Part shown: piece after piece, positions 1-64,000 of the stretch
Layout: every line of letters starts with the position of its first letter
Position numbering within the stretch: position 1 is the first letter of the stretch
From: Gammaproteobacteria bacterium MOLA455
GTDB taxonomy: Bacteria > Pseudomonadota > Gammaproteobacteria > Pseudomonadales > Porticoccaceae
DNA length: 64,000 nucleotides
Reading direction: 5' to 3'
Assembly: GCA_000511875.1 (NCBI GenBank)
Contig: AZIN01000003.1
Coordinates: forward strand, 149,034-213,033
Made by a program: the position numbers and the translations under genes
The notes under the pieces: generated by a model
Told to the model about the DNA's origin: nothing
Seen by the model: the letters and a program-made list of their open reading frames with translations, nothing else
Database searches by the model: none

Positions 1-670
1 GCACACAGGTGCGGCCTTCCACTTCACCAATGAGGTTCATCACTTCACTCTGATTTGAGGAAGGACGACGCTTGTCAATAATTGCCAGATCACAGTCGAG
101 TTGCTTGGCTACTGCTCTAGCACGAACAACGCCACCAACATCTGGTGAGACAACTTGGAGGTTTTTATAATTTTGTTTCTCGATGTCACCAAGTAAAACC
201 GGCGCACCATAAACATTATCAACAGTGCAGTTGAAAAAGCCTTGAATCTGCTCAGCGTGGAGATCAACAGTCAAAACGCGATCAACGCCGGCGTTGGAGA
301 GCATATCTGCAACAACCTTCGCACTGATCGGCACGCGCACTGACCGGACACGACGATCTTGGCGAGCATAGCCAAAATACGGAACAACTGCGGTGATACG
401 ACCAGCAGATGCGCGACGCAACGCGTCGACCATGAGTATCAGTTCCATGAGGTGGCGATTGGTCGGTGCACAGGTAGGTTGAACTACAAACACGTCATTG
501 CCGCGGACGTTTTCGCGAATCTCTACGTTGATTTCGCCGTCGGAGAATAGTGAGACACCTGCGTTACCGAGCGGGATTCCCAATGTACGGGCGATTTCTT
601 TCGCCAATGCCGGGTTTGCATTCCCGGAGAAGACCATCAATCTTGCCACGTCATTCTTCCTGGTATTCAT
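1..670 (-). CDS. prs: ribose-phosphate pyrophosphokinase (partial, C-terminus beyond the left edge)
   Basis: Makes PRPP from ribose-5-phosphate and ATP for nucleotide, histidine and tryptophan synthesis in the cytoplasm. About 223 N-terminal codons are present, starting at the ATG complementary to 668-670 ([17 protein letters not shown]). Family features visible are the early [10 protein letters not shown] segment, SDGEINVEI near residue 40, the [17 protein letters not shown] helix, the [10 protein letters not shown] motif near residue 100 and [11 protein letters not shown] near residue 133. The gene lies just downstream of tRNA-Gln on the same strand, the order lolB-ispE-tRNA-Gln-prs being the usual one in Pseudomonas-type genomes. 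The reading frame leaves the window at base 1, so the PRPP-binding loop near the C-terminus cannot be inspected. Confidence 0.96.
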
Positions 671-679
671 AATAAGATA

Positions 680-755
680 TGGCTGGGGCGGGAGGATTCG
701 AACCTCCGAATACCGGGATCAAAACCCGATGCCTTAACCACTTGGCGACGCCCCA
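680..755 (-). tRNA. glnT-like: tRNA-Gln (anticodon UUG)
   Basis: A 76-nt cloverleaf on the minus strand with an encoded 3' CCA. The acceptor stem pairs TGGGGCG (749-755, read on the minus strand) with CGCCCCA (684-690), followed by discriminator G and CCA. The T arm carries GGTTCGAATCC. The anticodon loop TTTTGAT (718-724) places TTG at 720-722, giving Gln-UUG. Its first 22 nt are also the last codons and the stop codon of ispE, so the two genes physically overlap. Confidence 0.97.
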
Positions 756-1603
756 GTAAAAAAGTCTCTCAATTGCTGATGTACTTGCGAGTGATTAACA
801 CCTCGCGCAACAAACGCATTCCAGTGCTGTGGAACAGCGGCTAAAACCTTGTTGGCCTCGGCCTGCGTTTCCCAGCGGCAAAACACACTTGCTCCAGTGC
901 CTGTCATCATTGGCTTGGCGAAGTTTTTAACCCACTCCACCACTTCTTTTACCTGCGGGTAGAGCTCTTCGACAATTGCCTGGCAGTCATTCCTGTACTG
1001 CTCCTCCGAGAGGGCGCGTATTTTGATCGGTAGGGAGTGCCTTGTCAATTGAGGATTTGAAAATATTTCACCTGTTGACACCTTACAGGGCGGGGTAATG
1101 ACCAAATACCAGCTATTCGCTATATCAAAGGGGGTTAGTTTATCGCCAATGCCTTCGGCGAAGGCACTGCGGCCCATGACAAAAACCGGCACATCGGCCC
1201 CCAGCGTTGCGCCCAACTTGGCCAGTTCTACCAGAGACAAATCGCATTGCCAGAGTGTATTCAGAGCCAGTAGGGTGGTTGCGGCATTGCTGCTGCCACC
1301 GCCCAGACCTGCGCCCATGGGCAATGTTTTATCCACCGCAATCGAACAGCCCAGTTTGCAGCCGGTCTTGTTCTGCAGTGCTGTGGCTGCGCGAACAATT
1401 AAATTATCTTCTTCAGCGACGCCCACAACCTGCGGTGACAAGCGGATCTCGCTGTTATCGGTCACTGTAAAGGTAAGCAGATCGCCGCCATCCAGAAGCT
1501 GAAATAAGGTTTGCAGGTTGTGATAGCCGTCGTCACGCTGACCGGTAATATGTAAAAACAGGTTAATTTTCGGCGGTGCCGATAGGCTAATCGAAGTCAT
1601 CAT
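734..1603 (-). CDS. ispE: 4-diphosphocytidyl-2-C-methyl-D-erythritol kinase
   Basis: GHMP-family kinase phosphorylating CDP-methylerythritol in the non-mevalonate isoprenoid pathway. The N-terminus reads APPKINLFLHITGQRDDGYH, the standard IspE opening, and the ATP-binding loop PMGAGLGGGSSNAA lies near residue 95; MMTGTGASVF is the C-terminal GHMP motif. The open frame extends up to 1627, but the start is more likely one of the two adjacent ATGs at 1603 or 1600, directly after the lolB stop (TAACATGATG), giving roughly 289 residues. The stop codon (734-736) lies inside tRNA-Gln, so the last residues GASPSG are encoded by the tRNA 5' half. Confidence 0.95.
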   Translation of the reverse strand: MMTSISLSAPPKINLFLHITGQRDDGYHNLQTLFQLLDGGDLLTFTVTDNSEIRLSPQVVGVAEEDNLIVRAATALQNKTGCKLGCSIAVDKTLPMGAGLGGGSSNAATTLLALNTLWQCDLSLVELAKLGATLGADVPVFVMGRSAFAEGIGDKLTPFDIANSWYLVITPPCKVSTGEIFSNPQLTRHSLPIKIRALSEEQYRNDCQAIVEELYPQVKEVVEWVKNFAKPMMTGTGASVFCRWETQAEANKVLAAVPQHWNAFVARGVNHSQVHQQLRDFFTGASPSG

Positions 1604-1604
1604 G

Positions 1605-2222
1605 TTAGCGCGATTCTTGTTTGGCAAATGACCAGGCGGATATTACCAGCTTAAACGAGTAGCGCCTATCATCGCTGGATTGGTGCGTGCCAACGATTTT
1701 ACCCGGCAAGCTGCCGGCAGCGGTATCTGCGTAGCGGCTAAAGCTTAGCTGCCAGCCGGCCTGTTCAAAACTGCTGGCATAGCCTTCAGGGCTGGTGGCA
1801 ATACTGCTGGCTGTTGCTTGATCTGGGGAAGGCAGACCTCGGGCCCACCAGCTCAGTGCGTCTACTGGCAGAGGCACACCGGTGAGTTGGTTAGCCAACT
1901 GCTGTGGCGTCTGACGATAAAGTTTGTCTTGATAGCGCATTTCTGCGATCTGTTGATCGCCGAATAGGGTTGCACTGCCAGCGCCAAAGGGGCCGGAGAG
2001 CTGTAATTGATAGTTGTTCTGACGCTGCTGCCAGTTGACTGATGCGCTGCCGCCATTGTCTGGTCCGCGAAAACCGAGTTTGCCGGCAAGCTCCCAATCA
2101 TTGAGCTGTGACACTCGCAGCTGATAAGCCTGCCAATCACTGGGTGTTGAGACTTGAGTCTGCGGCTGGCTAGCGCAGGCAGCGAGAATTAGCACCGCTA
2201 TAAGTAGAAAGACTCTGTTCAC
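1605..2222 (-). CDS. lolB: outer-membrane lipoprotein localization factor LolB
   Basis: Outer-membrane lipoprotein receptor that accepts lipoproteins from periplasmic LolA and inserts them in the outer membrane. The 205-residue protein has a lipoprotein signal with lipobox LAAC (Cys16) followed by Ala-Ser, suited to outer-membrane sorting. The body contains the LolB-typical W-A-GKLGFRG start of the beta barrel and LPVDALSWWARGLP in the middle. Its start overlaps the stop of the upstream TPR lipoprotein gene by 4 nt and its stop abuts ispE, so these three genes are probably translated as one operon. Confidence 0.93.
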   Translation of the reverse strand: MNRVFLLIAVLILAACASQPQTQVSTPSDWQAYQLRVSQLNDWELAGKLGFRGPDNGGSASVNWQQRQNNYQLQLSGPFGAGSATLFGDQQIAEMRYQDKLYRQTPQQLANQLTGVPLPVDALSWWARGLPSPDQATASSIATSPEGYASSFEQAGWQLSFSRYADTAAGSLPGKIVGTHQSSDDRRYSFKLVISAWSFAKQESR

Positions 2223-4045
2223 TGATCCGTCTCTGGTTGGCTGGCATCGATTAGCGCCGCAGACTCAGCATTGCTATTGTTTTTAGTTGTGTCGACGTCA
2301 GCGGCATCTACCCCAAGCCGTTGCATGGTGCTTTTGATGGTTGGATGGTTCGGTGACTGGGCAAGGCCACGCTGCCAGGTTTGCAGAGCCGCCTGTCGCT
2401 CACCGAGAAACCATTGCACCTCACCTAGGTGGGCGGCAATTTCGGGGTCAGGCAAAATCGCCATGGCTTTCTGTAGGTAGGGCAGCGCCTCTTCGGCTTT
2501 GCCCAAAACAAATAAGACCCAACCCATGCTATCGATAATCGCGGGATCTCCGGGGTTTAGCAGATAGGCGCGCTTGATCAATCTATAGGCCTCTTCACTG
2601 CGGTCTGTGTGCAGAATCATGGTGTACCCGAGGGCATTAAGTGCCGTAGGATTGTCCGCATCCTGGGCCAGCAGGGCACGCAAATCCTGTTCGGCGAGGG
2701 CAAAGTTGTTCTGTAGTTCCGCCACCATTGAGCGCGCATAGAGCAGCTTGGCATCAGTTGGGTTTGCCTGCAGTCCTCTACTGAGTAGATTAATCGCCTG
2801 ATCGCTCTGGTTGTTGCTGACCAGCAGGTTGGACTCCAGCTGAATAAGCTCGGAGGCCTGATTGGGTTGCTGCTGGCGCAAAGTCTGCAGATAGGCTCGG
2901 GCATGATCTATGCCAGAGCCCTGGGCTAACAGTATGGTGGCTTTGGATGCAGCAGCGAGATAGTTGCGGCCAAATTTGACCTGCTGATAGTGCCGCAGTG
3001 CAGTGGTTAAATCACCGTTGCGCTCAGCGATAGTGGCGAGATGATACTGGGCATCAGCGCTTACTTGGGGATCCCTAGAGGCCTGTTGCAAAAGTGTGGT
3101 GGCTCGCTCTTCACTGCCTTGGCTAAGGTAGAGTAGGCCGAGCAAAAAATTGATTTGTTGGTCGTCGCTATCCTGCTCTCTTAATTTCTCAAACTGCAGA
3201 ATCGCCTTGGGGCGATCAAGCAGGGTGAGAATGCGGGCGTACTGCAGGCGCAGATTGCGGTTCTCAGGTCGTCTTTGCAGTGCATCTGCAAGCAGCGCGG
3301 AGGCTTCGGTTACCTTGTCCTGTTGGTGCAACAGCTGAGCTAACAGTAAAATACCGCGCTGGTTGTCTGGAGCCAGAGTTAAAAAATATTGGCTGGTGGC
3401 TACGGCGCTGTCTAAGTCTCCCAGTTCACGAAACAAAATCGCTGCTGCCAATTCTGCCGTAGCTTGCTGGTCGGGTTCCAATGGCAGGGCTCTGTAGGCT
3501 TCAATCAGCCGGGGAATCAACGCATTTTTATTGCCTTCATCAATCGCCGTTACGGCGAGAAAGGCTTCCTGGTCATTGTTGTTGCGGTACAGCCAAGCGG
3601 CCTGCTCCAGTGCCTCAAAGGGCCGATTATACAGGGCATAGGCTTGCACTGCCGCACGCCGCGCGTCGGTCTCATTGGGCTCTACTTCGACCCAGAGTTG
3701 GGCGCTCTCGAGCATGGCGCCGGCATCGCCCTGGTGAGAGGCAATGCTGTTGGTCAGGCGAATAATGCCGGCGTCTCGGGTTTCCCGTGCCTGCACCAGA
3801 TAGTTCTCCAGCGCGGTTTCAAACTGACCTCGGGTTAGGGCTACATCGGCAACTAAAGTTTGGTAGAGAGACTCTTCTGCAAAGGGTTTGATAGTGGCTA
3901 ATTCTTGTTTTGCAACGTCTATGCTGTCAACGGGCGCTGCCGATGAGGATGGATTGCCGTTTTCCGGCGCCGAGGCACAGGCCGCCAGCAGTGCAACGAG
4001 ACTGATAGCAAAGGGTGCTGAGCGAATAGAGTTAGGTAATTTCAT
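2219..4045 (-). CDS. tetratricopeptide-repeat outer-membrane lipoprotein
   Basis: 608 residues: a lipoprotein signal ending in LLAACAS (Cys23) and then a mostly helical protein of repeated TPR units. Clear TPR-like stretches include LGLLYLSQGSEERATTLL near residue 300 and NALGYTMILHTDRSEEAYRL followed by DSMGWVLFVLGKAEEALPYL near residues 465-525. This is the counterpart of the TPR protein that sits between hemA and lolB in Pseudomonas. It probably acts as a scaffold on the inner face of the outer membrane; the exact role is unknown. It is the first gene of the lolB-ispE operon and is divergent from hemA. Confidence 0.85.
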   Translation of the reverse strand: MKLPNSIRSAPFAISLVALLAACASAPENGNPSSSAAPVDSIDVAKQELATIKPFAEESLYQTLVADVALTRGQFETALENYLVQARETRDAGIIRLTNSIASHQGDAGAMLESAQLWVEVEPNETDARRAAVQAYALYNRPFEALEQAAWLYRNNNDQEAFLAVTAIDEGNKNALIPRLIEAYRALPLEPDQQATAELAAAILFRELGDLDSAVATSQYFLTLAPDNQRGILLLAQLLHQQDKVTEASALLADALQRRPENRNLRLQYARILTLLDRPKAILQFEKLREQDSDDQQINFLLGLLYLSQGSEERATTLLQQASRDPQVSADAQYHLATIAERNGDLTTALRHYQQVKFGRNYLAAASKATILLAQGSGIDHARAYLQTLRQQQPNQASELIQLESNLLVSNNQSDQAINLLSRGLQANPTDAKLLYARSMVAELQNNFALAEQDLRALLAQDADNPTALNALGYTMILHTDRSEEAYRLIKRAYLLNPGDPAIIDSMGWVLFVLGKAEEALPYLQKAMAILPDPEIAAHLGEVQWFLGERQAALQTWQRGLAQSPNHPTIKSTMQRLGVDAADVDTTKNNSNAESAALIDASQPETDQ

Positions 4046-4266
4046 CGTCTTCTTTTTTTGGCAGATCTATTGGTTAAGACCTTTGTTACTGGAAAAGATT
4101 AGCGCGCTTTCTAACATTAGCCTTTTTTTGTGGTATTTCTGATTATGCTGGCCAGACTGGTGTAAAATCTCTCGCCTAAAACCACCAGTCAAAATCTAGC
4201 GGCCATTGATTTTGAGTATAGACAGATAATTAAGCAAGTAGCAGAGGGACAAACAGCGCATTCATC

Positions 4267-5523
4267 ATGGGTATTCTGGCATTTGGCATCAATCATACAA
4301 CCGCCTCCGTGGATCTCCGCGGCCGCGTTGCCTTTGCTCCAGAAATGGTTGTTGAGTCCCTGCAGCAAGCCCTAGAATGTCTGCCCGGCGGTGAAATCGC
4401 ACTGCTATCCACCTGTAATCGCACCGAGATTTATGTTCATGGAGATGCCAGTGATGAGCAGCTGCTGAATTGGTTGGCGGATTGCAAAGGGGTGGAGCTG
4501 GAACAGTTGCGTGACTGTTATTACTGTTACCGGGATCAGCAGGCGGTGCGACACATTATGTGTGTTGCCAGCGGGCTCGATTCACTGGTGCTCGGCGAGC
4601 CGCAAATTTTTGGTCAGATTAAATCGGCCTATGCCGTGGGTCGCGAGGCGGGTACGGTTGCCACGCACCTCAATCAGGTTTTTCAAAGTACCTTTGCCGC
4701 AGCCAAGAGAGTGCGCTCCGAAACCGCCATTGGTCAAAATCCAGTGTCTGTTGCCTACGCCTCGGTAAGCCTTGCGGAACAGATTTTTGCCGACTTAAAA
4801 GATGTTCATGCGCTGCTGATTGGCGCTGGCGAAACCATCGAGCTGGTAGCGCGACATTTGCGAGACAAGCAGGTGGGATCGATTACGGTTGCCAATCGAA
4901 CGCTGAGTCGCGCTCAGGAGTTGGCTGCGGATTTTTCCGCTAATGCGATTCTGCTATCGGATATTCACGACCATCTGCCTCAGGCGGATATAGTTATTTC
5001 TTCCACTGCCAGCCAACTGCCAGTACTGGGCAAAGGTGCCGTGGAATCGGCTCTGAAAAAGCGGCGCCACAAACCTATGTTTATGGTGGATATAGCCGTC
5101 CCTCGAGATATAGAGCCCGAGGTGGAAACCCTAGAGGACGTCTATCTTTATACAGTGGATGATTTGCAGGAAGTTATTCAGGGCAATCTGCGCGCGCGCC
5201 AGACCGCCGCCGACGTGGCTCAGGCCATTATTGATCAGGAAGCCGACAGCTGGTCACGGCAACAGCGATCGTTGGCTGTTGTGGATACCATTCGCGCTTT
5301 TCGCGATAGCGTAGAAAAAATTCGCGTTGAAGAAGTTGGCAAGGCGTTGCAGTCTCTGCAACGTGGTCAGGCCTCAGAGTCGGTGATCGAAACATTGGCG
5401 CGCAATCTGACCAATAAGTTAATGCACAAACCCACCACTATCCTCAAGCAGGCCAGTGAAGAGGGTCGGGATGACACGATTAATGCCACTCAGGACCTTT
5501 TTGGCCTGGATAAAAAGCGTTAG
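4267..5523 (+). CDS. hemA: glutamyl-tRNA reductase
   Basis: First committed enzyme of the C5 tetrapyrrole pathway: reduces Glu-tRNA(Glu) to glutamate-1-semialdehyde using NADPH. 418 residues, the normal length. The catalytic cysteine is Cys50 in LLSTCNRTEIY, the GLDSLVLGEPQIFGQIKSAY signature lies at 103-122, the Rossmann loop LIGAGET at 184-190, and a C-terminal dimerization helix carries NLTNKLMHKPT. The ATG at 4267 gives the conserved start MGILAFGINH. It is followed by prfA and prmC, the hemA-prfA-prmC order found across gammaproteobacteria. Confidence 0.98.
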   Translation: MGILAFGINHTTASVDLRGRVAFAPEMVVESLQQALECLPGGEIALLSTCNRTEIYVHGDASDEQLLNWLADCKGVELEQLRDCYYCYRDQQAVRHIMCVASGLDSLVLGEPQIFGQIKSAYAVGREAGTVATHLNQVFQSTFAAAKRVRSETAIGQNPVSVAYASVSLAEQIFADLKDVHALLIGAGETIELVARHLRDKQVGSITVANRTLSRAQELAADFSANAILLSDIHDHLPQADIVISSTASQLPVLGKGAVESALKKRRHKPMFMVDIAVPRDIEPEVETLEDVYLYTVDDLQEVIQGNLRARQTAADVAQAIIDQEADSWSRQQRSLAVVDTIRAFRDSVEKIRVEEVGKALQSLQRGQASESVIETLARNLTNKLMHKPTTILKQASEEGRDDTINATQDLFGLDKKR

Positions 5524-5639
5524 CGTCGCTCACTGCAGTATCTGGCAATCTCTTTATCTTAGTAGCCCTTTATACCTTCGGCTCCGAACCATCAAATTAC
5601 ACCGCGCTTTAAAGGCGCAAAACCAGACATGGATATTCA

Positions 5640-6722
5640 ATGAAAGCTTCAATTCTCTCAAAGTTAGATCACCTCTCTGAACGCTATGAAGAAGTGGGCG
5701 CACTGCTCAGTGATGGCGATATTATCAGTGATCAAAATCGCTTTCGCACTCTCTCTAAAGAGTATGCGGAGCTTGAGCTCTTGGTTAAAACCTACGCCAG
5801 CTACAAAGATGTGCTGGATAATATTGAAGAGGCCAAACTGCTGTTAAAGGACTCAGATACGGATATGCGAGAGATGGCTCAGGAGGAAATGCGCAGCGGT
5901 GAAGCCCAGCGCCATGAACTAGAGCTAGAAATTCAAAAACTGCTGCTGCCAAAGGACCCCAAAGATTCGAAAAACGTCTTTCTTGAAATTCGTGCAGGAA
6001 CCGGCGGCGACGAAGCGGCGATTTTTTCTGGGGATCTTTTCCGTATGTACAGCAGATACGCGGAAACTAAGCGCTGGAAGGTTGAGATTATCAGTGAGAA
6101 CAGTGGCGATCACGGTGGCTACAAAGAAGTGATCGCGCGAATTGTCGGTCAGGGTGTCTACTCAAAACTTAAGTTTGAATCCGGTGCCCACCGAGTGCAG
6201 CGTGTGCCGGACACAGAATCTCAGGGTCGCGTGCACACCTCTGCCTGCACAGTAGCTGTAATGGCTGAAGCGGACGAGCAGGATGCCATTGAGATCAATA
6301 AGGGCGATCTGCGAGTGGATACGTTCCGCGCCTCAGGTTCCGGTGGTCAGCACGTCAACAAAACCGATTCCGCGATTCGCCTTACTCACCTGCCCAGTGG
6401 TTTGGTGGTTGAATGTCAGGACGAGCGCTCGCAGCATAAAAACCGTGCCAAGGCGATGTCAGTACTCCAGGCGAGATTGACGGCGGTGCAGGATGAAGCC
6501 GTGGCCAAAGAGCAGTCTGATCAGCGTAAAACTCTGGTTGGCAGCGGCGATCGCTCGGAGCGTATTCGCACATATAATTTCCCTCAGGGGCGTGTCACTG
6601 ATCATCGTATTAATCTCACGCTCTATAAGCTGGGTGAAGTAATGGAAGGTTCTCTCGACGACGTGCTCGGACCTCTGGTCAATGAGTTTCAAGCGGAACA
6701 GCTGGCCAGCTTGTCTGAATAA
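5640..6722 (+). CDS. prfA: peptide chain release factor 1
   Basis: Recognises UAA and UAG stop codons and triggers peptide release. 360 residues, normal length. The GGQ catalytic tripeptide is at 235-237 (SGSGGQHVN). The tripeptide anticodon position reads Pro190-Asp-Thr192 ([10 protein letters not shown]) where E. coli has PAT, a conservative PxT variant. The stop codon overlaps the start of prmC (TAATG), consistent with coupled synthesis of the factor and the enzyme that methylates its GGQ glutamine. Confidence 0.98.
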
Positions 6723-7555
6723 TGACCATTGCCAAACTGCTTCAATCTGCGACTGCGGCCAACCACCTCAGCGACAGCCCGGAATTAGACTGCGAGTTAT
6801 TACTCTGTTTTGTGTTGGGGGTGGCCCCCAGCTATTTGAAAACCTGGCCTGAGCGCCAGGTCAGCGATGATCATTGTGAACAGTTCGATGGGCTATTGCA
6901 GCGTCGTGTAGCTGGGCAACCTGTCGCCTATTTAATTGGGTCTCAGGGATTCTGGAGCCTCGATCTTGAGGTCTCTCCTGCAACGTTAATCCCCCGCCCG
7001 GAAACTGAACTATTGGTCGAAGCGGCGCTGGAACTATCACTTCCAGAGCAGGCATCGGTGTTGGACTTGGGAACTGGGACTGGTGCTATTGCCTTGGCTT
7101 TGGCCACTGAGCGCAGCGACTGGAAAGTCTCTGCTGTTGATCTACAGCAACAGGCAGTGGATCTGGCTGAGCGCAATCGCCAGCGCTATAAGCTCAACAA
7201 TGTAACCCTGTTTGCCAGTGATTGGTTTGCTGCTATTCCGCCGCAGCGCTTTGATCTTATTGTTAGCAACCCGCCCTATATTGAAGCCAATGACCCTCAT
7301 CTTAGCCAGGGCGATGTGCGCTTTGAGCCGGCCTCGGCTCTAGTCTCTGGTGATGATGGTTTGGATGACTTACGTTTGGTCTGCAGTCAGAGCGTTGGTT
7401 ACTTGGCTGATAGCGGTTGGCTGGTGTTGGAGCATGGTTTTGATCAGGGAGCCGCAGTGCGTGAGTTACTTGATAGAGCTGGCTTCATCTTGGTGGAGAC
7501 CCGCCAGGACCTAAATGGTTGCGAACGCATAACCCTAGGGCGCTATGCTTTATAG
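6722..7555 (+). CDS. prmC: release factor glutamine methyltransferase PrmC/HemK
   Basis: SAM-dependent N5-methylation of the GGQ glutamine of RF1 and RF2. 277 residues: an N-terminal helical RF-binding domain (about 1-75), then a Rossmann methyltransferase with motif I DLGTGTGAIA (115-124) and the catalytic NPPY at 183-186. The start codon overlaps the prfA stop. The stop lies only 4 nt from the stop of the convergent MATE gene, leaving no independent terminator between them. Confidence 0.97.
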   Translation: MTIAKLLQSATAANHLSDSPELDCELLLCFVLGVAPSYLKTWPERQVSDDHCEQFDGLLQRRVAGQPVAYLIGSQGFWSLDLEVSPATLIPRPETELLVEAALELSLPEQASVLDLGTGTGAIALALATERSDWKVSAVDLQQQAVDLAERNRQRYKLNNVTLFASDWFAAIPPQRFDLIVSNPPYIEANDPHLSQGDVRFEPASALVSGDDGLDDLRLVCSQSVGYLADSGWLVLEHGFDQGAAVRELLDRAGFILVETRQDLNGCERITLGRYAL

Positions 7556-7559
7556 CCCG

Positions 7560-9008
7560 CTATAAATTCTCCAGCGCCTGAATTCTGCGTCGCGAGACAA
7601 TATTCCATCTAGTCATCAAGCCAATTCCAGCGCAGGATGCGCCAATAACTGTACCCACCCAAAAGCCATAAACTCCCATGGGCTCGCCCCACATATCAGT
7701 TAGCGCCAAAGAGTAAGCAATCGGGAAGGCAATGCCCCAGAACGCCACCACCTGAATAAACAGAGGGATACGCACATCTTTATAGCCACGCAGTGCACCG
7801 CTAGCGGTCATCTGCAGCGAATCCACAGAGCCTAAAACAGCGGCAAATAAGAATAGATTGGCAGCGATTAACTGAACATTGGGGTCGACACTAAACAGTG
7901 CCGCTAGGTCTTCCCGTAGAGTAATTTTTAATACTGCGGTGGTCAGTCCAAGTACAAACACCATCTTGTAGCCGACGATACAGTAGCGTCGCGCCAACTT
8001 CGGATCTGCAGCACCTTCCGCCATAGCCACTTTGATTGTCAGTGCTGACGCCACACCCAGGGGAACCATAAAGGCCAGTGAATCTATATTAATCGCGATG
8101 GCATGGGCGCCGACTACATCTGAACCCAGATGGGCGATCATCAGCGGGATAATCGCGAAAAACATAATTTCCGCGGCAATATTGAGGGCGATGGGAACGC
8201 CAAGACGTAGGATGTTAACAATCGCCGCGATATTAACCCGGGCAAAATCACTATAGAGCTTTAATGCGCGCATGGTGCTCGAGCGCTGGGCATAGACTGC
8301 CATGCAGATCAGCAGAAAGGTCATGACAATGGCCGTAGCCCAACCAGCGCCGGCGCCGCCCATTGCCGGCACCCCTAGCTTGCCAAATACCAGCACATAG
8401 TCGAGAACAATATTGAGCAAAAATGCAGCGCCGTTAAATACCATAACCGGACGAATATCACCCATGCCCTCAAAGGTCGTGCGAAAGACAAAGAATGCTG
8501 GAAACATGAGTCCGGTAATCAAAAATGGCAGCATATAGCGGCGGCCGACATCGTAGACTTCCGCGGGAATATCTAGCTGACCGAGGATGTAAATGCCGAA
8601 CAGAATGCCGCAGTTCACCACTATGCCAACGGGCACAGCTAACCACAGTGCCTGCTGAAATTGGAAGCGCACTAGGTGCTTATTACCGGCACCCCAGTGG
8701 TTGCCGATAATCGGACTATTGCCGAGCATAATGCCGATCACAATTAGATTGATTACCGCCCAGATACTGCCGCCCAGCTGCACTGCTGCTAACTCGTCGG
8801 CGCTGATTTGGCCGGCCATATAAATATCGGTGACGGTCATGCCCACCACCGCCACCTGACCGAAAATCAGCGGCCCGGCGAGGGACCATAACTGCTTCGC
8901 ATGGCTGAGTTGTGTGGCGCGATTGTGATTGTCGATTGGCATGTTTGGCACAGCGTAATTTAGAACTTCATTCTCGTTTAATGGACGACGCAAAGCGAGG
9001 AAAAACAA
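7560..9008 (-). CDS. MATE-family multidrug exporter (NorM-like)
   Basis: Integral inner-membrane antiporter of the MATE family, expected to extrude cationic drugs or metabolites with sodium or protons. 482 residues with about 12 hydrophobic segments arranged as two similar halves; GQVAVVGMTVTDIYMAG in TM1 and MTASGALRGYKD after TM9 are typical of the family. The first 22 residues are unusually hydrophilic, and the internal ATG at 8942 (MPIDNHNRATQL) may be the true start. The substrate cannot be inferred from sequence. Convergent with prmC and divergent from the DoxX gene. Confidence 0.88.
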   Translation of the reverse strand: MFFLALRRPLNENEVLNYAVPNMPIDNHNRATQLSHAKQLWSLAGPLIFGQVAVVGMTVTDIYMAGQISADELAAVQLGGSIWAVINLIVIGIMLGNSPIIGNHWGAGNKHLVRFQFQQALWLAVPVGIVVNCGILFGIYILGQLDIPAEVYDVGRRYMLPFLITGLMFPAFFVFRTTFEGMGDIRPVMVFNGAAFLLNIVLDYVLVFGKLGVPAMGGAGAGWATAIVMTFLLICMAVYAQRSSTMRALKLYSDFARVNIAAIVNILRLGVPIALNIAAEIMFFAIIPLMIAHLGSDVVGAHAIAINIDSLAFMVPLGVASALTIKVAMAEGAADPKLARRYCIVGYKMVFVLGLTTAVLKITLREDLAALFSVDPNVQLIAANLFLFAAVLGSVDSLQMTASGALRGYKDVRIPLFIQVVAFWGIAFPIAYSLALTDMWGEPMGVYGFWVGTVIGASCAGIGLMTRWNIVSRRRIQALENL

Positions 9009-9122
9009 AGCCTATTGGCGGAATATATGCTAACTCATAGGAGGGTGGGAATTTTTTCCTCAAGGGGCAATCTAATTTTTCGCTAACATAATCTGTAACA
9101 GTAAAATCAAGGAGTGATGAAC

Positions 9123-9773
9123 ATGCAACAGTGGGTTCTCTGGTACAACCTCTTCCTTTCGAAACTCAAATATATTGACTGGCTTGGGCCCCTCGCTCTG
9201 CGGCTCTATCTGGCGCCGATCTTTATTGCTGTCGGTCTGCATAAATTTTCCAACTGGGACTCTATGGTGGCGTGGTTTGGCAACCCAGATTGGGGCTTAG
9301 GTCTGCCAGCCCCCGCCTTAATGGTCCTGCTCGCCGCCAGTGCTGAATTGCTTGGCGGCCTGGCCCTACTGGCTGGACTGGCAACTCGATTGGTGGTGAT
9401 GCCATTGATGGTGACCATGCTTGTCGCGGCCGGCACTGCTCACTGGGACAATGGTTGGTTTGCCATCGCGCCTGGAGATCCCCATACCAGCACCGCCAAA
9501 GTATTGGCCATGGTTGGTGTGCCTGCAGCCGAACGAAGCCTTGAGAACAGTGTTGCTGTGGGCGAGCGCCTAGCTGCGGCGAAGTCGCTTTTAAAGCGCC
9601 ACGGCAACTACAGTTGGCTCACCGAGAAGGGTGGTTTGGTGATTCTCAATAATGGCATCGAGTTTGCCGCGACCTATTTTAGTATGCTGTTGATGCTTTT
9701 GTTTACTGGCGCTGGACGCTGGTTTAGTCTCGACTATTGGATTGCCCGGCGCACCGGTCTGAGCAAGTTGTAG
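9123..9773 (+). CDS. DoxX-family membrane protein
   Basis: Small inner-membrane protein of the DoxX family, about 217 residues. Hydrophobic segments are visible near 20-35, 65-85, 90-110 and close to the C-terminus, with the family-typical LAPIFIAVGLHKF in the first one and LLAASAELLGGLALLAGLATR in the middle. An AAGGAG ribosome-binding site (9109-9114) fits the ATG at 9123 best; a GTG at 9114 and an ATG at 9117 sit too close to it. An insertion of about 60 residues between the second and last helices gives a soluble loop. Function is not established for this family; some members are linked to sulfur or redox stress. Confidence 0.8.
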   Translation: MQQWVLWYNLFLSKLKYIDWLGPLALRLYLAPIFIAVGLHKFSNWDSMVAWFGNPDWGLGLPAPALMVLLAASAELLGGLALLAGLATRLVVMPLMVTMLVAAGTAHWDNGWFAIAPGDPHTSTAKVLAMVGVPAAERSLENSVAVGERLAAAKSLLKRHGNYSWLTEKGGLVILNNGIEFAATYFSMLLMLLFTGAGRWFSLDYWIARRTGLSKL

Positions 9774-9946
9774 TTTGCCATAAAGGCCTTTGGCGGGCCG
9801 GATTACAAAATCAAACGGCTCGCCGACAATTCTGCTACAATCGCGCCTCAAATATGTGCACACAGCGTTTCAAAGAGATTGCCTTAAAACGGATAGCGTG
9901 CATTGAACCCGGTGTTTAATCACTGTCTAAATATGCGTGCCCAAAC

Positions 9947-11674
9947 TTGACTGAAACTACAGCCCCAAACAATTCTACTCCCAACAACGAAACCAAAAAG
10001 TCATCTGTGCGAGGTCCCCGACGTCGCGGTCGCGGCCGTGGTCGCTCCAATAACAGCGCCGCGAAAGCTTGGAGTGCCGATCAGTTCGTTGTCGAAGTGC
10101 AAGAGGGCAAAGCCCGCTTCCATGACTTTGATCTGCCGTTGCCTCTGCTGCAAGGGATTCAGACTGCTGGCTTTAGTTATGCCACACCTATTCAGGGTGC
10201 TTCGCTACCCCATACTTTGCGCGGCCATGATATGGTTGGCAAGGCACAGACAGGCACAGGTAAAACTGCTGCCTTTCTGATCAGCATTATCAGCGATCTG
10301 CTCAAATACCCAGTTGAAGACGAGCGCTATATTGGCGAAGCTCGAGCACTGATTCTGGCGCCGACTCGCGAGCTGGCGATTCAGATTGGCGAAGATGCAG
10401 AACAGCTGGTTCAACACACAGACCTCAAAGTACACACTCTGGTCGGTGGTATGGACTACGCCAAACAGCTGCACAAAATTAAGCGTTCACATTGCGATAT
10501 TCTGGTGGGAACGCCGGGACGTCTGTTGGATTTTGCCAGTAATAAAGACGTTCACCTGGATCAGGTGGAAGTGCTGGTTATCGATGAAGCTGACCGTATG
10601 TTGGATATGGGTTTTATTCCCCAGGTCCGTCGCCTAGTGCGTTCAACGCCACCCAAAGAAGATCGTCAAACATTACTGTTTTCCGCCACCTTTACCGATG
10701 ACGTGATGCGCCTGTCGGAGCAGTGGACGGATAAACCAGTGAAGCTTGAGATGGAGCCGGAGCGCGTAGCTACGGATACCGTCGAGCAGAAAATCTTTAT
10801 TACCACCGCCAATGAAAAATTTGCCCTGCTGCAAAATATTCTTAAAAGCGACGATGTTCAGAGCGTTATGGTGTTTGCCAACCGTCGTGATATCTGTCGC
10901 ACTCTTTATGAGCGATTAAAGAAACAGGGTTTCAAGGTGGGTTTGATTGCCGGTGATGTGCCTCAGGCGCGTCGCATGAAAACATTGGAAGGCTTCAAGA
11001 ACGGTGCGATCAAAGTGATGGTCGCCACTGATGTTGCCGGTCGCGGTATCCATGTCAACGGCGTTAGCCACGTGATTAACTTTACCCTGCCAGAAGAGCC
11101 TGAAGACTATGTGCACCGTATTGGTCGCACCGGTCGTGCTGGCGAGACCGGTATTTCCATAAGCTTTGCCTGTGAAGATGATGCATTCTTGCTCGAGCCT
11201 ATCGAGAAGCTGTTAGATATGAAACTGTCTTGCACCATGCCCGATGAAGCCTTACTTGCCGAGTCACCTGTTCCAGCTCGTAAAGCACCAGCTGCTAAAA
11301 AAGCACCAGTTGCTAAAAAAGCCCCTGCTGTTGACGCAGCGCCTGTGGCCATGGCACAACAGCCAGCACAAGCCGAGATCCCTCTCGATCAGCCAGCAGA
11401 AGCTCAGCCGGTCGTTGCAGTGGAGATTGTAGAGCCTTCAGCGGGACAAGAGCCCTCAGCCAAAGAAGAGCCTTCAGCGGAACAAGAGCCCTCAGCCAAA
11501 GAAGAGCCTTCCGCGGGACAAGAGCCCTCAGCGGACAAAGAGTCCTCAGCTAAAGAAGAGCCCTCAGCCAAAGAAGAGCCCTCAGCCCAGGAAGAGCCCT
11601 CAGCCCAGGAAGAGCCCTCAGCCCAGGAAGACCCTTTAGCACAAGAAGGCGATATAGACGGCAATAAAGCTTAG
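9947..11674 (+). CDS. DEAD-box ATP-dependent RNA helicase (RhlB-like) with repetitive acidic tail
   Basis: Cytoplasmic RNA helicase of 575 residues, RhlB-like in its core. The N-terminal 40 residues are Arg/Gly rich ([16 protein letters not shown]), then come the Q motif region (PIQGASLP at 81-88), Walker A AQTGTGKT at 100-107, DEAD at 213-216, SAT at 246-248 and [10 protein letters not shown] near 395. From about residue 435 the protein is low complexity: first [11 protein letters not shown] repeats, then a Glu/Ser/Pro/Ala tail built of 6-residue EPSAxE units to about residue 566. The only suitable start is TTG at 9947, since the frame is closed by a stop at 9917-9919 and no ATG precedes the helicase core. 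A terminator follows at 11697-11732. Confidence 0.93.
11432..11644 (+). repeat. 18-bp coding tandem repeat in the helicase tail
   Basis: Roughly twelve degenerate copies of an 18-bp unit encoding a 6-residue EPSAxE motif. Three copies at 11573-11590, 11591-11608 and 11609-11626 are identical at DNA level (gaagagccctcagcccag), which points to recent slippage or unequal crossing over. The period is a multiple of three, so copy-number change keeps the helicase frame. Confidence 0.9.
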
Positions 11675-11696
11675 CCAGATACGGTCAGCTAAATCA

Positions 11697-11732
11697 AACG
11701 GCACAGCGCTCCGCTGCGCCGTTGCACTTTTT
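11697..11732 (+). terminator. Rho-independent terminator after the helicase gene
   Basis: An 11-bp stem with one mismatch (AACGGCACAGC, 11697-11707, against GCTGCGCCGTT, 11713-11723), a 5-nt loop and then five Ts at 11728-11732. It ends at the stop codon of the convergent cysZ-like gene. Confidence 0.75.
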
Positions 11733-12501
11733 ATACCTCACTGTATTGACGGCACCAGAGTAGCGTGCCGCCAATCACAGTGGCCGGTAGCAACAGCAAG
11801 TTGACCAGCGGAATCGCTGCGGCTAACAATGCCGACAAGCCAAAACTCAGTGACAATAATCGCTGCTTCCCCGCGCGCTGGCGCACCTCGGCAAAGCTCA
11901 GCTTGTCGCTGTCTGCGGGATAATCCAAATACTGCAACGCGAGCGACCAAGCCGCCCAGCTACCAGCAATCAGTGGCGCTACGATATTAATCACCGGCAC
12001 AAAACTAATCATCACCGTGAGCAGGGCTATACCAAGGGTTCGTGGCAGCATATAGGCGATGATCTGCAGTTCGCGGCAAAAACTGCCCCAGGCAATGGCT
12101 AGCAGTGCCGAGGTCGATATTTGAGTCTCATCGACCTCGCTTGCGTTGCGCTCAAGGGCAATCACTCGCTCGGCGATAATGCCGTAAAACGGTGAACCAA
12201 TCAGATTGGCAAATAACGTAAAGGTGAAGGAGTAGACAACCAACGCCAGCAGCGCAAACAATAACCAGATAATCCACACCAGCCATTCGAGCCATTCCGG
12301 CACTGAGGCAATCAGCCAGTTCAGCCAGTCGCTAACCCAAGCTGCAGCAAACCAAGTCGCCGCCGAAAACAGTATCAGATTAAGCAGCGTTGGAATAATC
12401 ACCAGCCAGCGAATATCTGCATGCCCGAGCAGTCTGAGTCCTTCAAGGATAACTGCAGGGCTGGCTACGGGAGTCTTTAGCATTGCGGGCTTTGTTGTCA
12501 C
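11731..12501 (-). CDS. cysZ: CysZ/EI24-family membrane protein, probable sulfate permease
   Basis: 256-residue inner-membrane protein of the EI24/CysZ family; CysZ proteins import sulfate for cysteine synthesis. The family start is recognisable: a leader followed by GLRLLGHADIRWLVIIPTLLN, then paired long hydrophobic helices (near 33-60 and 70-105), the ANLIGSPFYGIIAE segment, and later helices near 150-185 and 215-245. No sulfur genes are adjacent, so the substrate assignment rests on family similarity only. Convergent with the helicase gene. Confidence 0.82.
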   Translation of the reverse strand: MTTKPAMLKTPVASPAVILEGLRLLGHADIRWLVIIPTLLNLILFSAATWFAAAWVSDWLNWLIASVPEWLEWLVWIIWLLFALLALVVYSFTFTLFANLIGSPFYGIIAERVIALERNASEVDETQISTSALLAIAWGSFCRELQIIAYMLPRTLGIALLTVMISFVPVINIVAPLIAGSWAAWSLALQYLDYPADSDKLSFAEVRQRAGKQRLLSLSFGLSALLAAAIPLVNLLLLPATVIGGTLLWCRQYSEV

Positions 12502-12627
12502 TATTGATTGGTTCCTTGGGTCACAGAGTTAATCAGCAGTTCTGATGATAGCGCTCTTTTTACAGATAGCAGAATAGCATCTATGCTTTAGCTAGTTGGC
12601 CTGAATCACATTTAATGGAGAGTAAGG

Positions 12628-13359
12628 ATGAATAAAATTGGAAAAATCACCACGACAATTATTTTGTTGCTGGTCCTACTGATAATTTTTGTCCTGACAA
12701 ACTTGGATCGCGGCATTAAAACTGCAGTGGAGACTATTGGTCCTGAGCTGACAGGATCGGAGGTGACGCTTAGTTCTGTGGACCTGTCGCTAACTGACGC
12801 CAAAGGCAGCTTTTCAGGGTTGCGGGTGGGTAACCCTCAGGGTTTTGCGTCAGCTGATGCGTTTAAGTTGGGGTTGATCAGCTTCGCGATGGACGCAGAG
12901 CACTTAGCCAGTGACACCATAGTGATCGACTCTCTGCGAATTGTGGCGCCAGAAATTACTATGGAGCGGGCTGGCGGGCGCAGCAATTTGGATCAGATTC
13001 AGGCTAATATAGCTGATTATTTGGGTGCCGATAGCGGCCGGGAGAGTTCTGATGCTGAGGGCAAAAAATTCATTATTCGCGATCTGAGAATTACCGATGC
13101 CGTGGTGCACTATTCGATTCTTGGTGGCAAAGGTCTCGATCTAGAACTGCCTGACCTGCATCTCACTGATATAGGTGAATCAGCTAAAGGCGGCGGAGTC
13201 TCTGGCGCTGAGGCCGCTGCAGAAATCATCGGCGCTATTACCCGCGCCGCAGGCAAGGCAGTGAGCCAGTCAGGAGCAATTAAAGACATGGGTAAATCCC
13301 TGGAAGATCAGATTAAAGAAAAGGCTGAGGGTCTAAAAGGGCTGTTTGGCAATAAATAA
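12628..13359 (+). CDS. membrane-anchored AsmA-like protein of unknown function
   Basis: 243 residues: an N-terminal membrane anchor (about 8-27, IILLLVLLIIFVLTNLD) and a periplasmic beta-rich domain. The pattern VETIGPELTGSEVTLSSVDLSL, in which a helix leads into strands, and the later D-x-L-R-IVAPEITME segment resemble the N-terminal module of AsmA/DUF748-type proteins, which handle envelope lipids. The C-terminal third is charged and helical, lacking the long beta repeat of full AsmA proteins. SD-like GGAGAGTAAGG precedes the ATG. Function unknown. Confidence 0.7.
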   Translation: MNKIGKITTTIILLLVLLIIFVLTNLDRGIKTAVETIGPELTGSEVTLSSVDLSLTDAKGSFSGLRVGNPQGFASADAFKLGLISFAMDAEHLASDTIVIDSLRIVAPEITMERAGGRSNLDQIQANIADYLGADSGRESSDAEGKKFIIRDLRITDAVVHYSILGGKGLDLELPDLHLTDIGESAKGGGVSGAEAAAEIIGAITRAAGKAVSQSGAIKDMGKSLEDQIKEKAEGLKGLFGNK

Positions 13360-13417
13360 GAAGGCTAAATCGCTTAATTTTAAAGCGTCATACAAAGCCT
13401 ATAAAAGCGCCCGCGGA

Positions 13418-13894
13418 TTACGCAGAGTGCCGCATAATCCGCTGCTTTTGACGATCCCAGTCACGTTCTTTGTCGTCGTTGCGCTTATCGAAGTCCGCCT
13501 TACCTTTGGCTAGGGCGATCTCCACTTTAATTAGATGGGTTTTCCAATACATTGCGGTGCACACACAGGTGTAGCCTTTTTGGTTGACCCCAGCTTCGAG
13601 TTTATCCAGTTCACGGCGATTAAGTAATAGCTTGCGCGAGCGGATAGGTTCGGTGACATAGTGGGTCGATGCGGTTGCCAGGGGTGTGATATTGGTGCCG
13701 ATCAACCAGGCTTCGCCATTCTGCAGCAACACATAGGTGTCGGTGAGATTGACCTTTCCTTCGCGGAGGCTCTTTACTTCCCAGCCCATCAGCGAAATTC
13801 CCGCCTCAAATTTTTGCTCGAGAAAATAGTTGTGCTTCGCCTTCTTATTGAGAGCGATGGTGCTGGATTGAGCTTTAGGTTTCTTTTTTGTCAT
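13418..13894 (-). CDS. smpB: SsrA-binding protein SmpB
   Basis: Binds tmRNA and delivers it to stalled ribosomes for trans-translation. 158 residues, standard length. Conserved features are the N-terminal [34 protein letters not shown], and a basic C-terminal tail ([20 protein letters not shown]) that enters the ribosomal mRNA channel. The ssrA gene is not seen in this window. Convergent with the upstream AsmA-like gene. Confidence 0.98.
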
Positions 13895-14017
13895 AACTCG
13901 CGATTATACGTCTGCTGGTCTATTTATCATAACCAAATGCGCACTCAATGGTGGCTATTTAATTAGGATCACCTTGGCGATAGCGTTACAATTCATCATC
14001 ATTTTTTGGGGTAGTTT

Positions 14018-15391
14018 ATGGGCTTACAGCAAAAAGGCATGCACGGAACTTGGGCTAGTCGCTGGACCTTTATTATGGCGGCCACCGGTTCTGCGGTGGG
14101 CCTGGGCAATATGTGGAAGTTTCCCTATGTTGCCGGCAGCAATGGTGGTGGTGCATTTGTACTCGCCTACATAATCTGCATCTTGTTAATCGGTGTTCCG
14201 GTGATGATGGCGGAAGTGGCTATTGGTCGTCGTGGCCGTCAGAGCCCAATCAATTCTATGCGCGATGTGGTCGCTGAAAGTGGTGCCCACTCCGCCTGGC
14301 GCCATATAGGCTGGCTCGGTGTTGTGGCTGGCATGCTGATTATTTCATTCTATGCGGTGATCGCCGGTTGGGCGCTGGATTATATTTTTGCTATGGCCTC
14401 TGGCGAGTTGCGCGGTGCGGCAGGTGACGTAGCTACAGGTGTTTTTGGCAAGCTATTAGCCGACCCGGCGCGACTGATATTCTGGCAGACCTTATTTCTA
14501 ATGCTCTGCGTGGGCGTCGTTGTGGGGGGCGTCAAAAAAGGCCTAGGTGTTGCGGTGGAAATTTTAATGCCGCTGCTGTTTATTATGCTGCTGATACTGC
14601 TCGGCTTTAGCTTCTTTCGCGGCAACTTTCAGGCCGGTTGGGATTTCCTCTTTACCTTCGATCTTGCTGCACTGACTGGCCGTGGAGTGCTCGAGGCTAT
14701 GGGCCAGGCATTCTTTACGCTGAGTATAGGGATGGGGGCGATCATGGCCTATGGCGCCTATATGCCGCAGAATGCCAATATAGGTAAAACCATCTTAACT
14801 GTCGCCTTCTTCGACAGTATGACGGCAATTATTTCAGGTTTGATTATTTTCTCTATTGTCTTTGCGACCCCCGGCGTTGAACCCAGCGCTGGTCCCGGCC
14901 TGATGTTTATAAGTCTGCCAGTAGCTTTCGGCAATATGCCTGGGGGCTTATTGATCGGCTCGGTATTTTTTGTGCTGGTGACCATCGCCGCTTGGAGCTC
15001 TGCTATTTCACTGCTTGAGCCTGCAGTTGCCTGGTTAATTGAAGCGAAGAATATGAATCGAATTCAGGCCAATTCCCTGATCGCTGGCGGCACTTGGTTG
15101 TTGGGTTTGGGCAGCGTGTTCTCGTTTAATATCTGGGCTGATTCAACGCTTGCTGGATTTACCTTCTTCGACTTCTTAGATTTTCTTACCTCCAATGTGA
15201 TGTTGCCCCTATCAGGACTCTTGATTGCGCTGTTTGTCGGCTATGTGATGAAAGATGAATTTGTCGATGACGAAATGCAGGGCACCTCGCCCTGGGTTAT
15301 GCAGTGCTGGCGGTTGATGTTGAGATATGTGGCACCAGTGGCTATAGCGGCGGTGTTTGTTATGGGTATCTATGACAAGTTCTTCGCTTAA
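14018..15391 (+). CDS. sodium-dependent neurotransmitter-symporter (NSS) family transporter
   Basis: Inner-membrane Na+-coupled amino-acid transporter with the LeuT fold, 457 residues. The first helix holds the signature ATGSAVGLGNMWKFPYVAGSN near residues 22-40, which forms sodium and substrate sites in this family; about 11 hydrophobic segments follow. The shorter length resembles 11-helix bacterial members. The substrate is not predictable in detail; small neutral or aromatic amino acids are usual. ratA follows 12 nt downstream and may be cotranscribed. Confidence 0.92.
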   Translation: MGLQQKGMHGTWASRWTFIMAATGSAVGLGNMWKFPYVAGSNGGGAFVLAYIICILLIGVPVMMAEVAIGRRGRQSPINSMRDVVAESGAHSAWRHIGWLGVVAGMLIISFYAVIAGWALDYIFAMASGELRGAAGDVATGVFGKLLADPARLIFWQTLFLMLCVGVVVGGVKKGLGVAVEILMPLLFIMLLILLGFSFFRGNFQAGWDFLFTFDLAALTGRGVLEAMGQAFFTLSIGMGAIMAYGAYMPQNANIGKTILTVAFFDSMTAIISGLIIFSIVFATPGVEPSAGPGLMFISLPVAFGNMPGGLLIGSVFFVLVTIAAWSSAISLLEPAVAWLIEAKNMNRIQANSLIAGGTWLLGLGSVFSFNIWADSTLAGFTFFDFLDFLTSNVMLPLSGLLIALFVGYVMKDEFVDDEMQGTSPWVMQCWRLMLRYVAPVAIAAVFVMGIYDKFFA

Positions 15392-15403
15392 GATGAGGTT
15401 GCT

Positions 15404-15853
15404 TTGAATAAGGTTCAGCGTTCGGCACTGGTAATGTACTCGGATCAGGCAATGTTTGATCTGGTGAATGATGTGGCCAATTATCCGCAGTTTATGGATG
15501 GCTGCCAGGGTGCCGAGATATTTGAGCACAGCGATGTGATGATGGTTGCGCGACTGGATTTGAAAAAGGCTGGGGTCAAAACTAGCTTTATGACGCGCAA
15601 CATTCTCAATTCGCCGACTACTATCGAGATGAGTCTTGAAGATGGACCGTTCAAAACTCTGCGTGGTGTTTGGCATTTCAATGCATTGACCCCAGAGGCC
15701 TGTAAAGTGAGCCTCGATTTGGAGTTTGAATTTAATAGTATGGCGATGGGTATGGCAGCATCAAAGCTGTTCTCGAATATGGCGAATAATCTTGTGGATT
15801 CGCTCTGTCGCCGAGCTGATCAAGTATATGGGAAGGCAAATGACGGACAGTAA
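15404..15853 (+). CDS. ratA: START/Coq10-like protein RatA
   Basis: 149-residue single-domain START-like protein of the Coq10/RatA family. Members are described as ubiquinone-binding chaperones or, in E. coli, as an inhibitor of 70S ribosome association. Family motifs seen are YSDQAMFDLVNDVANYPQFM near the start and GPFKTLRGVWHF in the middle. The start is TTG at 15404, preceded by a GAGG at 15396-15399; no ATG fits. The 3' end overlaps ratB by 14 nt and the neighbourhood (ratA-ratB, convergent bamE, fur nearby) is the conserved gammaproteobacterial one. Confidence 0.93.
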   Translation: MNKVQRSALVMYSDQAMFDLVNDVANYPQFMDGCQGAEIFEHSDVMMVARLDLKKAGVKTSFMTRNILNSPTTIEMSLEDGPFKTLRGVWHFNALTPEACKVSLDLEFEFNSMAMGMAASKLFSNMANNLVDSLCRRADQVYGKANDGQ

Positions 15854-16190
15854 GATGATTTTGGTGGAAGTGGTTTACGGACTGCCGGAGAAACAAAAGT
15901 TGATTCAGCTAAGTGTGGCTGCTGGCACCACGGCACTGCAGGCCGTTGAGCAGTCTGGGATTGTGCAGGCTTTTCCGCAGATAGATCTGGAAACCTGCAA
16001 AATGGGTATTTTTTCTCAGGTATTGGGCACCAAGGGTCTGCCTGAGCCCAGTGAGTATAAGTTGCAGGAGCGAGACAGGGTGGAAATTTATCGGCCGTTG
16101 ATAGCTGATCCTAAAGAGGTGCGCCGCCGCCGTGCTGAGGAAGCCAAGCTCAAGAAAGAGCAGGCGGAGGCTGATAGTAAAGCTGTCTAA
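15840..16190 (+). CDS. ratB: RnfH-family protein RatB
   Basis: 116-residue ubiquitin-like small protein of the UPF0125/RnfH family, always paired with ratA in gammaproteobacteria; its molecular role is unclear. The start at 15840 (MTDSKMILVEVVYGLP) is chosen because the conserved domain begins there; a longer frame from 15726 only reads the ratA sequence out of frame. The beta-grasp domain ends with RVEIYRPLIADPKEVRRRRA, the family signature, then a basic tail. Overlaps ratA. Confidence 0.92.
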   Translation: MTDSKMILVEVVYGLPEKQKLIQLSVAAGTTALQAVEQSGIVQAFPQIDLETCKMGIFSQVLGTKGLPEPSEYKLQERDRVEIYRPLIADPKEVRRRRAEEAKLKKEQAEADSKAV

Positions 16191-16211
16191 TTGAAAGTCA
16201 CTTGGTGGAGA

Positions 16212-16271
16212 GCTCTCCAATCAAATGCTCTCCAATCAAGAGCCCTCTAATCAAAAGCCCTCTTATCAAGA
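16212..16271 (+). repeat. four tandem copies of a 15-bp unit after ratB
   Basis: Units at 16212-16226, 16227-16241, 16242-16256 and 16257-16271 follow a GCYCTCYAATCAAna consensus; the first two differ only at the end. The array sits in the short interval between the convergent ratB and bamE genes. A small open frame through it would encode SNQxP repeats but has no homology I recognise. Confidence 0.85.
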
Positions 16272-16315
16272 GCTTGGCCCGGATCTCGTTAAGCTCACCG
16301 GCCGTTCAAACCTGT

Positions 16316-16339
16316 CGAGGCTACCGAGCCTCGGGTTTT
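16316..16339 (+). terminator. hairpin terminator downstream of ratB
   Basis: CGAGGCT (16316-16322), loop ACCG, AGCCTCG (16327-16333), then GG and four Ts. It overlaps the last codons of bamE on the other strand. The T-run is short, so termination may be weak. Confidence 0.5.
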
Positions 16340-16677
16340 GCAGCAGCGCTGGGCAGATAGTCGCCAGTCATGCGCTCAAGTTTATCGTCCTGATCAAAGA
16401 AAATTGTCACCTGTTCTTGAGTCTCTTTGCCTGAGGGCGACAAGCGGCTGTAGAAATAATCCCAGCGCGCCTGATTAAAGGTGTCTGCTACCAGGGGGGT
16501 GCCAAGAACAAAGCGAACCTGAGATTTGGTCATTCCTGGAAGCAGTTTATCAATCATCTCTTGATCAACTATATTGCCTTGCTGAATGGCTACTTTGTGT
16601 ACCCCAGGGAATTTGATCCAGCTACAGCCACTGGCTAGAAGCGTAAAACTTATTAAGCAAATCAGAACTATTCGCAT
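16321..16677 (-). CDS. bamE: outer-membrane assembly lipoprotein BamE
   Basis: Small lipoprotein of the BAM complex that inserts outer-membrane beta barrels. 118 residues from the ATG at 16677: signal MRIVLICLISFTLLASGC with lipobox LASGC, then the SmpA/OmlA domain with GNIVDQEMIDKLLPGMTKSQVRFVLGTPL and the DYFYSR segment. The frame remains open up to 16749, but those 24 residues precede a typical lipoprotein signal and would overlap fur, so they are not coding. Divergent from fur across 70 nt. Confidence 0.95.
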   Translation of the reverse strand: MRIVLICLISFTLLASGCSWIKFPGVHKVAIQQGNIVDQEMIDKLLPGMTKSQVRFVLGTPLVADTFNQARWDYFYSRLSPSGKETQEQVTIFFDQDDKLERMTGDYLPSAAAKPEAR

Positions 16678-16685
16678 GTGTGGGG

Positions 16686-16714
16686 TTCCCGTTGGTTGAG
16701 CGAACGGGGATAAT
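16686..16714 (+). promoter_or_regulatory. candidate fur promoter
   Basis: A good -10 GATAAT (16709-16714) with a poor -35 TTCCCG 17 bp upstream (16686-16691), 33 nt before the fur ATG. The weak -35 fits an activated or repressed promoter. Confidence 0.4.
16688..16708. promoter_or_regulatory. inverted repeat between bamE and fur, possible operator
   Basis: CCCGTT (16688-16693) and AACGGG (16703-16708) form a 6-9-6 inverted repeat in the divergent bamE-fur spacer. It lies between the -35 and -10 elements of a candidate fur promoter, so a bound protein would block it. It does not resemble a Fur box. Confidence 0.35.
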
Positions 16715-16747
16715 ACCCAAAGCGACCAGCATAGAGAAGGGCTAAGC

Positions 16748-17158
16748 ATGAATCTGGAAGATCAAGAACTAAAAAAAGCCGGGCTCAAGGTGACTTTACC
16801 GCGAGTAAAGATCTTGCAGATCCTCGAAAACTGCAGCGACCGTCATATGACCGCTGAAGATATCTATCAGGCACTGCGTGATTCTGATGGCGATGTTGGC
16901 ATTGCCACTGTCTATCGCGTACTCACTCAATTTGAAGCTGCCGGTCTTGTTGAGCGCCATAATTTTGATAATGGTCCGGCGATTTACGAGATTGATCGCG
17001 GCGAACATCACGATCATATGGTCTGTACTGAGACCGGTAAAGTGATCGAATTCCACGATGCTGAAATCGAAGCTCTGCAGGAGCGCATTGCTGCAAACCA
17101 AGGTTATCAATTAGTTGGCCACAGCCTGGTGCTTTACGTAAAACCCAAGACGCCGTAA
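16748..17158 (+). CDS. fur: ferric uptake regulator Fur
   Basis: Iron-responsive dimeric repressor, 136 residues. An N-terminal winged helix (GLKVTLPRVKILQIL, then GIATVYRVLTQFEAAGLV for the recognition region) is followed by the metal-binding dimerization domain with GEHHDHMVC near residues 85-93. Only one cysteine is present there (MVCTETGKVIEF) rather than the CxxC of E. coli Fur, matching the Pseudomonas-type Fur that has no structural Cys4 zinc site. AGAAGGG precedes the ATG. Divergent from bamE, as in many relatives. Confidence 0.97.
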   Translation: MNLEDQELKKAGLKVTLPRVKILQILENCSDRHMTAEDIYQALRDSDGDVGIATVYRVLTQFEAAGLVERHNFDNGPAIYEIDRGEHHDHMVCTETGKVIEFHDAEIEALQERIAANQGYQLVGHSLVLYVKPKTP

Positions 17159-17226
17159 CCGGCTCCTCTTATCGTGGTCGCTTGAACCGCGCTTAAATTT
17201 CTGTCACCAAAAGAATAATAAATATA

Positions 17227-18615
17227 ATGACTGAAACCACCCTAAAACAAATCGAAAATTTCCTTAATGCGTGGGCTGACCTAATGTGGAGCACACCACT
17301 GGTGGTGCTTTTAGTCGGCGGTGGGCTGTTCTTTATGATACGTTCACGCCTGCAACCCTATCGCTATTTTGGCCATGCCATTGCATTGCTGCGCGGCAAG
17401 TACAGCGATCCCAAGGATCCAGGGCATATTCCTCACTCACAGGCTCTCTCTACAGCACTCTCCGGAACTTTGGGCTTGGGTAATATTGCCGGTGTGGCGA
17501 TTGCCATCAGCATCGGCGGCCCCGGTGCAGTGTTCTGGATGTGGGTTACTGCCATTGTCGGTGTGGCCACCAAGTTTTATACCGCATCACTGGCAGTGAT
17601 GTACCGTGGTCACGACTCTCTCGGCGTCCTTCGCGGCGGACCTATGTACGTGATTATGGAAGGCATGGGCAAGCGCTGGTATCCATTGGCGGCACTGTTT
17701 GCCGTGGCCTGTCTAATAGGCGCGCTGCCGCTTTTCCAAGCCAATCAGTTTATTCAATTGCTCCGTGACAGTGTCGCTATCCCGGCCGGCTTGGCCACTA
17801 GCGACAGCCATTTTGCCTTTGATTTTTTTGCCAGTCTCACGGTGGCGGTGTTGGTTGCTATTGTTGTGGCGGGGCGAATTGAGCGCATTGGTCGCTTAAC
17901 TGTGCGCCTAGTGCCAACAATGGTAATCCTCTATTTGGGTATGACGTCGGTGATTCTCTATACCTACATGGCTGATATACCGGCGGTGTTTTGGTTGATT
18001 ATTAGCGACGCCTTTACCGGAGAGGCAGCAGCCGGCGGATCTGTGGGTGCGGTAATTATGATAGGTGTGCGGCGCGGCGCTTTCTCCAATGAGGCGGGCA
18101 TTGGCACAGAGTCTCTGGCCCATGGTGCGGCTAAAACCACAGAGCCGATTCGTGAGGGCATTGTCGCCATGGTCGGGCCGGTGGTCGATACGCTGCTGGT
18201 CTGTACCTGTACTGCATTGATTATTCTGTTGACCGGAGTCTGGCAGGCGGATTCTGGTCTGGCAGGTGTCACTATGACAGCTCGCGCGATCGAACAGGTG
18301 TTTCCGCTAACCGGTATTTACCTGCTGTTGATTATGGTGGGCATGCTGAGCTTTAGCACCATGGTGAGCATGTGGTTCTATGGGGTGAAATGTGCCGGAT
18401 TTTTATTCGGGGCTGAGCGTGAACATTATTACACGCCAGTCTATATCAGCCTGATTGTGGTGGGGGCCGTGGTGTCTATGGATATAGTCAATGGCCTGAT
18501 TCTGGCGGCCTATGCCACCATGGCGATTCCAACGATGATCTCAACTCTGGTGTTGGCGCCAAAGGTCAATGCGGCGGCGAAAAAGTATTTTGCTCAACTG
18601 CGCACCAGTAAGTAG
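17227..18615 (+). CDS. alanine/glycine:cation symporter (AGCS family)
   Basis: Na+-coupled small neutral amino-acid transporter in the inner membrane, 462 residues with around 11 hydrophobic segments. The AGCS signature is clear: SGTLGLGNIAGVAIAISIGGPGAVFWMW near residues 80-105, and later RRGAFSNEAGIGTESLAHGA near residues 280-300. It is only distantly similar to the second AGCS protein at 60.6 kb, so the pair is probably not a recent duplication. Followed by a perfect 24-bp palindrome. Fur gene lies just upstream but there is no sign of co-regulation. Confidence 0.92.
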   Translation: MTETTLKQIENFLNAWADLMWSTPLVVLLVGGGLFFMIRSRLQPYRYFGHAIALLRGKYSDPKDPGHIPHSQALSTALSGTLGLGNIAGVAIAISIGGPGAVFWMWVTAIVGVATKFYTASLAVMYRGHDSLGVLRGGPMYVIMEGMGKRWYPLAALFAVACLIGALPLFQANQFIQLLRDSVAIPAGLATSDSHFAFDFFASLTVAVLVAIVVAGRIERIGRLTVRLVPTMVILYLGMTSVILYTYMADIPAVFWLIISDAFTGEAAAGGSVGAVIMIGVRRGAFSNEAGIGTESLAHGAAKTTEPIREGIVAMVGPVVDTLLVCTCTALIILLTGVWQADSGLAGVTMTARAIEQVFPLTGIYLLLIMVGMLSFSTMVSMWFYGVKCAGFLFGAEREHYYTPVYISLIVVGAVVSMDIVNGLILAAYATMAIPTMISTLVLAPKVNAAAKKYFAQLRTSK

Positions 18616-18635
18616 AGCGGATTTTTTGATTCAAG

Positions 18636-18659
18636 CGTTGCCGTCATATGACGGCAACG
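18636..18659 (+). terminator. 24-bp perfect palindrome, probable terminator
   Basis: CGTTGCCGTCAT followed by its exact reverse complement (18636-18659), 21 nt after the AGCS stop and 12 nt before the stop of the convergent peroxidase gene. Only four Ts follow on the plus strand, so it may act mainly as an mRNA 3'-end stabiliser. Confidence 0.55.
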
Positions 18660-18670
18660 GGTTAGTTTTC

Positions 18671-19153
18671 TTAGAGCAATTTTTCAATATCCGCGGCTAT
18701 GTCTTTAGGCTTGCGGATCGGCGCATAGCGTTCTACCACCCGACCTTCACGGTCGACTAAAAACTTAGTGAAGTTCCACTTAATTTTGCTGTTGAAGATA
18801 CCGCCAGCCTGACTCTTCAGGTGGGTGTAGAGGGCATGCTGCTCACTACCATTGACGTCGATCTTACCCATCACTGGAAAGCTGAGCCCAAAATTCATCT
18901 GGCAGAATTCTTGAACCTCGGCATTGGAGCCTGGTTCTTGACCACCAAACTGATTGCAGGGCAGTGCCAGTACGACGAAGTCTCGTGCACTGTACTGATC
19001 ATAGAGTTCCTGCAACTGAGTGTACTGAGGCGTAAAGCCGCACTTGCTGGCGGTATTGACGATCAGCAGCACTTTGCCGCGGTAGTCTTCCAGTGAAACA
19101 GGGTTGCCGCTGCTATCCGCAACGGTGAAGTCATAAATCGAGTGATTGCTCAT
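18671..19153 (-). CDS. glutathione peroxidase (thioredoxin-fold, cysteine type)
   Basis: Reduces hydrogen peroxide and organic hydroperoxides using glutathione or thioredoxin. 160 residues, usual bacterial length. The peroxidatic residue is Cys in NTASKCGFTPQY near position 38, i.e. not selenocysteine; LPCNQFGGQEP near 75 supplies the glutamine and second-motif residues, and WNFTKFLVDREGRVV holds the conserved tryptophan and asparagine. Monocistronic or cotranscribed with panB upstream (67 nt gap). Confidence 0.95.
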   Translation of the reverse strand: MSNHSIYDFTVADSSGNPVSLEDYRGKVLLIVNTASKCGFTPQYTQLQELYDQYSARDFVVLALPCNQFGGQEPGSNAEVQEFCQMNFGLSFPVMGKIDVNGSEQHALYTHLKSQAGGIFNSKIKWNFTKFLVDREGRVVERYAPIRKPKDIAADIEKLL

Positions 19154-19219
19154 GGGATTATTGGCTCGCTACCTTATTTTTATTGTTTTCTTCTGCTTTA
19201 CTCTTTACTAGCCAGCAGT

Positions 19220-20011
19220 CTATTTAAAGCAGTGCTCTGGTGCGGGAAAAGTCCCAGCGCGAACAGCATTGCCATAGGCAGTGATCGCCTCTTGAATACT
19301 GGCTTCATCCTCAAGAAAATTCTTCGAGAAGCGCGGCAGGCGCTGAGAGATGCCGAGCATATCGTGGAGCACTAATACCTGAGCGTCTGTGTCCGGCCCG
19401 GCCCCTATACCGATAACTGGAATGGTGAGTGCGTCGGAGAGTTGCTTGCCCAGTGCCGAGGGCACGCATTCCACAACGATCAATTCGGCACCGGCATCTT
19501 CTAGTGCCAAAGCATCGGCAATCATGAGCTCTGCAGCCTGATCTTCTTTACCCTGCACTTTGTAGCCGCCGAGCTTATGTACAGATTGCGGCGTCAGACC
19601 CACATGGCCGCAAACGGGAATGCCTCGCTGGCTAAGCAGATATACTGTATCCGCGAGCCAGGCACCACCTTCTAGTTTGACCATCTGCGCGCCGGCCTGC
19701 ATAAGAATGGCGGCATTATCCAGTGCCTGTATCTCTGTGGCATAGGACATAAACGGCATATCAGTTATCAGCAGGGCACGGTTGTTGCCGCGCTTAACCG
19801 CTTCTGTGTGATAGGCCATATCGTCTATGGTCACAGGCAAGGTGCTATCACAGCCCTGGATAACATTACCCAGAGAGTCGCCCACTAGAACTACTTCAAT
19901 GCCGGCATTCTCAATCAGCTTTGAGAAGGTGAAATCATAGGCGGTGATAACAGCGAACTTTTCCCCCGCGCCTTTCATTGCAGCTAGATTACTGATGGTT
20001 GTTGTCTTCAT
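19220..20011 (-). CDS. panB: 3-methyl-2-oxobutanoate hydroxymethyltransferase
   Basis: First step of pantothenate synthesis: adds a hydroxymethyl group from methylene-THF to alpha-ketoisovalerate. 263 residues, normal. VVLVGDSLGNVIQGCDSTLPVT (near 40-60) has the Mg2+-binding Asp-Ser, CGHVGLTPQSVHKLGG near 135 and VIGIGAGPDTDAQVLVLHD near 205 are further family motifs. panC, which usually follows, is not here: the next gene is the peroxidase. Upstream is the deoxynucleoside kinase, as in many relatives. Confidence 0.97.
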   Translation of the reverse strand: MKTTTISNLAAMKGAGEKFAVITAYDFTFSKLIENAGIEVVLVGDSLGNVIQGCDSTLPVTIDDMAYHTEAVKRGNNRALLITDMPFMSYATEIQALDNAAILMQAGAQMVKLEGGAWLADTVYLLSQRGIPVCGHVGLTPQSVHKLGGYKVQGKEDQAAELMIADALALEDAGAELIVVECVPSALGKQLSDALTIPVIGIGAGPDTDAQVLVLHDMLGISQRLPRFSKNFLEDEASIQEAITAYGNAVRAGTFPAPEHCFK

Positions 20012-20085
20012 AGTCTTTTAGTCAGAGTCCTTTTTGCGTCTCAATAGCGCCTTAGTAGCGTCCAGATAACGAGAGTATAGCGGTT

Positions 20086-20784
20086 TTACTGCAGCGGGTG
20101 AGGGTTGTAATAATGCCGTCCAGAACTAACTTGCAGCATGTACTCAACAAGGTTTTGGTAGTCGCGCTCACTTTTTGCCAGGTTTATGGCTTCGGTATTG
20201 ACTATGAGCAGCGGCGTGTCGTCGTAGTAATAGAAGAACTGCGTGTAGGCGTCATTCAGTTGCTGCAGATAGCTGAGCTCTATAGCCCGCTCGCTAGGGG
20301 TGCCGCGCAGCTTTACGCGATCATAGAGTGTCTCGGTGGGTGCCTGGAGATAGACAACTAAGTCCGGCTTTGGCAGGTCGGTGATAATGTTGTCGTACAC
20401 CGATTGATAGAGACGGTATTCGTCGTCGTCCAAGGTTATCTTGGCAAACAGTGGATCCTTCTCAATCAGAAAGTCGGCAATGCGCACCTGCTGAAAAATA
20501 TCCCCCTGACGCATCTCCTGGAGTTTACGCATACGCTGAAACAGGAAAAACAGCTGGGTGGGCAGGGCGTTGCTGCGACGATCTTGGTAGAAGCGCTCGA
20601 GAAAGGGGTTCTCTTCGGCATCTTCAAGCAGTATTTCATAGTTGAACGAGTGCGCTAGGCGCTTGGCCAGTGTCGTTTTGCCTATGCCGATTGGGCCTTC
20701 TATAGCAATGTATCGTGGGATTGTGGCTGTAGCCAGATCGAGATTAAATTCGCTGAGAATTGTTTGTTCCACATTGCTCTCCAA
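20086..20784 (-). CDS. deoxynucleoside kinase family protein
   Basis: P-loop nucleoside kinase, 232 residues. Walker A is GPIGIGKTT near residues 30-38 (IAIEGPIGIGKTTLAKRL), with DLVVYLQAPTETLYDRVKLRGTPSER in the middle as the LID-type arginine segment. This protein is encoded between folK and panB in many gammaproteobacteria. It probably phosphorylates deoxynucleosides or a related substrate, but no specificity can be read from the sequence. Confidence 0.87.
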   Translation of the reverse strand: MESNVEQTILSEFNLDLATATIPRYIAIEGPIGIGKTTLAKRLAHSFNYEILLEDAEENPFLERFYQDRRSNALPTQLFFLFQRMRKLQEMRQGDIFQQVRIADFLIEKDPLFAKITLDDDEYRLYQSVYDNIITDLPKPDLVVYLQAPTETLYDRVKLRGTPSERAIELSYLQQLNDAYTQFFYYYDDTPLLIVNTEAINLAKSERDYQNLVEYMLQVSSGRHYYNPHPLQ

Positions 20785-20822
20785 AAGTCAGCGCACAGGC
20801 TATGAACGAATTTGTCGGCTAT

Positions 20823-21311
20823 TTACTCTTCGCCAGATGTGATTTTGACAATACCTTGCTGAGAGCAGTTTGCCAATAGTTGAGCGACAGTTTCTCCGCT
20901 GGGTAGGGCTAACTGAGCGTCGAGGTCCGCCAGAGGCACCAGGACAAATCCGCGTTCAACCATACGTGGGTGGGGAATTGTTAGACGCTCGCTCTCTATT
21001 ACAAAATTGTCATAGAGCAAAATATCCAGGTCCAGAGTCCGCGGACCCCAGTGAATGCTGCGCACCCGGTGTTGCTGTTGTTCTATAGCTTGCAGGGCAT
21101 CGAGCAGATCCAGTGGCGAGAGATCAGTGCTGAGCTGTGCCGCGGCATTGATAAAGTCTGGCTGCTGTGGGCCAATAGGGGGTGTTTGGTAGCGATTTGA
21201 AGTTGCTACGAGCGCTATGCGGGAATGTTGCGACAGTGCCGCAAGGGCACTGTCTAGCTGGCTGTGAGGGCTGTCCATGTTGCTGCCCAGAGCAATATAG
21301 ACAGTTGCCAT
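20823..21311 (-). CDS. folK: 2-amino-4-hydroxy-6-hydroxymethyldihydropteridine pyrophosphokinase
   Basis: HPPK of folate synthesis: transfers pyrophosphate from ATP to hydroxymethyl-dihydropterin. 162 residues. The IALGSNMDSPHSQL opening, PDFINAAAQL, and the two-metal motif RTLDLDILLYDN followed by IPHPRMVERGFVLVPL are all present. Its start codon overlaps the end of pcnB (both at 21311), so the genes are translationally linked, an arrangement common in gammaproteobacteria. Confidence 0.97.
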   Translation of the reverse strand: MATVYIALGSNMDSPHSQLDSALAALSQHSRIALVATSNRYQTPPIGPQQPDFINAAAQLSTDLSPLDLLDALQAIEQQQHRVRSIHWGPRTLDLDILLYDNFVIESERLTIPHPRMVERGFVLVPLADLDAQLALPSGETVAQLLANCSQQGIVKITSGEE

Positions 21312-22672
21312 TATTTCGCTGGGCCTGCTGTAGGCTTGGGACTGTTGCGGCGACGACGACGTTTTTTCGGGCTGCGGTCAGTGGACATAACATCGTCAGC
21401 CATAGTCTGACGGCTTTCATTGTTAGCTTCCTGATAGGTAGTCCACCAAGCGCCGAGACCATCGAGGTCTTCGCCGGCCTGTTCGCGCAGTAGAACAAAA
21501 TCATAGGCTGCTCGAAAACGCGGGTGCTCCATCAGACGCTGGGCACGATTGCCGCCGCGACGGCGCAGGTGCAACTGCAAGTCCCAGATCTCGCGCATGG
21601 GAATACTAAAGCGTTTGGGAATTGCGGTGACTGGAATCTGATTAAGAATCACCTCTCCCGCGGCTTTGCTCAGAGCATAAGGTGGCGAGTTGCCATTCTT
21701 CTCGAAATTGCGGGCGAGTCTCTGCACTACGGGCCACAACAGGGCAGCATAGATAAAGGCGGGAGTAACACGCTGAGAAGCCTGAATGCGTTTGTCTGTA
21801 TTGACCAAGGCCTGAGATACCAGCTTCATAGGTATTCCCTGCCGGTCATTGAGCATAGGGCCCAACTGGGGAACTATATAATCAAATAACCGGTGTTCAA
21901 CCAATATTTTAAAAGTGTCTAAACCCTGGCCACTCATAAACAGTTTCAATGTTTCATCGAACAGTCGCGGTGATGACACCTGCTGCAGGTCGGCGGCGCG
22001 GTGTTTCATTGGATTTGCAGTGGCAGGTTCTATATCAAAACCGAGCTTGGCAGCAAAGCGCGCAACACGCAAAAGGCGCACCGGATCTTCGCGAAAGCGG
22101 GTTTCCGGATCGCCGATAATACGAATAATTTTGGCATTCACATCGTCTATGCCATTGGTGAAATCATGGATGCTATTGGTGCTGGGATCGTAATAGAGTG
22201 CATTGACGGTGAGATCCCGACGTGACGCGTCCTCTTCCACAGAGCCAAAGACATTGTCTCTGGTGAGCAATCCAGAATCTGTCTGCTGGCGACGATTTTT
22301 GCTGGTCGTCTGGCTACTATTAGATCGAAAAGTAGTGACTTCAATAATTTCGCGGCTGAACTGCACATGGACGATTTGAAAGCGGCGGCCGATAATCCGC
22401 GAGCGGCGGAACAATTCTTTCACTTCGTAGGGCTTGGCGCTGGTCGCCACATCAAAGTCTTTCGGTTTAAGGCCGATCAGAAGGTCGCGGACACAGCCAC
22501 CTACCACATAGGCTTCAAACCCGGCCTTCTGTAAAACGTCGACGACTTTATACGCGTCGCGGTTAATCATATCCGCAGAAAGGCAGTGTTGACCGTCACT
22601 AAAAATTTGCCGGCCAGAGGCGCTTTTTGATGATTTATCTCGCTGGAAGAACTTACTTATGCGTTTCAGCAT
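21311..22672 (-). CDS. pcnB: poly(A) polymerase I
   Basis: Adds 3' poly(A) tails that promote RNA decay. 453 residues: nucleotidyltransferase core with VVGGCVRDLLIGLKPKDFDVATSA near 56-77 (catalytic Asp residues), RRDLTVNALYYDP near 160, and a very basic C-terminus (KKRRRRRNSPKP) typical of PAP rather than CCA-adding enzyme. It follows cbrB by 89 nt; in Pseudomonas this interval holds the crcZ sRNA gene, which is missing here. Confidence 0.96.
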   Translation of the reverse strand: MLKRISKFFQRDKSSKSASGRQIFSDGQHCLSADMINRDAYKVVDVLQKAGFEAYVVGGCVRDLLIGLKPKDFDVATSAKPYEVKELFRRSRIIGRRFQIVHVQFSREIIEVTTFRSNSSQTTSKNRRQQTDSGLLTRDNVFGSVEEDASRRDLTVNALYYDPSTNSIHDFTNGIDDVNAKIIRIIGDPETRFREDPVRLLRVARFAAKLGFDIEPATANPMKHRAADLQQVSSPRLFDETLKLFMSGQGLDTFKILVEHRLFDYIVPQLGPMLNDRQGIPMKLVSQALVNTDKRIQASQRVTPAFIYAALLWPVVQRLARNFEKNGNSPPYALSKAAGEVILNQIPVTAIPKRFSIPMREIWDLQLHLRRRGGNRAQRLMEHPRFRAAYDFVLLREQAGEDLDGLGAWWTTYQEANNESRQTMADDVMSTDRSPKKRRRRRNSPKPTAGPAK

Positions 22673-22761
22673 TAAGTGATTGCCGATTAGGTTGTTATTA
22701 GAACTATGAGTTTAACAGAGGAACCAACTCTACGGGAGACTAAAGCGACCTTTGATGGCAG

Positions 22762-24060
22762 TTAGTCGCTGTGCAGCTCATCGCTCTTTTTACGACTGAT
22801 ACCCAGTTTATTGCGTCGCTCCCAAAGGCTCTTACGGCTGATGCCGAGCTTCTTAGCGAGATCTGTCTCGCTCATATTTTCTTGGTTTTCGAGAACGAAG
22901 CGGGTGAAATAATCTTCCAGCGATAAGCCTGCGGGGGCGTCGTAATCCTGGGTGAGACTCTGATCAACTAAGCCTGTACTAGTACGTTTTATTCCTTGCG
23001 TAGGTCTGGGGGCTATTTCTCCAAGGCCGACAAGCTCAGCATCAATCGGTTCTCCTGGTGCGGCCATAATCACTGCCTGTTGCAATGTGTTTTTAAGCTG
23101 CCGCAGGTTGCCCGGCCACTGATAGTCCACCAGAGCCTGAGTGGCTTGTTCAGTTAGTCCCGAGCTGACATCGTCAAAGTGCACCAGAATTGCCTGAGCA
23201 ATCGTAGGGATATCTGTGCTCCGTTGGCGCAGGGTGGGCATGGCTATGCTGACTACATCAATCTCATAGTAGAGATCTTTGCGAAATAGATTGGCTAGGC
23301 AGAGTTTTTCTAAATCCTGATCCGAGGAGCAGATAAAGCGACATTGACTAGTTTGCATTACTCTTAATAACAGCGCCTGCAACGGGGCTGCCAATTCGGC
23401 GACATTATTTAGAAAAAGGGTTGTGCTTGAACTGCTGACATCGAGCTGGCTGGCAAACTCAGCCTCTTTGATGCCGGCGCAGTTAATGCTGATAAAGCGT
23501 TGCCGAGTAGACTTTTTGCCGCTGTGGATAGCCAGTGCCATAGCGGATTTGCCGCAGCCAGTTTCACCCTGGATTAGGATTGGCAGATCGGAGGCTGCGA
23601 CTTTGGGGATCAATCGGGTGATTTTTTTAATTGCTTCACTGGACCCCAGTAACGCTATATCACCTAATGTCTTCGCGGCCACAGCCCGGTGTTTCGATGC
23701 GCTGAGAATACGCCGCACTGACAGCAGCATTTCGTCGTGATCAAAGGGCTTGGAAATATAGTCAACAGCACCCTGGCGCATGGTGTCTACTGCTGAGCGC
23801 AGGCTGGCATAGCTAGTCATGATTAGCACTGGCACTGGATCGACTATTTTAATCAGGTCAGTTCCCAGCTGTCCGGGGAGGCGCAGGTCGCTGATAATCA
23901 GTGCGAAATTAGTGAAGTCAAAATTTTCACGGGCGGCTTTGATACTGACAGCGTCACTGACGTCATAGTCATGGCGCTCGAGCAACTTGCGCAGTGAGAC
24001 GCGAATAATCTCTTCGTCTTCGATAATCAGAATCTGATCTCTGTGGGGCGCGTTGCTCAT
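22762..24060 (-). CDS. cbrB: CbrB-type NtrC-family response regulator with a degenerate AAA+ domain
   Basis: Response regulator partner of the adjacent CbrA kinase; in Pseudomonas CbrB is a sigma-54 activator for carbon and nitrogen use. From the ATG at 24060 the protein is 432 residues. The receiver domain looks functional (phospho-acceptor Asp58 in ISDLRLPG, IMTSY, ISKPFD). The AAA+ domain keeps Walker A GETGCGKS (165-172) but reads NCAGIKEAEFASQLDVSSSS straight into LFLNNV (215-220): the segment that should carry ELFGHEKGAFTGA is missing, the Walker B acids are Asn, and FRKDLYYEI (259-267) has Glu at the second arginine-finger position. A Fis-type helix-turn-helix (LAKKLGISRKSLWERRNKLG) closes the protein. 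It most likely binds DNA without sigma-54 activation. Confidence 0.9.
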   Translation of the reverse strand: MSNAPHRDQILIIEDEEIIRVSLRKLLERHDYDVSDAVSIKAARENFDFTNFALIISDLRLPGQLGTDLIKIVDPVPVLIMTSYASLRSAVDTMRQGAVDYISKPFDHDEMLLSVRRILSASKHRAVAAKTLGDIALLGSSEAIKKITRLIPKVAASDLPILIQGETGCGKSAMALAIHSGKKSTRQRFISINCAGIKEAEFASQLDVSSSSTTLFLNNVAELAAPLQALLLRVMQTSQCRFICSSDQDLEKLCLANLFRKDLYYEIDVVSIAMPTLRQRSTDIPTIAQAILVHFDDVSSGLTEQATQALVDYQWPGNLRQLKNTLQQAVIMAAPGEPIDAELVGLGEIAPRPTQGIKRTSTGLVDQSLTQDYDAPAGLSLEDYFTRFVLENQENMSETDLAKKLGISRKSLWERRNKLGISRKKSDELHSD

Positions 24061-24136
24061 AGATAGTTTGCTTGGTCTCGTGATGGGCCATATTGTTACC
24101 TTGAAGTACTGCTGACACAAGTAACTTGAGGGATTC

Positions 24137-27004
24137 TTAATCCAGTTTTATTTTATTGAGATCAAAGAGTAATTCTGCAGTGGTGCCGCGATCACTGTTT
24201 TTTGCCGGACTCGACAGGTTGATTTCACCGCGGAGATTTTTTACTAGATTGAACACCATCCAAAGTCCCAAGCCAGTGCCTTCGCCGGGCTCTTTGGAGG
24301 TTATAAAGGGTTCGAATAGCTGATCCTTAATCGGCTCAGCAATACCGCTACCCTGATCGCTGATCATTATCCGCAGCTTTGATCCATCGGACTGGCAACT
24401 GATCTCGATGGGGCTGTCATCGGTGGTGGCGTCCCGGGCATTGCCCAGCAGGTTAAGAAAAATCTGCACCAGTTGGCGATGGTCGCTGACAATTTCTATA
24501 TTGGCATCAACTAAACAGACAAACTGTTCTTTGCGCTGCTCTTTAGTCAGGCTGAGTATCTGGATGGCTTCCTGCGCCGCCTCTAATACCGAGACGGGTC
24601 GCAGTTGATCATGGTAAGTTTGCTCGCCACGAGAGAAATTGATCAGTGACTGCACGATCACACTGATGCGGTCGGTTTGCGAGAGAATGAGCTCAGCCGA
24701 GGTTTCAATTTCTGCAGTTTCAGTCTCGTGCTGTAAGTTCTGTGCGATGCAGGCAATTCCAGTGACCGGATTGCCGATCTCATGGGCGACGCCAGCCGCC
24801 AGTCGTCCAACCGAGGCCAGGCGCTCATTGTTGATGTAGTTTTGAACTAACAATACTGACTTGGTCTGGTCTTCCACCAGTAGAATTAAATCGTCATCAG
24901 GGCTTATAGCGGTGGATTTTTGCATGCCAAACCATTGGGTTTTACCTGCTACTTTCAGTTCTATACTGTCCTTGCTAGTTTCGCCTTCCTGCAAAAATAA
25001 GCTGATTGCAGAGTGCCAGGGTTCGGGCAGGTCGCTGATCAGACTGCCTGTAACCATCTCGCTGTCGATGCCTGTGTAGCGGACCATGGAACTATTCCAT
25101 TTGATAATTTCGCCGCCCTGTCCCAGAGCAATGATACCAATTGGCAGATTGTCGAGAATTTCCCGGTGATGCATGCGCAGCTTATTCAACTCGCTGGCGA
25201 TACCGGTGAGGCGATCCCCTTCAATGGCCAGTACAGATTCGATCAGATAAATATCGTCCGGCTCGGGGCGCGTTGGTGTCTCCAGGGGTAGCGCCTCTTC
25301 CATTACTTTATAGGCCGCTAACACGCCAAAGTTTAGGGTCAGGGAGGAGTAGAGACTGTCGCGGAGTTTGCGCAGTGCTGCAGGCCGGGTTTCACTGACT
25401 TCAAGATCCAGCTTATGCAGTGCTCGGTCGATCTCCACATCCGCTTCACTGCCGAGCAATTGGCGCAGGCTCAACAGCATCTGCTCAACGGAATTGTGAC
25501 TCAGCTGAACTCGGGCGGGGATATAGATGTTGTCGACCATACAGAGTCGAGCAAAGGATTGCTGCTCCTTGTCCATGGGACTCAGTATGGACAAGATTAC
25601 GCAGAGAAATATATTCACCATCAGCGCTTCAAAGGCCCAAGTCTGCCAGTTTTCCATGCCAAAAATTAGCACTTTGTCGGTCCCTGGCAGCTGCCAGCTC
25701 CAATCGCCAAATAGCATTGGTAGAGCCAGTGTCGCGAGCCATATAGAGACTCCACCAATCAATCCGGCGATCACACCATTGCGATTGATTTTTGGCAGGT
25801 ATATAGAAGCTAGCATGCCCGGTGTTAATTGCGCCAACCCAGCAAATCCCACTAGATAGAGGTCAGTGATGCTGCGAGCTTTGATAATATGGCTGAGTAG
25901 CGCGGCGGCAATAATAAGCCCGGTTGAAACCCCCAGCAGGCGCAGATTAATCCAACGACTTAAGTGGGGCTGCTTATGCAGTGTTTTAGTGGGCAAGATG
26001 AAGCTGTTGAGCACCATTTTAGCTAGCATGGTCGACATATTGCACAGCAGGGCGATGGCTACCAGCACAATACTCGCGGCGCCAAGTCCTGCTGCGATGG
26101 GGTGTTGGCTGAACGCGGGGATGGCAAATAGATAGTCTTGCAGAGGTGATGAGGATTGCACGGCAATACCAGACCACAGCAGTGGGAAGATGGTAATGCT
26201 CGCCAATAGCATCAACAGCGGGTAGGCCCAAGAGCTTACCCCAACCTGGTTGTCGGAAATATGCTCGGAAATAACAATGCTAAAGTTCACTGGCAGGGCG
26301 AAGCTGGCTGCGAGGAAAATAACAAATAAGCTGTAAGAGGAGTCCATGCGCTGGACTATTAAGCGCTGGCCACTGCTGACCACCCATTGGTTCATTTCGC
26401 TGACTCCGCCAAAAATGGATTCGACCGAGACTAGGGCTGAGGTTGCCAGTGCCGCGAGCAGTAAAAAGCCAGCTGCAGCCATCACCCAGCGCAGACTGCG
26501 CGCCATGCCTTGATGGATCGCGCTCCAATTGATGATGATAATAATCGAGACAATAATCAGCCTAAAGAGCCATTTATCACTCTCAAAGAGAAAGTCATGA
26601 ACCGATGACAGCGCTAGCAATTGAGCGAGAAACAGTGGCATGGTGACAATGATCAGACTGCTGCAGGCAATCAGCGCAATAGCTCGACCGCGAAAACGGA
26701 AGGTCAGAAAGTCCACCAGAGAGGCGAAGCGAATAATTTTATTGAGTCGGCGGATCGGGTAAAAAATCAGCGGTGAAAAGAGAAACACCATGGTAAAGGC
26801 AAACAGCGCTAGAACTACGCTAAAGCCGTAGCGGCCAGCCATCTCGATGGTGCCAGTGGCCAGCAACGCCCCAGTCCCGGCAAACAGCGCCAGCACCAGA
26901 ATCAGGTTTTGGCTTCGCGCGCCACCATAGACTGCAAGCAAATAGGCCCCCAGGGTACTGGCAATCAAAAAGCCTGTAGCTATAAGGGCTATATCAAGAC
27001 TCAT
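24137..27004 (-). CDS. cbrA: CbrA-type sensor histidine kinase fused to a sodium/solute symporter domain
   Basis: 955 residues. Residues 1-480 form an SSS (SLC5)-like transporter module with about 13 membrane helices; 500-610 is a linker; 615-720 is a PAS domain (NLPIGIIALGQGGEIIKWNSS); the HisKA box has phospho-acceptor His741 in AHEIGNPVTGI; the ATPase domain has N-box Asn855 (LLGNARDA), DQGSGI at 883-888 and GEGTGLGL at 908-915. All catalytic elements of the kinase are intact, in contrast to its partner CbrB. The fused architecture is the CbrA hallmark; in Pseudomonas it senses carbon/nitrogen status and can transport histidine. Its ATG lies within the end of the small cbrX-like ORF. Confidence 0.95.
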   Translation of the reverse strand: MSLDIALIATGFLIASTLGAYLLAVYGGARSQNLILVLALFAGTGALLATGTIEMAGRYGFSVVLALFAFTMVFLFSPLIFYPIRRLNKIIRFASLVDFLTFRFRGRAIALIACSSLIIVTMPLFLAQLLALSSVHDFLFESDKWLFRLIIVSIIIIINWSAIHQGMARSLRWVMAAAGFLLLAALATSALVSVESIFGGVSEMNQWVVSSGQRLIVQRMDSSYSLFVIFLAASFALPVNFSIVISEHISDNQVGVSSWAYPLLMLLASITIFPLLWSGIAVQSSSPLQDYLFAIPAFSQHPIAAGLGAASIVLVAIALLCNMSTMLAKMVLNSFILPTKTLHKQPHLSRWINLRLLGVSTGLIIAAALLSHIIKARSITDLYLVGFAGLAQLTPGMLASIYLPKINRNGVIAGLIGGVSIWLATLALPMLFGDWSWQLPGTDKVLIFGMENWQTWAFEALMVNIFLCVILSILSPMDKEQQSFARLCMVDNIYIPARVQLSHNSVEQMLLSLRQLLGSEADVEIDRALHKLDLEVSETRPAALRKLRDSLYSSLTLNFGVLAAYKVMEEALPLETPTRPEPDDIYLIESVLAIEGDRLTGIASELNKLRMHHREILDNLPIGIIALGQGGEIIKWNSSMVRYTGIDSEMVTGSLISDLPEPWHSAISLFLQEGETSKDSIELKVAGKTQWFGMQKSTAISPDDDLILLVEDQTKSVLLVQNYINNERLASVGRLAAGVAHEIGNPVTGIACIAQNLQHETETAEIETSAELILSQTDRISVIVQSLINFSRGEQTYHDQLRPVSVLEAAQEAIQILSLTKEQRKEQFVCLVDANIEIVSDHRQLVQIFLNLLGNARDATTDDSPIEISCQSDGSKLRIMISDQGSGIAEPIKDQLFEPFITSKEPGEGTGLGLWMVFNLVKNLRGEINLSSPAKNSDRGTTAELLFDLNKIKLD

Positions 27005-27170
27005 CGGATTTTCTATGGCGCTGGATTATGTATGCGGCGAAGACAATCAATGCCCAGACTACAAAAGGTCTAAACCAGCTACTCTGTGGCTCTGCGGCCC
27101 ATCGCGATGCTAGGGGCACTGCGACACTGCTGAGAAAAATTAAAACCGCAACCAATCGGTAGTTAAGCAT
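26994..27170 (-). CDS. cbrX: 58-residue membrane peptide, CbrX-like, coupled to cbrA
   Basis: A short frame just upstream of cbrA: ATG complementary to 27168-27170, stop TGA at 26994-26996. The peptide begins MLNYRLVAVLIFLSSVAVPL, has a second hydrophobic segment (PFVVWALIVFAAYIIQ) and ends in RHRKSDES, so it probably spans the membrane twice. Its last 11 nt contain the cbrA start codon, which suggests translational coupling. In Pseudomonas putida a small ORF named cbrX occupies the same position and controls cbrA translation; the name here rests on position and size, as I cannot align the sequences. Confidence 0.7.
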   Translation of the reverse strand: MLNYRLVAVLIFLSSVAVPLASRWAAEPQSSWFRPFVVWALIVFAAYIIQRHRKSDES

Positions 27171-27285
27171 TTGCGAGCTCGTTGATAAGACTTAAGGGTA
27201 AGTTGACCGCGATGGTATGCAAGCTTGCCTGGCAAAGCAAACCGGGTGTTCGGTTGGGCCGCTACTCGTCCGCAGGGACAGGTTG

Positions 27286-28197
27286 CTAGGCTGTGTCTGG
27301 AGCCGGAATTTCAGCGCTGCTTGGAATTTGATCTATTGACCAATTGGCGATGGCCCAGTTGAGAATGATGGTGCTGTTTTCATTGCGCAATTCAGCTGGA
27401 GGTGCCTGTTGCAGCCACTGGAGAGCTAGCCAAAGGTTGCTTGATTCCTTTCCCGGCATTAGGGCAGGTGCATGATTTTGCTTGCTCAGTTTTTGCCCTT
27501 GGTTATTAATCGCTAGGGGCAGGTGAGCATATTGCATTGCCGATATTTGTTTGGCACTAACTCCCAAGCAGCGCTGAAGATAGAGCTGTCTAGGAGTTGA
27601 ATCAAGCAGATCTGCACCGCGAATAATATGGCTGATATTTTGAAACTGATCGTCGACAGTGACTGCAAGTTGATAGGAGAACAGCCGGTCGCGACGCTGG
27701 ATAACAAAGTCGCCTACCTCGGTAGAGAGATTTTGTCGGTAGTCACCCATGATCAAATCATCAAAGGCGATGATCGAATCACTGTTATGTTCAGGTAATT
27801 TTAAGCGGATAGCAGAGTCGCAACCGACTTGGCGCTGGCGACAGCGATTGTCGTAAATACCTCCAAGCTCTGAGACCCTTTGACGATTGCAGTCACAGCT
27901 GTAGCTCAAGCCAGCTAAATGCAATTGCGCCAGTGCTGCTTCATAGGCATCACTGCGCTGACTCTGATAGAGCAGATCGCCATCCCAGTGCAAGCCATGG
28001 GATTCGAGTTGTTTAAGAATGGTCGTGGTGGCGCCGGGAATTTCTCGGGGAGGATCACTATCTTCGATTCTAACTAACCACTGACCCTGGTGATGGCGTG
28101 CATCGAGGAAGCTGGCCAGAGCGCAGACTAGAGAGCCGAAATGGAGAGACCCGGTGGGCGAGGGTGCAAACCGGCCAATATAGGTTGAGGGGTTCAT
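27286..28197 (-). CDS. gluQ: glutamyl-Q tRNA(Asp) synthetase
   Basis: Truncated glutamyl-tRNA synthetase paralog that attaches glutamate to the queuosine base of tRNA(Asp). 303 residues, lacking the anticodon-binding domain of GltX, as expected. YIGRFAPSPTGSLHFGSLV contains the HIGH-equivalent HFGS, the zinc-site cysteines are in SCDCNRQRV and NRCRQR, and KLSKQ replaces KMSKS. Located directly downstream of dksA, the standard dksA-gluQ pair. Confidence 0.97.
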   Translation of the reverse strand: MNPSTYIGRFAPSPTGSLHFGSLVCALASFLDARHHQGQWLVRIEDSDPPREIPGATTTILKQLESHGLHWDGDLLYQSQRSDAYEAALAQLHLAGLSYSCDCNRQRVSELGGIYDNRCRQRQVGCDSAIRLKLPEHNSDSIIAFDDLIMGDYRQNLSTEVGDFVIQRRDRLFSYQLAVTVDDQFQNISHIIRGADLLDSTPRQLYLQRCLGVSAKQISAMQYAHLPLAINNQGQKLSKQNHAPALMPGKESSNLWLALQWLQQAPPAELRNENSTIILNWAIANWSIDQIPSSAEIPAPDTA

Positions 28198-28287
28198 TAT
28201 TTGACCAGATACAGTTGACTGACTATTGGCTATTAACTATAGCGTAATTGGATAGCGCAATCAGTCAGCTACTGAGCCGACGGTTTT

Positions 28288-28749
28288 TTAGCCGCCGGTG
28301 ATCTGTCTTTCTTTGATTTCATCTAGAGTTTTGCAGTCGACGCAGAGGTCGGCTGTAGGACGTGCTTCGAGTCGGCGAATACCAATGTCTACGCCGCACT
28401 GATCGCAGAAGCCGTAGTCGTCTTCTTCGACGCGCACTAGAGTCTTGTCGATTTTCTTGATCAGCTTGCGCTCGCGATCACGAGTGCGCAGTTCAAGACT
28501 GAATTCTTCTTCTTGAGTGGCGCGGTCAGCAGGGTCAGGGAAGTTGGCTGCTTCATCTTTCATGTGCATAACAGTGCGATCAACTTCTTCCATCAACTCA
28601 CGGCGCCATGCCTTGAGGATGTTTTTGAAGTGCTCACGCTGTTTTTCATTCATGTACTCTTCGTTTTTGATCTCTACGTAAGGGGAGAGACCATGAAGGG
28701 TTGCAGATCCAGCGGGAACTGCCTTAGCTTTTGATTTTGTTGTTGCCAT
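28288..28749 (-). CDS. dksA: RNA polymerase-binding transcription factor DksA
   Basis: Binds the secondary channel of RNA polymerase and with ppGpp controls rRNA and amino-acid promoters. 153 residues: a coiled coil of two long helices with the tip [11 protein letters not shown] (functional Asp residues), then the zinc finger FCDQCG...LCVDCK, a four-cysteine type. A strong promoter (TTGAAA-17-TATAAA) lies 49 nt before the ATG. Followed by gluQ in the same direction. Confidence 0.98.
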
Positions 28750-28797
28750 CTCTAACGTCCACGGTTAAATTTCAGACCCTAAAATACAGGACGTGCG

Positions 28798-28826
28798 TTT
28801 ATAGAGATATTAAGCCAATTTTTCAA
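28798..28826 (-). promoter_or_regulatory. sigma-70-type promoter of dksA
   Basis: On the minus strand, -35 TTGAAA (28821-28826), a 17-bp spacer, and -10 TATAAA (28798-28803). Expected start of transcription near 28791, leaving a leader of about 40 nt before dksA. The rest of the 269-bp dksA-sfsA interval shows no other clear element. Confidence 0.7.
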
Positions 28827-29018
28827 GTGAAATTTACTTTCGGCTGTTATAAAACGCTTTTTATCTGCATCTGAGGTCAATTAAGCGCCACATTAGTGCG
28901 CAGGGTCTGTAATCGGTTGATTTAACGCCATTATTACAGGGACTAAATTTTTTAATACCTTCTATTCATAACATAAAACGTTAACATTGCCACTTTAAGA
29001 CAGAAAAATAATGATCCC

Positions 29019-29753
29019 ATGCATATAACCCCTGCGCTGCGCCGCGGCACATTTATCAAGCGCTATAAGCGCTTTTTTACCGACATCTACACTGCTGATG
29101 GCGATCTGATTACTGTGCACTGCCCAAATACAGGGTCGATGAAAAATTGCCAGGTAGAGGGCTCGCCCTGTTGGTACTCTCTGTCTGATAATCCAAAACG
29201 AAAATTGGCCGGCACCCTAGAAATTGTCACCACTGCCTTTGGCAATTTAGCGGGTGTGAATACTGGTCGGCCCAATCATCTGGTGCGAGAGGCAATTGAA
29301 AATGGGCTGATTCCCGAATTGCGCGGTTACGCCAGTCTGCGCACTGAAGTTCGCTATGGTGAGGAGAAGAGCCGTATCGATCTATTGCTTGAGAGCGAGG
29401 ATGTTGGCGTCATCGAGCCTGGGAGTAACGGTGGCTGTTGCTACGTGGAAGTCAAAAACGTCACTCTAGATTGTGGTGACAGACATGCGCAGTTTCCCGA
29501 TTCCGTCACCACCCGCGGCAGCAAGCATCTACGTGAACTGGTGGCTATGGTGGCTGAGGGTCATAGGGCGGTATTGTTTTTCTGTGTTCAGTTGAGCGGA
29601 GTTGAAACGGTTTCGGTGGCCGCACACATAGATCCGGTTTATGCCGAAACGTTAACCGCGGCGATCGCCGCTGGTGTCGAGGTGATTGTCTGGCAAGCGG
29701 ATATGACCAGCAGCTGCATTAGTTTACAGCGGCCCTTGACGCTGGCGCTCTAG
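29019..29753 (+). CDS. sfsA: sugar fermentation stimulation protein SfsA homolog
   Basis: 244 residues, matching the family. SfsA proteins have an OB-like N-terminal part and a nuclease-like C-terminal fold; their physiological role is uncertain. Recognisable segments are RRGTFIKRYKRFFTD, VHCPNTGSMKNC, GVNTGRPNHLV, the acidic YVEVKNVTL (nuclease-type E-x-K) and PDSVTTRGSKHLREL. It ends 4 nt inside the convergent Rieske gene. Confidence 0.94.
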   Translation: MHITPALRRGTFIKRYKRFFTDIYTADGDLITVHCPNTGSMKNCQVEGSPCWYSLSDNPKRKLAGTLEIVTTAFGNLAGVNTGRPNHLVREAIENGLIPELRGYASLRTEVRYGEEKSRIDLLLESEDVGVIEPGSNGGCCYVEVKNVTLDCGDRHAQFPDSVTTRGSKHLRELVAMVAEGHRAVLFFCVQLSGVETVSVAAHIDPVYAETLTAAIAAGVEVIVWQADMTSSCISLQRPLTLAL

Positions 29754-30160
29754 TCGAGATCCCGCAGCGCCGCTTCGCGCAAGTTAATTAGCCGGGCAGG
29801 TAGAGGCTGGTCAGCAGAAATAAAATATTGATCACCGTTTTGCGTTAACGCTATCGGCGTAAGGTGGTCGCCGACACAGGGCCCACCGATGCATTCGCCG
29901 CTGTTAATGTGGAACAGTGCGCCGTGGGCGGAGCACTGTAACAGCGCGCCATCCAAGTCGAGAAACTTCCCCGGCATCCAGTTCAGCGGAATACCCATAT
30001 GCGGGCAGCTATTCCAGTAGGCGTAGAGTTGGTTGTCCTGGCGAATAGCAAAGAGCTTGCGTTCATCAATCTCCAGTTCAATGCTCTGTAAATCTGCGAG
30101 GTCGCTGAGTTGACAGAGGAAATAATCTCGTTCAACCAACTGTTGGTTACTGTTGTCCAA
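29750..30160 (-). CDS. Rieske [2Fe-2S] domain protein
   Basis: 136-residue soluble Rieske-type ferredoxin-like protein. Cluster ligands appear as CPHMG (Cys-x-His) near residue 53 and CSAHGALF (Cys-x-x-His) near residue 75; the second box lacks the extra Cys of cytochrome bc1 Rieske proteins, so there is no disulfide and a lower potential is expected. It overlaps the end of htpX by 14 nt, pointing to joint translation. The electron partner is unknown. Confidence 0.85.
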
Positions 30161-31043
30161 AGCGCAGTGCCTCGATTCGTTCTTCTAATGGGGGGTGAGT
30201 CATAAATAGTCGCGAGGATCGCTGTTTCCAGCCGGAGGAGATACCAAAGGCAGTCATGGTGTCGGGCATCTGATTTTCAACCTGAGCGGCGGTCTCTTGC
30301 TGCAGTCTTTGCAGCGCTTTGATCATGGCGCCGCGTCCTGCCAGCGAGGCACCTGCGGCGTCGGCATAAAACTCACGGCGGCGTGAAAACCACATCACTA
30401 TAGTAGAGGCGAGAATGCCGAGGAATATCTCCGCAATAATAGTGGTTATCCAATAGCCCAAACCCAAACCGCGCTGGTTTTTCAGCACCACGCGGTCGAC
30501 GAAAAAACCGATCAGGCGGGCAAAGAACATGACAAAGGTATTTACCACACCCTGCACCAAGCTCAGGGTAATCATATCGCCATTGGCCACATGGCCGATT
30601 TCATGGGCCAGCACCGCCTTAGCCTCGTCGCGATCAAAGCGGGCCAGCAGTCCGGCACTAACAGCCACTAGGGCCTTATTTCGATTCCAGCCAGTGGCGA
30701 AGGCATTTGATTGTTGAGCGGGGAATATTCCCACTTCAGGCATACCTATGCCCGCTTTCTTGGCCAGTTCTGCCACGGTGCTTACCAACCAACGCTCTTG
30801 CTCATTGGCGGGTTGCTGGATAATTTTTGTCTTGGTCGTCATCTTGGCCATAAATTTGGACAGTAACAGCGAGACAAAAGAGCCGATAAAGCCAAACACC
30901 GCGCAGAATATCAACAGCGAGGTTAAATTGAGATCGACACCATTATCCGCGAGTATGCTGTTGACCCCGAGCAGGCTTAGGGAGATGCTGGCGACAATAA
31001 TAATTGCCAGGTTGGTCAGTAAAAACAAACCTATCCTTAACAC
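30147..31043 (-). CDS. htpX: membrane zinc metalloprotease HtpX
   Basis: Inner-membrane M48 metalloprotease that degrades damaged membrane proteins. 298 residues: two N-terminal membrane helices (about 5-25 and 35-58), then [13 protein letters not shown] near 137-149 with the HExxH zinc site, two more helices near 158-180 and 193-215, and the third ligand Glu in [13 protein letters not shown]. No sigma-32 promoter could be recognised upstream. Divergent from the M15 peptidase gene. Confidence 0.97.
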
Positions 31044-31231
31044 GTAAATACCTCTTTAAATGGTTGATGGTCGAACTTGATAGTCGAATTGGCTATAACT
31101 GTATAGTTGAGGTCAAAGACCCAGATTTCAATGACAGACAATATTTTATGCCAAAGTGCATGAACAGAGTACCATCTTGAGGAGCAAATGCTCCTTTACT
31201 TATAGGTTACGGCGCAGGTATAAACACTGCT

Positions 31232-31915
31232 ATGCAGGATTATATGAAAATAGACCCGGGCCGCTTAACCGGCAGCACCCAGAGCCACCTAGTGGAATGG
31301 TCTGGCATGCTGGTGCACGGCGCCGCGGTTGAATCTTTGAATCAGCTCTGCCAGCAAGCTTCTCAGGGCGGCTTTGATCTGCGTCTGTGCAGCAGCTTTC
31401 GCAGCTTTGATCGACAGTTAAAAATTTGGAACCATAAACTCAGTGGGTTGCGTCCGGTCTACGATGATAACGGCGCACGTTTGGATTTGACCCAACTCAG
31501 CGAATGGCAGCAGATTCAGTCTGTGATGCGCTGGTCCGCCTTGCCCGGAGCTTCCCGTCATCACTGGGGAACGGATTTTGATATTTATGATGCCGCCGCA
31601 GTGGATGTTGACTATCAGATTCAGCTAGTCCCGGAAGAAGTTGAGGGCAGCGGTGTATTTGCGCCATTCCACGATTGGTTAGATAGCTCGGTTTTAGCAG
31701 CGGCTGATTTTTATCGCCCCTATGCACAGGATAGGGGCGGTATTGCCCCAGAGCGCTGGCATATCAGTTACAGGCCGGTAGCAGAATATTATGCTGCACA
31801 GCTCACCGTTGAGATCCTGGCTCAGCGACTCGCCAGTGCAGATCTTATGTATAAAGAGACAGTGCTCGCCCATTTGGATGAGCTTTATCATCGTTATATT
31901 TGTGTTAGCAAGTAA
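31232..31915 (+). CDS. M15-family D-alanyl-D-alanine carboxypeptidase (VanY-like)
   Basis: Zinc peptidase trimming peptidoglycan stem peptides, 227 residues. The M15B motifs are visible: LRLCSSFRSFDRQ near 50-62, SRHHWGTDFDIYD near 107-119 (His and Asp zinc ligands) and PERWHISYRP near 175 (Glu base and third His). No signal peptide is evident, so export is unclear. The start could be ATG 31232 or the ATG four codons later. A 16-bp near-palindrome (31180-31195) lies in the leader. Confidence 0.85.
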   Translation: MQDYMKIDPGRLTGSTQSHLVEWSGMLVHGAAVESLNQLCQQASQGGFDLRLCSSFRSFDRQLKIWNHKLSGLRPVYDDNGARLDLTQLSEWQQIQSVMRWSALPGASRHHWGTDFDIYDAAAVDVDYQIQLVPEEVEGSGVFAPFHDWLDSSVLAAADFYRPYAQDRGGIAPERWHISYRPVAEYYAAQLTVEILAQRLASADLMYKETVLAHLDELYHRYICVSK

Positions 31916-31955
31916 CTGTGAAAGCGCCAGGCGAATAAATAGAAAAGGACAATAG

Positions 31956-32744
31956 ATGATCGTCAACGATCCACTGTGGGACATAATTTGCGCTGAAGCG
32001 CGTCAGACCGCCTCTCAGGAACCCTTGATGAGTGGTTTTTTTGATGCTGCGATTCTGAACCATGAGAGTTTGGCTCAGGCGCTATGCTTTAATTTGTCAC
32101 AGCAGTTACACAGCTCGGTGATGTCTGCCGCTGCGGTCGCCGAGGTTTTGGCTGAGGCTATGGAAAGTGATGACGCAATCTGTGATGCAGCTCGCACAGA
32201 TATACATGCTTGCTTCGATCGTGACCCTGCCTGCGACAACCATTTTATGCCTATACTTTATTTCAAGGGTTTTCAGGCGTTGCAACTGCACAGGGTCGCC
32301 CACTGGTTATGGCTTCAAGAGCGCAGTCATTTGGCGCTTTATCTGCAGAGCCAGATATCCGAGGTGTTTGCCGTCGATATTCACCCAGGGGCCCAGATTG
32401 GCAGCGGCATTATGATCGACCATGCCAGCGGATTGGTGATAGGTGAAACCGCCATTGTCGGCAACGACGTGTCTATACTGCACTCGGTAACATTGGGTGG
32501 CAGTGGCTGCATTAAAGGCAGCCGCCACCCGACCATTGGCAATGGTGTGATGATTTCTGCCGGTGCCAAGATTCTTGGCAATATAGTGGTTGGCGATGGC
32601 GTAAAAGTCGGTGCAGGTAGTTTGGTGCTTGAATCAGTGCCGCCCCATGTCACAGTGGCTGGTGTGCCCGCTAAAATTGTCGGCGCGCCGAGAGAGGCGG
32701 CTCCCGCTCTGGAGATGGATCAGTATCTGAGTGATAGCCCATAG
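31956..32744 (+). CDS. cysE: serine O-acetyltransferase (copy 1)
   Basis: Acetylates serine with acetyl-CoA, the step that feeds cysteine synthase. 262 residues: an N-terminal helical domain and a C-terminal left-handed beta helix of hexapeptide repeats (VDIHPGAQIGSGIMIDHASGL, then SVTLGG, GVMISAGAKILGNIVVG). Catalytic His/Asp pair lies in DIHPGA and DHASG. A second SAT of 276 residues is encoded at 41.5 kb; this one ends in a longer acidic tail and may differ in cysteine feedback. Confidence 0.95.
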   Translation: MIVNDPLWDIICAEARQTASQEPLMSGFFDAAILNHESLAQALCFNLSQQLHSSVMSAAAVAEVLAEAMESDDAICDAARTDIHACFDRDPACDNHFMPILYFKGFQALQLHRVAHWLWLQERSHLALYLQSQISEVFAVDIHPGAQIGSGIMIDHASGLVIGETAIVGNDVSILHSVTLGGSGCIKGSRHPTIGNGVMISAGAKILGNIVVGDGVKVGAGSLVLESVPPHVTVAGVPAKIVGAPREAAPALEMDQYLSDSP

Positions 32745-32801
32745 GGCAGGCTAGGCCTATCAAAAGGGGTAGTGCTCTCACTAGAAACAGGAGGTTGAAT
32801 A

Positions 32802-33317
32802 ATGACCGACAAGGATTTGTCTAAAAATCAGATCGAAAAAAGTAACTCAGCCGATGTCTTTGATTTGGTGTTTCGCGGTGACATTGCTCCGGGCCATAGC
32901 GATGCAGAGGTGAAGCAGCGAGTTGCTGCAAGTTTTAACTTAGACTCTGCGGCAGCAGATCAGCTATTTTCAGGAGCTCAGGTTCGCCTTAAACGCGGCG
33001 TCGATAAACCCACCGCCGAACGTATTCTGCAGCGCTTGTGCGATGCCGGCGCGATGGCCAAGATAGTCCCCAGTTCAGTGCAGTCCGAAACTCAAGAATC
33101 CCTTCCTCAGGACCCTCTGTCCCTAGCGCCACTAGGCACCAATGTGTTGGATGACAACGAAGAGATGGAGGGTGAAAAAGCCGCAAGCAAAAAGCCTGTA
33201 TTGCCTTCTCTGGATCATCTCAGTTTGGAACCGGTTGGAACCAGGATGGTTAGGGAGACAGAAGTACCGCCGATTAAAGTTCCTGATCTTGATACTTCAA
33301 AATTCTCACTCGAGTAG
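32802..33317 (+). CDS. small soluble protein of unknown function with repeated LSLxPxGT motif
   Basis: 171 residues, no signal or membrane segment. Residues 20-90 (VFDLVFRGDIAPGHS...RVAASFNLD...QLFSGAQVRLKRGVDKPTAERILQRLCDAGA) match a short domain often seen at the N-terminus of gammaproteobacterial membrane proteins, but here it stands alone. The C-terminal part contains two related motifs, DPLSLAPLGTNVL (about 105-117) and DHLSLEPVGTRMV (about 142-154), joined by charged linkers. GGAGG precedes the ATG. Function is unknown. Confidence 0.75.
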   Translation: MTDKDLSKNQIEKSNSADVFDLVFRGDIAPGHSDAEVKQRVAASFNLDSAAADQLFSGAQVRLKRGVDKPTAERILQRLCDAGAMAKIVPSSVQSETQESLPQDPLSLAPLGTNVLDDNEEMEGEKAASKKPVLPSLDHLSLEPVGTRMVRETEVPPIKVPDLDTSKFSLE

Positions 33318-33330
33318 CGCAAAAAAACGT

Positions 33331-34530
33331 TTATAAACAAATAGATGCCAGATGCTGAATCTGTTTTTCGAGCAACATTTGGCGCCCTTCCGGGAAACCC
33401 TGCAAGACAAAACAGTTCTCTTTAAACGGCAGAAAGCGGGCAATCGACGATAGTTGTTCAATATCGAACTCTGCGGATTGCACAGCAATTGCGCCTTTCT
33501 CAAGTTCATCGGTCAGACTGGCAGTGGCGCTTTTTAGCTTATCCAGACCTTCATGGTGACTGAACAGTGGCGCCGATGGCAGCTTGTCACTGCACAGGGC
33601 CCAACAGATATCTAGATCAATACCCAGTTCTTCTGAGAGTCGCTCAAGGACCTGTTGCAGAGAGTAAATGGCCATCAGGCAGATAAGTAAGTGTTGCTTC
33701 GACACCTGAGTCGAACGAATATAAAAGTTGATACTGCCACTGCCACCTTCGATGCGCTGCCCCGCGTAGAGTTCTAATGTTCGCAGTGTGCAGTAATCAA
33801 TTTTTTCAAATAGCTGGACCAGATTCTGACGGTTGAGTTGACTCTCGAGGCGTCGTCGATTTTTGATCGTCGCAGTAATCAGTGAGCAGTAATAGCCGGT
33901 ATCCGAAAGTCCCTCATCACTGCTCTTCGATAACAGTGGCTGCAGGCGCAGTTCTAGTGAGGCCATTTCGTCGTCTAGACTTTCAGAGCTGCCGGGCAGA
34001 CGATTGGTCAGCATGCGCAGACGTCGGGACAGTTGCTCGGCAAAGCGGTAGCAGCCATAGCTGCTCAGCAGGGTGAAAACCGCCCACAGCAGCAGCCAGT
34101 TGCTGACCACCTGATTATGGCGCTGTTGGATTGCTTGACTGTCGACACTGATCAGGACCCCACCGGCCTGAGTGTCCTGAAGGGTAATATTGCGACTGAA
34201 GCTGACTGCCCTCGAGTTTTCTGGGTAGGGTTTTTTACTCTGCGCTACTAGCTGACCGCTGATATCATAGACACTGGCATCGAGGATTATTTTATCTTCG
34301 GTAACATTCTGCAGGGCTACCTGAATACTGATGCTGTCACCGTTAAATAGGGGGCCGCGAACCAGTTCGACCAGCTGGTTGATAGTTAGGTCGCCTTTTT
34401 CTTGTAGGGCTTGTTGACTCAACTGGCTGGCATGGTTGGATAACAGCGCCCAGCCGAAGAGACCGAGAGTCAGACAGGCGGACAGTGCCAGAGCGGGTAT
34501 TTTTTTAGCCAGGGAGTATTGGCGATGCAT
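33331..34530 (-). CDS. AhpA/YtjB-like membrane protein
   Basis: 399 residues with an N-terminal membrane helix (about 12-32), a periplasmic sensor-like region (35-140), a second helix (about 143-163, NWLLLWAVFTLLSSYGCY) and a cytoplasmic part. Located divergently from serB, the position of the E. coli smp/ytjB gene and its Pseudomonas counterpart, hence the family assignment. The periplasmic region with VLISVDSQAIQQRHN before TM2 resembles two-helix signalling proteins, but no HAMP or output domain is evident. Function unknown. Confidence 0.75.
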   Translation of the reverse strand: MHRQYSLAKKIPALALSACLTLGLFGWALLSNHASQLSQQALQEKGDLTINQLVELVRGPLFNGDSISIQVALQNVTEDKIILDASVYDISGQLVAQSKKPYPENSRAVSFSRNITLQDTQAGGVLISVDSQAIQQRHNQVVSNWLLLWAVFTLLSSYGCYRFAEQLSRRLRMLTNRLPGSSESLDDEMASLELRLQPLLSKSSDEGLSDTGYYCSLITATIKNRRRLESQLNRQNLVQLFEKIDYCTLRTLELYAGQRIEGGSGSINFYIRSTQVSKQHLLICLMAIYSLQQVLERLSEELGIDLDICWALCSDKLPSAPLFSHHEGLDKLKSATASLTDELEKGAIAVQSAEFDIEQLSSIARFLPFKENCFVLQGFPEGRQMLLEKQIQHLASICL

Positions 34531-34601
34531 CCCGAAGTCCTTAAAAAGTGCCTGATTGAAATTTAATTGCCGCGCATTCTATCCTATTGCTCAGGCTTTT
34601 A

Positions 34602-34607
34602 TATAAT
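34602..34607 (+). promoter_or_regulatory. probable -10 element of serB
   Basis: A perfect TATAAT 31 nt before the serB GTG. No good -35 box at 16-18 bp is present, so this is a partial call. Confidence 0.4.
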
Positions 34608-34638
34608 AGCGCCCTTAAAATAACTATGGCCACAATCT

Positions 34639-35859
34639 GTGAAAGATATATTTCTGATAAATGTGTGGGGGCAAGACAAGCCAGGCGTCACTCGTGTTGT
34701 GACTGAGGTGTTGTCGACCTTCGAGGTCACAGTGCTCGATATTGGTCAGGCGGTGATTCACGACCAACTGAATTTGGGGGTTCTCGCAGCAGTGCCGGCC
34801 AGTGACGGTTCTGAGGCCTTAGCTAAGTCAGTACAGCGCAGTTTGCTGGCTCTCGAAATGCAGGTGATGTTCTCGCCAATCACTGAACAGCGTTATCAAC
34901 AATGGGTGGGGCAGCAGGGTAAGGCGCGCTACATAGTGACATTGTTAGCGCGCAAAATTGAGCCTGAGCATTTGGCTGCCGTGGCCACAGTGACCAGCGA
35001 ATACGGTCTCAATATTGATAAAATTGTGCGCCTATCTGGACGTATGGAACTCGGAGAGAGTGAGCAGCTGGGACGCGCCTGTGTGGAATTCTCCGTCCGT
35101 GGCGAGCCCAAGGATGCGGTGCAGTTTAAGAGTGCACTGCTGGAGCTGGCCAGTCGCTACGATATTGATATTGCCTATCAGGAAGATAATATTTTCCGTC
35201 GTAACCGCCGTTTAGTGGTATTTGATATGGATTCCACACTGATCGATGCCGAGGTGATTGATGAACTTGCTCATGAAGCTGGTGTCGGTGACCAGGTCGC
35301 CGCGATCACTGAAGCGGCGATGCAGGGGGAGATCGATTTTAAAGCCAGTTTTACTCAGCGTATGGCCCTGCTCAAGGGACTGGACGCCAGTGTGCTGCAA
35401 TCGGTAGCCGAGCGACTGCGTTTAAATGAAGGTGCTGAGCACCTTATCTCGACACTGAAAAAACTCGGTTTTAAAACCGCCATTGTCTCCGGTGGTTTCA
35501 CCTTTTTCGGCGAGTATCTGCAACAGCGTTTGGGAGTGGACTATGTCTACGCCAACCAGTTGGATATTGAAGATGGGTTAGTCACCGGTCGCGTGACAGG
35601 TGAAATTATTGACGGCCAGCGCAAGGCGGAGTTGCTGCGTCAAATCGCCGAGCGGGAAGGTCTGATGTTGCAGCAGGTCATTGCAGTGGGTGATGGCGCC
35701 AATGATTTGCCAATGCTTAGCATTGCCGGGCTGGGCATAGCTTTTCGCGCCAAGCCTCTGGTCAAGGCCTCAGCTAAGCAGTCAATTTCCAATCTGGGCC
35801 TAGATGGCATTCTCTACCTGCTCGGCTACAGCGACAAAGATACGCTTATTCTCGACTGA
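34639..35859 (+). CDS. serB: phosphoserine phosphatase with N-terminal ACT domains
   Basis: Last step of serine synthesis. 406 residues: two ACT-like domains (1-180) as in Pseudomonas and mycobacterial SerB, then a HAD phosphatase with nucleophile motif VFDMDSTLIDAEVIDELA near 195-212, SGGFTFF (motif II) near 285 and GDGANDLPML (motif IV) near 352-361. The start is GTG at 34639; the first residues MKDIFLINVWGQDKPGVTR lead directly into the ACT fold. Together with two serine acetyltransferases in the window it supports serine-to-cysteine flux. Confidence 0.97.
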   Translation: MKDIFLINVWGQDKPGVTRVVTEVLSTFEVTVLDIGQAVIHDQLNLGVLAAVPASDGSEALAKSVQRSLLALEMQVMFSPITEQRYQQWVGQQGKARYIVTLLARKIEPEHLAAVATVTSEYGLNIDKIVRLSGRMELGESEQLGRACVEFSVRGEPKDAVQFKSALLELASRYDIDIAYQEDNIFRRNRRLVVFDMDSTLIDAEVIDELAHEAGVGDQVAAITEAAMQGEIDFKASFTQRMALLKGLDASVLQSVAERLRLNEGAEHLISTLKKLGFKTAIVSGGFTFFGEYLQQRLGVDYVYANQLDIEDGLVTGRVTGEIIDGQRKAELLRQIAEREGLMLQQVIAVGDGANDLPMLSIAGLGIAFRAKPLVKASAKQSISNLGLDGILYLLGYSDKDTLILD

Positions 35860-35898
35860 AGCCCCTAGTCGTAAGCCTGTAGATAGACGCTTATAAAA

Positions 35899-38016
35899 TT
35901 AGGGCCCCTCTGAGAAATCGTAGTCCATGGTAAATGATGGCTTATTGATATAGTGGCCCTGAATATACTGCACACCCTGTTGCCAGAGTATGGGGATAAT
36001 AGTGGCCGTCTCGACAAAGGGTACGATCACATCGACGCCGGTTCCTGTCATACCGGCCATAATTTTTTGGAACTGTTCTTTTCCTTGCGCCGCCCTTTCT
36101 TGAGCGGCTTTGTCTTGACCGCCATTGACAAGCTTTTCAACAATCACTCTATCGACTTTAACGAAGTCAGCCTTAATCCGTTGCAAGGTTTTAAGCGGGT
36201 TGATAGCGAGGCCGAAGTTGCTGATACCAACCTGTCCTCGGGCTTTCTTCATTTCCTCACAGAGCGCAGCGGCCTGATTTAGGTAGCGCACCGCATCGAT
36301 CTCGCGGAATTGAAAAATGAGTGCATTGGCAGGCAGTTTTGAAGAGCTTAAAGCTTGTTGTAGCCAGGGTAAAAACTCGCTGTCGGAAAATGATTGGGCG
36401 CTGATATTGATAAATAGCTGGGTCTCAGGGTTGGTCTTGAGTTTCTCGGTCAGAGAGTTGAGCGCCTCGCCTATTACCCAGCGATCCACTTCAGCGGCAA
36501 TCTCGGATTTAAACAGGTTGGTGATAAAGTCCTCGGGTATTTCTCTGGCTGGAATATCTTTATTGATACCCAAAATGACTTCGTAATATTCCTTGCCACT
36601 GCCGCCATCGATCAGCGCCACTATGGGTTGATAGCGAATCGAGAAGGCATCTTTGCTGAGCAGGTTTTTGGCAGTGATCACCACAGCCTCAGCCTTGGAA
36701 ATATCGTCTGAGTGAATATCTGGAATGTAGAACTTGGCGCCATTGCCGAGACTATTGTCTTCCCGCAGCTGGGCTATAGCCTCCTCGCTGCGCTCCAGGC
36801 CGCGCTCAACGGAGGGTACATTTTCGTTTAGACCGGCAATACCAATTGACGTGGTCAGGGAGAAGGTTTCATCATCTATGTCAAACACCTGCTGGCTGAT
36901 CTGCTTGCAGATATTCGATGTCAGATCCAGCACCTTCTCTTCCGCCGTGTCCGGCAGCACTATGATAAAACAGTTTTCTGAGATCCTGCCGCAGTCGAGA
37001 TTGTGATCAAATAGCTCAACGATAAACATCACCAGTGAATGGGCTATTTTTTCCGCTTTGGCTATACCCAGGTCTTCTTTAAGCTGACTAAAGCGGTCTA
37101 CCTGGATGTTTAGCAACATGCAGTCCTGACCACTCTGCACCGAACGGCTGATGCCTCGGCTAATCAATTCGTAGACTAGTTGGGGTTGTATGGCGCTGTA
37201 TTCAGTGGTCTTTTGCTGCTCGCTATGGTCCATGCTGGCATCAAATAATTTGTCTTGATTGACCGTAAACTGCAGGGCTGGTTCAGCATCATATTGAATC
37301 TGCTGGATCTGCAGAAATGCGTCAGTCTCTTTACCATCAGCGTTTACTATTTTGATCACGGCTTCGAAAGGCATAAGCTCATCGGAGCCCTGCAGAGGTG
37401 CCATATAAGCCTTGAGTTTCTCTCGGTCCCTTGAGCCTATATTGTCGATAACCGGCATGCAGAGCATCTCATCGACATCGCTAAAGCCAAAGATATTGGC
37501 ACAGGCATCATTGCCATAGACATAGACACCCTCCTTGATAATCGCGATGGGAAAGCGCGATATATCCATAAGATGCTGGGCGCGCTTTTCAGCGATGGAC
37601 AGCTTGCGCTCCAGCTCCCGGGACTGGCGACGCTCATAGACGCTGCGCAATGAACGCTGCACAACCTTAATTAAATGTTGATCTTGATCTTCCACCACAA
37701 CATCAACGGCGCCAAGGCGCATACCTTCAATAACCTTTTTCGGGTTGTATTCCTGGCTGATTAAGATAACCGGCAGATCTCTCTCGGATCGACGTATGCG
37801 CTGAAAAATATTTTGCGTGGGAATCTTGCTGTAATCTTGGGCGGCTAGCAATAGATCCCAATTGCGTATGGAGATGGTTTTTTGTAGCTGTTCTTCATTG
37901 GTTGCCAGTTTGGCTTCGACGATAAAATCTGCGCTGCGTAAAATACTGATAAAACGGTTTGCTTCATCATTGGATTTGTCGACGATTAGAATATGTAGTG
38001 GTTCATCTGAACGCAT
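35899..38016 (-). CDS. fimX: FimX-like REC-PAS-GGDEF-EAL c-di-GMP receptor protein
   Basis: 705 residues in the order receiver (about 8-125), PAS (145-255), GGDEF-like (285-425) and EAL-like (445-690). The receiver lacks the phospho-acceptor Asp (DLLLAAQDY at 54-62 in its place), the GGDEF site reads RISENC (344-349) and the EAL tripeptide reads EVI (479-481). All three domains are therefore likely catalytically inactive, as in Pseudomonas FimX, which binds c-di-GMP through its EAL domain and controls type IV pili. It sits beside serB as in P. aeruginosa. No pilus genes are in the window. Confidence 0.88.
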   Translation of the reverse strand: MRSDEPLHILIVDKSNDEANRFISILRSADFIVEAKLATNEEQLQKTISIRNWDLLLAAQDYSKIPTQNIFQRIRRSERDLPVILISQEYNPKKVIEGMRLGAVDVVVEDQDQHLIKVVQRSLRSVYERRQSRELERKLSIAEKRAQHLMDISRFPIAIIKEGVYVYGNDACANIFGFSDVDEMLCMPVIDNIGSRDREKLKAYMAPLQGSDELMPFEAVIKIVNADGKETDAFLQIQQIQYDAEPALQFTVNQDKLFDASMDHSEQQKTTEYSAIQPQLVYELISRGISRSVQSGQDCMLLNIQVDRFSQLKEDLGIAKAEKIAHSLVMFIVELFDHNLDCGRISENCFIIVLPDTAEEKVLDLTSNICKQISQQVFDIDDETFSLTTSIGIAGLNENVPSVERGLERSEEAIAQLREDNSLGNGAKFYIPDIHSDDISKAEAVVITAKNLLSKDAFSIRYQPIVALIDGGSGKEYYEVILGINKDIPAREIPEDFITNLFKSEIAAEVDRWVIGEALNSLTEKLKTNPETQLFINISAQSFSDSEFLPWLQQALSSSKLPANALIFQFREIDAVRYLNQAAALCEEMKKARGQVGISNFGLAINPLKTLQRIKADFVKVDRVIVEKLVNGGQDKAAQERAAQGKEQFQKIMAGMTGTGVDVIVPFVETATIIPILWQQGVQYIQGHYINKPSFTMDYDFSEGP

Positions 38017-38049
38017 AAAAATATTTCTTCCTTGGGGTTGTAATAAAGT

Positions 38050-39711
38050 CTAGCAAAAAGCTATTTTGAAATGCGATAAATGCTCTGTGGTTTCCAGTTC
38101 CTCTTCAAGATATGCGTAGCTCTGCTGCAGTGGTGTGACCACAAAAATCTTAGCGTTTTTAGTGTGGCGTAGGGGAGGGCACAACAATGTGACGCCTTCA
38201 CTGAGGTCTCGTTTTTGCGACAGTAATATAGCCTGCATAAACTGGTACTCAGAATCCGGGCCTCGGGGCCTTATGCGAATAGCGGCTGGTGCGCAGTGGC
38301 GGGCGGGAAATTGCACGCCGCAGCTACTGTAGAGAGAGGGAGAGATGTTTTTCCAGCGCACAATACCGGCCATCCATTTATTTGCCTCCCGGGTGCGGAC
38401 GGCGATCAGTTCTCCCGGCTGCAGCTGCACTTTTTTATCATTGAGTTCGATGCAGGCGCCATTGAGACTAACGTTTTTGCGCAGCGCTTGTATCACCTTG
38501 AGTTTGCTGCTTTTAGTCCCTGTGGGCATATAGATAATAGGGTCATCCGGATGGCTGTCGAGCTTTTCAAATGCTGTGCCCCAGACATCGTCTGCTCGTT
38601 TAATGCCGGGTCTTTGATTGTTTCTTGTCGGCGCCTGTTGCCCGCAGAGGCGCAGAAAATTATCGAAACTATGGGTTTTAGACAGCATACAGATGGTTGC
38701 TGTAAAGCCCTGTGTTACTGAGAGTTGGGCTTGGTCCTTAATGTGAGTTTCGCGGCGCTTGAGCTTTTCTCCCCACTGTTTGATCAGGTCGTCTATAACT
38801 CGGCGTGACACTCGGTCAGAAAATAAGGTGTCTGAGTTGTCGCGGATAATGCCTTTCAAAAAGTTGACCAAATGCGACGTGTCGAGAATGATATTGCCTG
38901 GATGGCGATCACCCTCATCAGCATAGACCGTACCGTGATTTGTCGACGGATCTATGGAAAAAAGCCCCTTGGCATTGCCTCTGTGGAGCTCGGCGAGGGA
39001 GGACCAAAATTCCAGCTCACTGTAGACAAAGCGTAATTCGTAGTTAGAAAAGTGATGGGGTCTGGTGCTGCTGAAAAGCAACAGTTTTATGTAGACTTTT
39101 TTAATTGAGCAATTGATGCCCAGATTGTCTGGTATGTCTTTACTGGCAACCCCAAGCTGCTCGGCGAGCAAATAGAGGGCATGCAGCTCGCGCCAATAAA
39201 AGCTTGGCTGCTGCAGATAGTGGCTGAGGCTATTGAGCTGAATCCTTGCCAGCAGGTGACAAGCGGCCAAAATACACTGAGCTAGATGAGCACTTTTGTC
39301 TGTTTGTTTTGGGTTTACTGGGAGTTCTTCTCCAAGCTGATAAATCACCAGCTTGTAGCCTTCAAAAAGCCGTCTAACCAGTGACTGGCCAAGTGATATT
39401 GCCTTGGCTGTCGACTGATTGAGCTGATTCTGTAGCAGGCCCTCAGTGGATTTGATCACTGCTGGATTGAGGCTGTCGAGAATAGCCATTTTTATAGTGG
39501 GCGGGTTATCTGAGCCTATAGCCGATGGCAAAACCCGGTAGAGCGCCATGCAGTTGTTGGCATAGTTGGTCGGCGATAGGCTGTTAATAAACTGTTCGGC
39601 TGAGTCTGGGCTCTGTATTCGTTCATCGATAACTGTGACGAGGCTGTCTGCGATGGAGGGTTTTAAGATGCTCAGCAGGGCTGCAATGTTGTTGTTCGAA
39701 GCAGGGCTCAT
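38050..39711 (-). CDS. FimX-neighbour protein with C-terminal PilZ-like domain
   Basis: 553 residues, no signal peptide. The N-terminal 350 residues are mainly helical; the C-terminal region (about 405-500) has PilZ-like beta strands, with VSLNGACIELNDKKVQLQPG and MAGIVRWKNISPSLYSSCGVQF. A canonical RxxxR motif is not obvious. It matches, by position 33 nt upstream of fimX, the conserved P. aeruginosa PA4958-like partner. A link to c-di-GMP signalling is inferred from context. Confidence 0.7.
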   Translation of the reverse strand: MSPASNNNIAALLSILKPSIADSLVTVIDERIQSPDSAEQFINSLSPTNYANNCMALYRVLPSAIGSDNPPTIKMAILDSLNPAVIKSTEGLLQNQLNQSTAKAISLGQSLVRRLFEGYKLVIYQLGEELPVNPKQTDKSAHLAQCILAACHLLARIQLNSLSHYLQQPSFYWRELHALYLLAEQLGVASKDIPDNLGINCSIKKVYIKLLLFSSTRPHHFSNYELRFVYSELEFWSSLAELHRGNAKGLFSIDPSTNHGTVYADEGDRHPGNIILDTSHLVNFLKGIIRDNSDTLFSDRVSRRVIDDLIKQWGEKLKRRETHIKDQAQLSVTQGFTATICMLSKTHSFDNFLRLCGQQAPTRNNQRPGIKRADDVWGTAFEKLDSHPDDPIIYMPTGTKSSKLKVIQALRKNVSLNGACIELNDKKVQLQPGELIAVRTREANKWMAGIVRWKNISPSLYSSCGVQFPARHCAPAAIRIRPRGPDSEYQFMQAILLSQKRDLSEGVTLLCPPLRHTKNAKIFVVTPLQQSYAYLEEELETTEHLSHFKIAFC

Positions 39712-39936
39712 AAAAGTTAGCCTGAAAAACCTTGTTGGTGGATTTCTAAAAAGAGACTCTATTTGTTTTTTGATACCTGTCTAAGTGTAGTCAACTTTTC
39801 CTTCTAGCTCGGCAATTCACCAGCAGACGAATTTCAGCCGTTTAATAATTTTTCCGCTGGAGCCACAAACTGCTCAACTGCAGAGTAAGTTCGGGTATCA
39901 TGACGGTCTTTTTTAGACAATTGAGAACCTAAGATA

Positions 39937-40509
39937 ATGTCAAACTACTCTACCAATGAATTTCGCTCCGGATTGAAGGTAATACTCGATGGAGACCCCT
40001 GTTCAATCTTGGATAATGAGCTGGTAAAGCCAGGAAAAGGCCAGGCATTTAATCGCGTTAAATTGCGCAATTTGAAGACTGGTCGGGTACTGGAAAAGAC
40101 CTTTAAGTCTGGTGAACAACTCGAGGCTGCTGACGTCATGGATACTGATATGCAGTATCTCTACAACGATGGTGACTTCTGGTGTTTTATGGAGCCAGAT
40201 ACCTTTGAGCAGCATCAGGCCACGGAGAACGCGGTAGGCGATGCGCTGATCTGGTTGAGTGAGCAGGATACCTGCGTAGTGACGCTTTTCAATGGTGTAC
40301 CTCTGTCAGTAACACCGCCTAATCATGTCGAGCTGGAGATTGTTGAAACTGATCCAGGTCTGCGTGGTGATACGGCCCAGGGTGGCAGCAAGCCGGCTAA
40401 ATTGGTCACTGGTGCGGTGGTGAAAGTGCCGCTGTTTTTGGATCAAGGTGAGATCATCCGTGTCGATACTCGCACCGGTGAATACCAGGGTCGCGTCAGC
40501 GCCAAATAA
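39937..40509 (+). CDS. efp: translation elongation factor P
   Basis: Relieves ribosome stalling at polyproline. 190 residues with three OB-like domains: [17 protein letters not shown] at the start, the modification loop VKPGKGQAF with Lys34 at the tip, and the C-terminal [17 protein letters not shown]. The lysine and the adjacent epmA gene indicate beta-lysylation. epmB is not in the window. Confidence 0.98.
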
Positions 40510-40562
40510 GTTCTGTGGCCAGCTCTTGAGTGTGAAATAGACGGCGTGAATGGAAGGCTTAA

Positions 40563-41519
40563 ATGGAGCACTTAAACCAATGGCAGCCCGGTGCCACTAT
40601 GGCTACTCTGCGTCAGCGCAGCCGGGCGCTTGCTAAGCTGCGGGATTTTTTTCAGCAGCGTCAGATAATGGAAGTGGATGTGCCGTTGCTGTCTAGGGCA
40701 ACGGTCACCGACCTCAATATAGATAGTATCGAGGCGCGCAATGCCAACATTGTGGCCTATCTTCAAACCTCCCCCGAATATTTCATGAAGCGTCTGCTAG
40801 CCTCTGACAGCGGTGATATCTACAGTCTCGGCAAAGCCTTTCGCGACGCTGAGAGCGGTCGTCGTCACAACCCTGAATTCACCCTACTGGAATGGTATCG
40901 CTGTGGTTGGGATGAGCATCAGCTGATGGATGAGGTGGCTGAGCTGATTGCTACTTTTGCGCCAGGGATAGCAGTTCAACGATGTAGCTATGCAGATGTG
41001 TTTATCCAGCACTTGCAGGTCGATCCCCATCTTGTTGATTTAACTGAGCTGCAAAATTTGGCGGTTGAGGCAGGCTCTGAGGCCTGGGCCGATGAGACCC
41101 GCGCCAACTGTCTGGACCTATTATTTAGTGTTCTTATTGAGCCCAAGTTAGATGATGGTCTAGTGCTAGTCTATGATTATCCAGCTTGCCAGGCGGCCTT
41201 GGCGAAATGTGCTGAGGACAGTCAGGGGCGTCGGATTAGTCGACGTTTTGAAGGGTTTTTAAACCGTGTTGAGTTGGCCAATGGTTACTGCGAATTGACT
41301 GATGCTGTGGAGCAGGCACGTCGTTTTGCCGAGGACCAGCGTCTGCGCAAGTTGTCTGAAAAGACTGCTGTGAATGCGGATCAGCTGCTACTTGCGGCGA
41401 TGCAATCCGGGCTTCCCGAATGTGCTGGCGTGGCTATGGGGGTTGATCGATTATTAATGCAGCTGCAGGGTGCCGATGCAATTGATCAGGTGATGCCTTT
41501 CAGTTGGGAGCGATGTTAG
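40563..41519 (+). CDS. epmA: EF-P--(R)-beta-lysine ligase
   Basis: Truncated class II lysyl-tRNA synthetase paralog (GenX/PoxA/YjeA) that attaches (R)-beta-lysine to EF-P Lys34. 318 residues without the anticodon-binding domain. Class II motifs appear as SPEYFMKRLLA and SLGKAFRDAESGRRHNPEFTLLEWYR (motif 2) and GVAMGVDRLLM (motif 3). Situated 53 nt after efp, its substrate. Its stop overlaps the stop of the convergent acetyltransferase gene by 4 nt. Confidence 0.97.
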   Translation: MEHLNQWQPGATMATLRQRSRALAKLRDFFQQRQIMEVDVPLLSRATVTDLNIDSIEARNANIVAYLQTSPEYFMKRLLASDSGDIYSLGKAFRDAESGRRHNPEFTLLEWYRCGWDEHQLMDEVAELIATFAPGIAVQRCSYADVFIQHLQVDPHLVDLTELQNLAVEAGSEAWADETRANCLDLLFSVLIEPKLDDGLVLVYDYPACQAALAKCAEDSQGRRISRRFEGFLNRVELANGYCELTDAVEQARRFAEDQRLRKLSEKTAVNADQLLLAAMQSGLPECAGVAMGVDRLLMQLQGADAIDQVMPFSWERC

Positions 41520-42346
41520 TCGCACTTAAAGTAATGATCCATAGCCTGAGAGGGCTCGTCACAGCGCGTATCACCTACCACGGATGCTGGCACGCCGGCA
41601 ACAACTGCATGGGCTGGTACGGCTTTTAAGACCACGCTAGATGCAGCGACCATGGCGCCTTCGCCTACGTCTATATTGCCGAGTATTTTTGCTCCAGGAC
41701 CCAGCAGCACGCCTTTGCGAATCTTTGGGTGACGATCCCCTGAGACTTTTCCGGTGCCGCCGAGGGTCACCGATTGCATAATCGATACACAGTCTTCAAT
41801 CACTGCAGTTTCACCAATCACCAGACCAGTGCCGTGATCAATTAAAATACCGCTACCAATAACCGCTGCTGGGTGAATATCGACAGCAAAGATCAGTGAA
41901 ATCCTGTACTGCACCAGCAGTGCTAGTGATTGACGCTGTTCATTCCAAAGCTGATGAGCCACCCTGTATGCCTGTAGCGCAAGAAAGCCTTTAAAATACA
42001 AAAACGGCGTTAAATAGAAGGTGCAGGCCGAGTCTCGATCGACGGTAGCGACAATATCCGCTGCCACGGCATCAATAATTTCGTCTGTAGAAAAGGCCCG
42101 CTGCATAAGCTCTCGCAACATGGCTTCTGGCACTTCATCGCTGGCCAGTTTGCTGGCCAGATAATAGCTCAGTGCACTGCCGAGACTGCTGCGGCTGATC
42201 ACTGTGGCGTTAAAGAAGGTGGCCAGTGCGGGCTCATCAGTGGCTGCAGATTGTGCCTCGCGGCGTATTTGCTGCCAGACGCTGTCCGGCCCTTGAATGG
42301 AGGTTGAGCTCGAGGCCATTTTGGATACTGTGATAGGTTTATTCAT
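41516..42346 (-). CDS. serine O-acetyltransferase (copy 2)
   Basis: 276-residue paralog of the enzyme at 32.0 kb with the same two-domain layout: helical N-terminus with LATFFNATVISRSSLGSALS, then hexapeptide-repeat beta helix (VDIHPAAVIGSGILIDHGTGL, QSVTLGGTGK, GVLLGPGAKILGNIDVG). The His/Asp catalytic pair is present (DIHPAA, DHGTG). The C-terminal tail ends MDHYFKCD, shorter than usual but with a Cys. It may be a cysteine-insensitive isoform; that is inference. Upstream frame residues before MASSSTSIQG may not be translated. Confidence 0.93.
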   Translation of the reverse strand: MNKPITVSKMASSSTSIQGPDSVWQQIRREAQSAATDEPALATFFNATVISRSSLGSALSYYLASKLASDEVPEAMLRELMQRAFSTDEIIDAVAADIVATVDRDSACTFYLTPFLYFKGFLALQAYRVAHQLWNEQRQSLALLVQYRISLIFAVDIHPAAVIGSGILIDHGTGLVIGETAVIEDCVSIMQSVTLGGTGKVSGDRHPKIRKGVLLGPGAKILGNIDVGEGAMVAASSVVLKAVPAHAVVAGVPASVVGDTRCDEPSQAMDHYFKCD

Positions 42347-42361
42347 AGAGGCTATTCTGAG

Positions 42362-43186
42362 TCACCCTGCTGGATTATTCCAGCTTGTTCTCGCAATACT
42401 CCATATGTCCACCTGTGCTGCACCTGCTTGCAGCAAAGCTCTGGCGACACTGTTTGCTGTGGCGCCAGTGGTCACCACGTCGTCTACCACAGCTACACAC
42501 AATCCAGAGAGGTTTTGGGCCTCTGCGGAAAAAGCATGTTTGATACTGGTGAGGCGCTTTTTCGCGCTGAGTAAATGTTGCTCCTGCCCTTTTATCGCGC
42601 GGCTACAGAGGTCGTTGCGGATATCAATGGATATGCCGTGCTCTCGGCGCAGTTGGCGAGCGATTAGGTTGCCGATGATATGACTTTGATTAAAACCGCG
42701 TTTGGTCATTTTTGCCCAGTGCAAAGGCAGGGGGATAATCGTCTGTGGGCAGCGCACTTGAGCCTGTTGATAGGTGGTTGCTATGCGCTCTGCCAGCACA
42801 TTACTTAGCTGTTTGATCTCTGTTGTGTAGGGGTCGCTTTTGAGTCGCAGAATAATACTATCCACCGGTGCTTGATAGTGAAATGCGGAGATGCAGCGCC
42901 TGAAGATAGGTGGTTTCAACTGACAGTTGGCGCATAGGGCATCGCTGGCAAGGGGCACGGCGCAGCGTTGGCATTGAGTGGTAAGGCGAGGCAGTTCGGC
43001 AGTGCATAAATGGCAGAGGGCATCGGCGGAATGTTGCAGCGGCGATAGGCAGAGGCTGCAACTGCCGGGTAAGAGGCTGTTTATGAGCCAATTGGAAAGG
43101 TTATCGCCAGCTTGATTGAGCAGTGGTGGCACCGCAAACCTCCCTGTTTGCCGAATGGTTAAGGGGCGCCTTAAGTGCAGCGCCAC
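42362..43186 (-). CDS. comF: ComF-family phosphoribosyltransferase-like protein
   Basis: 274 residues. An N-terminal zinc ribbon has three Cys pairs (CSLCLSPL, LCHLCTAEL, CQRCAVPL, LCANCQLKPP), followed by a type I phosphoribosyltransferase fold with IPLPLHWAKMTKRGFNQS and the PRPP loop VAVVDDVVTTGATANSVA near 235-250. Members such as ComF and GntX are linked to DNA uptake, but the biochemical role is not settled. The true start may be the ATG of MALHLRRPLT or a later one. Confidence 0.9.
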   Translation of the reverse strand: MALHLRRPLTIRQTGRFAVPPLLNQAGDNLSNWLINSLLPGSCSLCLSPLQHSADALCHLCTAELPRLTTQCQRCAVPLASDALCANCQLKPPIFRRCISAFHYQAPVDSIILRLKSDPYTTEIKQLSNVLAERIATTYQQAQVRCPQTIIPLPLHWAKMTKRGFNQSHIIGNLIARQLRREHGISIDIRNDLCSRAIKGQEQHLLSAKKRLTSIKHAFSAEAQNLSGLCVAVVDDVVTTGATANSVARALLQAGAAQVDIWSIARTSWNNPAG

Positions 43187-43198
43187 CTTTACATCGTG

Positions 43199-43723
43199 TT
43201 AGGCGACGCTCTGAGTCGGATCCTTTTCGTCTTCGTCATCATCTGCAAAGAGATCTGCCCCGGCATCGTTTTCTGCTTTGGCTTGCTCTGCCTCTGTGAG
43301 GCCGTAGTCTTCGCTTAAGATCCCGCCGGGAACACTAGGTGCATAGTCTCGCGGAACTTCAATATCAGTGAGATCAATTAGCGGGTTGCCGTTGGAGTCG
43401 AACAGGCCAAAATCACTGCCGCCGGATTTTAGTATTTGCCGCGCTACATCAGGGCTCGCCAGGCGCATGGCCTTGGACGCCAGATGCTCTTGGATCTGCT
43501 TGTAGCTCTGAGCGATATTACTAGTCAGGTGCGAGGCGGTAAGGAAGTGCTCGGTTACCTCTTGCTGATAGCGTTTTAATTCTTTTTCGCTGTCGGCGAG
43601 CTTTTGCTCTATGTTGCGCACTGATTTGTCGCCGCTATCCACCTTTCTTGAGAATAGGTGACCGACGGCAGCTCCAATCAAGAAAAATACTGCTGCAATC
43701 AAAATTACGCTCAAAGTTGTCAA
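43199..43723 (-). CDS. zapG: DUF1043 membrane protein (ZapG/YhcB-like)
   Basis: 174-residue inner-membrane protein: one N-terminal membrane helix (about 5-25), a coiled-coil (36-62, IEQKLADSEKELKRYQQEV) and the conserved FLTASHLTSNIAQSYKQIQEHLA, then an acidic C-terminal tail. YhcB/ZapG acts in cell envelope growth and division. It is divergent from zapE, as is the order in Pseudomonas near rplM. Confidence 0.9.
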   Translation of the reverse strand: MTTLSVILIAAVFFLIGAAVGHLFSRKVDSGDKSVRNIEQKLADSEKELKRYQQEVTEHFLTASHLTSNIAQSYKQIQEHLASKAMRLASPDVARQILKSGGSDFGLFDSNGNPLIDLTDIEVPRDYAPSVPGGILSEDYGLTEAEQAKAENDAGADLFADDDEDEKDPTQSVA

Positions 43724-43928
43724 TGTGATCTCCCATGCTTAAATTTATGCCCGACTTAAGTGTCGCCAAAGGCGGTTGTTGAAGCAATGATTTATTGGTC
43801 AAAGCGGCAACTAATTTTCGCTGATTGCAGTTTTGACCATCTGTAGGCTGTATCCCCGCATTTATCGGTTGTCTTGGAGCGCCTTGCTAGTTAAAGTCTG
43901 CGTTTATGCCACGATCCTACCATATTCA

Positions 43929-45026
43929 ATGTTAACCCCAAAACAACGCTATCAAAATGATCTGGTTCGAGAGGGCTTTGTCGCGGATGCGGCACAGGCT
44001 CAGGCGGTTGAAAAGCTGGACCAGTTATGTAGCCGTTTGGTAAAGCGCAATCAGCGTAAAAAGGGCGGTTTGCTGGCGAAAATACTGCGTCCTGCTCTGA
44101 CTCCCGAGAAGGGCCTCTACTTTTGGGGTGGTGTGGGTCGAGGCAAGACCTATTTGATGGACAGTTTTTACGAGAGTCTGCCTTTCGAACGCAAGATGCG
44201 GATTCACTTCCATCGCTTTATGCGCCGTGTGCACCAGGACTTAGATAATCTAAAAGGCCAGGCCAATCCTCTAGAGCTAGTTGCTGACTCTATAGCCAAA
44301 GAGGCTCAGGTGGTCTGTTTTGATGAGTTCTTTGTCAGTGATATCACCGATGCGATGATTCTGGCTCGGCTGTTAGAGGGCCTCTTTGAACGCGGTGTTA
44401 CCTTGGTTGCTACGTCTAACATAGTGCCCGACTTACTCTACCGTGAAGGCTTGCAGCGGCAGCGCTTTTTGCCGGCCATCGCGCTACTTAACTTGCACTG
44501 TGAAGTGGTCAATGTGGATGGCGGTCAGGATTATCGTCTGCGAGCACTAGAACAGGCTGAACTCTATTACTCACCCTTGGGTGAGTTGGCGGATCAGGCT
44601 ATGGGGGCAACTTTTGACAGTTTGGTTGCTGTAGAGGGAGAGATAAAGTTGGCGGTGGATTTGGATATTGAGGGTCGATTAATTCCCTCGATCAAGGTCG
44701 CCGAGGATATAGTCTGGTTTGAATTTGCGGCGATTTGCGAAGGTCCGCGCAGTCAAAATGACTATATTGAGCTGGCGAAAGAATTTCATTCGGTGATGAT
44801 CAGTGGCGTGCCAATCTTTACGCCAGCCAATAATGATGCGGCGCGACGCTTTATCAATCTGGTTGACGAGTTCTATGATCGCAGTGTCAAGTTGGCTGTA
44901 ACCGCCGCCGCGCCTCTCTATGAGCTCTATAGTGGCGGTCGTTTAGGGTTCGAGTTTCAGCGCACAGAGAGCAGATTATTAGAAATGCAGAGCCGCGAGT
45001 ATTTGGCTCGGCCACACCGTCCGTGA
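43929..45026 (+). CDS. zapE: cell division ATPase ZapE (AFG1 family)
   Basis: 365-residue AAA+-like ATPase that associates with the Z-ring. The ATG at 43929 (MLTPKQRYQNDL) is chosen; the longer frame from 43833 adds 32 residues without family character. Walker A is GGVGRGKTYLMD near residue 72, Walker B VVCFDEFFVSDITDA near 130, and the sensor VATSNIVPDLLY follows. The AFG1 C-terminus with FAAICEGPRSQNDYIELA is present. Directly upstream of rplM-rpsI. Confidence 0.95.
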   Translation: MLTPKQRYQNDLVREGFVADAAQAQAVEKLDQLCSRLVKRNQRKKGGLLAKILRPALTPEKGLYFWGGVGRGKTYLMDSFYESLPFERKMRIHFHRFMRRVHQDLDNLKGQANPLELVADSIAKEAQVVCFDEFFVSDITDAMILARLLEGLFERGVTLVATSNIVPDLLYREGLQRQRFLPAIALLNLHCEVVNVDGGQDYRLRALEQAELYYSPLGELADQAMGATFDSLVAVEGEIKLAVDLDIEGRLIPSIKVAEDIVWFEFAAICEGPRSQNDYIELAKEFHSVMISGVPIFTPANNDAARRFINLVDEFYDRSVKLAVTAAAPLYELYSGGRLGFEFQRTESRLLEMQSREYLARPHRP

Positions 45027-45066
45027 AGGGCCCAATAAAAAACTTACATTTTGATCGCATCGCCCC

Positions 45067-45095
45067 TTGTAATAGGTGCTGACGATCATTACAAT
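45067..45095 (+). promoter_or_regulatory. sigma-70-type promoter of rplM-rpsI
   Basis: -35 TTGTAA (45067-45072), 17-bp spacer, -10 TACAAT (45090-45095). The predicted transcript starts near 45102 and opens with a small hairpin, TTTGGG (45107-45112) pairing with CCCAAA (45117-45122), only 15 nt before the rplM ATG. That hairpin may be the autoregulatory L13 target, by analogy with known rplM leaders. Confidence 0.55.
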
Positions 45096-45137
45096 TCGCA
45101 CCCTTTTTTGGGATCCCCCAAAGCCAGGCAGGAATAG

Positions 45138-45566
45138 ATGAAAACATATAGCGCAAAAATAGAAACAGTAGAACGTGATTGGTTTATCGTAGACGCCGAG
45201 GGTAAAACTCTGGGTCGTTTGGCAGTGGAAATTGCAACTCGCCTGCGCGGTAAGCACAAACCAGAATATACTCCCCACGTTGATACCGGCGATTACATCG
45301 TTGTGGTTAACGCGGAGAAAATTGGTGTGACTGGTAACAAGGCCACCCAGAAAACTTACTACTCTCACACCGGTTATCCCGGTGGTCTGAAGGATATTAC
45401 TTTTGACAAATTGATTGAGAAAGCGCCTGAGCGTGTTATCCAATCTGCTGTTAAAGGTATGTTGCCCCGCGGACCACTTGGTCGGGAAATGTTTAGAAAA
45501 CTTAAGGTCTACGTTGGCAGTGCACATCCGCATGCCGCGCAGCAGCCTCAAGCTCTAGAACTTTAA
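45138..45566 (+). CDS. rplM: 50S ribosomal protein L13
   Basis: Early-assembly protein of the large subunit, 142 residues. Opening [29 protein letters not shown] and the later [11 protein letters not shown] and [19 protein letters not shown] motifs are those of L13. CAGGA precedes the ATG. First gene of the rplM-rpsI pair; autoregulation by L13 is known in relatives. Confidence 0.99.
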
Positions 45567-45581
45567 CGGACAGCGATTATC

Positions 45582-45974
45582 ATGGCAGACACTCAATTTT
45601 ACGGTACTGGCCGTCGCAAGACGTCAGCAGCTCGCGTTTTCCTGACTGCAGGAAGCGGCAATATTTCTATTAATGATCGGGCGATCGATGTGTATTTCGG
45701 TCGCGAAGTGGCGCGAATGATTGTTCGCCAGCCATTTGAGATTGTTGATATGGTCAACAAGTTTGATATGAAGATCACCGTTAATGGCGGTGGTAACTTT
45801 GGTCAGGCTGGTGCAATCCGTCACGGTATTGCCCGCGCTTTGCTTCAGTATGATGAAAATCTTCGTTCGCCACTGCGCAAAGCTGGGTTCTTGACCCGTG
45901 ATGCGAGACAGGTTGAGCGCAAGAAAGTTGGACTGCACAAGGCGCGTAAGCGTCCTCAGTTCTCCAAGCGTTAA
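45582..45974 (+). CDS. rpsI: 30S ribosomal protein S9
   Basis: 130-residue small-subunit protein whose C-terminal tail ([11 protein letters not shown]) reaches the P-site tRNA. The [15 protein letters not shown] opening and [13 protein letters not shown] segment are canonical. It lies 15 nt after rplM and is followed by a strong terminator. Confidence 0.99.
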
Positions 45975-45993
45975 TAGCAGCGCTAAAATGAAT

Positions 45994-46022
45994 AGCCCGA
46001 CTCATCAGTCGGGCTTTTTTTT
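45994..46022 (+). terminator. Rho-independent terminator of rplM-rpsI
   Basis: Perfect 9-bp stem AGCCCGACT (45994-46002) / AGTCGGGCT (46007-46015) with loop CATC, followed by a run of eight Ts. Confidence 0.95.
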
Positions 46023-46067
46023 GCTTTAAAAAACAGTAAGTTAAGCCTGATCCGTCTATCTCCCTTG

Positions 46068-46096
46068 TTGCGTATGTAGAAGGGTTCCGTTAGAAT
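46068..46096 (+). promoter_or_regulatory. candidate promoter of the bc1 operon
   Basis: -35 TTGCGT (46068-46073), 17-bp spacer, -10 TAGAAT (46091-46096), 71 nt before the petA ATG and downstream of the rpsI terminator, so it is well placed. Confidence 0.45.
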
Positions 46097-46167
46097 GCGG
46101 GGCCATTTTTAATTGCATGCGAATCCGCGTGTTTTAACATCCAATTTTGCTGTTTAGGGAGAACGTC

Positions 46168-46773
46168 ATGACCAATGACGGAGTCAACCATAGTCGTCGC
46201 CGGTTCTTACTTGGTGCTACCTCAGTTGTAGGTGGTGCAGGTGTAGTCGGTGCGGCCGTACCATTCGTTTCATCCTGGCAACCCAGTGCCAAAGCTAAGG
46301 CTGCTGGCGCTCCGGTTAAAGTCAATATCTCTAAACTCGAGGTAGGCGGTCGCCTAGTCGTCGAGTGGCGCGGCAAGCCGGTTTATATTGTGCGTCGCAC
46401 GCCAGAGTCTCTGGAAGCCATAAAAGATATTGATAGCAGCATTTTAAGAGACGCAGACTCATTAGCGGCTTCGCAGCCTAGCTATGTGACTGGCTCAGCC
46501 CGAACTCAGGCTGGCCACGAAGAGTATTTGATCCTGGTCGGTCTCTGTACCCACCTAGGTTGCGCTCCAATGTATCGCCCAGATGTAGGCGCAGTTGATT
46601 TGGGCGGTGACTCTTGGTTAGGCGGTTTCTTCTGCCCTTGCCACGGCTCAAAGTTTGATCTCTCAGGACGAGTTTTTGCTGGCGTTCCGGCGCCAACCAA
46701 TCTAGAAATTCCGCCTCATGTCTATGAGTCGGACGACATTGTTATTATCGGAATTGATGCGGAGATTGCGTAA
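46168..46773 (+). CDS. petA: cytochrome bc1 Rieske iron-sulfur subunit
   Basis: Electron carrier subunit of ubiquinol-cytochrome c reductase. 201 residues from the ATG at 46168 (AGGGAGA ahead of it). The N-terminus has a twin-arginine signal/anchor (NHSRRRFLLG). The cluster boxes are CTHLGC (127-132) and CPCHGS (156-161): expected ligands Cys127, His129, Cys156, His159, and a disulfide Cys132-Cys158. The stop overlaps the start of the cytochrome b gene (TAATG). Confidence 0.97.
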   Translation: MTNDGVNHSRRRFLLGATSVVGGAGVVGAAVPFVSSWQPSAKAKAAGAPVKVNISKLEVGGRLVVEWRGKPVYIVRRTPESLEAIKDIDSSILRDADSLAASQPSYVTGSARTQAGHEEYLILVGLCTHLGCAPMYRPDVGAVDLGGDSWLGGFFCPCHGSKFDLSGRVFAGVPAPTNLEIPPHVYESDDIVIIGIDAEIA

Positions 46774-48809
46774 TGAGTAAAGGAACATCTTTTGCTGAGT
46801 GGCTTGATTCGCGCATGCCTACACTGAAGCGTGAATGGAATCGGCATATGGCCGAGTACTACGCGCCAAAGAACTTTAACTTTTGGTATTACTTCGGCGT
46901 ATTGTCGATGGTCGTTCTGGTTATCCAGTTGGTCACCGGTATTTGGTTGCTGATGAGCTACCAGGGTTCTGCTGAGCAGGCATTCGCCTCTGTCGAATAT
47001 ATTATGCGCGACGTGGATATGGGGTGGATTATCCGCTATGCCCACTCCACCGGCGCCTCGGCATTCTTCGTTGTGGTCTATATGCACATGTATCGTGGCT
47101 TAATCTATGGCTCTTATAAAGCGCCTCGCGAGCTAGTGTGGATCTTCGGCATGACTATCTATGTGGCATTAATGGCTGAGGCGTTCCTCGGTTATGTATT
47201 GCCATGGGGTCAGATGTCCTACTGGGGCGCACAGGTGATTATCTCCCTGTTTGGTGCTATTCCAGTGGTTGGTGAAGACGTTGTGCAGTGGATTCGCGGT
47301 GACTATCTGATTTCGGGTATTACCCTGAACCGGTTTATGTCGCTCCACGTGGTGGCTATGCCGATTATTCTGATTGCCCTAGTGGTTATGCATATCATTG
47401 CCTTGCACGATGTAGGTTCAAACAACCCAGATGGCGTTAGCATCAAGAAGTACAAAGATGAGAAAGGCAATCCGATTGACGGCATTCCTTTCTATCCTTA
47501 CTTTGTAATTCATGATCTGGTCCCCATTGTGGTGTTCCTGTTTGTGTTCTGCGCGATCCTGTTCTTTATGCCAGAGATGGGCGGTTACTTTTTAGAGTAT
47601 GCCAACTTTGAGATTGCAAACTCCCTGAAGACGCCAGAGCATATTGCACCGGTATGGTATTTCACTCCTTACTATTCGATGTTGCGTGCAGTGCCGGATA
47701 AGCTCGGTCGCTTTATCACTATGGCTGCTGCCATCGCGATTCTGTTTGTGCTGCCCTGGTTGGATCGCAGCCCTGTGCGCTCAATGCGCTATAAAGGCAA
47801 CTTTAGCCGCGGCGCGATTCTGGTCTTTGTTGCGTCCTTTATCCTGCTTGGATATCTGGGTGTTAAAGCGCCGACCGCAGCGCGCACGTTGCTGGCTCAG
47901 ATCTGTACGGTTCTGTACTTCTCTTACTTTATCGGCATCTACTTCTGGACTCGTATAGAGACGACCAGACCAGAGCCCGATCGCATCACCATGGACGGCG
48001 GTATCGGTATTTGGAAAACCTTGGGCGGCGTACTGATTGTTGCACTGCTGGTTGTGTTGCCGATCAAAGCTGTCGGCGCTGAGAGTGGCAAATCATGTGG
48101 AACCATTGACTGTGATGCTTTTGAGGCTGATCTTCGCGATCACGCCTCATTGCAGAATGGTGCCCAACTGGCTGTCAACTACTGCATGGGGTGTCACTCA
48201 TTCAAGTACTCGCGCTGGGAGCGTGTCGCCAATGATATTGGTATCCCCAACCAACTGATGCTCGACAATCTGGTTTTATCCGATCAAAAGATCGGTGAGC
48301 TGATGGAGATCTCTATGACTGAAGAGGGCGCTAAAAGTTGGTTTGGTGCAGTGCCACCAGATTTGACTTTGGTGGCTCGCTCTCGTTCGCCGGAGTGGCT
48401 CTATACTTATCTGCGTAATTTTTATGCAGACCCAAGCAGGCCCTTAGGCGTCAATAACAAAGTATTTAAAGATGTGGGCATGCCCCATGTACTTATCGAT
48501 CTGCAGGGATTGCCTGAATGTGCTCCGGGGCCTGTAGTGACAGCCAACGGTGGCATAAAGCGCGATCTTTTGACCGGTGAAGATATGCTCGATGATCCCT
48601 GTGGTCGTTTTAATATCAGCACTGCAGGCAGTATGACTGCCGAAGAATTTGATGTAGCTATGTATGATTTGGTCAACTTTATGACCTATATTGCAGAGCC
48701 TATGGCAGAAGAGCGCAAGCATATTGGCCGTCTGGTACTGCTATTCCTGCTGTTACTGCTGGTGTTTGTTATGCTGCTGAATCGTGAATACTGGAAAGGC
48801 ATTCACTAA
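46773..48809 (+). CDS. petBC: fused cytochrome b / cytochrome c1 of the bc1 complex
   Basis: 678-residue uninterrupted frame. Residues 1-405 are cytochrome b: haem ligands His91/His105 and His192/His207 (the second pair spaced 15 apart, as in Pseudomonas-type proteins) and the Qo-site PVWY at 293-296. Residues 413-436 form a hydrophobic stretch ending in AVGAES that looks like a signal peptide with a cleavage site. Residues 437-678 are cytochrome c1 with CMGCH at 471-475, DVGMPHVLIDLQG near 570 and a C-terminal anchor. Relatives such as Pseudomonas encode b and c1 separately; a fused precursor cleaved after synthesis is known as fbcH in Bradyrhizobium. An internal ATG at 47991 (MDGGIG) could start c1 but lacks a good ribosome site. 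Confidence 0.95.
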   Translation: MSKGTSFAEWLDSRMPTLKREWNRHMAEYYAPKNFNFWYYFGVLSMVVLVIQLVTGIWLLMSYQGSAEQAFASVEYIMRDVDMGWIIRYAHSTGASAFFVVVYMHMYRGLIYGSYKAPRELVWIFGMTIYVALMAEAFLGYVLPWGQMSYWGAQVIISLFGAIPVVGEDVVQWIRGDYLISGITLNRFMSLHVVAMPIILIALVVMHIIALHDVGSNNPDGVSIKKYKDEKGNPIDGIPFYPYFVIHDLVPIVVFLFVFCAILFFMPEMGGYFLEYANFEIANSLKTPEHIAPVWYFTPYYSMLRAVPDKLGRFITMAAAIAILFVLPWLDRSPVRSMRYKGNFSRGAILVFVASFILLGYLGVKAPTAARTLLAQICTVLYFSYFIGIYFWTRIETTRPEPDRITMDGGIGIWKTLGGVLIVALLVVLPIKAVGAESGKSCGTIDCDAFEADLRDHASLQNGAQLAVNYCMGCHSFKYSRWERVANDIGIPNQLMLDNLVLSDQKIGELMEISMTEEGAKSWFGAVPPDLTLVARSRSPEWLYTYLRNFYADPSRPLGVNNKVFKDVGMPHVLIDLQGLPECAPGPVVTANGGIKRDLLTGEDMLDDPCGRFNISTAGSMTAEEFDVAMYDLVNFMTYIAEPMAEERKHIGRLVLLFLLLLLVFVMLLNREYWKGIH

Positions 48810-48980
48810 GAGCACCAAAGCGCTATTTAAGCCTCTAGCTGGGCCTGGGTTGTTTTAGAAAATCTGGACGGTTTAGGGGCTATAGTATTACTCAGGACAG
48901 ACCATTTAAAGGCATGGCTTGTCTCTTTGGAGCGGCACTTAGCTGCTTCCTACTTTGTTAATAAAATTTGAGAGGTTGAT

Positions 48981-49601
48981 GTGCGACGATCGTCGATGAC
49001 ATTATTTTCCGACCCAACATGCCAGTATAGCCATCGTGTGCGTATTGTATTAGCCGAAAAAGGCGTTACTGTTGATATTGAAGATATCGACGCAGACGCG
49101 GTCACTGAAGAAATTCTTGAAGCTAATCCCTACGGAACACTGCCGACATTGGTAGACCGTGACCTTGCACTCTATGAGTCGAAGGTCGTTATGGAATATC
49201 TCGATGAGCGTTTTCCGCATCCACCTCTATTGCCTGTTTACCCGGTTGCTCGCGCTCAGAGCCGCCTGTGGATTCACCGCATTGAAAAAGACTGGTGTTC
49301 ATTAATTACTCATATTCTGCACAATCCGGAAAGCAAGAAAGCCGAAGAGTCGCGCAAGGAATTACGTGAGTCATTGATCAGCATTGCCAGCATTTTTACC
49401 GATATGCCCTACTTTATGAGTGAAGAGTTTACTCTGGTGGATTGCTGCCTAGCTCCGATTCTGTGGCGTTTACCTGAGTTTGGTATCGAGTTACCGGTCA
49501 ACCGTCAGGTAAAACCATTGCATGATTATATGGAACGGTTGTTCGAGCGCCCTTCTTTCCAAGAGAGTTTGACCGATCTTGAATTAGAGATCCGTCAATA
49601 A
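48981..49601 (+). CDS. sspA: stringent starvation protein A
   Basis: RNA polymerase-associated GST-fold protein of starvation and acid response. 206 residues from GTG at 48981, which has GAGAGG five nt upstream; an ATG at 48996 is possible. N-terminal thioredoxin-like domain ([22 protein letters not shown]) and helical GST-C domain are visible; the catalytic GST residues are not expected. Followed 1 nt later by sspB, the conserved pair. Confidence 0.96.
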
Positions 49602-49602
49602 A

Positions 49603-50046
49603 ATGAAAATGCGGTCCAACCGACCCTATCTGTTGCGCGCCTTCTACGACTGGATAGTGGACAACGATTGCACACCTTATGTTGTAGTCGATGCCCATCA
49701 TGCTGGCGTAGAGGTCCCTCAGGACTATGTGACCGACGGTCAGATTGTTCTCAATGTGGCGCCTCGCGCGGTCTCGAACTTTATTCTCGATCTTGAAATT
49801 CTTGCTTTTTCCACGCGTTTTGGTGGCATGCCAATTGATATTCAAGTGCCTGTTACTGCCGTTGTTGGCATTTACAGTCAGGAGAATGGTCAGGGTATGG
49901 TCTTTGAGCACGAATCCTCTGATGATCTGCCGCCGACGCCACCACGCGGGCCGAAAGCGGTTAAAAAATCCTCAACCCAATCACCTGCTCCACCGAGCGA
50001 CAAGGCTCCGAAAAAGAGTAAGCCATCGCTAAGGGTTATTAAGTAG
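49603..50046 (+). CDS. sspB: ClpXP protease specificity factor SspB
   Basis: Adaptor delivering ssrA-tagged proteins to ClpXP. 147 residues: substrate-binding fold starting NRPYLLRAFYDWIVDN and VNVAPRAVSNF-type strand (LNVAPRAVSNF), then a disordered linker and a short C-terminal ClpX-binding motif (PSLRVIK). Its partners smpB and tmRNA make it part of ribosome rescue. Confidence 0.96.
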   Translation: MKMRSNRPYLLRAFYDWIVDNDCTPYVVVDAHHAGVEVPQDYVTDGQIVLNVAPRAVSNFILDLEILAFSTRFGGMPIDIQVPVTAVVGIYSQENGQGMVFEHESSDDLPPTPPRGPKAVKKSSTQSPAPPSDKAPKKSKPSLRVIK

Positions 50047-50070
50047 CAGGTATAGTCGGAGCAGTATCTA

Positions 50071-51249
50071 ATGTCTAAGCCAATCGCTATTCTCTCAGCC
50101 TCACGTACGCCCATGGGCGGCATGATGGGATCCCTCTCTTCAGTGTCTGCAGCCGATCTTGGTGCTGTCGCTATCCGCGCAGCGTTGGAAAAATCGACTC
50201 TCGCCCCCAGCGAGATCGGTGAAGTGCTGATGGGCTGTGTTCTCAGCGCCGGCGTTGGGCAGGCTCCCGCGCGCCAAGCAGCGCTAGCCGCTGGACTTTC
50301 TCAAGACACTGGCTGCACTACCATCAACAAAGTCTGTGGTTCCGCTATGAAGGCGGTAATGATGGGGTGTAATGCACTGCGAGCAGGTCAGGTCAGTAGC
50401 GTTGTCGCCGGCGGTATGGAGAGCATGAGTCGTGCCCCGTACTTAATTCCCCAGGGGCGTCAGGGCTATCGCTTTGGCCATGCTCAGATGCTTGATCATA
50501 TGCAATATGATGGTCTTCAAGATGCCTATCAGGGCGTTGCTATGGGTCTGTTCGCCGAGAAGTGTGCGGACAAATACAGCTTCAGTCGCGAGCATCAAGA
50601 TGCCTACGCCATTGAGTCACTACGTCGCGCCAATCTAGCGATTGACAGTGGTTGGTTCGATGAGGAAATTTCACCTGTGACTATTTCCTCACGTCGCGGC
50701 GATGTGGTGGTAGATACAGATGAGCAGCCAGGCAATGCCAAACCGGAAAAAATTCCTCAGCTAAGACCCGCCTTCGATAAGAATGGTACGGTTACCGCCG
50801 CCAATGCCAGCTCGATTTCAGATGGTGCCGCGGCCCTCACATTGATGATGGCAGATGAAGCTGAAGCGCGGGGCCTAAAGCCCATTGCGTTGATTCACGG
50901 CTTTGATCAAAGTGCTCACGAGCCAGAATGGTTTACTACAGCGCCTGTTTCAGCGATTAATAAGACTTTGCAACGAGTGGGTTGGACAGTGGATGATGTG
51001 GATCTGTGGGAAGTGAACGAGGCGTTTGCGGTGGTTGCTATGGCAGCTATGCATGAGCTGAAGATACCCCACGAAAAGGTCAACGTTCACGGAGGCGCCT
51101 GCGCACTTGGCCATCCGATTGGCACCAGTGGTGCCAGAATCATTGTTACCTTAATTCACGCCCTGCAGCAGCACGGTGGCCATAAAGGCATCGCCAGTCT
51201 CTGTATCGGCGGCGGTGAAGCCACTGCAATGGCGATTGAGTTAGTCTAG
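50071..51249 (+). CDS. acetyl-CoA C-acetyltransferase (thiolase)
   Basis: Condenses or cleaves acetoacetyl-CoA; 392 residues, normal thiolase II length. The nucleophile Cys lies in INKVCGSAMKAV near residue 91, the catalytic His in GGACALGHPIGTSGARI near 350, and the second Cys in SLCIGGGEA near 380. It separates sspB from dolP, which are neighbours in Pseudomonas, so the gene looks inserted into an otherwise conserved series. The physiological role (beta-oxidation, ketone or PHB metabolism) cannot be set from context. Confidence 0.95.
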   Translation: MSKPIAILSASRTPMGGMMGSLSSVSAADLGAVAIRAALEKSTLAPSEIGEVLMGCVLSAGVGQAPARQAALAAGLSQDTGCTTINKVCGSAMKAVMMGCNALRAGQVSSVVAGGMESMSRAPYLIPQGRQGYRFGHAQMLDHMQYDGLQDAYQGVAMGLFAEKCADKYSFSREHQDAYAIESLRRANLAIDSGWFDEEISPVTISSRRGDVVVDTDEQPGNAKPEKIPQLRPAFDKNGTVTAANASSISDGAAALTLMMADEAEARGLKPIALIHGFDQSAHEPEWFTTAPVSAINKTLQRVGWTVDDVDLWEVNEAFAVVAMAAMHELKIPHEKVNVHGGACALGHPIGTSGARIIVTLIHALQQHGGHKGIASLCIGGGEATAMAIELV

Positions 51250-51277
51250 TCTACATAAGCCCTAGTCTATACAAGCT
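51247..51277 (+). repeat. short 15-16 bp tandem repeat after the thiolase gene
   Basis: TAGTCTACATAAGCCC (51247-51262) and TAGTCTATACAAGCT (51263-51277), followed by a third, shorter match beginning TAGTCGAC. The first unit contains the thiolase stop codon; the array fills the gap to the convergent dolP stop. Confidence 0.6.
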
Positions 51278-51843
51278 TAGTCGACGTACTCAAAGACTTT
51301 GACAACACTGCGGACGCCACTGGTTTGACTGGCGATCGCAGTGGCTTTTTCGCCATTGATTCGTCTGACTCTACCCATCAAATACACTACGCTATCTTCA
51401 GCGGTAACTTCAATGTTGGATGATTTGATCTCTTTATCAAAGGTTAGCTTGGTGGCTACCTTAGCGCTGATCAGTGCATCATTGGTGCGCGCGACAATCG
51501 ATGAGTTACCGCGGACTTGCAGTTCGTTGTGAACCTGTCTTTGCCCAATGAAGGAACGGGCAGTATCCCCAGCTAATACTTTCAACTCTTTAGTCGGCAC
51601 TTCACCAGTCAACAGGACAATGGCATTGTAGACGTGGACATTAATGTGGGCTTTCTTGAGTGCGGGATCGGCTTTCTTAATATTGACGCCGATAAACGTG
51701 TCCATTTTCATGTCATTGATATCAGAACCGATTGGCGTCGATGTGGGGTCTGGGTTGATGGGCTCTTTGACAATAGTGTTGACCACAGAGGTACAGCTGG
51801 ATAAAAGACCCACCAGTGTTAACGCTAGCATTCTCTTGTACAT
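51277..51843 (-). CDS. dolP: BON-domain outer-membrane lipoprotein DolP
   Basis: 188-residue lipoprotein (signal MYKRMLALTLVGLLSSCTS with Cys17) containing two BON domains (about 47-115 and 125-188, the second with DDLIS-type ISAKVATKLTFDKEIKSSNIEV and VYLMGRV). YraP/DolP supports outer-membrane integrity and BAM function. It follows diaA by one nt; the dolP-diaA-yraN-lpoA order matches E. coli and Pseudomonas. Confidence 0.92.
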   Translation of the reverse strand: MYKRMLALTLVGLLSSCTSVVNTIVKEPINPDPTSTPIGSDINDMKMDTFIGVNIKKADPALKKAHINVHVYNAIVLLTGEVPTKELKVLAGDTARSFIGQRQVHNELQVRGNSSIVARTNDALISAKVATKLTFDKEIKSSNIEVTAEDSVVYLMGRVRRINGEKATAIASQTSGVRSVVKVFEYVD

Positions 51844-52416
51844 TTACTCGCCTCCAAAAATATGACTGTCGATCAGTGCGCAGAGGCACTGAACAATTTG
51901 TATCTGCGATTGGGTAATCAGCGGCGCTGGTGCACTGCCAATATTGATATGGACGTCATTGTAGCTTACCAAGTTAATCAGCGAAGTATCACTTTCCGTA
52001 GAAACTAGGATGATCGACATACCTCGATCCAGCGCTGTGTTCAGTGCGCCGAGCAATAGGCTGCTATTGTCTCCACTGCTCAATAATACCAAGATATCGC
52101 CACTTACCGCCTGAGTTTTTAGCACTTGGTTATAGCGTTCCGCAGCAGCGCTCTGCTGAGCGATCTGATTAAGGTTAAGAGAGGGAAACCCTGGGCGATC
52201 AATTTCATAGCCCTGAGAGAGGTAGTCAGTCAGCAGTTGGGCGACCAGGCTACTGGAATGCTCGCCGCAGGTAAAAACACGGTTGCCCGCTAACAGTGCC
52301 GAGGCGATTTTTTCAGCGCCATTGGCAATCGAGTCAGCGCAGGTCTCGCCTGTGGCCATGGTTGTCTCAATCATCTTTTGAAACTGATTAAAAACCCTTT
52401 GATCTACTGCGTCCAA
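51844..52416 (-). CDS. diaA: SIS-domain protein (DiaA/GmhA-like)
   Basis: 190 residues, one SIS domain. The family start with QFQKMIETTMATGETCADSI, the ligand loop GEHSSSLVAQLL near 72 and LLSSGDNSSLLLGAL near 115 are visible. By synteny it is DiaA, the DnaA-binding initiator-associating factor; phosphoheptose isomerase activity (GmhA) cannot be excluded, although several active-site positions seem changed (GEHSS). Confidence 0.88.
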   Translation of the reverse strand: MDAVDQRVFNQFQKMIETTMATGETCADSIANGAEKIASALLAGNRVFTCGEHSSSLVAQLLTDYLSQGYEIDRPGFPSLNLNQIAQQSAAAERYNQVLKTQAVSGDILVLLSSGDNSSLLLGALNTALDRGMSIILVSTESDTSLINLVSYNDVHINIGSAPAPLITQSQIQIVQCLCALIDSHIFGGE

Positions 52417-52460
52417 TGACTTGTATCCCTCTTTAAATTAGCAGCCACCTAATCTAGACG

Positions 52461-52862
52461 CTACTGGAGAATATTCTGTATCCAATTAATGCAATACTGG
52501 CTTGTGGATTGCCTATACGACTTGTCAGGGCTTATAGCTACTGCATCAAAGCGGGCACTGACTTTTTCGGTTAGACCCTCCCGCTGCATATAAGCCTGTG
52601 CGGCGGAACTTAAGCGCTGGCATTTTTTCGCCGTAATAGACTCTTCAGCGGAGCCAAAATTTACGCTGCTACGAAAGCGTACTTCGACAAATACCAAGAA
52701 TCCATTATCCAGCATAATCAGATCAATTTCGCCCCTGCGAGTGCGAAAGTTTTGCGCCACAAACTTCAGCCCTTTAGACTGCAAAAAATCCAGTGCCAAC
52801 TGTTCAGCTGCGGCACCGCTCAAACTCTGTTTTTTGCTGCTTGGGAATATCCCTGTCCCCAT
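52461..52862 (-). CDS. yraN: YraN/UPF0102 endonuclease-like protein
   Basis: 133-residue member of the UPF0102 family with a restriction-endonuclease-like core: GAAAEQLALDFLQSKGLKFVAQNFR, RRGEIDLIMLDNGFLVFVEVRFRS (acidic residues Glu, Asp and the ExK-type VEVR). Substrate is unknown. Lies between diaA and lpoA, the conserved position. Confidence 0.93.
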   Translation of the reverse strand: MGTGIFPSSKKQSLSGAAAEQLALDFLQSKGLKFVAQNFRTRRGEIDLIMLDNGFLVFVEVRFRSSVNFGSAEESITAKKCQRLSSAAQAYMQREGLTEKVSARFDAVAISPDKSYRQSTSQYCINWIQNILQ

Positions 52863-52887
52863 AATATGTTCCTGAAAAATCTGATTC

Positions 52888-54753
52888 CTAGGGTTGCACC
52901 GGTACCACTAGACCCTTTTCAAAGGCAGCCCATTTTTCAGTGCGCATAATAGTTCCCTCCGAGAGTCGCAGCATGCCCGTGGCGCCAAATACAGGCAGCG
53001 CATCTGGCATGGCGAGCTCCTCGAGAAGGCCGTGCAATAAAAATGCATCGTATCCCAGAGCGTAGAGTTGGCGGTAGGCCGTCGGTAGACGCTGATCTAG
53101 CTTAAGTGGTCGTGGCATATGACCCTCTAGAGTCCAGGGCATTGCGCTAAATTTGATGCCACTGAGATCGCGGTTGAGTTCTATCTCTTGAGTGCCGCCA
53201 TAGATATGCGAGGAGGCATAAACCGGAACATCACCGGCATAGAGAAAATCCAGTGCAGGTTTTATCTGGCGGACTTTTTCAGCATAGCCGAGAACAATAA
53301 CCTGATCTATATCCTGACGCCGACGCGGGGTAGAGCTGAGGCTGCGGTTAACCGAACGTCGCAGAGCTAGGCTGCGCTGCTCACTGAGATCAATCTCCAA
53401 TGGCCTCTCCAGCAGTCGAGTAAAGTCATTGACACTGGTAGGGTAGGAGACTGCGTCAATCACGGTACCACCTTTGGCCGTCCAGTAATCAATAAAATAA
53501 CGCCGAGCTCGAAGACCCCAGCCGCTATCTGGGGCTATTAGTAATACATTGGTCTGTCCCTGAATCCAAGCTTGATCGGCAATCTGGGTCACCTCATCCA
53601 GTGCTGAGAGACCAAATTGGAACAAATTCTCTATGCCATTGAACTGGTCTTTATCTAGCCTGTTGAGCGTTAGGGTGGGAACCTGTAGGCGCGGGCTGAC
53701 AGCGAGCTCTTCCACCTGGGATTGGCGCATGGGGCCGATCACCATGTCGGCACCGCGCTCAACTGCTTTGTTATAAACCTCAGTGACTGGCTGAGAGGAT
53801 GTGTCATAGATGGCTATTTTGGGCAGGTCAGCGCCCTGAGCTAGGTTTTCATAATAGGCGCTGATAAAACCATTGAGTAAGGTGGTGCTGGGTGTTTCGT
53901 ATTGCCCCTGCAGTGGCAGCAACAGTGCTACATTCTTCGGCGCACCCGCACCACGAAATCGACTCTTTAGTAAGGTTGGTGGGCTATTGGCACCTGGATG
54001 TTCGCGCCAGCTCTGTTTCCATACTGCGAAGACATTCTTTTGTGCGCTTGGGTCGGCCTGTCGATAGCGCATGGCTGCGGCTAGTTGCAACCAGCCAGCC
54101 AACAGACCGCGGTCGGCGGGATCGATTTGCTGTAACTGATTAAATGGCAGTTGATTAAGCTGTAGCCAAATTTGGTCATGCACACGAGCGATCAGTCGCT
54201 GGTCGCTAATTTTTCGCGGATTATAGAGATTACTCAGCTGAATATTGTTCTCGATGCTTTCTCTTATCTGGCCGCCAGCAGTGTTCAGTGCGCTCTCGAG
54301 ACTCAGAATACGGCGCTGAAAATTTATGTTAACAGTCGGCCGCAGGGTCAGAAAACGTGGCTCCGCCAGCCTAGCCTTGGCGCTGACCAGCTGCCGTTCA
54401 GCAAGATCCAGTTCCACTCCGAGCAGGTTGTACTCAATAAAAAATATATCGTTCAATTGATCGGTATTAATAAGCTGCAAGGTGTTTCTGCTCTGCTCGA
54501 GATCACCGCCTTGGGCAAATAGAATCGCAATATCCAGTAGTAGGTTCTCTCTGCCCTCAGTGGCGTTGGATTGCACTCGCGCCAGAGCCAGTTCAGCCTG
54601 GCTCACCAGGGACTGATTAACTTCGATATTTTCGGCGTCCAGAGTCACCAGGGCAATTGAGTCTACATTTTGCGTTGTAGTTGGCGCACAGCCCCCGATA
54701 AAGGCTAAGATGGCCAGCGCATAAATCATCGAGAGAAAAAGTCTTTTAGTCAT
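52888..54753 (-). CDS. lpoA: penicillin-binding protein activator LpoA
   Basis: 621-residue outer-membrane lipoprotein that activates PBP1a. Signal with lipobox FIGGC (Cys22), an N-terminal TPR-like helical domain (about 30-260) and a C-terminal periplasmic-binding-like domain (from NVALLLPLQGQYETPS near 275). The start codon at 54753 overlaps the rsmI start on the other strand by two nt; an alternative ATG at 54729 would still give a full signal peptide. Confidence 0.95.
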   Translation of the reverse strand: MTKRLFLSMIYALAILAFIGGCAPTTTQNVDSIALVTLDAENIEVNQSLVSQAELALARVQSNATEGRENLLLDIAILFAQGGDLEQSRNTLQLINTDQLNDIFFIEYNLLGVELDLAERQLVSAKARLAEPRFLTLRPTVNINFQRRILSLESALNTAGGQIRESIENNIQLSNLYNPRKISDQRLIARVHDQIWLQLNQLPFNQLQQIDPADRGLLAGWLQLAAAMRYRQADPSAQKNVFAVWKQSWREHPGANSPPTLLKSRFRGAGAPKNVALLLPLQGQYETPSTTLLNGFISAYYENLAQGADLPKIAIYDTSSQPVTEVYNKAVERGADMVIGPMRQSQVEELAVSPRLQVPTLTLNRLDKDQFNGIENLFQFGLSALDEVTQIADQAWIQGQTNVLLIAPDSGWGLRARRYFIDYWTAKGGTVIDAVSYPTSVNDFTRLLERPLEIDLSEQRSLALRRSVNRSLSSTPRRRQDIDQVIVLGYAEKVRQIKPALDFLYAGDVPVYASSHIYGGTQEIELNRDLSGIKFSAMPWTLEGHMPRPLKLDQRLPTAYRQLYALGYDAFLLHGLLEELAMPDALPVFGATGMLRLSEGTIMRTEKWAAFEKGLVVPVQP

Positions 54754-55597
54754 GAACTTAAATCAATCCGGTACGTTGTATGTAGTCGCCACACCCATAG
54801 GCAATCTGGGTGATATGGTACCCCGAGCAGTCGAGATCCTTCAATCAGTGAAGGCTATCGCCTGTGAGGATACCCGTCACAGCAAAAAATTGTTGGATCA
54901 TTTTCGCATTGATACACCATTGATGGCGTACCACGACCACAGTGACAAAAAAAGCAGCCACAAGATTTTGGTGCAGCTCAGTTCCGGCAATGATGTAGCC
55001 CTAATTTCTGATGCCGGGACACCGCTGATATCCGATCCTGGTTATCGTTTGGTGCTGGCGGCACGGCAGCAGGGTATTAGTGTTATTCCTGTCCCCGGCG
55101 CCTGTGCCGCCATTGCTGCACTGAGCGTAGCAGGTCTGCCCACGGATCGATTCAGATTTATCGGCTTTTTGCCGGCCAAGAGTACTCAGCGCAAAAAGGT
55201 ACTAGAGGAGCTCTCGGCTGTGCCTGAAACTATGGTGTTCTACGAGGCACCCCACCGAATTTTGGAAACCCTGAGAGACAGTGTTGACGTGTTTGGCCCT
55301 GATCACAGTGGCTTCATCGCTCGCGAGCTAAGCAAGACCTTTGAGACCTATCTGCATGGCACGCTGGCTGAGCTAGTTAGCATAGTTGAGGCCGACAGCA
55401 ATCAGCAGCGCGGTGAAATCGTCCTGGTATTAGCAGGTCGTGAAGAGAGCGAAAGCGCAGTAACTGTCGACGGCGAACGCGTCCTGCGTCTGTTGTTGGC
55501 AGAATTGCCAACTGCCAAGGCGGCAGCACTCACCGCTAAGATTACCGGCGGCGACAAAAAGCAGTTCTATCAAATGGCCCTGGCACTAAAAGAATAA
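54752..55597 (+). CDS. rsmI: 16S rRNA 2'-O-ribose C1402 methyltransferase
   Basis: Methylates C1402 in the 16S P-site region. 281 residues of the tetrapyrrole-methylase fold: GTLYVVATPIGNLGD at the start, CEDTRHSKKLLDHF, LISDAGTPLISDPGYRLV and PVPGACAAIAALSVAGLP. Divergent from lpoA with overlapping start codons. The rnpB gene that follows in Pseudomonas is not seen here; maeB converges instead. Confidence 0.97.
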   Translation: MNLNQSGTLYVVATPIGNLGDMVPRAVEILQSVKAIACEDTRHSKKLLDHFRIDTPLMAYHDHSDKKSSHKILVQLSSGNDVALISDAGTPLISDPGYRLVLAARQQGISVIPVPGACAAIAALSVAGLPTDRFRFIGFLPAKSTQRKKVLEELSAVPETMVFYEAPHRILETLRDSVDVFGPDHSGFIARELSKTFETYLHGTLAELVSIVEADSNQQRGEIVLVLAGREESESAVTVDGERVLRLLLAELPTAKAAALTAKITGGDKKQFYQMALALKE

Positions 55598-55614
55598 TCT
55601 GAGAAAATTAATAT

Positions 55615-55645
55615 AAAAAAAAAGGCTAGCTCATACGAGCTAGCC
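55615..55645 (-). terminator. Rho-independent terminator of maeB
   Basis: Perfect 9-bp stem GGCTAGCTC / GAGCTAGCC (55624-55632 with 55637-55645) and, on the minus strand, an immediately following run of nine Ts (55615-55623). Oriented for maeB. Confidence 0.92.
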
Positions 55646-55667
55646 CTCTGTAACGCTAATAAATTAT

Positions 55668-57938
55668 CTACTTACTGTGCTGAATATCTGCAACGGTCAA
55701 TGCGGTCATATTAAAGATACCCCGAGAAGATACCGACGGAATCACAATATGCGCTGGCTTACTAAAGCCGTTGATAAAAGGCCCGATCAGCAATGCATCG
55801 GTCAGCGAGCGAATCAATCCCATGGCAATATTCGCAGCATCCAAATTCGGCATAACCAAGACATTGGCGCGGCCCTCTAGAGTTGATTTCGAGTAGATCG
55901 TTTTGCGTAACTTAGGGTTCAGCGCGCTGAGCACATGCATTTCACCATCAATCTGCAGTTCTGGATGAGCTTCGCGCAACAACTCGCTGGCGAGGCGCAT
56001 TTTTCGAGCCGAGGCGGTATTGGCGGTGCCAAAGTTTGAGTGAGACAGCAGGGCCACTTTGGGTTCAATACCAAAGCGCTTCACCAGATCTATACTGGCC
56101 TCAGAAATCTGTACCAGTTCCTCGGCGGTGGGATCCACGTTCATCGCGGTGTCAGCTAAAAATAGTGGGCCATCTGGCATCAACAATACAGCAGCAGATG
56201 AGACCAGCTGCTCTTTGTGGGAAGGGCCGAGCAGGTGCATGATCTCACGTAGATGGAAATCAAAGCGACCCACCTTGCCACAGATAAGGCCATCGGCCTC
56301 GCCGCGGGCAACCATCACTGCGGCTATGGCAGTTTGGTCATCACGCATAATCTTGCGCGCAGCATCCACCGAGACACCGTGACGACCGACGCTCTCGTGA
56401 TAGAAGGCGGCATACTGCTCGTGGTGATCGTTGTTGCTGGGGTCCAATATTTCTACATCTTTGTCCAGGTCGATACGCAGACCCAGTCGGTCAATCTTTT
56501 GTTCCATGCCTGCACGACGGCCAACCAAGATAGGCTTGGCGATTTGCTCGTCGAGCACCGCTTGCACGGCGAGTAGCACATCGTCATTTTCCCCTTCTGC
56601 ATAAACAATCCGCGCCGGAGCTTTTTTAGCCATTTCAATAATTGGCTGCATAAACAGCCCAGCCTGATTAACAAACTCATTAAGAGTCTGGCGATAGGCT
56701 TCTAAGTCCTCTATGGGACGCGTAGCTACGCCGCTTTCCATAGCGGCTTTAACCACAGCCATGGGGACAACTTCAATCAGACGTGGATCAAAGGCCTTGG
56801 GAATCAAATACTCGGGGCCAAATTTCAGTGCTTCATCAGCGTAGGCCGCTGCTACTACATCTGAGGTTTCCATAGTGGCGAGATCGGCAATGGCGCGCAC
56901 GGCCGCCATTTTCATCTCTTCGTTAATAGTCGAAGCACCGCAGTCCAGGGCACCGCGGAAAATAAACGGGAAACAAAGAACATTATTTACCTGATTCGGA
57001 TAATCAGAGCGACCGGTAGCCAAAATTGCATCGGGGCGCGCAGCCATAGCGTCTTCAGGCATGATCTCTGGAATCGGGTTGGACATAGCGAGAATAATTG
57101 GCTTCGCACCCATTTTCTTCAGCAACTCGCCGTTTAATACGCCAGGACCAGATAGACCCATAAACAGATCAGCACCTTCGATTGCGTCGTCAATGGTGCG
57201 ATCGCTGGTTTCCACTGCATAGTCTTCTTTCCAAGGGTTCATACCCTCCTTGCGGCCGGCATAAATCACACCGGTGCGGTCTATCATGCGCACATTCTTT
57301 TTCTGCAGACCCATGCTTACCAGCAGGTCGACACAGGCGATACTGGCAGCGCCAGCACCGGAGACCACAAGCTTTACGTCTTCAAACTTTTTATCCACTA
57401 TGCGCAGGCCGTTGTAGATGGCAGCGGCGGCAACAATGGCGGTGCCGTGTTGATCGTCGTGAAAAACAGGAATCTTCATGCGCTCGCGGAGTTTCTTCTC
57501 CACCATAAAACATTCGGGCGCCTTGATATCTTCAAGGTTAATGCCGCCAAAGGTTGGTTCTAGGGAGGCGATAATATCCACCAGCTTATCCACATCGGTT
57601 TCGTCTACTTCAATGTCAAAGACATCGATATTGGCAAACTTCTTAAACAGTACTGCCTTGCCTTCCATTACCGGCTTTGACGCGAGTGGGCCAATATTGC
57701 CCAGACCCAGCACAGCAGTGCCGTTAGTAATCACAGCCACCAGATTGCCCCGGGAAGTGACCGAGGCGACTTCGGTGGGGTTTTCGACAATTAATTCACA
57801 GGCGTGCGCAACACCGGGAGAATAGGCGAGCGATAAATCACGCTTATTGGCTAGAGGTTTGGTTGGACGAATCTCTAACTTACCGGGGGTTGGGTGGGTG
57901 TGATATTTAAGGGCACTATCTTTGAAAGAGTCGCTCAT
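55668..57938 (-). CDS. maeB: NADP-dependent malic enzyme with C-terminal phosphotransacetylase-like domain
   Basis: Oxidative decarboxylation of malate to pyruvate, supplying NADPH. 756 residues: malic enzyme part (1-430) with [26 protein letters not shown] and the nucleotide loop [13 protein letters not shown]; then a PTA-like domain (430-756) that in MaeB is regulatory and binds acetyl-CoA. Has its own strong terminator and is divergent from the protease gene. Confidence 0.97.
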
Positions 57939-58170
57939 TTGTTCGGGTTTCCTGTTGCGGTGATGGGAATCAATAGAGGTGGTTGAAAAAAGATCAACCT
58001 AATACCTCAACGCCATAACTAGAGCTACCCACTAGTTTGACAAGCCGATCCTCAGAGAAAACATTATTTTACCGCGGCCTCGATACAAATAGCTACGTGC
58101 CTCGAGGCTACACTTGTAATAGTTTGGATCACTTGAAAGAATACCTAAGCATTGCAACAGGAATTCCATA

Positions 58171-59517
58171 TTGAGAATTGATAAAAACACCCCTCAGGGC
58201 CGAGCTCTTCGGTCGGCCGCTGTGCTGATCACCATTTTAGTTTTTGTAATCTTCAGTTCGGCGTCTGGTTTCGCCGAGAATAACAGCGCCCGCACGTTGT
58301 TTGCTAATAATAAGGCCGGCATCCTGCAAATCAGAATTATTGATATTACCTCCGGTAGCAAGAGCGCAATTGGTTCGGGCTTTGTGGTCAATGATAGCGG
58401 CCTGGTCGCGACTAATTATCATGTGGTGCAGATGGCCGCTAGCAAGCCAGAGCAATATCGTATTGAGTATCTCAGTGCCAGTGGAGCGGCTGGCAGCCTT
58501 AACTTGGTGGATGTGGATGTGATCAATGACTTGGCCCTAGTCCAGGTAAGCAGTCAGCTGAGCAACCAGTCCAAAAGTCAGATCGCTGCGGTGCTGCCGC
58601 TGGCAGCAGCTGAGCCAGCCATAGGCGTGCCAGTCTATGCTCTGGGCAATCCGCTGGATTTGGGGCTAACCGTGGTGCCTGGAACCTACAATGGCATCAA
58701 TCAAACCAGCTATCATCCGCGGGTGCATTTCACTGGTTCACTCAATTCGGGAATGAGCGGCGGGCCAACTCTCAATCAAGCTGGGGAAGTGGTGGGCATC
58801 AATGTTTCCACTGCAGGCAATCAGGTCAGTTTTCTGGTACCGGTTACGGCTCTGCAACATTTAATCGCCGAGTACCAATTGCGCGGGCAGAGCTTGGACA
58901 ATATGGCGTTGCGAATCGGCCAACAGCTGCTTGCGGATCAGGAGAAAAAATTCGCTCAAATGCTCTCTCTGGACTGGCCCACCATTGCTCTGGGTGAAGC
59001 CACAGTGGTCAACGAGTTATCACCCTTTTTTAGGTGTTGGGGAGGATCTAACAGCAGTTCCGAGAAAGCCCAATTGCTAAGCGCCGATCGCACCTGCCGC
59101 AGTGAAGATAATATTTATTTAAACGAAAAATTTAGCAGCGGTGTAATTGAGCATCAGTTCTTTTGGCTGGAGGCAGGCAAACTTAATCCCCTGCAGTTTT
59201 ACACCTACTATAAAAGGTTATTTGGTGATTTTGCTGCGGGCAATAAGGCCCGTGAAAAAGATGTGGGTGACTATCAGTGCGATACCGAATTTGTTGCAGT
59301 GAATCGCCTCGAGACTCAGCCCCAGCGCAAAACCAAGGCGGTGTTTTGTGCCCGAGCTTACAAAGACTATCCACAGCTCTACGATGTGGTGTTTTTACAG
59401 GGCACAGTGGATGATGCCCGGGCTGCTTTTATTAGTCATTTCACCCTGGCAGGCGTCAGTCGCGATAACGCCAAAGCCTATGCGCGTAAGTTTATGGGAG
59501 TGGCGCAATGGCAGTAA
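58171..59517 (+). CDS. secreted trypsin-like serine protease with a four-cysteine C-terminal domain
   Basis: 448 residues from TTG at 58171 (ACAGGA ahead). A signal peptide (13-35, ending SGFAE) exports it. Residues 40-240 are a trypsin-like domain with triad His84 (TNYHVV), Asp120 (VINDLALV) and Ser196 (NSGMSGGP). There is no PDZ domain. Residues 250-448 are a domain I do not recognise, with exactly four cysteines (Cys289, 309, 370, 393), none elsewhere, suited to two disulfides in the periplasm. The stop overlaps the FHA gene by 10 nt. A TTGACA at 58037-58042 might be part of its promoter. Confidence 0.85.
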   Translation: MRIDKNTPQGRALRSAAVLITILVFVIFSSASGFAENNSARTLFANNKAGILQIRIIDITSGSKSAIGSGFVVNDSGLVATNYHVVQMAASKPEQYRIEYLSASGAAGSLNLVDVDVINDLALVQVSSQLSNQSKSQIAAVLPLAAAEPAIGVPVYALGNPLDLGLTVVPGTYNGINQTSYHPRVHFTGSLNSGMSGGPTLNQAGEVVGINVSTAGNQVSFLVPVTALQHLIAEYQLRGQSLDNMALRIGQQLLADQEKKFAQMLSLDWPTIALGEATVVNELSPFFRCWGGSNSSSEKAQLLSADRTCRSEDNIYLNEKFSSGVIEHQFFWLEAGKLNPLQFYTYYKRLFGDFAAGNKAREKDVGDYQCDTEFVAVNRLETQPQRKTKAVFCARAYKDYPQLYDVVFLQGTVDDARAAFISHFTLAGVSRDNAKAYARKFMGVAQWQ

Positions 59518-60488
59518 TTATTGAACTGCTCGGCTGGGGTGGCAAACGTCAGCGCTATTTCACCGTTGAGGGCAACTCAGCCACCGTAGGTCGCAGCTAC
59601 CAGAATGATGTGGTTCTTGATGACGTTCATATTTCGCCGCATCACCTGCGTCTCGATGCAGTGGAAGATGGCTGGCAACTGACTGACCTACAGACACTTA
59701 ATGGCGTTGAGGTTGTTAAAAATCCTCGCTCATCTGGTGCTCAGTTGCTCGACTCCGACTCAACAATAGTTCTTGCTGAGGGCGCAGAGATAAAAATTGG
59801 TCGCACTAGGCTGCGCATCGTTTCTGACAGTCATCCAGTGGATGATGCTAAAGAACTCCATCACTTAGAGCAGGATGCTGGCAAGTTAAATCGACTGTCT
59901 ATTTGGTTGCCGCTATTTCTGATTAGCCTAACTGTGGAGATTGCTGCGCTCTATTCCAGTAGTTTTGTTGAGTGGCAGTGGAAAAATGTTTTCTCGATCA
60001 TTTTGGGCACTCAGGCTGTGCTGCTATTTCTGGCTCTGTTCTGGGGAGCCTTGGGTCGTTTTTTGCGTAATGAGAGTCAGCTCTTAAGTCACTACTGTTT
60101 AATTCTGCTAGCCGGTTTGGTCTATTCTCTGGCAGATTGGCTTATCGGGGTATTGGCCTATAACGCCGGCACTGAGATGGTTGCAATGATTCTGTCGCCA
60201 ATCAATGCACTGCTGCTTTTGGCGCTATTACTCTCAGCTAATTTTGCCTTGGCGACAAACATGTTGCCGCGCCAGCGCTGGATTTCCTCCCTCTGCTTTG
60301 TAATGTTGATCATTATTGTTAGTATCACCGCCCAGATGAGAGGTTGGGGTGAGTTTTCGCCCTATCCGGATTATTTCTCTGGTCTCGAGGTTCCTGCGCT
60401 GCAGTTCGCCGGTGCAGAATCTGCGGATGATTTTATTGCCGGTTTCGACGATATTTTCGCTTCAGCTGATCGCGAGGCGCTCGACTAG
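59508..60488 (+). CDS. FHA-domain membrane protein coupled to the protease
   Basis: 326 residues. An N-terminal FHA phosphopeptide-binding domain (about 18-100) has Gly28-Arg29-Ser30, Ser43/His46 and Asn65-Gly66, the usual binding positions. Residues 130-290 hold about five hydrophobic helices (WLPLFLISLTVEIAALY, ILGTQAVLLFLALFWGAL and others), with a soluble C-terminal tail. The FHA domain should be cytoplasmic. It starts within the protease gene, so the pair is made together: a cytoplasmic phosphothreonine reader linked to a periplasmic protease. No kinase lies nearby. Confidence 0.85.
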   Translation: MAVIIELLGWGGKRQRYFTVEGNSATVGRSYQNDVVLDDVHISPHHLRLDAVEDGWQLTDLQTLNGVEVVKNPRSSGAQLLDSDSTIVLAEGAEIKIGRTRLRIVSDSHPVDDAKELHHLEQDAGKLNRLSIWLPLFLISLTVEIAALYSSSFVEWQWKNVFSIILGTQAVLLFLALFWGALGRFLRNESQLLSHYCLILLAGLVYSLADWLIGVLAYNAGTEMVAMILSPINALLLLALLLSANFALATNMLPRQRWISSLCFVMLIIIVSITAQMRGWGEFSPYPDYFSGLEVPALQFAGAESADDFIAGFDDIFASADREALD

Positions 60489-60571
60489 CCCCAGTCTTGA
60501 TTTGAGCGCTGTTAATCGAATGAAAAATAAACGCTGTGATTAAACGGCAAGAAAAATAATAGGGATTAATC

Positions 60572-62020
60572 GTGGAAGCATTTGTTAACTATTTAAACGG
60601 CATTATCTGGAGTTCAGCACTGATCTATCTGTGCCTTGGTACCGGACTCTACTTTTCACTGCGCACGCGGTTTCTGCAAGTTCGCCACTTTAGCCATATG
60701 TTAAGCATCATGCGCGAAGGCAAAAGCTCCGAGGCCGGTGTTTCATCCTTTCAGGCTCTGACCATGTCGCTCTCCGGACGGGTTGGTACAGGTAATATCG
60801 CCGGAGTGGCAACGGCCATCGCCATCGGTGGTCCAGGTGCAGTCTTCTGGATGTGGACAGTTGCCTTTCTCGGCGCATCTACAGCTTATATAGAAGCTAC
60901 TCTGGCGCAGATATATAAAGAACTAGACGACAACGGCAGCTACCGTGGTGGTCCAGCTTATTACATTGAAAAAGCCATGGGTCAAAAATGGTATGCCTGG
61001 ACCTTTGCCGTGGCCACTATCATTGCCATGGGCTTTTGTCTGCCGGGTATTCAGGCCAACAGTATTGTTGCCGCTATGAATAACGCCTGGGAGATCCCAG
61101 CGCTGTTGACTGCGACTGTGCTGGCCGTCGGTCTGGCGCTGATTGTGATAGGCGGCGTCAAACGCATCGCCAACTTTGCTCAGGTTGTGGTTCCAGTGAT
61201 GGCTGCCGGGTATATTCTGATCGCCTTCACTGTAGTGTTTCTCAATATAGATATGGTCCCCACAGTGACCAAATTGATTATCAGTAGCGCCTTTGGCCTA
61301 GATGCAGGTTACGGCGCGATTATTGGTATGGCCGTGGCCTGGGGTGTTAAGCGCGGTGTGTACTCCAACGAAGCAGGGCAGGGCAGTGGCCCTCACCCAG
61401 CAGCTGCGGCAGAAGTCTCTCATCCGGCTAAGCAGGGTTTGGTTCAGGCCTTTTCCGTCTATGTGGACACGCTGTTAATCTGTTCAGCCACAGCCTTTAT
61501 GATTCTGTTGACCGGGCTCTACAATGTTGAGGGTGCTGACGGGACTTACCTCTATCAGGGTCTGCCGGGTGTCGATGTGGGTCCAGCCTATGTGCAGGCG
61601 GCTTTTGATACAGTGTTGCCCGGCTTTGGCAGTAGTGTGTTGGCTATAGCGTTGCTGTTCTTTGCGTTCACCACCATTGTTGCCTACTACTATATTGCCG
61701 AAACCAATGTGATGTTTATCAACCGCAAGGTCCATCGCCCATGGTTGGCCAATCTGCTGAAAGTATTGGTGCTTACATCTGTGATGTATGGCGGTTTAAA
61801 GAGCGCCGATCTGGCTTGGGCTCTGGGTGATGTGGGTGTAGGACTTATGGCTTGGTTAAATATTGTCGCGATTATTATCCTGCAGCGCCCGGCGCTGTTA
61901 GCGCTCAAAGACTACGAGCAGCAATTGGATGGGGGTGTAGATCCGAGTTTTGATCCCGAGGCTTTGGGGATTGAAAAGGCTGATTTCTGGGTCGATAGAA
62001 AGAATGCTCAGAGTCAGTAG
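60572..62020 (+). CDS. alanine/glycine:cation symporter (AGCS family, second copy)
   Basis: 482-residue Na+-coupled small amino-acid symporter. The AGCS signature is SLSGRVGTGNIAGVATAIAIGGPGAVFWMW near 65-95, with KRGVYSNEAGQGSGPHPAAAAE near 255-275. Start is GTG at 60572. It is about 30-40% similar by eye to the copy at 17.2 kb, with a different substrate loop, so the two likely differ in specificity. No functional link to the protease/FHA pair is evident. Confidence 0.92.
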   Translation: MEAFVNYLNGIIWSSALIYLCLGTGLYFSLRTRFLQVRHFSHMLSIMREGKSSEAGVSSFQALTMSLSGRVGTGNIAGVATAIAIGGPGAVFWMWTVAFLGASTAYIEATLAQIYKELDDNGSYRGGPAYYIEKAMGQKWYAWTFAVATIIAMGFCLPGIQANSIVAAMNNAWEIPALLTATVLAVGLALIVIGGVKRIANFAQVVVPVMAAGYILIAFTVVFLNIDMVPTVTKLIISSAFGLDAGYGAIIGMAVAWGVKRGVYSNEAGQGSGPHPAAAAEVSHPAKQGLVQAFSVYVDTLLICSATAFMILLTGLYNVEGADGTYLYQGLPGVDVGPAYVQAAFDTVLPGFGSSVLAIALLFFAFTTIVAYYYIAETNVMFINRKVHRPWLANLLKVLVLTSVMYGGLKSADLAWALGDVGVGLMAWLNIVAIIILQRPALLALKDYEQQLDGGVDPSFDPEALGIEKADFWVDRKNAQSQ

Positions 62021-62030
62021 CTGCTAGCAA

Positions 62031-62060
62031 CTGTTAGTGGCGAATAGGCGCTACTAACAG
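62031..62060 (+). terminator. hairpin after the second AGCS gene
   Basis: 12-bp stem with one G-U pair, CTGTTAGTGGCG (62031-62042) and CGCTACTAACAG (62049-62060), loop of six. No T-run follows, so termination is uncertain. Confidence 0.5.
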
Positions 62061-62105
62061 GCTGTTCAACTACGGGCTTTTCAACTACAAGCTATTCAGC
62101 CTCAG
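62061..62105 (+). repeat. 15-bp tandem repeat between the AGCS gene and rnt
   Basis: Units GCTGTTCAACTACGG (62061-62075), GCTTTTCAACTACAA (62076-62090) and a degenerate third copy (62091-62105) that contains the rnt stop codon. Same unit length and GCTnTnCAA start as the array after ratB. Confidence 0.7.
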
Positions 62106-62769
62106 TCTCGCTCTCAAGAGGCCAGCCGCCAAGATCTTTCCAGCGATTCACAATCCCGCAGAACAGCTCTGCGGTTTGCACTGCGTCATAGAGGGCGCTG
62201 TGAGCACTGCGATTATCAAAATCCATCTTTGCCGCTTGGCAGGCTTTAGCCAATACGGTTTGGCCATAGGCTAGACCGGCGAGCGTAGAGGTGTCGAAAC
62301 AGGAAAAGGGATGAAACGGATTGCGTTTTATCTGATTTCGATTGACCGCGGCGTTAACAAAACCCAGATCAAAATGGGCGTTATGGGCCACCATCACTGA
62401 GCGAGTACAACCGGTGGCGCTGACCTCATGACGTATAGGTCGGAAGATGTCGCGCAGTGCTTCACCCTCTTCTTCCGGCATACGCTCGGGATCATAGATA
62501 TCAATACCAGTAAATTCCAGCGCCGCTTTTTCAACTACAGCACCGGGAAAGGGATCAATATTTTTACTGTGTGTCTCTTTGATTTGGAGGTTGCCCTGTG
62601 CATCCATCTCGAGAATAACCGCGGCAATTTCCAGCATGGCATCGGTGCGAGAATTAAAACCACCGGTCTCAACATCTACTACAACTGGCAAAAACCCACG
62701 AAAACGCTGAGCAATATTGTTTGTGTACTCATCGTTAGCCGTTTCAGTGATGATTGGTGACATATCCAT
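62092..62769 (-). CDS. rnt: ribonuclease T
   Basis: 3'-5' exoribonuclease trimming tRNA and other stable RNA ends. About 225 residues: DEDDh motifs VVVDVETGG (Asp-Glu), VAHNAHFDLGF (Asp) and HSALYDAVQTAEL (His, Asp). The start is probably the ATG at 62769, which overlaps the pyrC stop (TAATG); the frame extends six codons further upstream. Follows pyrC as in Pseudomonas. Confidence 0.96.
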   Translation of the reverse strand: MDMSPIITETANDEYTNNIAQRFRGFLPVVVDVETGGFNSRTDAMLEIAAVILEMDAQGNLQIKETHSKNIDPFPGAVVEKAALEFTGIDIYDPERMPEEEGEALRDIFRPIRHEVSATGCTRSVMVAHNAHFDLGFVNAAVNRNQIKRNPFHPFSCFDTSTLAGLAYGQTVLAKACQAAKMDFDNRSAHSALYDAVQTAELFCGIVNRWKDLGGWPLESETEAE

Positions 62770-63803
62770 TAGCGGTCCATTTTCCAATTCAGAGTGGTAC
62801 CAGCGCCGAGAGGAATCAATTGCGAATCATCAAACGGAATAGCTGCGGGCAGCTGCCAGGGTTGGCGTAACAAAGTAATACTTGTGCTGTTTCGCGGCAG
62901 GCCATAAAAGTCTGCGCCAAACAGGCTCGCAAAGCCCTCGAGCTTATCCAGCGCGTCAGCCTCTTCAAAGGCCTGAGCATAGAGTTCAATCGCTGCATGA
63001 TGGCTAAAGCAGCCAGCACAGCCGCAGGCACTCTCTTTTTTATCCTGAGCATGGGGCGCAGAGTCGGTACCTAAAAAGAACTTCGGGCTGCCACTAGTAG
63101 CAGCCTTAATCAGTGCATGCTGATGAACATCACGCTTTAAAATCGGCAGGCAAAACAGGTGCGGCCGAATACCGCCAACCAGCATATGGTTGCGATTGTA
63201 GAGCAGGTGCTGCGGGGTAATAGTTGCAGCTACATTATCACCTGCAGCGGCGACAAACTCGGCCGCTTCCAGAGTTGTAATATGCTCAAAGATAATTTTT
63301 AACTTGGGGTAATGCTGAACCAGACCACGCAGATGGCGCTCAATAAACACCGCCTCGCGATCAAAAATATCAACCTCGCCGGCCGTGACCTCACCGTGGA
63401 GCTGCAAGACCATCCCCACTTCTTGCATAGTGGCAAGCACCTTTTGGATATTATTGAGACTGGTAACACCTGAATCTGAATTGGTGGTCGCGCCCGCTGG
63501 GTAATATTTGCAGCCATGAATAAAACCACATTCCTTTGCTGCGCGGATCTCATCAGCCGTGGTGTTATCGGTCAGATAGAGAACCATCAATGGTTCCCAG
63601 TTAGAGCCTGCTGGGCGCTGCGCCAGAATACGTTCGCGATATGCTCCTACCTGCGCTACGGTGGTCGCCGGTGGCATGAGGTTGGGCATAATAATGCCGC
63701 GACCAAAGCCTCGTGCGGCGGCAGGCACCGTCGAAGCCAGCATGCTGTTGTCACGCAGGTGAAGATGCCAATCGTCTGGTTGGATGATGCTGAGTTGATC
63801 CAT
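62769..63803 (-). CDS. pyrC: dihydroorotase
   Basis: Closes carbamoyl-aspartate to dihydroorotate in pyrimidine synthesis. 344 residues, class II homodimeric type. Zinc ligands in [10 protein letters not shown], the carbamylated Lys in [20 protein letters not shown] and FEHITTLEA, and the Asp in GTDSAPH are all visible. First gene of the pyrC-rnt pair. Confidence 0.97.
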
Positions 63804-63885
63804 TATGTTTTGTCCGCAGAGCCTGTGAGGTAGAGCATGGTGAATGCTACCGGAAACAGTGGCGGCATACGAGTATTTTACTGGA

Positions 63886-63999
63886 TTAGCGGCGTCTTAT
63901 AGTTCCCTTCGGAATATTCTCCTTGGCCCAGCGCGCTAGGTGTTTAAATGCGGCTATTCTGCCGAGGGTTAGTAGGCCCAAATACACAGCGCTCAAAAA
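63886..63999 (-). CDS. C-terminal end of an unidentified gene (cut by the right edge)
   Basis: The last 37 codons of a minus-strand frame entering from beyond base 64000, with stop TAA at 63886-63888. The visible peptide, [20 protein letters not shown] followed by a basic tail ending IRRR, looks like a membrane-associated C-terminus. I do not recognise the family. Confidence 0.45.
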
Positions 64000-64000
64000 C

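Follow-up and report, generated by a model that had tools for sequence, protein, structure and literature searches.

The window, a stretch of 64,000 nucleotides from Gammaproteobacteria bacterium MOLA455 (genome G000, 2.6 Mb and 97.8% complete; contig 3, positions 149034-213033), harbors a cbrB-like response regulator gene whose product lacks the GAFTGA loop. It is quite probable that sigma-54 activation was abandoned in the common ancestor of the SAR92-type clade and that the reduced CbrB now serves sigma-70 regulation. The circuit as a whole appears to have shifted from sigma-54 to ordinary promoters, as GAFTGA and the neighbouring sigma-54 promoter disappeared together. The window gene lies on the same strand as cbrA and pcnB and between them, and its product carries a phospho-Asp receiver and the CbrB-type HTH (SETxLAxKLGISRKxLWERR); hence, it is a true CbrB orthologue. 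The CbrA-like kinase of the window showed no match to the Pfam sodium/solute symporter family at E 0.001; an SLC5 domain has been described in print for Pseudomonas CbrA. The features of the locus are collected in Table 1.

Table 1. Features of the cbrB locus in the window (residues are numbered in the CbrB protein)
Feature	Position in window	Strand	Basis
cbrB-like response regulator, GAFTGA-less, 432 aa from ATG 24060	22762..24060, stop included	minus	synteny cbrA-cbrB-pcnB
Receiver domain, residues 8-120, phospho-acceptor D58 retained	23701..24039	minus	Pfam PF00072
AAA+ remnant, residues 137-345; Walker A present, acidic residues of Walker B missing, as is the second arginine finger	23026..23652	minus	
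18-residue L1/GAFTGA deletion and LFLNN replacing LFLDE, residues 208-219	23404..23439	minus	alignment
Second deletion, 13 residues of the L2 region ahead of sensor I, at approximately residues 237-238	23347..23352	minus	alignment
FRKDLYYEI, arginine-finger region, residues 259-267	23260..23286	minus	
Fis-type DNA-binding domain, residues 376-426, almost invariant across orthologues	22783..22935	minus	
cbrB-pcnB gap, 89 nt	22673..22761	minus	
cbrA-like histidine kinase, 955 aa (HisKA, HATPase, PAS)	24137..27004	minus	
pcnB, poly(A) polymerase, syntenic anchor	21311..22672	minus	

Protein sequence alignment of the window CbrB with 91 orthologues, with the canonical CbrB of G236 as the reference for deletion sizes, revealed two deletions, one with GAFTGA and one before sensor I, which together remove 31 residues; the two deleted regions are what we take to be the loops L1 and L2. 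The earlier note on this DNA, made from the sequence alone, had described GAFTGA as missing and the Walker B acids as replaced, and had proposed alignment with close relatives as a check. The alignment bears the description out: Asn occupies the place of both acids, and neither an intact GAFTGA nor a Walker B acid was recovered. The stretch said to run directly into LFLNNV is real (NCAGIKEAEFASQLDVSSSSTTLFLNNV, encoded at 23401-23484, minus strand), except that two Thr residues between SSSS and LFLNNV had been left out, and the loss is indeed large, its size being 31 residues in two deletions and not about 20-25. The divergence of the arginine-finger region was correctly described, with the Arg of the second finger replaced by Glu, as were the open frame and the retention of Asp58, Walker A (GETGCGKS) and the Fis-type domain. 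A frameshift or base-calling error was ruled out, since the same losses are common to the reduced orthologues of the clade, which are 95% to 33% identical to the window CbrB.

Residues were tallied over full-length rows, 40 of them canonical (15 from the family) and 38 reduced, the latter all family members. The Walker B Glu was found in 40/40 canonical vs 0/38 reduced rows, and the second arginine finger was Arg in 40/40 vs 4/38. The Walker A Lys was present in all 40 canonical rows and in 32 of the 38 reduced ones, the other six having Arg, and the phospho-Asp was present in 38/40 and 38/38, respectively. Three reduced rows from the order level retained Walker B and both arginine fingers. 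Of the hallmarks of a sigma-54 activator (bEBP), the window CbrB thus has Walker A but neither the GAFTGA loop L1, nor acids in Walker B, nor the Arg of the second finger, and its cognate neighbouring target has no -24/-12 promoter. From these residues we infer that the ATPase activity of the reduced CbrB has been lost. The AlphaFold2 model (pLDDT 82.8 on average, and 71-95 in blocks of ten residues along the remnant) nevertheless predicts a folded AAA+ remnant with good confidence. The receiver itself varies elsewhere. Two 1.4-Mb genomes without a CbrA match, G010 (L076) and G005 (L077), keep a CbrB in which the receiver acid pocket and Lys are changed, and in G217 (L124) and G216 (L126) of genus g23, where no CbrA match was found, a canonical GAFTGA-bearing CbrB has Ala as the phospho-acceptor.

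The cbrB-pcnB gaps were scored for -24/-12 sites with a single fixed consensus at a cut-off score of at least 15. Among the 147 genomes with both genes on one stretch, a site was present in 93/96 GAFTGA-intact vs 2/51 non-intact genomes, and shuffled gaps reached the cut-off in 105 of 2940 cases. The coupling between loop and promoter gave a Fisher value of 9e-33, which is no gauge of the number of independent events because the genomes are related; independent support for the coupled loss comes from three clades (f1, f43 and G100) and perhaps G051. The intact exceptions were G040, with a weak site, and G091 and G128, with a 76-nt gap, and the non-intact genomes with a site were G013 (weak, TGGCAG, which may be chance) and G156 (good). 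G107 was classed as no-DE solely through one unread base. Within 1200 nt below cbrB in named genomes (n = 80), a site was found in 68/71 intact vs 0/9 lost loci, a set that overlaps the 147 genomes (e.g., L256 is G056). The 147 were drawn from 174 loci with a cbrB frame. The 27 left out were L044, which comes from the genome that L135 already represents, L130 of G197, whose cbrB is divided between two frames, and 25 loci lacking pcnB on the stretch. The last group includes the contig-end loci L081 and L129, two reduced loci (L099, L104) and 21 GAFTGA-intact loci from the order level. Fourteen of these 21 were scored up to 1200 nt downstream, with L190 and L205 offering just 365 and 0 nt for scanning, and seven had a site while seven had none; hence, the coupling holds chiefly under cbrB-pcnB synteny. 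That the -24/-12 promoter next to cbrB disappeared along with GAFTGA supports the rewiring away from sigma-54 that the earlier note had proposed.

Two arrangements at these gaps deserve description in their own right. In G156 (L134, G156:C20:15000-22000), which departs from the coupling, a CbrB without AAA+ lies beside a good -24/-12 promoter and the RNA, so that domain loss apparently preceded promoter change, perhaps as a recent loss or with another activator in place. In G128 (L179) and G091 (L185), with canonical CbrB and the 76-nt gap, the RNA has been lost or moved while GAFTGA stays.

The 64 rows from the family comprised 15 full-length canonical proteins, 38 reduced ones (399-462 residues, frame open in all), nine without any AAA+ domain and two contig-end fragments. 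In a PcnB tree of 144 genomes, all GAFTGA-less family members except G156 formed one clade of 43 rows with an SH-aLRT of 98, corresponding to the SAR92/HTCC2207 kin. Three distinct groups within it lack AAA+ (G239/G247/G251, G017/G018/G034 and G006/G020), and a fourth loss occurred outside it in G156, which has the canonical G235 as its sister; these event counts are valid for this tree only, owing to its midpoint root and 42 weak inner branches out of 141. The nine AAA-less proteins, of 182-193 residues, consist of receiver, short linker and HTH and are encoded between cbrA and pcnB. Pfam analysis of two of them detected the receiver alone, and the structural model of an AAA-less protein was weak (mean pLDDT 66.7) and was left out of the argument. 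The window CbrB, with its AAA+ remnant between receiver and HTH, is not of this RegA/PrrA type. GAFTGA was also lost independently in family f43, by deletion in G092 and G129 and by change to DALPGA in G185 and GAFAAA in G158, and in G100 of family f9, by deletion; G051 has GAFSGA.

The canonical gaps of the family contain, in order, half-sites GTTAC/GTAAC, the -24/-12 site, a AANAANAA array, a box reading GGATGGATTGC or a variant of it, and a terminator, and this layout is that of crcZ. The CrcZ family RF01675 was called by Rfam in 3/19 order-level loci, while nothing reached the gathering score in the window or in the 31 loci scanned from the family. Reduced relatives still have the RNA: 31 sequences could be aligned, and a model built from them matched 37 genomes out of the 50 in the genus, the model's own sequences included. 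Hfq was present in 8/8 genomes checked. In the gaps that are at least 250 nt long and have an identifiable RNA core, CTTG-N19-TANAAT was found 78-92 nt ahead of the core in 21/36 non-canonical vs 0/16 canonical gaps and in 17 of 23500 shuffles, individual sites scoring just moderately over shuffles. On the strength of its conservation, this element is a putative sigma-70-like promoter replacing the -24/-12 site, which would favor the move to sigma-70 suggested in the earlier note. An operator, TGTTWC-N5-GTAACA, was present in 12/36 non-canonical gaps and 1/16 canonical gaps and was absent from the relatives closest to the window. In nine gaps it reads TGTTTC-N5-GTAACA and starts 61-62 bp before the CTTG promoter in eight and 72 bp before it in the ninth, a difference of about one helical turn.

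The same elements bear on the sign of the regulation. The reduced CbrB could be mainly a repressor or roadblock, with the small RNA constitutive and nothing activated by CbrB, a reading that overlaps with sigma-70 regulation at large and reverses its sign. Five congeners (G058, G008, G062, G014 and G063; L228-L232) have neither cbrA nor cbrB and keep the RNA between gluQ and pcnB, which fits RNA transcription free of an obligate activator, and the compact operator is missing from 24 of the 36 non-canonical gaps. However, an operator 61-72 bp upstream of the CTTG element occupies the typical place of an activator and does not lie over the promoter, and receiver and HTH are almost invariant; repression as the main role is therefore rather doubtful, and sigma-70 regulation without that restriction is preferred.

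The window subclade has lost both the small RNA and its promoter at the cbrB-pcnB gap. The gap measures 89 nt in G000, G001, G023, G032, G056, G064 and G069, whereas G060 and G061 have gaps of 124-166 nt; RNA model R1, at stricter filter settings, had no match in G000 or in the eight other subclade genomes. Relocation of the RNA within the window genome was accordingly rejected. Pairwise dN/dS between G000 and G056 was 0.034 for the receiver, 0.072 for AAA and 0.007 for the HTH. Over 25 genome pairs, many with synonymous distances close to saturation, all defined values were at or below 0.36, and in window-subclade pairs they were below 0.12 per domain where defined, apart from a receiver value of 0.13, for which one row was truncated. 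AAA dN was two to three times receiver dN in the four near-window pairs (G000 with G056, G064 and G069, and G064-G069), the ratio being 0.8-4.4 in 17 reduced pairs vs 0.4-1.9 in eight canonical pairs. The AAA constraint is relaxed on the whole, with ranges overlapping those of canonical pairs. It is very improbable that the window cbrB is a decaying relic heading for loss: this would fit the relaxed AAA constraint, the vanished RNA and the absence of CbrB and CbrA from several small-genome congeners, but the low dN/dS of every domain in the subclade and the 38 open reduced frames out of 38 speak against it. The earlier note's choice of selected divergence over a broken gene is likewise upheld by the low dN/dS and by the lack of a stop in the 38 reduced family rows. 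Since purifying selection persists where the RNA is gone, cbrB of the window subclade has other targets, through which the regulator would be kept under selection.

The possible loss of RpoN, which the earlier note had raised, was refuted, because rpoN is intact in the window genome as a 494-codon frame with the RpoN box ARRTVAKYR. The gene was found in 54 of the 56 genomes searched and in 42/42 of good quality, the two without a match being 71% and 75% complete. Six other full-length sigma-54 activator domain matches occur in the window genome, all with G[AS][FY]TGA. With rpoN and these loop-bearing activators at hand, the reduced CbrB could still work with sigma-54 by joining another activator, either passively or in mixed oligomers. 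The -24/-12 site next to the AAA-less CbrB of G156 would suit such a role, as would the Caulobacter NtrC variants described as raising sigma-54 genes (PMC12421884); the absence of a -24/-12 site in 49 of the 51 non-intact genomes makes it highly unlikely.

Under the preferred reading of sigma-70 regulation, CbrA would phosphorylate D58 of the reduced CbrB, which, probably as a dimer, would bind TGTTWC/GTAACA half-sites and, through contact with RNA polymerase or by obstructing it, control ordinary sigma-70 promoters. What is left of AAA+ would merely be a folded spacer or dimer scaffold, and it could for that reason be deleted outright in relatives. Against this reading stands the GAFTGA-less NtrC of Caulobacter, which is described as requiring ATP binding and hydrolysis and of which variants increase some sigma-54-dependent genes (PMC10274813, PMC12421884). 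Published accounts of Pseudomonas CbrB describe the same half-sites as non-palindromic subsites 12-16 nt apart and a protein that barely depends on phosphorylation and binds several subsites as a monomer (PMC6296734). We conjecture that this weak dependence and monomeric binding may have eased the change. A little better than evenly supported, in our judgment, is a longer series: a sigma-54 regulator and the promoter of its target passed jointly to sigma-70, the regulator was then trimmed four times to a RegA/PrrA-like receiver-HTH protein, and the wider subsites became a compact 17-bp palindrome in some lineages. If true, this conversion series would show a stepwise origin of RegA/PrrA-like regulators.

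A perfect TGTTAC-N5-GTAACA is present in the window genome at L218:3691-3707 (G000:C1:1497190-1497206), ∼190 bp upstream of a DUF3450-ExbB-type operon. The palindrome, with the same half-sites as those of CbrB, precedes this operon in several genera of the family; in the context survey, the minus-strand loci L235, L238, L239, L242, L244 and L249 were not used. The exact form occurs about once per genome, ahead of the operon in most cases examined, and none was found in the 20 genomes of genera g93, g96, g97 and g100. It was present somewhere in 45/54 family genomes with a CbrA match vs 10/58 without. The region upstream of DUF3450-ExbB showed no -24/-12 site, even where CbrB is canonical. The operon is a possible second CbrB target, a candidate suggested by the shared motif. 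As the palindrome occurs with canonical CbrB as well, and once (in G029) without CbrB, it may be read by another factor. A genome-wide regulon defined by the compact palindrome is for these reasons no more than a lead.

Proteins of the NtrC family without GAFTGA have been known singly, and an exit from sigma-54 without a broken circuit is hardly ever visible. Here, one order shows intact, reduced and AAA-less orthologous loci with matched promoters, and thus the order of the steps is testable. An automatic label of 'sigma-54-dependent regulator' would mislead for the reduced CbrB forms. In the literature searched on CbrB and GAFTGA and on CbrB in SAR92, Porticoccaceae or Cellvibrionales, which covered few subscription papers, no report of such a switch was found. 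In the accounts consulted, CbrAB-CrcZ is described as a system that only Pseudomonads, or only Pseudomonadaceae, possess (PMC6296734, PMC8871633), and the present loci extend a CbrAB-CrcZ-like locus to marine SAR92 kin and other genera.

The window locus resembles the Pseudomonas CbrB system in the synteny cbrA-cbrB-(RNA)-pcnB, the receiver and the Fis-type DNA-binding domain and differs from it in lacking GAFTGA, the L2 region, Walker B, the -24/-12 promoter and the RNA; in its canonical relatives the resemblance extends to the gap, which contains subsites of the TGTTAC/GTAACA type together with a sigma-54 promoter. The RNA of the relatives is similar to CrcZ (RF01675) in its place between cbrB and pcnB, its AANAANAA motifs and its terminator, but is shorter. 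Among solved structures, the PDB matches of the window model begin with Brucella NtrX (5m7p, 5m7o and 5m7n) and include NtrC1, LuxO and VpsR; NtrX shows 25% identity and a full-length TM-score of about 0.46 and belongs to another pathway with another domain arrangement. RegA, PrrA and ActR are response regulators composed of a receiver and a Fis-type HTH. The nine AAA-less relatives have just these two parts and are likened to them by architecture alone, having originated, unlike them, at the cbrB locus as members of the CbrB family. GAFTGA is described as required to engage sigma-54, and relatives without it, namely NtrC of R. capsulatus and Caulobacter, TyrR, DhaR, HupR and VpsR, as acting at sigma-70 promoters (PMC3162934, PMC10274813, PMC12421884). 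The window CbrB is comparable to these regulators in the missing L1 and the retained HTH; an action with sigma-70 would fit the promoter-like sequences of its relatives. It differs from them in that the L2 region and Walker B are also gone and in that the joint change of regulator and promoter can be traced across a clade, up to the complete loss of the AAA+ domain.
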